From an uncultured Acidobacteriota bacterium (GTDB lineage: Bacteria > Acidobacteriota > Thermoanaerobaculia > Gp7-AA8), in contig CALMZP010000033.1 of NCBI GenBank assembly GCA_937870635.1, positions 1 to 32,304 on the forward strand: DNA of 32,304 bases, given 5' to 3'. The notes under the pieces are model-generated. The model had not been told where the DNA came from. It saw only the letters and a list, made by a program, of their open reading frames with translations, and made no database searches. Shown here piece by piece: positions 1 through 32,304 of this stretch; the stretch's first letter is position 1, and each line of letters opens with the position of its first letter. Both the position numbers and the translations under genes were made by a program.

Positions 1-1
1 C

Positions 2-562
2 GCTACCTCCGCCTTCGATGCCGCTTCCCTCGCCCACCTCGGCGTGACCACGGCGCTCCGAAAGCCGCTCAAGCCTCAACGGTTGTACGAGGCGGTTTTC
101 GGTCAGTGCACGGTGCCTCGCCGTTCGACCGCGGAGAATGTAAAACGAGCCGGCGTCGTGGCAACGAAGAGGCGCGTGCTGGTCGTCGATGACAGCGTCG
201 TCAATCAGAAAGTCGCCGTCCGCCAGCTTCAGAAGCTCGGCATCGCGGCCGAGGCTGTGGGGAACGGGGTGGAGGCGCTCGACGCGCTCGGCCGCATCGG
301 CTATGAGCTCGTGCTGATGGACTGCCAGATGCCGGAGATGGACGGGTACGAGGCGACCGCGGAGATCCGGCGGCGCGAGGGCGGCGCGGCCCGGACTCCC
401 ATCATCGCGCTCACCGCCAGCGCGTCACCCAGCGATCGCACCCGCTGCATCGACGCAGGAATGGACGACTTCCTCTCAAAGCCGGTGCGCGAACCAGAGC
501 TTGCCGCGGCGATTCGCCGGTGGCTTCCCGATCAGACAGGAAAGGACGTACATGCACACTGA
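2..562 (+). CDS. Hybrid sensor kinase, C-terminal part (two receiver domains), 5' truncated
   Basis: The frame is open to the window edge, so the N-terminus, including any kinase core, lies outside. The first residues visible end in a KPLKPQRLYEAV motif typical of the last helix of a receiver (REC) domain. A linker and a complete second REC domain follow: VLVVDDSVVNQKV (acidic pocket), [16 protein letters not shown] (phosphoacceptor Asp), IIALTAS and the conserved Lys in LSKPV. The NQKVA and MDCQMPEMDG wording is characteristic of receivers fused to hybrid histidine kinases, which pass phosphate to an HPt domain. Such an HPt gene lies two genes downstream. The stop codon overlaps the next gene by 11 nt, so the three genes are probably one operon. 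That the missing part is a kinase is inferred from the family. Confidence 0.85.
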   Translation, partial: ATSAFDAASLAHLGVTTALRKPLKPQRLYEAVFGQCTVPRRSTAENVKRAGVVATKRRVLVVDDSVVNQKVAVRQLQKLGIAAEAVGNGVEALDALGRIGYELVLMDCQMPEMDGYEATAEIRRREGGAARTPIIALTASASPSDRTRCIDAGMDDFLSKPVREPELAAAIRRWLPDQTGKDVHAH

Positions 563-968
563 GTCGACCACGATCCGCCGTCCCGCGATCCTCGTCATCG
601 ACGACGATCGGACCGTTCACAAGCTCGTCGAGCGGGCCCTCCAGAATTTCCCGGGAACCCTTCTTCACGCGCACGAAGGGGTCGAAGGCCTGCGGATGGC
701 TCGCGAGCTTCGTCCCGAGCTGGTGCTCACCGACGCGCTCCTTCCGAAGCTCGACGGCCGCGAGATCGCACTGCGGCTCAAGAGCGATCCGGCCACGCGC
801 GCGATCAAGGTGGTCCTGATGACTGCCTTATACAAGGGAACGCGCTACCGGATCGAAGCGATCAATTCGTTCGGCGTCGATGAATACATCGAGAAGCCCG
901 TTGATCCCACGCGTCTGCGCAAGCTCGCGGAAGAGGCGGAAGAGGTCGCGATGGCGGTGGCGTCATGA
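552..968 (+). CDS. Single-domain response regulator (CheY-like)
   Basis: A 138-residue protein that is essentially one receiver domain. It has an acidic pocket DDD at about residues 17-19, phosphoacceptor Asp61 in LVLTDALLPKLDG, a Thr in VVLMTALYK and a Lys in IEKPVDP. No output domain follows, so it should act by protein-protein contact or as a phosphorelay intermediate. The ATG at 552 is preferred over an upstream in-frame ATG at 501 because AGGAAAGGA sits just before it and the REC fold starts near residue 11. The gene overlaps the preceding hybrid kinase by 11 nt and the HPt gene by 4 nt, which indicates translational coupling. Partners are presumably those two neighbours (inference). Confidence 0.88.
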   Translation: MHTESTTIRRPAILVIDDDRTVHKLVERALQNFPGTLLHAHEGVEGLRMARELRPELVLTDALLPKLDGREIALRLKSDPATRAIKVVLMTALYKGTRYRIEAINSFGVDEYIEKPVDPTRLRKLAEEAEEVAMAVAS

Positions 969-1303
969 TGACGGCGAGCTCTCTCGATCCAGCCGTTCTA
1001 GCATCGTTGATGGATCTCGCCGACGGCGACCAGGCTTTCCTCGACGACCTTCTCGGAACCTATCTCGAACAGAGCGTCGAGGCGATCGAGACGCTTCGGA
1101 TCGCCCTGGAACAGAGAGACATGCGTGCCGCGCACCGCGAGGCGCACCGGTTCGCCGGCGCGAGCCTCAACGTCGGCGCGACGGCGGCTGCATCGCTCTG
1201 CCGCCGCATCGAGGATGCGGCGAGTCGCGACGAAGAGTCAGAAATGAAGGATTGCCTCGTCGGTCTCATCGCCGAGGTCGCGGCAATCCGCACTGAAATT
1301 TAG
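965..1303 (+). CDS. HPt-domain phosphotransfer protein
   Basis: A 112-residue, all-helical protein matching a free-standing histidine phosphotransfer (HPt) domain. It starts with a DLADGDQAFLDDLLGTYLEQ helix and continues to AAHREAHRFAGASLNVGA. In canonical HPt proteins this region reads AHxLKGSSLNVGA; here the phosphoacceptor would be His61, and the usual Lys three residues later is Ala64. HPt proteins shuttle phosphate between receiver domains, which suits its place after a hybrid kinase and a single-domain receiver. ATG at 965 overlaps the upstream stop. The stop overlaps, by 4 nt, the stop of the convergent gene on the other strand, so there is no room for a conventional terminator between them. 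Confidence 0.85.
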   Translation: MMTASSLDPAVLASLMDLADGDQAFLDDLLGTYLEQSVEAIETLRIALEQRDMRAAHREAHRFAGASLNVGATAAASLCRRIEDAASRDEESEMKDCLVGLIAEVAAIRTEI

Positions 1304-2403
1304 CGGGACGGGCGGTCGGCGCCCGTGGCCGCGTCTTCCCGCTCTTTTTCGAGGCGGTTCTCCACCTGCGCTTCGTCGCCGGCCTTCTTCTTCGACGGCT
1401 TTTGCTCGGCAGGCGCTTCGGGCGCGTAGAGCAGCTCGGCGTAGATCGGGAAGTGATCCGATCCGATCGCGGGCAGCCTCTCCAGCCTGACGAGCTTGAA
1501 GTGTTTCGAGTGGAAGATGTGATCGAGCGGAAAACGGGCGAGCGGATTCTTCGCGTTGTAACTGTTGTAGAAACCGCGGCCGATCCGCGGGTCGAGCAGC
1601 CGGCTGATACGGACGAACAGCTGGCTCGTCTCCGACCACGCCACGTCGTTGAGATCTCCGGCGACGATCACCGGCGTGTCGCCTTTCTTCTCGATGCTCT
1701 TGCCCATGACGATGAGCTCCGCGTCTCGCGCCGTCGACCGCTGATCGCGAATCGGTTCGGGCGGCCGTGGATGGAGCAGATGCAGCTCGATCTCCACACC
1801 GCTCGGCAGCACCGCGCGGGCGTGCGCCGAGGGGATGTCCTCCTGAATGAGAAACTGGATGGAGTAGTCCTTCAGCTCCAGCTTCGAAAACAGCATCAGC
1901 CCGTACCAGTTGTCCTGCGGCTGCGCGACCCGGTAGGGATAATCAGCCGAAAGGCGCTCGTCGAGTGATTCCGCCCATCGATGATCCGTCTCGACGAGCA
2001 TCAGAACATCCGGCTGGCGCTCCTCGACGAGCGCGATGAGGCGGCCGTGCTCCTCGTTCTCCATGAGCACGTTCGAGATCATCACCGAGATCGTGTTCTT
2101 CGGGTCGAGCTTCGAAGCCGCTTTGACCTGCTTGCGGACGAGTTTCGTGTAAGGGCGGATCTTGTAGAACTGCCATCCGACGGCGAGGGCGGCCGGCACG
2201 AGCAGCGCCGCGTCACGCTTTTTTCCACGGGCAAAGAAACGGAGGTAGCTCGTGCCGCCGATCAGCGCCGTGACAGCCAGCTGAACGCGCGGAAAATCCC
2301 ACAACCGGAAAATCCAGTGCGGATGGCGGATGAGGCTGAGGACCGTTCCGAGGATTGGAACGGCGGTGGCAGCTACGGAAAAACCCCGAAGGACGTTTCT
2401 CAT
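1300..2403 (-). CDS. Membrane-anchored endonuclease/exonuclease/phosphatase family protein
   Basis: A 367-residue protein. Three hydrophobic segments lie in the first 85 residues (near FSVAATAVPILGTVLSLI, VQLAVTALIGGTSYLRFF and ALLVPAALAVGWQF). A C-terminal DNase I-like fold follows, with the family landmarks in order: ISNVLMEN, LVETDHRW, a LHLLHPRPPEP His region, VIVAGDLNDV, LDHIFHS and GSDHFPIYAEL. The family hydrolyses phosphodiester or phosphomonoester bonds with a divalent metal. The substrate here cannot be read from sequence, but the anchor suggests action at the membrane. The tail after about residue 330 is charged and low-complexity. The ATG at 2403 is chosen because it immediately precedes the first hydrophobic segment; the much longer upstream extension runs through a symporter remnant and repeats. 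The Shine-Dalgarno is weak. Confidence 0.82.
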   Translation of the reverse strand: MRNVLRGFSVAATAVPILGTVLSLIRHPHWIFRLWDFPRVQLAVTALIGGTSYLRFFARGKKRDAALLVPAALAVGWQFYKIRPYTKLVRKQVKAASKLDPKNTISVMISNVLMENEEHGRLIALVEERQPDVLMLVETDHRWAESLDERLSADYPYRVAQPQDNWYGLMLFSKLELKDYSIQFLIQEDIPSAHARAVLPSGVEIELHLLHPRPPEPIRDQRSTARDAELIVMGKSIEKKGDTPVIVAGDLNDVAWSETSQLFVRISRLLDPRIGRGFYNSYNAKNPLARFPLDHIFHSKHFKLVRLERLPAIGSDHFPIYAELLYAPEAPAEQKPSKKKAGDEAQVENRLEKEREDAATGADRPSR

Positions 2404-2729
2404 CCTCGACGATTTCGTTCGCGATAACCGCAGTGCCTGGCGGGCCGGTTCCCTCGTCTGCCCAGCAGCGGCGGCGATGCCGGCCGAGCCGAGGCCTGAC
2501 TCATTCGAGAAGATGCCGCGAGCGCCTGAAAGTGGCTGATGTCGCCCTCGGCGTCCTTCTCGTGACGGACCACCAGGGCCAGCCACAACGAGTGCCACAG
2601 ATCGCGGAACTGAAGACCGTGCAACACCACGGTGAGATAGAAGCCGGTGAACAGAAGGAGGGGGATGAGAAAGTACGGTCCCCACACGAACGACGAAGCG
2701 GCGCTGGCGAAGTCGTGAATCGTTTTCAA
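2404..2729 (-). pseudogene. Alanine:cation symporter (AGCS family) remnant with large internal deletion
   Basis: From a TTG at 2729 the reading is KTIHDFASAASSFVWGPYFL, then a membrane segment, LHGLQFRDLWHSL and KDAEGDISHFQAL. These are the N-terminus and first landmark of AGCS sodium/proton:alanine symporters. Directly after QAL the family sequence jumps, in a frame shifted by one base, to ARGIFSNESGLGSAGIAAAA and GQTREPARQAL, the conserved mid-protein motif. From the known family (about 450-500 residues) roughly 200 residues between the two motifs are missing, and so is everything after ARQAL. The product cannot be functional. It sits directly upstream of the phosphodiesterase-family gene and downstream of a heptamer hairpin. 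Decay in the genome is likelier than a misassembly, but the latter is not excluded. Confidence 0.7.
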
Positions 2730-2756
2730 GCGTGGCGAGTATATGGGAGCTGAAAC

Positions 2757-2821
2757 GATTTTGGATTTTGGATTTTGGATTTTGGATTGGGCCGAAATCC
2801 AAAATCCAAAATCCAAAATCC
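2757..2821. repeat. Inverted heptamer array (GATTTTG / AAAATCC hairpin)
   Basis: About 4.5 tandem copies of the 7-mer GATTTTG are followed by a short GC-rich loop and about 3.9 copies of the reverse complement. The whole could fold into a long hairpin. It lies just beyond the stop of the SpoIIE-type phosphatase gene and ends at that stop codon. A second copy of the same design lies upstream of that gene. It could act as a terminator or stabiliser of the phosphatase transcript, but the symmetry would serve either strand. Confidence 0.9.
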
Positions 2822-4384
2822 CTATCCCCCTCGCCGCAGAACGACGATCGTCTTGTCGTCCGTGGCGTGCGAGCCGCGCTCGAACCGGCGGATCGTGGAG
2901 AGGATCGTCGGTGCAATATTGCTGAACTCGCCTCGGGCGGTCTGCAGCGCAAGATCCCGCAACGCGTCGTTCCCGAACTCGTTCTCCTCGGGATCGGCAG
3001 CTTCATTCAGACCGTCGGTGTAGAGAAAGAGCGTCGCGCCCGGAGGAAGCAGGACCGCTCCCTCCTGATACGTAGCGTCGGGCATCAGTCCGATCGGTTT
3101 GCCGGTCGCATGGATCTCCTGCAGCTCGCCATTCATGACGATGAACGGCGGATTGTGTCCGGCGTTCACGTAATGAAGCTCGCCGGTTTGGGGAGAATAC
3201 CGGCCGAAAAAGAACGTCACGTACTTCCGGCCGCCGGCCATCCGGCAGAGGAGCCGGTTGAGCCGCCCCATCAGTTCGCCGAGGTCGTCTTCGAGGGGCG
3301 CGGCGATGCGAAGGGCGGCCTGGAAGGACGACATGATCAGCGCCGCGGCCACGCCTTTTCCGGAGACGTCGCCGATCGCCAGACCGAGATCGCCTTCCGC
3401 GAACTCGATGAAGTCGTAGTAGTCGCCGCCCACTTCGTAGCAGGGCACGCTCTGCGCGGCGATCTCGATGCCATAAACATCGACCGGCGGAGAAGGAAGA
3501 AGGCGTCCCTGAATCTCGCGGCCGAGCTGAAGCTCGCGTTCCATCCGGTTCTTCTCGAGCAGCTCGATGTGCAGCGTTGCATTCTCCATGGCGATGGCCA
3601 TGTGCTCGGAGATCGCCGCGAGGAACTCGACGTCGTTCGCGCCGAATGCTCCGGTCTTCTTGTTGAGCAGCTGCAGCACGCCGACGATCCGCTGCTCGCG
3701 ATTGCGAATCGGCACGCAGAGCATGGAACGAGTGCGGTAGCCGGTGCGCTGGTCCTGCGAAGGATCGAAGCGCTCGTCGGAGTAGGCGTCGTAGATGATG
3801 ATCGGCTCTCCGTTGCGCGCGACGGTACCGGCCAGGCCTTTTCCGATCGGAAGGCGGATCTCGGTGACCTTCATCCCGTCCGCGATCTTCGACCAGATCT
3901 CGCCTCTGGCCTCGTCGACGAAGTAGAGCGTGCCGCGGTCGACGCCGAGCTCCTTCTTCGCAACGGCGAGGATCGACTCGAAGAGCGCGTTCGGCTCGAT
4001 CGATGAGTTGATGAGCTTCGACGCTTCGACGATCGTCCGGAGCCGCTCCACTTCTTCCTGCGCGGCGATCGTGGCGATCATCCGCCGCAGTGCCGGCGGT
4101 TCGGCCACCTCGAAACGGAGTCCGGACATGAAGCGATCGCCGGCGCCATCGACGCGCAGCTTCTCGGAGTGGGCGATCGAACAGTCGACGCTGATCTCCT
4201 CCCCTTCCCACACCATCGTCAGCTTCTCACGCCCGTTGCCGACGATCGGCGTATCGCTCTCGACTCGGCTGCCGAAAAGCCCGATCTCGTGGACCGAAAC
4301 CGGATGCCCGCTCATCGTCGCGTAGAGAGGCGGCGTCAGCTGAAGGCGCTCAGTGCGGCGGCGGTCGCGGGGAGTGTCGGTCAT
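2822..4384 (-). CDS. PilZ-like / GAF / SpoIIE-type PP2C serine phosphatase
   Basis: A 520-residue regulator with three modules. Residues ~7-110 resemble a PilZ domain: RRRTERLQL supplies an RxxxR-like arginine patch, and a VHEIGLFG turn stands where PilZ has DxSxxG, so c-di-GMP binding is uncertain. Residues ~125-285 are a GAF domain (GTLYFVDE, IGKGLAGTVARNGEPIII, MLCVPIRN, GVLQLLNKK). Residues ~300-518 are a SpoIIE/RsbU-type PP2C phosphatase with the metal-binding motifs GGDYYDF, IGDVSGKG, NAGHNPP, LYTDGLNEA and a final DDKT. Such enzymes dephosphorylate anti-sigma antagonists or similar Ser/Thr-phosphorylated partners; none is encoded nearby. The ATG at 4384 is chosen because the upstream extension only translates repeat DNA. 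The gene stands alone between two heptamer hairpins. Confidence 0.88.
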   Translation of the reverse strand: MTDTPRDRRRTERLQLTPPLYATMSGHPVSVHEIGLFGSRVESDTPIVGNGREKLTMVWEGEEISVDCSIAHSEKLRVDGAGDRFMSGLRFEVAEPPALRRMIATIAAQEEVERLRTIVEASKLINSSIEPNALFESILAVAKKELGVDRGTLYFVDEARGEIWSKIADGMKVTEIRLPIGKGLAGTVARNGEPIIIYDAYSDERFDPSQDQRTGYRTRSMLCVPIRNREQRIVGVLQLLNKKTGAFGANDVEFLAAISEHMAIAMENATLHIELLEKNRMERELQLGREIQGRLLPSPPVDVYGIEIAAQSVPCYEVGGDYYDFIEFAEGDLGLAIGDVSGKGVAAALIMSSFQAALRIAAPLEDDLGELMGRLNRLLCRMAGGRKYVTFFFGRYSPQTGELHYVNAGHNPPFIVMNGELQEIHATGKPIGLMPDATYQEGAVLLPPGATLFLYTDGLNEAADPEENEFGNDALRDLALQTARGEFSNIAPTILSTIRRFERGSHATDDKTIVVLRRGG

Positions 4385-4417
4385 GGGAGGGGGATAGCGT
4401 ACAACACCGCGGGGGGG

Positions 4418-4498
4418 ATTTGGATTTTGGATTTTGGATTTTGGATTTTGGATTGACGGTAATCCAAAATCCAAAATCCAAAATCCAAAATCCAAAAT
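4418..4498. repeat. Inverted heptamer array (GATTTTG / CAAAATC hairpin)
   Basis: Five tandem copies of the GATTTTG heptamer (the first shortened by one base) face five copies of the reverse complement across a loop of about 6 nt (GACGGT). The element fills the spacer between two divergently transcribed genes, the phosphatase (start 4384) and modA (start 4531). Promoters for both must therefore lie in or next to it. It repeats the design of the element at 2757-2821. Confidence 0.9.
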
Positions 4499-4530
4499 GA
4501 AGATGGCGGGCGGCAATATACTCGCCAGAA

Positions 4531-5256
4531 ATGAGGCTCGTCCTCCTCGTCTTTCTCGTTCTGTCATGTTCTTCGCCGGCGGAAGTGCGCGTCTTTGCCG
4601 CGGCCAGCCTCACCGATGCGCTGACCGAGATTGCCGCGGCGTGGGAAAAGAATGGCGGACAGCGCGTCGTCTTCAACTTCGGCTCTTCGGCGACGCTGGC
4701 GCGGCAGATCGACGCGGGGGCGCCTGCCGACCTTTTCCTTTCGGCTGACGAGATGAAAATGGACTGGCTGGCGGGGCGGAAGCGAATCGTTCCCGCGACG
4801 CGGGTCTCGCTGCTGTCGAACGCGCTCGTAATCGTGGTCCCGCTCGACGCGAAGGCCGTTATCACCGGGATCCACGACCTGCAGTCCTTTCGCACGATCG
4901 CCATCGGCGAGCCCTCGACCGTCCCGGCAGGGATCTATGCGCGGCAGCATCTCGAGCGCGCATCGCTGTGGCATTCACTCGAGCCGAAGATGATTCCGAC
5001 CGACAACGTCCGCGCAGCGCTCTACGCGGTCGAGGGCGGCAACGCAGACGCGGCGATCGTCTATGCGACCGACGCACGGGCGTCACGACGCGTGCGCGTC
5101 GCGCATGTCATCGCGGATGGCCCGGCGATCTCATATCCGGCGGCAGTCACCGCCGACGCCGGGAACGCCGGCGGAGCGCGCCGGTTCCTCGATTACCTGC
5201 GCTCCGGTGCCGCGGGCGTGATATTCCGGAGACATGGGTTCGTGGTGAATGGCTGA
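4531..5256 (+). CDS. modA: Molybdate ABC transporter, substrate-binding protein
   Basis: A 241-residue periplasmic binding protein. The N-terminus MRLVLLVFLVLSCSS is a short lipoprotein-type signal with a plausible lipobox Cys. The mature part begins VRVFAAASLTDAL, followed by FNFGSSATLARQI, GAPADLFLSAD and DNVRAALYAVEGGNADAAIVYATDA. These are the oxyanion-binding and domain-crossing motifs of ModA, which captures molybdate or tungstate and delivers it to ModB. The gene overlaps modB by 8 nt, and modB overlaps modC, so the three form one operon. ATG 4531 is the only start leaving a complete signal sequence; the ribosome-binding site is weak. Molybdate rather than another oxyanion is inferred from family resemblance and the complete modABC order. 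Confidence 0.9.
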   Translation: MRLVLLVFLVLSCSSPAEVRVFAAASLTDALTEIAAAWEKNGGQRVVFNFGSSATLARQIDAGAPADLFLSADEMKMDWLAGRKRIVPATRVSLLSNALVIVVPLDAKAVITGIHDLQSFRTIAIGEPSTVPAGIYARQHLERASLWHSLEPKMIPTDNVRAALYAVEGGNADAAIVYATDARASRRVRVAHVIADGPAISYPAAVTADAGNAGGARRFLDYLRSGAAGVIFRRHGFVVNG

Positions 5257-5908
5257 CGACTGGCAGATCGTGTGGTTCACGGTGCGCGTCGCCGCGCTCG
5301 CCGCGCTGATGATCGTCCCGCCGGGGCTCGCCGTGGCGTGGCTCCTGGCCCGCTATCAGTGGCGGGGCAAGTCGCTCGTGGAAACGCTCGTGGCTCTCCC
5401 ACTGGTCATGCCGCCGGTGGCGACAGGACTGATTCTCCTCGAGCTCTTCAGCCGCCGCGGACCGATCGGCTCGATCCTCGGCTTGGACATCGTCTTCACC
5501 TGGCGCGCGGTCGTGCTGGCCATGATGGTCATGGCCTTCCCCCTCCTCGTCCGGGCATCGCGCGTGGCGTTCGAAGAAGTCGAGCCGCGGCTCGAGAAGA
5601 TCGCCCGAACGCTCGGCGCCTCCGATTCGCGGGTCTTCCTGACGATCACGCTGCCGCTGGCGGCTCGCGGCATCATCAGCGGTCTCCTCCTCGCCTTCGC
5701 CCGCGCCCTCGGCGAATTCGGCGCGACGATTCTCGTGGCGGGCAACATTCCGGGACGCACGAGCACGATCTCCCTTGCTATCTATCAATCCGTGCAGCTC
5801 GGGCGGGATAGCGACGCGTTCCGGCTTCTCCTCTATTCCGTGGCCGCCGCGTTCACAGCAGTCTGGCTTGCCGAGTTCACCGCACGGCGTGCAGGAGCCC
5901 GCCGATGA
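5249..5908 (+). CDS. modB: Molybdate ABC transporter, permease
   Basis: A 219-residue integral membrane protein with about five hydrophobic segments, the usual ModB size. ALPLVMPPVATGLILL is the hallmark of molybdate/sulfate-type permeases. The EAA loop that contacts the ATPase reads EKIARTLGASDSRVFLTITLP and is followed by ARALGEFGATILVAGNIPGRT, also highly typical of ModB. It forms the membrane channel with ModA outside and ModC inside. The start codon lies inside the end of modA (8-nt overlap) and the stop overlaps the modC start by 4 nt (ATGA), which indicates tight translational coupling. Confidence 0.93.
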   Translation: MADDWQIVWFTVRVAALAALMIVPPGLAVAWLLARYQWRGKSLVETLVALPLVMPPVATGLILLELFSRRGPIGSILGLDIVFTWRAVVLAMMVMAFPLLVRASRVAFEEVEPRLEKIARTLGASDSRVFLTITLPLAARGIISGLLLAFARALGEFGATILVAGNIPGRTSTISLAIYQSVQLGRDSDAFRLLLYSVAAAFTAVWLAEFTARRAGARR

Positions 5909-6564
5909 CGATCGTGCTGCGCGACGTGACGCTCCCTCTCGCGCACTTCGACCTCGACGCGACGGTGGAGATGAGCGGCTCCGCAACCGCGCTCTACGGC
6001 CCGTCCGGATCGGGCAAGACCTCGCTCATCGAAACGATTGCCGGGTTGCGAAGGCCGTCGCGCGGAACCGTGATCGTGCATGGGCGGACCGTCTTCGACC
6101 GTGACGCGCGCATCGACGTGCCCGCGCGAGAGCGGCGCATCGGTTACGTTCCTCAGGACGACGCACTCTTCCCGCACATGACGGTCCGGCACAACGTCAT
6201 CTACGGGTCGCGCCGCAACGAGACACCGCATCACGCGAATTTCGGTCACGTCGTCGATGTGCTGGAGATCGGTCACCTGCTCGACCGCGGCGTCCGCGAT
6301 CTGTCGGGGGGCGAGCGGAAACGCGTGGCCCTTGCCCGCGCTCTGCTGAGCAATCCGGAGGTCCTGCTGCTCGACGAGCCGGTGGCGGGACTCGATCCCG
6401 ATCTGCGCGGCCGCGTCCTCGACTACCTCGTGCGCGTGCATCGCGATTTCCCCATCCCTCTCGTCTACGTCACGCACTCACGCGACGAGGCTGCCGTGGC
6501 CTGCGACGAGATGGTGATGATGGAGAAGGGGCGGGTGGTCGGGAAAACGAGAATTGAGAATTGA
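5905..6564 (+). CDS. modC: Molybdate ABC transporter, ATP-binding protein (short form)
   Basis: A 219-residue ABC ATPase with Walker A GPSGSGKTS, Q-loop VPQDDALFPH, signature LSGGERKR, Walker B VLLLDEP and the switch His in VYVTHSRDEA. It should power ModB-mediated molybdate import. Typical ModC proteins are about 350 residues with a C-terminal molybdate-binding (MOBE) domain. This one stops right after the ATPase core, and its final residues and stop codon are written by the GAGAATT heptamer array that begins at 6549. The nucleotide-binding domain is complete, so activity is likely, but C-terminal regulation by molybdate is absent. Short ModC forms exist, so truncation by repeat insertion is an inference. 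Confidence 0.88.
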   Translation: MTIVLRDVTLPLAHFDLDATVEMSGSATALYGPSGSGKTSLIETIAGLRRPSRGTVIVHGRTVFDRDARIDVPARERRIGYVPQDDALFPHMTVRHNVIYGSRRNETPHHANFGHVVDVLEIGHLLDRGVRDLSGGERKRVALARALLSNPEVLLLDEPVAGLDPDLRGRVLDYLVRVHRDFPIPLVYVTHSRDEAAVACDEMVMMEKGRVVGKTRIEN

Positions 6565-6745
6565 GAATCGAGAAGTGCACGTCACCCTGAGGCGCGAAGA
6601 CGCCGAAGGGCCTCAGGATGCGAGAGCTGCGTATTTTGAGGCCCTTCGCCGTCTTCGCGGCTCAGGGTGACGTGGCTCCTCGATTCTCAATTCGCGGGCG
6701 AGGTCGCCCGCGCTCCACTGGGCGCACTAAGCACTAAGCACCGTA
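6549..6745. repeat. Composite repeat: heptamer array, 38-bp palindrome, GC palindrome
   Basis: It opens with tandem GAGAATT heptamers (6549-6575), then the left arm of a long inverted repeat (6578-6615) that pairs with 6637-6674 with two mismatches over 38 nt. Next come an inverted heptamer copy (CGATTCTCAATT, about 6680-6692), a second short palindrome CGCGGGCGA-GG-TCGCCCGCG (6693-6712), tandem GCACTAA heptamers and a final ATTCTCAATTCT. The heptamer arms point toward each other around the palindromes. The element fills the space between convergent modC and the REC/EAL gene and supplies the end of modC. The long palindrome could terminate transcription from both sides. Confidence 0.9.
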
Positions 6746-6748
6746 TTC

Positions 6749-8458
6749 TCAATTCTTCGCCCCGGCGGCGCGGTACGCCTCCAGGCTTTTTGCGGCCTCG
6801 GCATCACCGATATCGAGGGCCTGGTGGGGATGGGCGATGTAGTAGCCCTGGATCAGGTCGACGCCGAGGTCTTTGCAGGCGTTGTACTCCTCGATGGTCT
6901 CGATGCCTTCGGCGAGCGTCTTCGCGCCTGTTTTTCCGGCGAGGTCGACCAGCATCCGCACGAGGTCCTGCTTGATCGGCTCGTCGGCCAGCGTCGAGAT
7001 CAGCCCTTTGGTGATCTTCAGGTAATCGGGTGACAGCGCGGCGATCGCTTCGAGCGACGCGTACCCCGACCCTGCATCGTCGATGGCGACTTCGATACCT
7101 TTCTCACGGAACTCGTCGAGAAACTTCCGGAACGTCGCGTAATCCTCGATCGCGGCGCGCTCGGTCAGCTCGAAGACGAAATGTCCGCGATGCTCGGCGA
7201 AGAACGACACCATCTCGTGAATGCGGAACTCCGACTCGCCGAACATCTCCGCCTCGAGGTTGAGAAGGAACTTCCGCCCCTCGAGACTCATGTCGCGGAG
7301 CCGGCGCAGCGCGTTCTCGAGCGCAATCGATTCGAGTGCCCACGCCAGGCGTGCCTCGCGCGCGAATGAGAACAACATGTCCGAATTGCGGAACGACGAG
7401 CCGGCCGGGCCGCGCGTGAGAATCTCGTAGCCGAAGACTTTCCCGTCCGCCGACCATGTGATCGGCTGGAAGAGCGTTGTCACACGCTTGCGCCGGATGA
7501 TGTCGCGCAGCTCTTTCGTCAGCTGTTTCTTGCGCTGCTGCTCGGCGTCGCGCACCGCGTCGCTGGCCGTGCCCATTCCCTGATAGATCTGGCGCTCCAG
7601 CCGGATCTGCGGCCGGTAGTCGATGCGCGTGGTGCCGACGAAAAACCCGATCTGCCCGGCCTGCATCGACGGAAATCTCTCGCGTACCGAGTCGATGAGG
7701 CGCTGCCGCATCTCGTTCGATGAGCCTTCCAGAGCATTCTCCTCGGTGAGATCCTGCCCTCGCGTCTCGAAGAAGACATAGAAACTCGAACCGCCGACGC
7801 GATGGGCCGTGACGAGTGCGTTGCGATACCGATGCTTCACTTCTTCCTCGAGCGCCATGCCGACGCGGCGGAGGAACTCGTCGAAGAACGCCCAGCCGTA
7901 TTCGGCTTCGATCGCTTCGAACTGTTCGATGTCGATGAACGCGATCCCCATCTCGCCCTGCTCGATGAGGATCTCCTTCAAACGGTCGATGACGATGGCC
8001 ACGGTCGGCAGGCCCGTGGCCCGATCTACCAGAGCGCTCTCCAGGATGGTCCGCGCCGCGCCCACTTCTTCGACGGCCGAACGCCCGCGGCCTAGGAGGG
8101 CCTGGATGCGCTTGACGACTTCGTCGCGGTTGAAGGGCTTGACCAGGTAATCGTCCGCGCCGACCTGAAGGCCGGTCAGACGGTCCTTCACGTCGCCGCG
8201 CCCGGTCATGAGGACGACCGCGATGCCGGCGGTCCGCTGTACGGCCTTCAGCGCCTGGCAGACTTCCCAGCCACTGCGCTTGGGCATCATGACGTCGAGG
8301 AGAACGACGTCGGGAAGACGGGACTGGGCGACGGAGAGCGCTTCCTCCCCATCACGGGCCTGGACGACGTCACACTCCAGCGGACGGAGGTACGTCCTCA
8401 GCAGTGCCACCACGTCTTCATCGTCGTCCGCTATGAGGACGACAGGCCGTTCGGACAT
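6749..8458 (-). CDS. Response regulator with degenerate GGDEF and EAL domains
   Basis: A 569-residue protein. A REC domain (about residues 4-125) has phosphoacceptor Asp55 in VVLLDVMMP and Lys in VKPFNRDE. A GGDEF-like domain (about 160-310) keeps IAFIDIEQFEAI, but its signature is replaced by VGGSSFYVFF, so cyclase activity is unlikely. An EAL domain (about 335-560) carries YEILTRGP, LLNLEAEMF, FELTER, IDDAGSGYASL, YLKITKG, LAEGIET and IQGYY, which retain the Glu, Asn, Asp-Asp, Lys, Glu and Gln ligands of c-di-GMP phosphodiesterases. It is therefore probably a phosphorylation-controlled phosphodiesterase. ATG 8458 is preferred over upstream starts: AGGTAG precedes it and REC begins at once. 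The gene appears monocistronic, with repeat-filled spacers on both sides. Confidence 0.87.
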   Translation of the reverse strand: MSERPVVLIADDDEDVVALLRTYLRPLECDVVQARDGEEALSVAQSRLPDVVLLDVMMPKRSGWEVCQALKAVQRTAGIAVVLMTGRGDVKDRLTGLQVGADDYLVKPFNRDEVVKRIQALLGRGRSAVEEVGAARTILESALVDRATGLPTVAIVIDRLKEILIEQGEMGIAFIDIEQFEAIEAEYGWAFFDEFLRRVGMALEEEVKHRYRNALVTAHRVGGSSFYVFFETRGQDLTEENALEGSSNEMRQRLIDSVRERFPSMQAGQIGFFVGTTRIDYRPQIRLERQIYQGMGTASDAVRDAEQQRKKQLTKELRDIIRRKRVTTLFQPITWSADGKVFGYEILTRGPAGSSFRNSDMLFSFAREARLAWALESIALENALRRLRDMSLEGRKFLLNLEAEMFGESEFRIHEMVSFFAEHRGHFVFELTERAAIEDYATFRKFLDEFREKGIEVAIDDAGSGYASLEAIAALSPDYLKITKGLISTLADEPIKQDLVRMLVDLAGKTGAKTLAEGIETIEEYNACKDLGVDLIQGYYIAHPHQALDIGDAEAAKSLEAYRAAGAKN

Positions 8459-8592
8459 CAATCTACCTGTGATGATTGCGGAAAATGCGCCAGAGCGATA
8501 GGGCCGGGGTCCTGCGATAGCATCCCCCTGTCGACTCATACTTTTACGGAAACACGATACCCGGGGCTGGGGAGGGACACGAGAGAGGGGAC

Positions 8593-8813
8593 GTGAATGG
8601 TGAATGGTGGATGGTCAATGGTCAATGGTGAGTGGATGGTCAATGGTCAATGGTGAGTGGATGGTCAATGGTCAATGGTGAATGGTGAGTGGGTCAAACG
8701 GTGAAAGCGGTCTGCATTCACCATTCACCATTGACCATTCCCGTCCCCTGTTCCTTTTCCGGAACATCTTCCTTCCCTCGAGCCTCTTCCCTCGAACCTC
8801 CTAGCCTCTTCCC
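8593..8813. repeat. Heptamer arrays in the 408-nt spacer before the phosphohexomutase gene
   Basis: The spacer 8459-8866 has no gene. From 8593 it holds tandem 7-mers of a GTSAATG family (GTGAATG, GTCAATG, GTGAGTG). Within them a 25-bp unit recurs at exact 25-bp steps from about 8614, 8639 and 8664. After a short spacer the array is closed by the inverted copies CATTCAC, CATTCAC, CATTGAC (about 8715-8738). A second run of four CCTCNNN heptamers follows at 8776-8803. Any promoter for the downstream gene must lie within about 50 nt of its start or inside the array; no clear -35/-10 pair is seen. Confidence 0.88.
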
Positions 8814-8866
8814 TCTTTTCAGCCTGTGCTAAGGTAACGATCCCTCCGCTCCGCACGGGAGAGTTG

Positions 8867-10270
8867 ATGATCAAATTCGGGACTTCGGGTTGGCGCGGCA
8901 TCATCGGTGAGGACTTCACATTCGAGAAAGTCCGCGTCGCCACACAGGGAATTGCCAACTACCTGAACAAGACCGGGCAGAAGGGTACCGGTGTGGTCGT
9001 GGCTTACGACACGCGATTTCTCTCCGAGAAGTTCGCTTCGGAAGCCGCCCGGATGCTGGCCTTCAACGGGATCCGGGCCTTTCTCTGTAACCGCGACGTC
9101 CCCACGCCGTGCGCGGCGTTCGAGACCACGCGCCGCAAGGCCATGGCCGCCATCAACTTCACTGCCTCGCACAACCCGCCCGAATACAACGGACTCAAGT
9201 TCTCCACCTCCACCGGCGCCCCCGCGCTGCCGGAAGTCACGCGAGCAATCGAGCGGGAGATCCACGCCGTTCAGGAGAAGAACGAGCGCATCGACGTCTA
9301 CGAGAAGCGCGAGCTGATCGAAGAGATCGATCCGAAGGACCGGTACCTCAACGAGCTGCGGACGAAGATCGACAGCGACGTCCTTCACAACAGCGGCCTT
9401 CGCATCGCCATCGACTCGCTTTACGGCACTTCGCGCGACTACCTCGATTACTTCCTGCTCGAGTCGGGTGCCGAGGTGAAGATCATTCACAACTATCGCG
9501 ACCCGTATTTCGGCGGGTTCTCCCCGGAGTGCAACGAGAAGAACCTCGGCGAGCTGCGCAAGATCGTCTCGAACGAGAAGTACGACCTCGGCCTCGCGAC
9601 GGACGGCGATGCCGACCGGTTCGGCGTCATCGACGAACGGAACCGGTTCGTGTCGCCGAACGTGATCCTCGCCCTGCTCGCCCTGTATCTGAAGCGTGAG
9701 CGCAAGATTCCCGGCGGGCTGGCGCGCACGGTGGCCACCACGCACCTCTTCGATGCGATCGCAAAGAAGCTCGACATTCCCTGCTACGAGACGCCCGTCG
9801 GCTTCAAGTTCATCGGTGAGCTCATCCTGCAGGACCTCGTCGCCATGGGCGGCGAGGAAAGCGCAGGCATGTCGATGCACGGGCACCTTCCGGAGAAAGA
9901 CGGCATCCTGGCCTGCCTCCTCGTCGCCGAGATGGTCGCCCGGCGCGGCAAACGCCTCGGCGAGCTGATCGACGAGATGTACAAAGAGTTCGGCACGTAT
10001 TACAGCAAGCGTTTCGACATGAAGCTGACCACGTCGGTCAAGCAGTCTCTGGCTGCGAAGCTCGCCAATCCTCCCGACGAGATCGAGGGCCTTCGCGTCA
10101 GGGACGTAAATACAGTCGACGGCGTGAAGCTGATCTTCGACCAGCAGACCTGGCTTCTCTTCCGCGTCTCGGGGACTGAGCCTGTCGCGCGCATCTACGC
10201 CGAGGCGTGCTCGCCGAAGGATCTGAAGAAGCTGCTCGATGCGGGCAAGAAATTCGTGGCTCCCGGATGA
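8867..10270 (+). CDS. Phosphohexomutase (phosphoglucomutase/phosphomannomutase family)
   Basis: A 467-residue alpha-D-phosphohexomutase, which interconverts hexose 1- and 6-phosphates for cell-surface polysaccharide precursors. All four active-site loops are present: the phosphoserine loop TASHNPPEYNG, the metal loop DGDADRFG, the sugar-specificity loop GGEESAG and the phosphate-binding loop RVSGTEPVARIY. GTSGWRG at the N-terminus is also typical. Length is normal for the family. The sugar-loop sequence suits glucose/mannose enzymes but does not fix the substrate. ATG 8867 is chosen over TTG 8864 because GGGAGAG lies at a suitable distance. The stop overlaps the start of the ferredoxin-like gene (ATGA), so the two are translationally coupled. 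Confidence 0.92.
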   Translation: MIKFGTSGWRGIIGEDFTFEKVRVATQGIANYLNKTGQKGTGVVVAYDTRFLSEKFASEAARMLAFNGIRAFLCNRDVPTPCAAFETTRRKAMAAINFTASHNPPEYNGLKFSTSTGAPALPEVTRAIEREIHAVQEKNERIDVYEKRELIEEIDPKDRYLNELRTKIDSDVLHNSGLRIAIDSLYGTSRDYLDYFLLESGAEVKIIHNYRDPYFGGFSPECNEKNLGELRKIVSNEKYDLGLATDGDADRFGVIDERNRFVSPNVILALLALYLKRERKIPGGLARTVATTHLFDAIAKKLDIPCYETPVGFKFIGELILQDLVAMGGEESAGMSMHGHLPEKDGILACLLVAEMVARRGKRLGELIDEMYKEFGTYYSKRFDMKLTTSVKQSLAAKLANPPDEIEGLRVRDVNTVDGVKLIFDQQTWLLFRVSGTEPVARIYAEACSPKDLKKLLDAGKKFVAPG

Positions 10271-10602
10271 AATACCCGTTTCAGAGACTATTTCTCATCT
10301 GTACCGGGGAGAGGTGCAACGATGACAAACGCGGCAAGGACCGGGGCGAAGAAATTCGCGCCGAACTGAAAGAGCTCAACAAGAAGCTCGGCCGCAAGGG
10401 AACCGTTCGCGTGTGCGCCGTCTCGTGCCTCGACCTCTGTGAGGTCGGTCCGAACATGGTGGTCCAGCCCGGCGGCACCGCGTACTCGCACCTCGACCGA
10501 AAGTCGGCGCGCGCCGTGTACGACGCGGAGATGGGCGAAGGTCCTCCCCGCCCCGATCTCGAATTCGACCCGGACGATCTGGCCGCCGCGCGTCGCAAGT
10601 AA
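10267..10602 (+). CDS. (2Fe-2S) ferredoxin-like, thioredoxin-fold protein
   Basis: A 111-residue protein with the layout of thioredoxin-like [2Fe-2S] ferredoxins: LFLICTGERC near the N-terminus (Cys12, Cys17), then VRVCAVSCLDLCEVGPNMVVQPGG (broken here by an extra Cys50 before Cys54 and Cys58). The CLDLCEVGPNMVV segment, with a Cys-x3-Cys pair followed by GP and a hydrophobic strand, is the strongest mark of the family. Cys spacing in the first motif is tighter than in the classic member, so which four residues bind the cluster is uncertain. The role is presumably electron transfer with unknown partners. It starts inside the stop of the mutase gene (4-nt overlap), an odd functional pairing. 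Confidence 0.8.
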   Translation: MKYPFQRLFLICTGERCNDDKRGKDRGEEIRAELKELNKKLGRKGTVRVCAVSCLDLCEVGPNMVVQPGGTAYSHLDRKSARAVYDAEMGEGPPRPDLEFDPDDLAAARRK

Positions 10603-10609
10603 AGGTGGA

Positions 10610-11686
10610 GTGCGGCAGCTTGCTGCGGCGGTTCCCTGGTCGCAGGTCCTCGCATCACCCGACGGTTCGCGCCTCGTCGCCATCAGCCGGGGTCCGGGGG
10701 CGACGAGCTGGCTGGGCAAGTTCAACCCGGCCGGCAAGGCCGCGGTTGCCGTCATCGATTCCTCAACGATGACAGTGCTCGCGCGGAACGAGCTCGGATG
10801 GGACGCGAGCGATGCTCAGATCACGGCCGACGGGAAGTCGGCGGTCATCCTTTCCCCCGGCGCGGCCTCCAAACCGTTCTCCTCGATCTACGTCGTCGAC
10901 CTGGCCAGCGGAAACGTCGTCGCCAGACAGCACCTGCCGCGCCGCGCCGCCGGTTCGCTTCTGGCCGGCAGCGGCCACGTCGCGGTGTACTTCGAAGGCG
11001 CGCCGAAAAACGGCGTGCCGACGCTGCTCAGCTTCCTCGAGCTTCCTTCGCTCGAGATGGCGGAGGAGGTTCGGATCGACAGGAAAACCGTCGCGCCGGC
11101 TGCATTCGAGAATCACGATCTGATCTACCTTCTTGAACAGTCGGGCTTCCGTCCGGCGACGCTTTACGCCGTGTCGATCGCACAGCGGAAGCTGGTGGCA
11201 ACGCATCCAGTCGGCGAGGTTGCGTCGATCGGCGCATTCGACCCCGCTGCCTCGCGCCTGTACGTTCTCAGCCAGTCGTCCACGCGGGGCAAACACGGTT
11301 TCAACGGGCGGATCGACATCTTCCGGAACGGCGAAGTCGAGCATGCCCTGAAGACTACCGACTACCCTACGAAGATGACCTTCACGCCCGATCGGACGCG
11401 CGCGCTCATTCACTCGAGCACCGACACGAGCGTACTGGACATTGCCACAATGCAGCAGGATGAGAAACCGGTGAGCTACGTCGGCGTGCCGCACTCCATC
11501 GCATTCACGCCAGACCAGAAGCGCGCCGTCCTATTCATGGCGTCGGAAGAAGGATGTTGCGGCGCGATCCTCTTCGACGTGGAAAAGAAGGAAGCCATCA
11601 AACACATGCGGGTCGGGGGCGCCGGCATCCGCATCGCCGAGGCCTTGTTGGCCGCGAAACCGATCGGGTGGGTCGTCCTCCCATAG
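10610..11686 (+). CDS. Beta-propeller (WD40/YVTN-like) protein
   Basis: A protein of about 358 residues made of repeated four-stranded blades. Signs are WSQVLASPDGSRLVAISRG, AQITADGKSAVIL, IYVVDLASGNVVARQHL, TLYAVSIAQRKLVATHPV, MTFTPDRTRALIHSS and IAFTPDQKRAVLFMAS. Strand pairs alternate with 'PDG/PDQ' turns as in YVTN or WD40-like propellers. GTG 10610 is the likeliest start, 7 nt after the ferredoxin-like gene, with AGGTGGA almost touching it. Upstream in-frame codons only translate the ferredoxin gene out of frame. No signal peptide is visible, although proteins of this type are often exported, and the first blade begins at once. A lost N-terminus is possible. Function unknown. Confidence 0.7.
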   Translation: MRQLAAAVPWSQVLASPDGSRLVAISRGPGATSWLGKFNPAGKAAVAVIDSSTMTVLARNELGWDASDAQITADGKSAVILSPGAASKPFSSIYVVDLASGNVVARQHLPRRAAGSLLAGSGHVAVYFEGAPKNGVPTLLSFLELPSLEMAEEVRIDRKTVAPAAFENHDLIYLLEQSGFRPATLYAVSIAQRKLVATHPVGEVASIGAFDPAASRLYVLSQSSTRGKHGFNGRIDIFRNGEVEHALKTTDYPTKMTFTPDRTRALIHSSTDTSVLDIATMQQDEKPVSYVGVPHSIAFTPDQKRAVLFMASEEGCCGAILFDVEKKEAIKHMRVGGAGIRIAEALLAAKPIGWVVLP

Positions 11687-11699
11687 CTCGAGACACCAC

Positions 11700-11937
11700 G
11701 AGTTCCGAGGTACGATCGATACCACCGGCGCGTCCTTCCATGGCCGGAGAGGCAGTGCCACGATCGCCGACGTCAGACCAGGGGTGCAGATCGTCGCGAC
11801 CATCATAAATCCACAGGCGCCCGTCTGACGCGCATCGATCCGTCGATCAAGGCCGGCGATGCGGTGGTCGTGCTGACGCGGCGCGATGCCCCCGGGAACC
11901 TGATCGCCGTCACGATCATGAAGTCGATGCGGCGGCG
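11700..11937 (+). pseudogene. Frameshifted remnant of a small beta-barrel (DUF5666-like) gene
   Basis: One frame reads RGTIDTTGASFHGRRGSATI then ADVRPGVQIVATIINPQAPV to a stop at 11826-11828. An overlapping frame then carries on with TRIDPSIKAGDAVVVLTRRD and APGNLIAVTIMKS. Joined, the two parts resemble repeated small-barrel domains of the kind in which 'ADxKPGDxVVV' is followed by 'A..I..'. No start codon or ribosome-binding site precedes the first part. The remnant ends next to a dispersed palindrome. The similarity is judged by eye, so the identity is tentative; a non-coding stretch with chance similarity is the alternative. Confidence 0.35.
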
Positions 11938-11961
11938 TTCCACCTCGCACCGGGATCGCCT

Positions 11962-11988
11962 GGTGGAGCGCGGGCGACCTCGCCCGCG
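11962..11988. repeat. Dispersed GC palindrome (GTGGAG + CGCGGGCGA..TCGCCCGCG)
   Basis: A 9-bp perfect stem CGCGGGCGA/TCGCCCGCG with a 2-nt centre, preceded by GTGGAG. The same unit, reverse complemented, is at 6693-6718, and two further copies facing each other are at 24530-24555 and 24580-24606. All four are intergenic. Shared flanking bases beyond the stem show that this is one repeat family rather than independent hairpins. Confidence 0.85.
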
Positions 11989-12080
11989 ATGGGCGTTTGA
12001 CCCTCGCCGCAGGGTTGAGCGCCGCTCGCCCCTCGCGGCCACCACCGTTTTCCAGAAATAGCGTCTGTTTTCAGAAGAAA

Positions 12081-12135
12081 CGTCCTGGGTCCAGACCTGA
12101 CGCCAGGACGGCGCCGGGACGGAACGTAACGTTCC
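12081..12135 (+). promoter_or_regulatory. Structured leader upstream of the secreted-paralogue operon
   Basis: Two inverted repeats lie 84-138 nt before the ATG at 12219: CGTCCTGG (12081-12088) with CCAGGACG (12103-12110), and the near-perfect palindrome GGAACGT-A-ACGTTCC (12121-12135). They could be an operator, part of a folded 5' leader or a terminator for upstream transcription. A run of T is absent, so a rho-independent terminator is less likely. A strong Shine-Dalgarno (GAGAGGAGG) follows at about 12206-12214. Confidence 0.4.
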
Positions 12136-12218
12136 GGGCGAAAACATCATCCCTCCTAGCAGTGCCCACTCATCGGTCCGTCCAACCGATCCCCAGCCGT
12201 TCAACGAGAGGAGGAAGC

Positions 12219-14891
12219 ATGAAGGTCCTGACCCGATCCATGTCCGTGGTCCTGACTGTCTTGTGTGCGGGAACGCTCGTCGCGAATGTCGCGCCGGCCG
12301 CACCTGACCAGGTTCGAGCCCAGCTGTCGTCGTACTTCAAAAACATCGGTACCAACTCCCCAACTGTCTTAGGAGGCCTCGCCAAATCGCCCGACGCGAT
12401 GGCGGCGATCCAGGAGCGCATCGCAAAGATGAGCGATGCGGAGGCCGCAAAGCTTCAGAAGTTGCTGAGCGAGACGCCTGACTGGCAGATCGCTCCCGAA
12501 GCTTTTGCCGGCGCATTTCCTCCGGAGATGCTCGAGCAGATCAAACGTGTCGGCGCGGATTACACGGCGGCGGTCCCGAAAGCCGAGAAGATGCGCGACG
12601 ACGTCCGGACGCTGGTCGAAGTCCTGAAGCGAGTGCCGGACACGCGGCTTCAGGAGCTCGGCATCGACCGGAAGATGATCGCCTCGCTCGGCACGACGTT
12701 CGAGCAGATGACACCGCTGCAGGTGGCCATGCTCCAACGCCAGGCCACAGGTGCGAACGAGTGGAACGAAAAAAGCGCTCTGGCCATCCACACGCTGCCT
12801 CCCGCATTGCAGCGTGGAGCGATGGCTCTCACGGCACATGGCGCGCTGAGCGAAAAGGACATCGCTGAGCTCAACATGTTCCGGGACGAGCTCGTGTCGG
12901 TGCTGAGCCGGATCGACACTCTGCCGCCCTCGGCGCGCGAAAAACTCAAGATCGGACCGCTCGCAGGAAAGATGGAGCAGATCCGCAATGCGCCGCCGGA
13001 CGTCCTCTTCATGGTCCGTCACAACCTCAGCAAGGAGATGATGGCGACCCTCAAGGCGAACGTCGCATTCCTGGAAAGACTCTCCAACTTCTCGGACGAA
13101 GAGAAGAAGCAGCTCGACGAGTTCCGGAGCGAGCTCGGCGAGGCGCTGCATGGAACCGCCGGGGACGACGCGCAGAAGATGCTCGCCGGCCTCGGACCGG
13201 ACCATCTTTTCATGCTGCGGAAGCAGATGGGACATTACGGCGAGTGGCAGACGGCTCTGCCGGTCGTGTATCAGACGATGTCCGCGCCGGAACTGCCGGA
13301 CCGCCTCCGCCTGGTGGAGGGCCCGGCGGCCGATCCGGGCACGGTCGAATCGCTGGAAGAGTTCCGCGCCCAGGCGCTTCGCTACATCGACGCCGCCGGC
13401 CCCACCTCCGGTCTCGATGCCGAGCTCGTGAAGCGGGCGCGCGCGTCGGTCGAGAGCGCACCGCTGAAACGGCTCGAGCTGATCCGCATGACCGTCGAGC
13501 GCTTGCCCGCCGGATCTTCGGACGCAGCCAAGCTTTCCGTGGCGCTGATGCATGACATCAACTTCGGCTGCGACCTCAGTTTCACCGCGGTCCCGCGCGC
13601 ATGCGTGGTGATCTGCGATCCTACGGGAATCCTCGGTTGCGCCGAAGTGTGCACGCCCGCCGTGGAAGTCTCGGTCAGCTTCGACTTCATCTGCAATCCG
13701 CTCGAGGACGCGATGGAAGCGGTCGAACACAGTGTCACGAGCGTGGCCAACGGCATCGTGAGCACGATGCAGGCCGGCATCAACACAGCGATCAGCAACG
13801 TGCAGTCGGCGATCAACAACGCCATCGCCGCGGTCACCAGCACCATCGACAACGTCGTCAGCGCCATCACCAGCACCGTCAATGACGTGTGGACATTCCT
13901 GCAGCAGCTGCCGGGGAAGGCCTGGGACGCGATCAAGGCCGCTCTCAATCTTCTTCTCGACATCGAGATCAGGAACGGCATCACTCTCCGCGACCTCGTC
14001 GGCCGCGGCGCCGAACATGCCCTCACCTCGATGAAGACGCTCCTCGGCCTAGCCGAAGGATGGTGGAACGCCGTGTCCACGTTCACGCTGCCGGCCATCC
14101 CCTGCCCGCCGGCCGGGTTCCACACCCCGTTCGGCGATGTCGGCGACAGCGCGGCCTCCGACAACTACGGCCGCTACAAGCTCGTGATCGACGGAATCAT
14201 CGGCATGATCCCCGACACGGAAACCAGTCTGGCCATCAAGATCCCCGCGCAGGTGCTCTACATGGCCTTCGACTTCCTCGGCCTCTGCCTCGAACAGGCC
14301 TCGGCTGCTGCCGATTCGGCCCAGCTGACGTCGCGACACAACCTCGTCGTGACGAATTTCGCGAACACGCAGATCTTCGTCAGCACCCAGATCTCCGGCC
14401 TCGCCGCCGCATCCGGCACCCAGACCAACACGATCCTGGCGCTCATCAGCGCGCAGAGCCAGAACATTCAGAACTCGACCAGGAATCACAGCTCGACGAT
14501 CCAGACGCTGGTCAACAGCGAATCGACCGAGATGCACAGCCTGATCGATACCGAGAGCACGAAGATCCAGAACCTCATCCAGGCCGAAAGCGATGACACC
14601 CAGAACGACGTCGCGGAGTTCCAGGAACTGAACCTCCGCCTGACGATCGAACGCGTTCTGCAGGCCGGCACGAACAACGAGGTCGGGCACCTGCAGCTGC
14701 GCGCACCGTGGGGTCGCCTGCAGCGCGTCAGCGAGATCGTGAAGGAATCGATCGATTCGATGAGCACGTCCGGTGAAGGCATCGGTCAGGCTCGCAAGTA
14801 TTACGACACCGCCATGGCGCTGATGGCTGACGGCAAGGACAAGGAAGCCTTCCGGCAGTTCGCACTGGCTTACCGAGAGACCACGAAGTAA
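12219..14891 (+). CDS. Large secreted hendecad coiled-coil protein, paralogue A (unknown function)
   Basis: Not a family I recognise. It is 890 residues with a Sec signal peptide (MKVLTRSMSVVLTVLCAGTL, cleavage probably after ANVAPA). Residues ~30-440 are helical and charged. Residues ~450-490 form a Cys-rich loop (six Cys, including CVVICDPTGILGCAEVC). Residues ~500-560 are hydrophobic 11-residue repeats (VTSVANGIVST, MQAGINTAISN, VQSAINNAIAA, VTSTIDNVVSA). A core at ~575-695 contains LNLLLDIEIRNGIT, EGWWNAVSTF and PCPPAGFHTPFG. More 11-residue repeats follow at ~735-800 (IQTLVNSESTE, MHSLIDTESTK, IQNLIQAESDD), then a helical tail ending in a TPR-like AFRQFALAYRE. Hendecads form right-handed coiled coils, so an oligomeric or envelope structural role is inferred. 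GAGAGGAGG sits before the ATG; paralogue B follows after 22 nt. Confidence 0.85.
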   Translation: MKVLTRSMSVVLTVLCAGTLVANVAPAAPDQVRAQLSSYFKNIGTNSPTVLGGLAKSPDAMAAIQERIAKMSDAEAAKLQKLLSETPDWQIAPEAFAGAFPPEMLEQIKRVGADYTAAVPKAEKMRDDVRTLVEVLKRVPDTRLQELGIDRKMIASLGTTFEQMTPLQVAMLQRQATGANEWNEKSALAIHTLPPALQRGAMALTAHGALSEKDIAELNMFRDELVSVLSRIDTLPPSAREKLKIGPLAGKMEQIRNAPPDVLFMVRHNLSKEMMATLKANVAFLERLSNFSDEEKKQLDEFRSELGEALHGTAGDDAQKMLAGLGPDHLFMLRKQMGHYGEWQTALPVVYQTMSAPELPDRLRLVEGPAADPGTVESLEEFRAQALRYIDAAGPTSGLDAELVKRARASVESAPLKRLELIRMTVERLPAGSSDAAKLSVALMHDINFGCDLSFTAVPRACVVICDPTGILGCAEVCTPAVEVSVSFDFICNPLEDAMEAVEHSVTSVANGIVSTMQAGINTAISNVQSAINNAIAAVTSTIDNVVSAITSTVNDVWTFLQQLPGKAWDAIKAALNLLLDIEIRNGITLRDLVGRGAEHALTSMKTLLGLAEGWWNAVSTFTLPAIPCPPAGFHTPFGDVGDSAASDNYGRYKLVIDGIIGMIPDTETSLAIKIPAQVLYMAFDFLGLCLEQASAAADSAQLTSRHNLVVTNFANTQIFVSTQISGLAAASGTQTNTILALISAQSQNIQNSTRNHSSTIQTLVNSESTEMHSLIDTESTKIQNLIQAESDDTQNDVAEFQELNLRLTIERVLQAGTNNEVGHLQLRAPWGRLQRVSEIVKESIDSMSTSGEGIGQARKYYDTAMALMADGKDKEAFRQFALAYRETTK

Positions 14892-14913
14892 CGGTCAAAG
14901 GAAAGGAGCCATC

Positions 14914-17523
14914 ATGAGAAAAGCCTTCTTATACCTGACCATCGCGGCTCTCATCGTCGTGTTGCCGATGCAGGCGTCAGTCGCGCCGCAGGACAACGCG
15001 AGCCTTCGAAGAGAGCTGTCCTCCTATTTCACCGACATCGCGAAGAACTCACCGACGGTGCTGGGCGGCCTGTCGAAATCACCCGAGACGATGCGGGCCA
15101 TCCAGGAACGCATCGCGAAGATGAGCGACGCCGAGCTCGCGCAGTTCCGGCAGCTCACGGCCCAGACCCCGGACTGGAAGATCGCTCCCGAAGCACTGGC
15201 CAGCGCTTTTCCGCCCGAGGTGCTCGAACAAGTGAAACGCGTGGGCGCCAATTACACGGAAAACGTTCCCGAAGGTGCGGAGATGCGCGAGGACGTTCTC
15301 TCGCTCGTGGCCGTGCTCAAGGTTCTCCCCGAAGACAAGCTGAAAGAGCTCGGCGTCGACCGCCAGCTCGTGACCTCTCTCGAAGCGACGTTCGACCAGA
15401 TGTCTCCCCTCCAGGCGGCGATGCTCCAGCAGCAGGGCGCCGGTTGGACGCCGGCTGCGGGCGCAGCCATCGATGCTCTGCCCACCGCGATGCGCCGCGG
15501 CGCGGCCGCGCTTGCCGAGCACGGCAAGATCACGCCTGCTGACATCGACGATCTCGAGAAGTTCCGCGCCGAGGTCGTACATCTCCTCCGCCGGATCGAC
15601 AACCTGCCGCCCGAGACACGCAAGACGCTGAAAACCGAGGCGATCCGCGATCAGGTCCATCAGCTCAAGCTCGCTGCCCCGGACGCGCTGTTCATGGTCC
15701 GCCACAACCTCCCGCCCGAGATGATCGACGCCCTCGACGAGAACGTCACATTCCTCGAGCGGATCGCCAATCTCTCCGATGGCGAGAAGAAGGAGCTCGA
15801 TGAGTTCCGGAACGACCTCGCCTCGGTGTTCTCCGAGCTCGACCAGAAGGAAGGGAACCCCGAAGCAGCCAGCGCCGCGGACATGCTGTCGACGCTGGGA
15901 CCGGAGCATCTCACTCTGCTGAAACAGGGAATGGATCGCTTCGGCAACTGGCGCACCGCGCTTCCCGTTCTGTATCGCACCCTCGCGTCGCCTGACCTCC
16001 AGGCGCGCCTAGATGCCGTGCAGGGCGAGAACGCCGATCCGGCCGCCATCGCGTCCCTCGAGGACTTCCGTTCGAAGACGCTCGCTTTCATCGATGCCGA
16101 GGCCTCCGCGCCCGGTGCCGATTCACTCATGATGGCCCGGGCGAAGAAGAGTCTCGAGAACGCGCCCGTCGGCCGCCTCGAGATCATGCGCATGACCCTC
16201 GCCGGCCTCGGCAACAGCGCGTCGAAGAAGGACCGCCTCTCGGTGGTTCTGCTCGACGACATCAACTTCAACTGCGCGGTTGACATGCCCAGCCCGGTGC
16301 CCGACATCAGCCTCGACTTCATCTGCAATCCCATCGAGGACGCGCTCGAGGCAATCCGCGACGGCATCGTCAGCACCGTCAACACGATCGTGGCCGGCGT
16401 ACGCTCAGCACTCGAAACGACCATCAACACCGTCTCCAGCGCCCTGAACTCGGCGATCAGCGCCGTCACGAACACGGTCAACAGCATCGTCTCGTCGATT
16501 CAGAACCTGGCCAACCAGATCTGGTCGTTCATCCAGACCGTCCCGAGCCTCGCCTGGAATGCCATCAAGTCCGCATTGAATCTGCTGCTCGACATCGAGA
16601 TCCGGAACGGCATCACCGTCCGCGACCTCGTCGCCCGAGGCGCCGAGCATGCGCTGACTTCGATGAAGACGCTGCTCGGCCTGGCGGAGGGTTGGTGGAA
16701 TGCGGTGTCGACGTTCACGCTGCCGGCTATCCCCTGCCCGCCCGCGGGCTTCCACACTCCGTTCGGCAATGTCGGCGAGAGTGCCGCGGCTGACAACTAC
16801 GGTCGCTACAAACTGGTCATCGACGGAATCGTCGAGATGATCCCCGATACGGAAACCAGCCTGGCGATCAAGATCCCCGCGCAGGTCCTCTACATGGCCT
16901 TCGACTTCCTCGGACTCTGCCTCGAGCAGGCCGCGGCCAATGCCGATTCAGCGGAAGCGGCTTCGCGCCACAACATCGTGCTGACCAGCTTCACGAACCT
17001 GCAGGCTTTCATCGGTACGCAGGTCACGGGGCTGAGCAATCAGAACCAGTCGCAGACCAATACGATCTCGGTGCTGATCAACACGGAGAGCTCGAACATC
17101 CAGACGACGCTCCTCAACGAGAGCACGGCCATTCAGGCGCTGATCAACAATCGGAGCACTTCGAACCAGAACTTCCTCAGCGCGGAGAGCCTCGAGATCC
17201 AGAACCTTCTGCAGAGGGAGAGCGACGACTCGCAGCAGGACATCGCCGATTTCCGGAAGCTCAACCTGCGCCTCATCATCGAGAGGGTGCTGCAGGGGGG
17301 AGTGGGATCCGAAGTCGCTTCGTTCCAGCTGATGGAGCCGATGGGCTACCTCGGTCTCGTCCGGGATGTGGTCCGCGAGACGATCGATTCCATGTCCGCG
17401 GCGGGACAGGGTGTGGGCCAGGCTCAGAAGTTCTATGAGACCGGCCTGTCGCTGTTCAACTCCGGCCGTGAGAAGGACGCCTTCAAGGAATTCGCGAAGG
17501 CGTATCGCGACGCAACGAAGTGA
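14914..17523 (+). CDS. Large secreted hendecad coiled-coil protein, paralogue B (unknown function)
   Basis: An 869-residue paralogue of the preceding gene, colinear along its whole length. The signal peptide is MRKAFLYLTIAALIVVLPMQ, with cleavage near ASVA. The N-terminal block starts LRRELSSYFTDIAKNSPTVL and follows the same order of helices as A. The Cys-rich loop of A is missing: only NFNC and FICNP remain. Hendecads at ~480-545 (IVSTVNTIVAG, VRSALETTINT, VSSALNSAISA, VTNTVNSIVSS) lead into the almost identical core (~555-672). A second hendecad tract follows at ~713-780 (ISVLINTESSN, IQTTLLNESTA, IQALINNRSTS, IQNLLQRESDD). The tail ends AFKEFAKAYRDATK. It has its own strong ribosome-binding site (AAAGGAAAGGAG) and a hairpin terminator 10 nt past the stop. 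A and B probably assemble together (inference). Confidence 0.85.
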   Translation: MRKAFLYLTIAALIVVLPMQASVAPQDNASLRRELSSYFTDIAKNSPTVLGGLSKSPETMRAIQERIAKMSDAELAQFRQLTAQTPDWKIAPEALASAFPPEVLEQVKRVGANYTENVPEGAEMREDVLSLVAVLKVLPEDKLKELGVDRQLVTSLEATFDQMSPLQAAMLQQQGAGWTPAAGAAIDALPTAMRRGAAALAEHGKITPADIDDLEKFRAEVVHLLRRIDNLPPETRKTLKTEAIRDQVHQLKLAAPDALFMVRHNLPPEMIDALDENVTFLERIANLSDGEKKELDEFRNDLASVFSELDQKEGNPEAASAADMLSTLGPEHLTLLKQGMDRFGNWRTALPVLYRTLASPDLQARLDAVQGENADPAAIASLEDFRSKTLAFIDAEASAPGADSLMMARAKKSLENAPVGRLEIMRMTLAGLGNSASKKDRLSVVLLDDINFNCAVDMPSPVPDISLDFICNPIEDALEAIRDGIVSTVNTIVAGVRSALETTINTVSSALNSAISAVTNTVNSIVSSIQNLANQIWSFIQTVPSLAWNAIKSALNLLLDIEIRNGITVRDLVARGAEHALTSMKTLLGLAEGWWNAVSTFTLPAIPCPPAGFHTPFGNVGESAAADNYGRYKLVIDGIVEMIPDTETSLAIKIPAQVLYMAFDFLGLCLEQAAANADSAEAASRHNIVLTSFTNLQAFIGTQVTGLSNQNQSQTNTISVLINTESSNIQTTLLNESTAIQALINNRSTSNQNFLSAESLEIQNLLQRESDDSQQDIADFRKLNLRLIIERVLQGGVGSEVASFQLMEPMGYLGLVRDVVRETIDSMSAAGQGVGQAQKFYETGLSLFNSGREKDAFKEFAKAYRDATK

Positions 17524-17532
17524 GTTTGTGAA

Positions 17533-17560
17533 GAAGGGCCGGCCGCAAGGCCGGCCCTTT
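17533..17560 (+). terminator. Rho-independent-type terminator after the paralogue operon
   Basis: A perfect 9-bp GC stem, GGGCCGGCC and GGCCGGCCC, closes a GCAA tetraloop and is followed by TTT and a T-rich stretch. It begins about 10 nt after the stop of paralogue B, which fits the end of the two-gene transcript. The U-tract is short, so termination may be partial. Confidence 0.75.
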
Positions 17561-17652
17561 GGCATTCTTCGCCTGATGCTGCGGGTGTCATCCCGATCGC
17601 AGGCATCCCCGGCCTGCGGCCGACCGCCGTGGGAGAAGCTGAACGACTCGAT

Positions 17653-17692
17653 AACCACAGAGCACACAGAGTTCACAGAGATACACAGAGGC
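17653..17692. repeat. Tandem CACAGAG motif array
   Basis: Four copies of CACAGAG, separated by 2-3 nt (steps of 9-10 bp), lie in the spacer between the terminator and the iron transporter genes. Unlike the other arrays the units are not strictly adjacent, and no inverted partner is nearby. The 426-nt spacer 17524-17949 holds no gene. Confidence 0.75.
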
Positions 17693-17774
17693 GGAGTTCT
17701 GACGCTTTCTGATTGAGTCTTGACCTCGGGAAACCGACCCCGCAGAATGCTCTTCCTGAGACAAAGTCTCAACT

Positions 17775-17937
17775 GCTTGGTGCCTGGTGCCATGATCGAC
17801 CACGTCATCCTGAGCCGGCGAAGCGCGGGCGTTGGACTTCAGATTGCGCATCTCGAGGTTCTGCGGCGTCTTCGCGCCTCAGGATGACGTGGACAACCAC
17901 ACCAGGCGCCAAGCACCAAGCACCAAGTACTCAAAAA
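17775..17937. repeat. Composite repeat: GGTGCCT-type heptamers around a GTCATCCTGAG palindrome
   Basis: The heptamers GCTTGGT and GCCTGGT (about 17775-17788) are mirrored by AGGCGCC, AAGCACC, AAGCACC at about 17914-17934. Between them an inverted repeat pairs CCACGTCATCCTGAG (from 17800) with CTCAGGATGACGTGG (to 17892). The inner arm CGTCATCCTGAGGCGCGAAG, read on the - strand, is the same family as the arm at 6578-6615. The right heptamers end 13 nt before the start codon of the iron-binding lipoprotein gene, so they form part of its 5' leader. Confidence 0.85.
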
Positions 17938-17949
17938 GGAGCCTTACCC

Positions 17950-18996
17950 GTGATTCGCAACACCCTCCTCTTCCTGGCCGTCGTCTCGCTCGCCGCATGC
18001 GGCGCGCCGGAATCGACGACCACCGCAACGTCCGACACCGCTCCCACGACATCCACCGCTCCGGCCGGAGATCAGTCGGTCACACTTTATTCAGGCCGGA
18101 ACGAAAAGCTGATCGCTCCGCTCCTCCAGCAGTTCACACAGAAGACCGGCATCAAGGTCGAGGCTCGCTACGGCGAGACGGCCGAGATGGCGGCGACACT
18201 GCTCGAAGAAGGCGCGCGCACGCCGGCGGGTGTCTTCCTCTCGCAGGACGCCGCCGCTCTCGGCGCCGTCACGAAGGCCGGACTCGCCAAGCCGCTCCCC
18301 GAAGACGTGACCTCTCGCATCGAGGCGCGTTTCGTTGGCCCCGACAGGAAGTGGGCCGGCGTTTCCGGCCGCGCCCGCACGGTGGTCTACAACCCGAAGA
18401 AGATCAAACCGGAGCAGCTTCCGCAGTCGCTCGAAGACACGGGGAATCGCCGGTATCGCGGCCGATGGGGTGTTGCTCCGTTGAACGCGTCGTTCCAGTC
18501 GCAAATGGCCGTCTATCACGCGTTGAACGGCCCGGAAGCACTCGATCGCCTTCTCAAATCGATGGTCGACAACCAGCCGCGGCGTTATCCGCGCAACGGC
18601 GCGATCGTCGACGCCGTGGCATCAGGCGAGATCGACTGGGGCCTCGTCAATCATTACTACGCGTGGGAAGCGAAGAAGGACCGCAAGGATCTCCCCGTCG
18701 AGAACTTCTTCATGCCGAAGGGCGATGCGTCGAGCCTCGTGAATGTCGCGGGCGTCGCCCTCCTCAGCGACGATCCTGACGCGGTCGAGCTGCTCAGATT
18801 CCTCGTCAGCGACGAAGCGCAGCGCTACTTCGCCGAGAAGACCTTCGAATATCCGCTCGTGTCGACCGTCCAGCCTGTGACCGCGCTGCAGCCTCTCGAT
18901 CAGCTGCGTACTCCGGACATCGACTTCGCGCGTGTTTCCGAGGTGTTGCCGGAGACGCTGTCGAGGATCAACGCGAGCGGATTGAGCAGAAATTGA
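17950..18996 (+). CDS. Fe(III)-type ABC transporter, substrate-binding lipoprotein
   Basis: A 348-residue lipoprotein. The signal is IRNTLLFLAVVSLAAC with the lipidated Cys17, followed by a Thr/Ser/Pro-rich linker to about residue 42. The binding fold opens VTLYSGRNEKLIAPLLQQF and contains GIKVEARYGETAEMAATL, GVFLSQDAAALGAV, WAGVSGRARTVVYNP and DWGLVNHYYAWE. These are typical of FbpA/FutA-like ferric-iron binding proteins, where tyrosines such as the YY pair bind iron. The start is GTG 17950 with AGGAG 9 nt upstream; the longer upstream frame crosses repeat DNA. The stop overlaps the permease start by 4 nt (TTGA). Iron is inferred from family motifs and the convergent fur gene. Confidence 0.88.
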   Translation: MIRNTLLFLAVVSLAACGAPESTTTATSDTAPTTSTAPAGDQSVTLYSGRNEKLIAPLLQQFTQKTGIKVEARYGETAEMAATLLEEGARTPAGVFLSQDAAALGAVTKAGLAKPLPEDVTSRIEARFVGPDRKWAGVSGRARTVVYNPKKIKPEQLPQSLEDTGNRRYRGRWGVAPLNASFQSQMAVYHALNGPEALDRLLKSMVDNQPRRYPRNGAIVDAVASGEIDWGLVNHYYAWEAKKDRKDLPVENFFMPKGDASSLVNVAGVALLSDDPDAVELLRFLVSDEAQRYFAEKTFEYPLVSTVQPVTALQPLDQLRTPDIDFARVSEVLPETLSRINASGLSRN

Positions 18997-20555
18997 GCGA
19001 ACGGCGGAGAGCGCGCGTCTCCGCTTTCACCAAAGCGAGCGCGCTGGCAATCGCTGCGTTCATCTCGCTTCCGCTCGTGTACCTTTTCGTGCGCGCGGCG
19101 GAAGCGGGAAGCGATGCCTGGCGCCTTCATCTGCTCACCTGGCGCACCGTGGAACTGCTCAGGTCGACAGCGGGCATCGCCATCGCGGTCCTCGCTCTGT
19201 CGATTCTCATCTCGGTGCCGTACGCATGGCTCGTCTCGCGCACCGACCTGCCGCTGCGCCGCTTCTGGGCCGTGATGGGCGCGCTGCCGCTCGCCTTCCC
19301 CTCCTACATCGCCGCCTTCACGACCGTCTCGATCCTCGGACCGCGCGGTGCGCTGGCGACTGCGATCGGGCGTCCTTTGCCCGAGATTGCGTACGGGTGG
19401 TCGGGAGCGCTGCTCGCGCTCGGGCTCTTTTCCTATCCATATCTCTACCTTCTCCTCGTCGCGACGATGAAAGGCCTCGATCCCGCGCTCGAAGAGGCAG
19501 CGCGTTCGCTCGGTAAGTCGCCGGGAGAAGTCTTCATCCGAGTCGTGCTGCCGCAACTGCGCGCGCCACTGACGGCGGGCGGCCTCATGATCGTGCTCTA
19601 CACGATGTCCGACTTCGGCGCCGTCTCCATCGTCCGCTACGACACGTTCACGACCGCCATCTACGACGCTTACCGCGGGCTCTTCGACCGCACCGTCGCG
19701 GCACTCCTCGCAACGGTGCTGGCGCTTCTGACGCTCGTCGTCCTGTTCATCGAATGGCGGCTGATGCGCGGCATCTACCACGGCGCATCACGCACGGCCC
19801 GCCGTGCGCGGAAGGCCGTGCTCGGTCCCTGGCGTGTTCCCGCGTTGCTGTTTGTGGGATCGGTCGCAGCGGTGACCGTCGTCGTCCCCCTCGTGTCGAT
19901 CGCAGGGTGGTCGATGCACGGCGCCGGATCGCAATCGAACCCGGTCGAGATCGCGAACTCGCTCGCCGTATCGGCCGCGGCGGCGATCGTATGCGTTCTC
20001 TTCTCCCTGCCCGTCGCGCTCTGGTCCGTCCGCGGCCGTTCAGCAGTCGCGGTCGCGGTGGAACGGCTCACGTTCGCCGGATATGCGTTGCCGGGCATCG
20101 TGGTGGCGCTGGCCCTCGTCGTCGCGGCAACGCGTCTGGCCCGTCCGCTCTACCAGACCGCCGCGCTCCTCGTAGGCGCGTACGTCATCCGATTCCTGCC
20201 CGAGGCGACGGCGGCAACGCGGTCGGCGCTCTCCTCCCTCTCCCCTCTTTACGAAGAAGCCGCCCGAAGCCTCGGCAGCACTCGCTTCGATGTGCTCCGC
20301 CGTGTCACGATTCCGCTGATCCGCCCGGGATTGCTGGCGGGAGGCGGACTTGTTTTTCTCACCGCGATGAAAGAACTTCCTGCCACGCTGATTCTGCGGC
20401 CGACCGGCTTCGAGACGCTCGCGACCCGCATCTGGTCCGAGACGTCCGTATCCGCGTGGTCCGGTGCCGCCAGACCATCCCTGCTCCTTCTGGTGGCGTC
20501 GATCGTTCCGTTGTGGGCGCTCGTGATCCGCCCGGTCATCGGGAAGAATTCGTGA
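18993..20555 (+). CDS. Fe(III)-type ABC transporter, fused permease
   Basis: A 520-residue membrane protein with about 12 hydrophobic segments and two tandem permease domains, as in FbpB/AfuB. Each half has an EAA loop for contact with the ATPase: EEAARSLGKSPGEVFIRVVLP in the first (about residue 170) and EEAARSLGSTRFDVLRRVTIP, broken here by two residues over the usual core, in the second (about residue 425). MGALPLAFPSYIAAF and YALPGIVVALALV are family features. A TTG start at 18993 overlaps the previous stop, and the stop overlaps the ATPase start (GTGA). All three genes are thus coupled. It forms the inner-membrane channel for iron delivered by the lipoprotein. Confidence 0.9.
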   Translation: MSERRRARVSAFTKASALAIAAFISLPLVYLFVRAAEAGSDAWRLHLLTWRTVELLRSTAGIAIAVLALSILISVPYAWLVSRTDLPLRRFWAVMGALPLAFPSYIAAFTTVSILGPRGALATAIGRPLPEIAYGWSGALLALGLFSYPYLYLLLVATMKGLDPALEEAARSLGKSPGEVFIRVVLPQLRAPLTAGGLMIVLYTMSDFGAVSIVRYDTFTTAIYDAYRGLFDRTVAALLATVLALLTLVVLFIEWRLMRGIYHGASRTARRARKAVLGPWRVPALLFVGSVAAVTVVVPLVSIAGWSMHGAGSQSNPVEIANSLAVSAAAAIVCVLFSLPVALWSVRGRSAVAVAVERLTFAGYALPGIVVALALVVAATRLARPLYQTAALLVGAYVIRFLPEATAATRSALSSLSPLYEEAARSLGSTRFDVLRRVTIPLIRPGLLAGGGLVFLTAMKELPATLILRPTGFETLATRIWSETSVSAWSGAARPSLLLLVASIVPLWALVIRPVIGKNS

Positions 20556-21577
20556 GCGCGAACCTGGCGATCCGCGAGCTCACGGTCCGCTATGGCGACG
20601 TCGTCGCCGTGGACAACGTCTCACTTTTCGTCGGCGGCGGCACGCTCGCCGCGCTCGTCGGTCCGAGCGGTTGCGGCAAGACGTCGATCCTCCGCGCCAT
20701 CGCCGGGTTCGAGACTCCTGCGGGAGGATCAATCGAAGTGGGGGGAGAATCGGTTGACGGGATGCCGCCTGAAAAGCGACGCATCGGAATGCTGTTCCAG
20801 CAGGGTGCGCTCTTCCCGCATCTCTCCGTCATCCAGAACGTCGCGTTCGGACTTCGGGATGGGAGTGACGAGCGCGGAGTCGAGGCACTGCGGCTGGTCG
20901 GCCTCGAGAATCTGCGCAGCCGCCGGCCTCACGAGCTCTCCGGAGGCCAGCAGCAGCGCGTCGCGCTTGCGCGCGCACTCGCCCCGCAGCCGCGGCTCAT
21001 TCTGCTCGACGAGCCATTCGCCGCGCTCGATGCATCGCTGCGCACGCGCCTGCGCGAGGAAGTGCGCGACATCCTGCGCCGGACCGCGACGACGGCGGTC
21101 CTCGTCACTCACGATCAGGAGGAAGCGCTCAGCGTCGCCGACGAGGTGTCCGTCATGCGTCACGGCCGCATCCTGCAGAGCTGCTCGCCGCGCGAGATCT
21201 ACGACCGTCCTCGGTCGGAAGATGTCGCGCGCCTCGTCGGCGATGCGAACCTGCTCGAGGCCACGATCGTGTCTGGATCGGTCATCACACCTTTCGGAGC
21301 GCTGCCTGTCGACGCGCCCGATGGGACCTGCGTGATCCGCGTGGCAACTGAAAGCCTCGCCACCACCGCCGACGGCGCGCCGGCAACGATCATCAGCTCC
21401 CGTTTCTACGGCCACGACGTGGTCGACGAGGTGCAGCTCGAGGACGGCCGCACGGTCCGCGTGCGCCTTCCGCGAAGCGCCGGCGAGATCGGCACGCTGG
21501 TGAAGATCGGGCTCAAGCCGGGGTTCTATCGGGTTTTTCTTTCGACGGGAGAAGTGCGGGACGTGGTCGTGCCGTAA
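20552..21577 (+). CDS. Fe(III)-type ABC transporter, ATP-binding protein
   Basis: A 341-residue ABC ATPase with Walker A GPSGCGKTS, Q-loop LFQQGALFPH, signature LSGGQQQR, Walker B LILLDEPFAALD and the switch His in VLVTHDQEEA. After the ATPase core (about residue 235) a beta-rich C-terminal domain of about 100 residues has the TOBE-like SRFYGHDVVDEVQLEDG, so this ATPase is full length, in contrast to the short modC. GTG 20552 overlaps the permease stop. Much longer upstream reading in this frame is a shadow of the permease gene. It energises iron import. Confidence 0.92.
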   Translation: MSANLAIRELTVRYGDVVAVDNVSLFVGGGTLAALVGPSGCGKTSILRAIAGFETPAGGSIEVGGESVDGMPPEKRRIGMLFQQGALFPHLSVIQNVAFGLRDGSDERGVEALRLVGLENLRSRRPHELSGGQQQRVALARALAPQPRLILLDEPFAALDASLRTRLREEVRDILRRTATTAVLVTHDQEEALSVADEVSVMRHGRILQSCSPREIYDRPRSEDVARLVGDANLLEATIVSGSVITPFGALPVDAPDGTCVIRVATESLATTADGAPATIISSRFYGHDVVDEVQLEDGRTVRVRLPRSAGEIGTLVKIGLKPGFYRVFLSTGEVRDVVVP

Positions 21578-21605
21578 GGACGTGATCACGCGGGTGGCGG
21601 AAATT

Positions 21606-21674
21606 GACGTGGCGCCGGCTTCAGCCGGCGATCCCCTCGGACGAAAAACCGCCGGCTGAAGCCGGCGCCACGTC
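21606..21674. terminator. Perfect 25-bp palindrome between convergent genes
   Basis: Arms 21606-21630 and 21650-21674 are exact reverse complements around a 19-nt loop, with a GGCGCCGGCTTCAGCCGGCG core. Each arm is itself partly self-complementary (CCGGCTTCAGCCGG). It lies between the ends of the iron ATPase gene and fur and could stop transcription from both sides. No U-tract follows, so it may equally be a dispersed repeat. Confidence 0.6.
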
Positions 21675-21754
21675 CACCAACATCATGCCTCGTGCCGCCC
21701 ATCCCCCAGGTCCCTCGCTCACGCTCGGGATGACATGCTTTTGGTGGATGCGCG

Positions 21755-22261
21755 TCACCTTCGCAAACTCATCGCTGCTTCCTGGATCATCTTCACTCGG
21801 TCGGGCGAGTCGGGCTGCTCGCCTTTCTGGCGGCAGTCGTCGCAGATGCCGAGGATCTGGAGGTTGTGAAAGGTCGGCGTGAATTTCTTCTTGCGGCAGA
21901 TCTCCTGCTGCCGCTCCTCCAGCTTGTCATCGTGGAACTCGATCACCGCGCCGCACGCGGTGCAGATCAGGTGATCGTGATGCGAGTTCCGGGTGATCCG
22001 CTCGTAGTGGTAGTGATCCTCGCCGAGGTGTACGCGGCGGACGAGGCCTGAGCGCACGAGGAGGTCGAGCGTCCTGTAGATCGTCGCGCGGGAGGTCTTG
22101 ACGTTTTTTTCCTTGAGCCGGAACAGCAGCTCGTCGGCTTCGAAGTGGTAGTGGGTGGCGAAGATCTCGCGGAGCAGCGACTCCCGCTCCCGGGTCAGCT
22201 TGAGACCCTGGGGAAGGAGGAACTGGCGAAACGCCGCGATTTCGCGTTCGAGCTCGGACAT
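21755..22261 (-). CDS. fur: Fur family metal-responsive transcriptional repressor
   Basis: A 168-residue Fur-family protein. The N-terminal winged helix contains LTRERESLLREIF and TSRATIYRTLDLLVRSGLVRRV (split here only by wording; it is continuous). The metal sites are clear: HYHYERITRNSHHDHLICTACG gives the regulatory His cluster and first CxxC, and ICDDC the second, as in Fur proteins with a structural zinc. Its place next to an Fe(III)-type transporter supports Fur over Zur or PerR, but the subtype is inference. The gene follows the REC-PAS kinase after only 12 nt, so it may be co-transcribed with the signalling genes. No classical Fur box was seen by eye in front of the iron genes. Confidence 0.88.
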   Translation of the reverse strand: MSELEREIAAFRQFLLPQGLKLTRERESLLREIFATHYHFEADELLFRLKEKNVKTSRATIYRTLDLLVRSGLVRRVHLGEDHYHYERITRNSHHDHLICTACGAVIEFHDDKLEERQQEICRKKKFTPTFHNLQILGICDDCRQKGEQPDSPDRVKMIQEAAMSLRR

Positions 22262-22273
22262 GGTCCGAATATC

Positions 22274-23836
22274 CTACGCCGAGATTGCGACCGGTTGCTC
22301 TACGAGGGGGAGAGTGACAGTGAAGCGGGCGCCGTGCCCCGGCCCTTCGCTCTCCGCGGTGATCTCGCCGTGGTGAAGCTCGACGATATGGCGCGCAATA
22401 GCCAGGCCGAGTCCGAGGCCGGCCCGCTTGGTGGGACCCTCGGCCTGACGGAGGCGCTCGAAGACGTGCGGGAGGAAGCCCTTCTCGATGCCTTCGCCCT
22501 GATCGATCACGCTCACACGCAGCTTGCTGTCGACTCTCTTGAGCTCGAGACGCACCTGTTTACCCGAGGGGGTGAACTTGATGGCATTGGAGAGAATGTT
22601 TCCGATGACCTGCTGCATCCGGCTCGGATCTGCCTCGACGACCGAGTCGCCGCCTTCATCGATCGCCGAGGACAGTTTCACGTCGCGCTCGTTTGCGACC
22701 GGGCGCGCCGTCGTGAGCGCAGCTTCGACGATGTCGGACATGCGGACCGGGCGCAGATCGATCTGGAATTTGCCGAGGATGATGCGGGACACGTCGAGCA
22801 TGTCGTCGATGAGGTGCGCCTGCAGCTTGCCGCTCGCCTCGACGGTGGCCAGCGCTTCTTCGAGCTCTTCCGGGGTGTAGTCGCCGCTTCGGAGGAACTG
22901 AACCCATCCGAGAATCGATGTCATGGGAGTGCGAAGCTCGTGGGAGAGCGTCGCCAGGAAATTGTCCTTTGCACGATTCTGGGCCTCGGCCTCACGGTAG
23001 CGCCGCTCCGCTTCGGCGGCCTGCGCCGCGGCGCGCTTCTCCGTGACGTCACGGAACGTCATGACGGTTCCGCGCGGCGTTCCGTCCGGCTCGAGCATGC
23101 GGGCGAGGGAGAACTCCACGGGAAAGCTTCGGCCATCGGCACGGAAGAACACGGCTTCGACGTTTTCGTGCGTAACGGCGTCGCGGATCGCGGCGGCCAC
23201 GATACAGTCCTGAACGTTGCAGGTGATGACACCGGGGAAAATCGGGTGCACCAGCGAATGCAGCTCCTGCCCGGTGATCTCGTCCGATCTCCTCCCCAGC
23301 ATTCGCGACGCAGCAGGATTGACGAACGTCGCCATTCCGTCGAGATCGATGCCGAGAATGGCTTCCGCGGCGGCGTTGAGCGTCAGCTCCATCTGCTGGT
23401 TGACGCGCGACAGTTCCTCGGTCTGGAGCTTGAGAGCTTCCCGCTTCCGGAAAAGCTCGACGAAAACGTTGACCTTCGAGCGCAGGATCTCCGGATGAAA
23501 CGGCTTGAAGATGTAGTCGACGGCACCGAGCTCGTATCCGCGGAAGACGTTCGTCTCGCTGCGGCTCAGGGCCGTGAGGAAGATGATCGGGGTATCGCGC
23601 GATTTGTCGCGCTGGCGGATCAGGGTCGCGGTCTCGAACCCGTCCATCTCCGGCATCTGGACGTCGAGAAGGATGACGGCGAAGTCCGTTTCGAGGAGAT
23701 GGCGGAGCGCCGCCCGGCCGGAATGTGCCTTGACGAGGGTCTGCCCATCCTCGGCGAGGATCGATTCGAGGGCCAGCAGGTTCTTCGGCTGGTCATCGAC
23801 GAGCAGAATGTTCACTTTCTCGTCGTATTCGTTCAT
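22274..23836 (-). CDS. Hybrid sensor histidine kinase (REC-PAS-HisKA-HATPase)
   Basis: A 520-residue cytosolic kinase with no membrane segments. The N-terminal REC domain (about 8-125) has Asp58 in ILLDVQMPEMDGF and Lys in FKPFHPEI. A helix leads to a PAS domain (about 148-268; AILGIDLDGMATFVNPAA, FRADGRSFPVEFS, GTVMTFRDVTE). HisKA has phosphoacceptor His299 in LSHELRTPMTS. HATPase has an N box (NILSNAIKFT), DQGEGIE and GLGLGLAIARHIVE. A receiver at the front suggests that its activity is controlled by another kinase, such as the poly-HAMP protein upstream. Its ATG overlaps the cheB stop by 4 nt, so it is translationally coupled to it. Confidence 0.92.
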   Translation of the reverse strand: MNEYDEKVNILLVDDQPKNLLALESILAEDGQTLVKAHSGRAALRHLLETDFAVILLDVQMPEMDGFETATLIRQRDKSRDTPIIFLTALSRSETNVFRGYELGAVDYIFKPFHPEILRSKVNVFVELFRKREALKLQTEELSRVNQQMELTLNAAAEAILGIDLDGMATFVNPAASRMLGRRSDEITGQELHSLVHPIFPGVITCNVQDCIVAAAIRDAVTHENVEAVFFRADGRSFPVEFSLARMLEPDGTPRGTVMTFRDVTEKRAAAQAAEAERRYREAEAQNRAKDNFLATLSHELRTPMTSILGWVQFLRSGDYTPEELEEALATVEASGKLQAHLIDDMLDVSRIILGKFQIDLRPVRMSDIVEAALTTARPVANERDVKLSSAIDEGGDSVVEADPSRMQQVIGNILSNAIKFTPSGKQVRLELKRVDSKLRVSVIDQGEGIEKGFLPHVFERLRQAEGPTKRAGLGLGLAIARHIVELHHGEITAESEGPGHGARFTVTLPLVEQPVAISA

Positions 23837-24423
23837 TTCCGACCCGCCGCGGTCACCGAGCTTCGGCCAAGCTCAACCAGAAACGGCCCTATGCGATCGA
23901 GAGGCAAGATCCGGTCCACCCGCACGGCATCGATCGTCGCCTGAGGCATGACCGGTGACTCAGCCGTAGCAGGATCCTGGGCAATGACCAGCCCCCCGCG
24001 GTTCTTGATCCTCTGTGCGCCTTTCGCACCATCGGAGTTCGCGCCGGTCAGCACGACGCCGACGAGACCGCTGCCGTATGCGTCGGCGGCCGACTCGAAG
24101 AGCACGTCGATCGACGGACGCGAGTACGCAACGGCCATGTCCACCGAAAGATGAAAGACGCCCCGCTCGACCAGAAGGTGATAGTCAGCGGGTGCGAGAT
24201 AGACACAATTGGGTTTGATCCACAGTTTGTCTTCGACGTCCACGACGCAGAGGTTCGACGCGCGGCGCAGGTAAGAGGGCAAACCCTCATTCGAAGCTTT
24301 GTGGCGATGTTGCGCGATGGCGATCGGGATCGGGAAATCTTCAGGCAACGCCTGGAGAATCTCCTTGATGGCGTGCATCCCCCCCATGGAGCAGCCGATC
24401 ACGATGAGCTCGGGGGGCTTCAC
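23833..24423 (-). CDS. cheB: CheB-type protein-glutamate methylesterase (catalytic domain only)
   Basis: A 196-residue protein equal to the catalytic domain of CheB, without the usual N-terminal receiver. The catalytic triad is visible: Ser12 in VIGCSMGGM, His39 in IAQHRH and Asp131 in LTGANSDGAKG. VYLAPADYHLLVE and VDVLFES-like SIDVLFESAADAYG are also family features. The enzyme removes methyl groups from glutamates, classically in chemoreceptors. GTG 24423 is chosen because TGGAGTTCTCCC precedes it and the fold starts at once; upstream frame translates repeats. Lack of its own REC means regulation would have to come from the coupled REC-PAS kinase (inference). Confidence 0.88.
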   Translation of the reverse strand: MKPPELIVIGCSMGGMHAIKEILQALPEDFPIPIAIAQHRHKASNEGLPSYLRRASNLCVVDVEDKLWIKPNCVYLAPADYHLLVERGVFHLSVDMAVAYSRPSIDVLFESAADAYGSGLVGVVLTGANSDGAKGAQRIKNRGGLVIAQDPATAESPVMPQATIDAVRVDRILPLDRIGPFLVELGRSSVTAAGRK

Positions 24424-24479
24424 GGGAGAACTCCATTCCGTTCGCCGCGAGAGTGGGCTGTTATGGCTTCGGCCGCGTT

Positions 24480-24679
24480 TGGACCCTGGACCCCGCACCT
24501 TGGACCCTGGACATTCGAAGTAGAACTCAGTGGAGCGCGGGCGATCTCGCCCGCGTGCCCTGTGTTCGCGGCCCAATTCCGCGGGCGAGATCGCCCGCGG
24601 CTCCACCTGAGGTCGAAGGTCGAAGGTCGAAGGTCGAATCGTGAAGTCCCAGGGTCCAAGGTCCAGGGTCCAGGGTCCG
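24480..24679. repeat. Nested composite repeat between cheR and cheB
   Basis: The outer arms are inverted 7-mers: TGGACCC units at 24480-24514 and AGGGTCC units at 24651-24678. Inside are two copies of the GTGGAG/CGCGGGCGA palindrome facing each other (24530-24555 and 24580-24606) and four tandem GGTCGAA heptamers (24611-24638). The element occupies most of the 313-nt gap 24424-24736 that separates two genes otherwise expected in one transcript. No gene lies in the gap. Confidence 0.9.
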
Positions 24680-24736
24680 ATCCCCCCGAAGCCGAAGAAC
24701 GGCCGGCGTGACAGGCCCGCGCCGAAGTTCTCCCGG

Positions 24737-25618
24737 TCACCTCACCCTCCGGTAAATCTTCTCTTCGGCATCGAGCTCTTCGTAATGATCGGCCACGCGC
24801 GTGAAGCGGATCGACTCCTTCTTGCCGAGGCCGAGGATACCGAACATCTCCATGCTGTCGAGGAAGAGTTGCTGGACTCGCTCCTGCAGCTCGTTGTTGA
24901 AGTAGATCAGCACGTTGCGGCAGAAGATCACATTGAAGTGATTGAACGACGCGTCGGTGACGAGGTTGTGCTGCGCGAATACGACGTTGTCGCGCAGCGA
25001 CGGGCGGAAGATCGAATAGTCGTACCGCGCCGTGTAGTAATCGGAAAAGGTCCCGGTGCCGCCGGCCGCGATGTAATTGCTGGTGTTCTCCTGCATGGTG
25101 TTGATGGGAAAGATCCCGTTCTTCGCCTTCTGGAGCACGGCCTCGTTGATGTCCGTCGCGTAGATCCGGCAGCGGTCGTAAAGGCCTTCCTCCTGGAGGA
25201 GGATGGCCATCGAGTAAACCTCTTCGCCCGTGGAACAGCCCGCATGCCAGATGCGGACGAAGGGATACGTACGCAGGACGGGCACGACTTTCCGGCGAAA
25301 GGCCAGATAGAAGGTCGGGTCGCGGAACATGGCCGTCGTGTTGATGGAAAGGTCGAGGAGCAGCCTCTCCATCGACGACGAATCATGCAGCACCTTCTCG
25401 ATGAGACCGGAGACGGTCGTCAGCCCCTCCGAGTAGATGCGTTTCCAGATGCGGCGGCGCAGCGACGGCAGCGAGTAGTCGCGAAAATCGAAGCCGTAAT
25501 GCCGGTAAATGCCTTCCGTGAGCAGCTGGATCTCGATCATCTCGAGATCCAGCTGCTGCTGATTGTCAGCGACTGGAAGTGCGTCGGTCATGAGAGTCGG
25601 CGGCGCCGCGGTCGACAC
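24737..25618 (-). CDS. cheR: CheR-type protein-glutamate O-methyltransferase
   Basis: A 293-residue protein with an N-terminal helical domain (YRHYGFDFRDYSLPSLRRRI) and a SAM-dependent methyltransferase domain. Motifs include MFRDPTFYLAFRRKVVPVL, the SAM site WHAGCSTGEEVYSMAILL, IYATDINEAVL and IFCRNVLIYFN, all typical of CheR, which methylates glutamates of chemoreceptors using S-adenosylmethionine. GTG 25618 is taken as the start with GGTGA close by; ATG 25591 is an alternative that removes nine residues. The gene begins 14 nt after the stop of the poly-HAMP kinase, which makes that kinase a candidate methylation partner (inference). No chemoreceptor, CheA or CheW gene is in the window. Confidence 0.9.
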   Translation of the reverse strand: MSTAAPPTLMTDALPVADNQQQLDLEMIEIQLLTEGIYRHYGFDFRDYSLPSLRRRIWKRIYSEGLTTVSGLIEKVLHDSSSMERLLLDLSINTTAMFRDPTFYLAFRRKVVPVLRTYPFVRIWHAGCSTGEEVYSMAILLQEEGLYDRCRIYATDINEAVLQKAKNGIFPINTMQENTSNYIAAGGTGTFSDYYTARYDYSIFRPSLRDNVVFAQHNLVTDASFNHFNVIFCRNVLIYFNNELQERVQQLFLDSMEMFGILGLGKKESIRFTRVADHYEELDAEEKIYRRVR

Positions 25619-25632
25619 TGTTCACCGCCCGC

Positions 25633-32304
<6,672 letters not shown>

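What the first reader, a model, noticed from the sequence alone, without database searches (positions are those of the whole stretch)
12219..17523. Operon of two large secreted paralogues with hendecad coiled coils around an invariant core
Seen: two adjacent genes (890 and 869 aa), each with a signal peptide, a strong Shine-Dalgarno and a shared terminator. Both have 11-residue repeats on either side of a core containing EGWWNAVSTFTLPAIPCPP and DNYGRYKLVIDGI. Known: hendecad periodicity supports right-handed coiled coils. Inference: the pair could build a two-component filament, envelope layer or extracellular machine. I know no family with this architecture.
Basis: partly seen in the sequence, partly recalled or inferred. 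Interest (0 to 1): 0.8.

Follow-up and report, generated by a model that had tools for sequence, protein, structure and literature searches.

The report
Paired exported stalk proteins, Acidobacteriota
Two neighbouring genes of a bacterium of the phylum Acidobacteriota encode large exported, almost entirely helical proteins that belong to a rare, unnamed family and probably assemble together as a rod about 22 nm long in the cell envelope; what the rod does is not known.

Summary
Two adjacent genes (890 and 869 aa, 22 bp apart) encode signal-peptide-bearing paralogues (56% identical) with strong 11/3 periodicity on both sides of a core of 121 codons. The core is held by selection, not recent gene conversion: pN is 0.04 against 0.31-0.39 elsewhere, while pS is 0.44 against about 0.56. 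The two quoted peptides are invariant only between these two genes. No curated family or solved structure matches the whole. They are long-form members of an unnamed, patchy Acidobacteriota family: signal peptide, helical head, Cys-containing core, hendecad helix of variable length, C-terminal three-helix cap (DUF4398/TPR-like). Six more tandem groups were found, five in other genomes. Where a stalk is present, the length from the last core Cys to the C-terminus is identical inside a tandem group (200/200, 221/221/221, 163/163, 161/161) but usually differs between groups. AlphaFold gives a 146-residue continuous helix. Best reading: operon-mates co-assemble side by side as an envelope stalk of about 22 nm, with the core as shared joint and the heads diverged. 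The upstream hendecads could equally be a lipid-binding 3-11 helix. 'Extracellular machine' is unsupported. Function is untested.

The parts
12207..12218 (+). Shine-Dalgarno of gene A (AGAGGAGGAAGC)
   Evidence: sequence
12219..14891 (+). gene A, 890 aa exported paralogue
12219..12302 (+). A: predicted signal peptide (about residues 1-28)
   Evidence: inspection; most hydrophobic 19-mer
12306..13568 (+). A: all-helical head, residues 30-450; first module (30-100) homologous to heads of relatives
   Evidence: helical in the model of B
13710..13973 (+). A: upstream 11/3-periodic amphipathic block (residues 498-585, 8 hendecads)
13926..14318 (+). A: conserved core (residues 570-700), Cys629 and Cys690
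14319..14600 (+). A: hendecad stalk (residues 701-794)
14601..14888 (+). A: C-terminal three-helix cap (residues 795-890)
14902..14913 (+). Shine-Dalgarno of gene B (AAAGGAGCCATC)
14914..17523 (+). gene B, 869 aa exported paralogue
14914..14985 (+). B: predicted signal peptide (about residues 1-24)
   Evidence: inspection
14986..16263 (+). B: all-helical head (residues 25-450), pLDDT mostly 60-95
16342..16605 (+). B: upstream 11/3-periodic amphipathic block (residues 477-564, 8 hendecads)
16558..16950 (+). B: conserved core (residues 549-679), Cys608 and Cys669, short beta-hairpin
16861..17298 (+). B: predicted continuous helix, residues 650-795 (end of core, hendecads, start of cap; about 22 nm)
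17233..17520 (+). B: C-terminal three-helix cap (residues 774-869), pLDDT about 92 or more in the last three helices
17533..17560 (+). 12-bp stem-loop after gene B, terminator-like with a poor T tract

Best explanation
A and B are Sec-exported, most likely periplasmic, members of an unnamed Acidobacteriota family of stalk proteins. Each chain has a helical head, an amphipathic 11/3 helix, a core with two conserved cysteines on either side of a helical hairpin (a disulfide staple is plausible), a hendecad-bearing helix of about 146 residues (22 nm) and a three-helix DUF4398/TPR-like cap. The two chains of the operon lie in register in one parallel coiled-coil assembly: the near-identical core is the shared joint and the equal stalk lengths keep the caps level, while the diverged heads bind different things. 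Shown: export signals, homology, purifying selection on the core, equal lengths, predicted helices. Inferred: co-assembly, stoichiometry, disulfide, periplasmic site, span and function.
For: Core pN 0.038 against 0.31-0.39 elsewhere with pS 0.44 against about 0.56. The pattern repeats in a second, independent tandem pair, C91a/b. Stalk plus cap lengths are equal within the four tandem groups that have a stalk (A/B 200, C91 a/b/c 221, G322 163, G378 161) at 24-71% identity, and usually differ between groups. Tandem arrangement recurs in six more groups. AlphaFold: one helix over residues 650-795, pLDDT mostly 75-91, and a cap with pLDDT about 92 or more. Head module shared with shorter relatives in a non-circular profile test (E 4e-9 for B and 1e-6 for A). 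Two core Cys 61-62 apart in A, B, G378_1, C91a and C91b, 58 or 61 in C91c.
Against: No multimer could be modelled and pTM is only 0.39-0.40. Equal lengths could partly reflect limited divergence: the upstream indel rate predicts only 1.5 and 2.2 indels for A/B and C91a/b, where none was seen, so each alone is weak. The tandem pair G438 has unequal lengths (it has no clear hendecads). The G322 pair has no specially conserved core. The G378 partner is split over two contigs and its pairing is inferred. No conserved neighbour gene was found.
Confidence: 0.42

Rival explanations
1. The upstream 88-residue block is not a coiled coil but an uncharged 3-11 amphipathic helix that lies on a membrane or lipid surface; A and B are envelope lipid-binding proteins, with only the downstream hendecads forming a stalk.
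For: Eight regular hendecads with 9 charges in B and 10 in A of 88 residues, S/T/N polar face, mean hydrophobicity 0.53 and 0.48, 11/3 moment 0.43 and 0.41, wide hydrophobic face; low pLDDT there, as expected if folding needs a partner; sub-threshold hits to ApoO and a phasin. Perilipin 4 and alpha-synuclein use 11-mer repeats this way (PMC5889406).
Against: A buried multi-helix bundle gives the same pattern; no lipid-related neighbour genes; the downstream block has a narrow stripe (positions 4, 7, 8) typical of a coiled coil.
Confidence: 0.22
2. Ordinary tandem duplicates that each act alone (for example as homo-oligomers) and do not interact; the core binds a common third partner.
For: Singletons of the family exist in other genomes; core conservation only needs a common ligand.
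Against: Equal stalk lengths within groups are not needed for independent proteins; repeated retention of tandem copies.
Confidence: 0.22
3. A two-component alpha-helical membrane-active (pore-forming) system: exported tandem paralogues with a hydrophobic helical segment that inserts into a target membrane.
For: Exported tandem paralogues with long helices and an apolar hairpin; alpha-pore proteins appear low in the structure lists (AhlB, Foldseek E 2.2; SmhB, Z 4.2).
Against: Those scores are at chance level for long helices; the proteins are more than twice the usual size, with large heads and a cap; no segment beyond the signal peptide scores like a transmembrane helix.
Confidence: 0.06
4. 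Surface-exposed adhesive fibre or layer.
For: Export signal, long helix, heads that differ between members.
Against: No outer-membrane anchor, barrel, sorting or lipoprotein signal recognised in either protein; the C91 triple is directly followed (TAATG overlap) by a HEAT-repeat gene with a lipobox, which fits an envelope-internal site at least as well.
Confidence: 0.07
5. Phage tail tape-measure protein or a prophage remnant.
For: PHROG tape-measure hits to E 1e-10 and tblastn hits to tape-measure genes.
Against: The PHROG hits come from the 94-residue hendecad block; the rest of B gives none; signal peptides; no phage genes in the window.
Confidence: 0.01

Closest known systems
DUF4398 (PA2901, PDB 4fm3)
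   Same: Three-helix domain; the cap of B superposes on 4fm3 with rmsd 1.3 over 59 residues, Z 8.4.
   Different: Pfam does not report DUF4398 for any of 17 caps; Z below 13 is common for helical bundles; no hendecad stalk or head in the solved PA2901 domain (96 residues).
TPR proteins
   Same: Cap profile positions 62-91 match designed consensus TPRs (E 1e-13); a few members hit TPR models weakly.
   Different: At most one hairpin per cap, not an array; only weak Pfam scores; the LP..GG.LE.VR.IV part is not TPR.
CpoB/YbgF (Tol-Pal)
   Same: Periplasmic, coiled coil joined to a TPR-type domain, elongated oligomer (PMC7391070).
   Different: No sequence relation found; from general knowledge the order is reversed (coil N-terminal in CpoB), the protein is much smaller and is not duplicated in tandem.
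Trimeric autotransporter adhesins
   Same: Exported coiled-coil stalks; hendecads are discussed for them (PMC6839023, PMC4786415).
   Different: No C-terminal beta-barrel anchor here; helical cap instead.
Perilipin 4 / alpha-synuclein 11-mer helices
   Same: 11/3 amphipathic periodicity (PMC5889406).
   Different: Cytosolic eukaryotic proteins; perilipin 4 is described as weakly hydrophobic; no head, core or cap of this type.
Phage tape-measure proteins
   Same: Hydrophobic hendecads.
   Different: Match confined to the hendecads.

Membership tests
DUF4398 | Sequence match to the Pfam model | tested here: not met
   17 caps scanned, DUF4398 not among the 13 families listed up to E 1
DUF4398 | Three-helix fold of PA2901 | tested here: inconclusive
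   Z 8.4, rmsd 1.3 over 59 residues, best of the list but below the level trusted for helical bundles
TPR | Repeated 34-residue TPR motifs | tested here: not met
   only weak single-hairpin matches, best E 0.002, in few of 17
Trimeric autotransporter adhesin | C-terminal membrane-anchor barrel domain | tested here: not met
   no Pfam match; C-terminus is a confidently helical cap
Trimeric autotransporter adhesin | Trimeric coiled-coil stalk | not testable with these tools
   only single chains could be modelled
CpoB/YbgF | Sequence homology | tested here: not met
   no match in Pfam or NCBIfam; no PDB sequence match
CpoB/YbgF | Oligomeric coiled coil plus TPR-type domain in the periplasm | not testable with these tools
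   works-like comparison only
Phage tape-measure protein | Homology outside low-complexity helices | tested here: not met
   no PHROG hit for residues 1-470 and 565-869 of B
Phage tape-measure protein | Located among tail genes, no signal peptide | tested here: not met
   no phage genes among window proteins scanned; signal peptides present
Multi-component alpha-pore formers | Fold of AhlB/SmhB type | tested here: inconclusive
   chance-level scores only
Perilipin-like 11-mer lipid-binding helices | 11-mer periodic amphipathic helix | tested here: met
   works-like only
Perilipin-like 11-mer lipid-binding helices | Lipid binding | not testable with these tools
   needs a liposome assay
Unnamed Acidobacteriota family described here | Signal peptide, shared head module, conserved C-terminal cap | tested here: met
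Unnamed Acidobacteriota family described here | Core homologous between long and short forms | tested here: inconclusive
   short-form cores related to each other (E 9e-8); long-form core to them only E 0.005-0.012, though above all 100 shuffles

The most novel reading that the evidence does not exclude
A new kind of envelope-spanning assembly in which operon-mates are length-matched coiled-coil stalks: each operon fixes its own stalk length (69 to 140 residues from the last core cysteine to the cap), so that two or three different chains run in register from a disulfide-stapled joint to a common cap, perhaps acting as a spacer or ruler between envelope layers.
Probability: 0.2. Interest if true: 0.75.

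Novelty: new variant of a known kind. Interest (0 to 1): 0.5.

Why it matters
The family has no curated model in Pfam or NCBIfam although it occurs in about 2% of sampled Acidobacteriota genomes and about 10% of one class. If operon-mates really are length-matched partners, it would be a natural test of how stalk length is set in the cell envelope, in a phylum whose envelope is poorly studied. It also gives a clear case for separating coiled-coil hendecads from lipid-binding 11-mer helices by experiment.

Tried and rejected
Gene conversion as the cause of the identical core: rejected for recent events, since synonymous sites are nearly as diverged as elsewhere. Phage or plasmid origin: no match in plasmids, none in viral contigs; phage hits only through hendecads. 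Anti-phage defence: only chance-level PADLOC hits. Repeats of the head module inside A and B: second copies in A/B score near the level of shuffled controls, so not claimed, although C91c has two clear copies. Relation of the long-form core to the four-Cys short-form cores: not supported (17 of 100 shuffles as good). Whole-model fold searches: no match with Foldseek E below 0.001; best Z 6.7 for the whole and 8.4 for the cap; this does not show that the fold is new. Finding named relatives: the genome-contig scans gave none with P0002 and one with a cap alignment; distribution outside Acidobacteriota could not be tested properly. Papers on hendecads in Acidobacteria: none held.

Full report
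What is there. Genes A (12219-14891) and B (14914-17523) lie 22 bp apart on the + strand, each with a good ribosome-binding site and an N-terminal Sec signal pattern. A strong stem-loop with a poor T tract follows B. The flanking genes are ordinary and do not form an obvious system with the pair: molybdate transporter modABC, a response regulator with EAL domain and a phosphomannomutase-type enzyme upstream; a solute-binding protein, permease and ATPase of an ABC transporter and a CheB/CheR/hybrid-kinase cluster downstream.

Repeats. Hydrophobic residues have period 11/3 upstream of the core (A491-585, B471-565; 0 of 500 shuffles) and downstream (A721-805, B701-785; 0 to 6 in 1000). Upstream there are eight hendecads in the same register in both proteins, with 9-10 charged residues in 88 and a wide apolar face. 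Downstream the stripe is narrow (positions 4, 7 and 8 of 11), as in a coiled coil.

Core. Over 121 codons the pair has pN 0.038 and pS 0.44; the other regions have pN 0.31-0.39 and pS 0.55-0.58, with overlapping intervals for pS. So the amino-acid identity is kept by selection. An older conversion event cannot be fully excluded. The same is seen in a second tandem pair of this genome, C91a/b (pN about 0.07 in the core against 0.43-0.47 upstream), but not in the short-form pair of G322.

Family. No Pfam, NCBIfam, PADLOC or PDB sequence match covers the proteins above cut-off. The same genome has three more paralogues in tandem on contig C91. A profile of the last 96 residues finds relatives in other genomes of the phylum: 8 strong genomes of 396, 4 of 149 in the own class, 16 of 162 in the class of G322. 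The relatives share the order signal peptide, head, core, stalk of variable length, cap. The head module of A and B is related to those of C91c, G381a and G308a in a profile built without A and B (E 4e-9 for B, 1e-6 for A). The long-form core occurs only in this genome and in G378 of 396. Cores of short forms are related to each other; their relation to the long-form core is only suggestive.

Pairs. Tandem copies occur at C33 (A, B), C91 (three), G378 (the contig start holds the N-terminus of a second copy), G322, G602, G609 and G438. The number of residues from the last core Cys to the C-terminus is equal within the groups with a stalk: 200/200, 221/221/221, 163/163 and 161/161, at 24-71% identity, while all members together range from 156 to 258. 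For G378 the partner's C-terminus is on another contig, so that pair is inferred; the equality itself supports it. G438 lacks clear hendecads and is unequal (by inspection). Under the upstream indel rate each pair alone is weak evidence; together they favour matched partners.

Structure. AlphaFold2 of B with 18 rows gave mean pLDDT 71, pTM 0.40: an all-helical head, a long low-confidence helix over the upstream hendecads, then a long helix and a confident cap. The C-terminal 305 residues alone gave pLDDT 78: a short beta-hairpin, a helix (residues 623-642), one continuous helix over residues 650-795 and three cap helices. That helix would be about 22 nm (146 x 0.15 nm). No convincing whole-fold match was found. 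The cap resembles DUF4398 protein PA2901 (Z 8.4, rmsd 1.3 over 59) and contains one TPR-like hairpin.

Reading. The best-supported reading is an exported, probably periplasmic, two-chain stalk whose chains lie in register. What is shown: exported paralogues, selection on the core, equal stalk lengths, predicted helices. What is inferred: co-assembly, disulfide between Cys608 and Cys669, location, and any function. CpoB is the nearest known protein in manner of working (coiled coil plus TPR in the periplasm, PMC7391070) but not a relative. The main rival for part of the protein is a lipid-binding 3-11 helix (PMC5889406).

Noticed in passing
L010:3-4949 (G000 contig C91): Three further paralogues in tandem, followed with a TAATG overlap by a HEAT-repeat protein gene with a lipobox (L010:4949-5785): a possible lipoprotein partner.
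   Followed up: partly
L040:8635-9879, L011:9193-10587, L095: Short relatives with strikingly regular Asn-rich 11-mers (such as IVNNDNTNKDT) before the cap; core positions of a coiled coil would hold Asn, Asp or Lys, so their fold is unclear.
   Followed up: no
L096 (G609:C1:177983-178270, -): A cap protein whose N-terminus looks like a beta-sandwich (DUF11-like by eye) instead of the helical head, followed by many hendecads.
   Followed up: no
window:25633-32274 (-): 2213-aa hybrid histidine kinase with about a dozen near-identical tandem HAMP-like repeats (by eye) and several receiver domains, next to CheR and CheB genes.
   Followed up: no
window:5905-6564 (+): ModC of the modABC operon is only 219 aa and matches positions 8-217 of the 353-position family model, so it lacks the C-terminal (TOBE) part.
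   Followed up: no
window:10439-11686 (+): Gene upstream of A looks like a beta-propeller-type protein by eye but matches no Pfam family.
   Followed up: no
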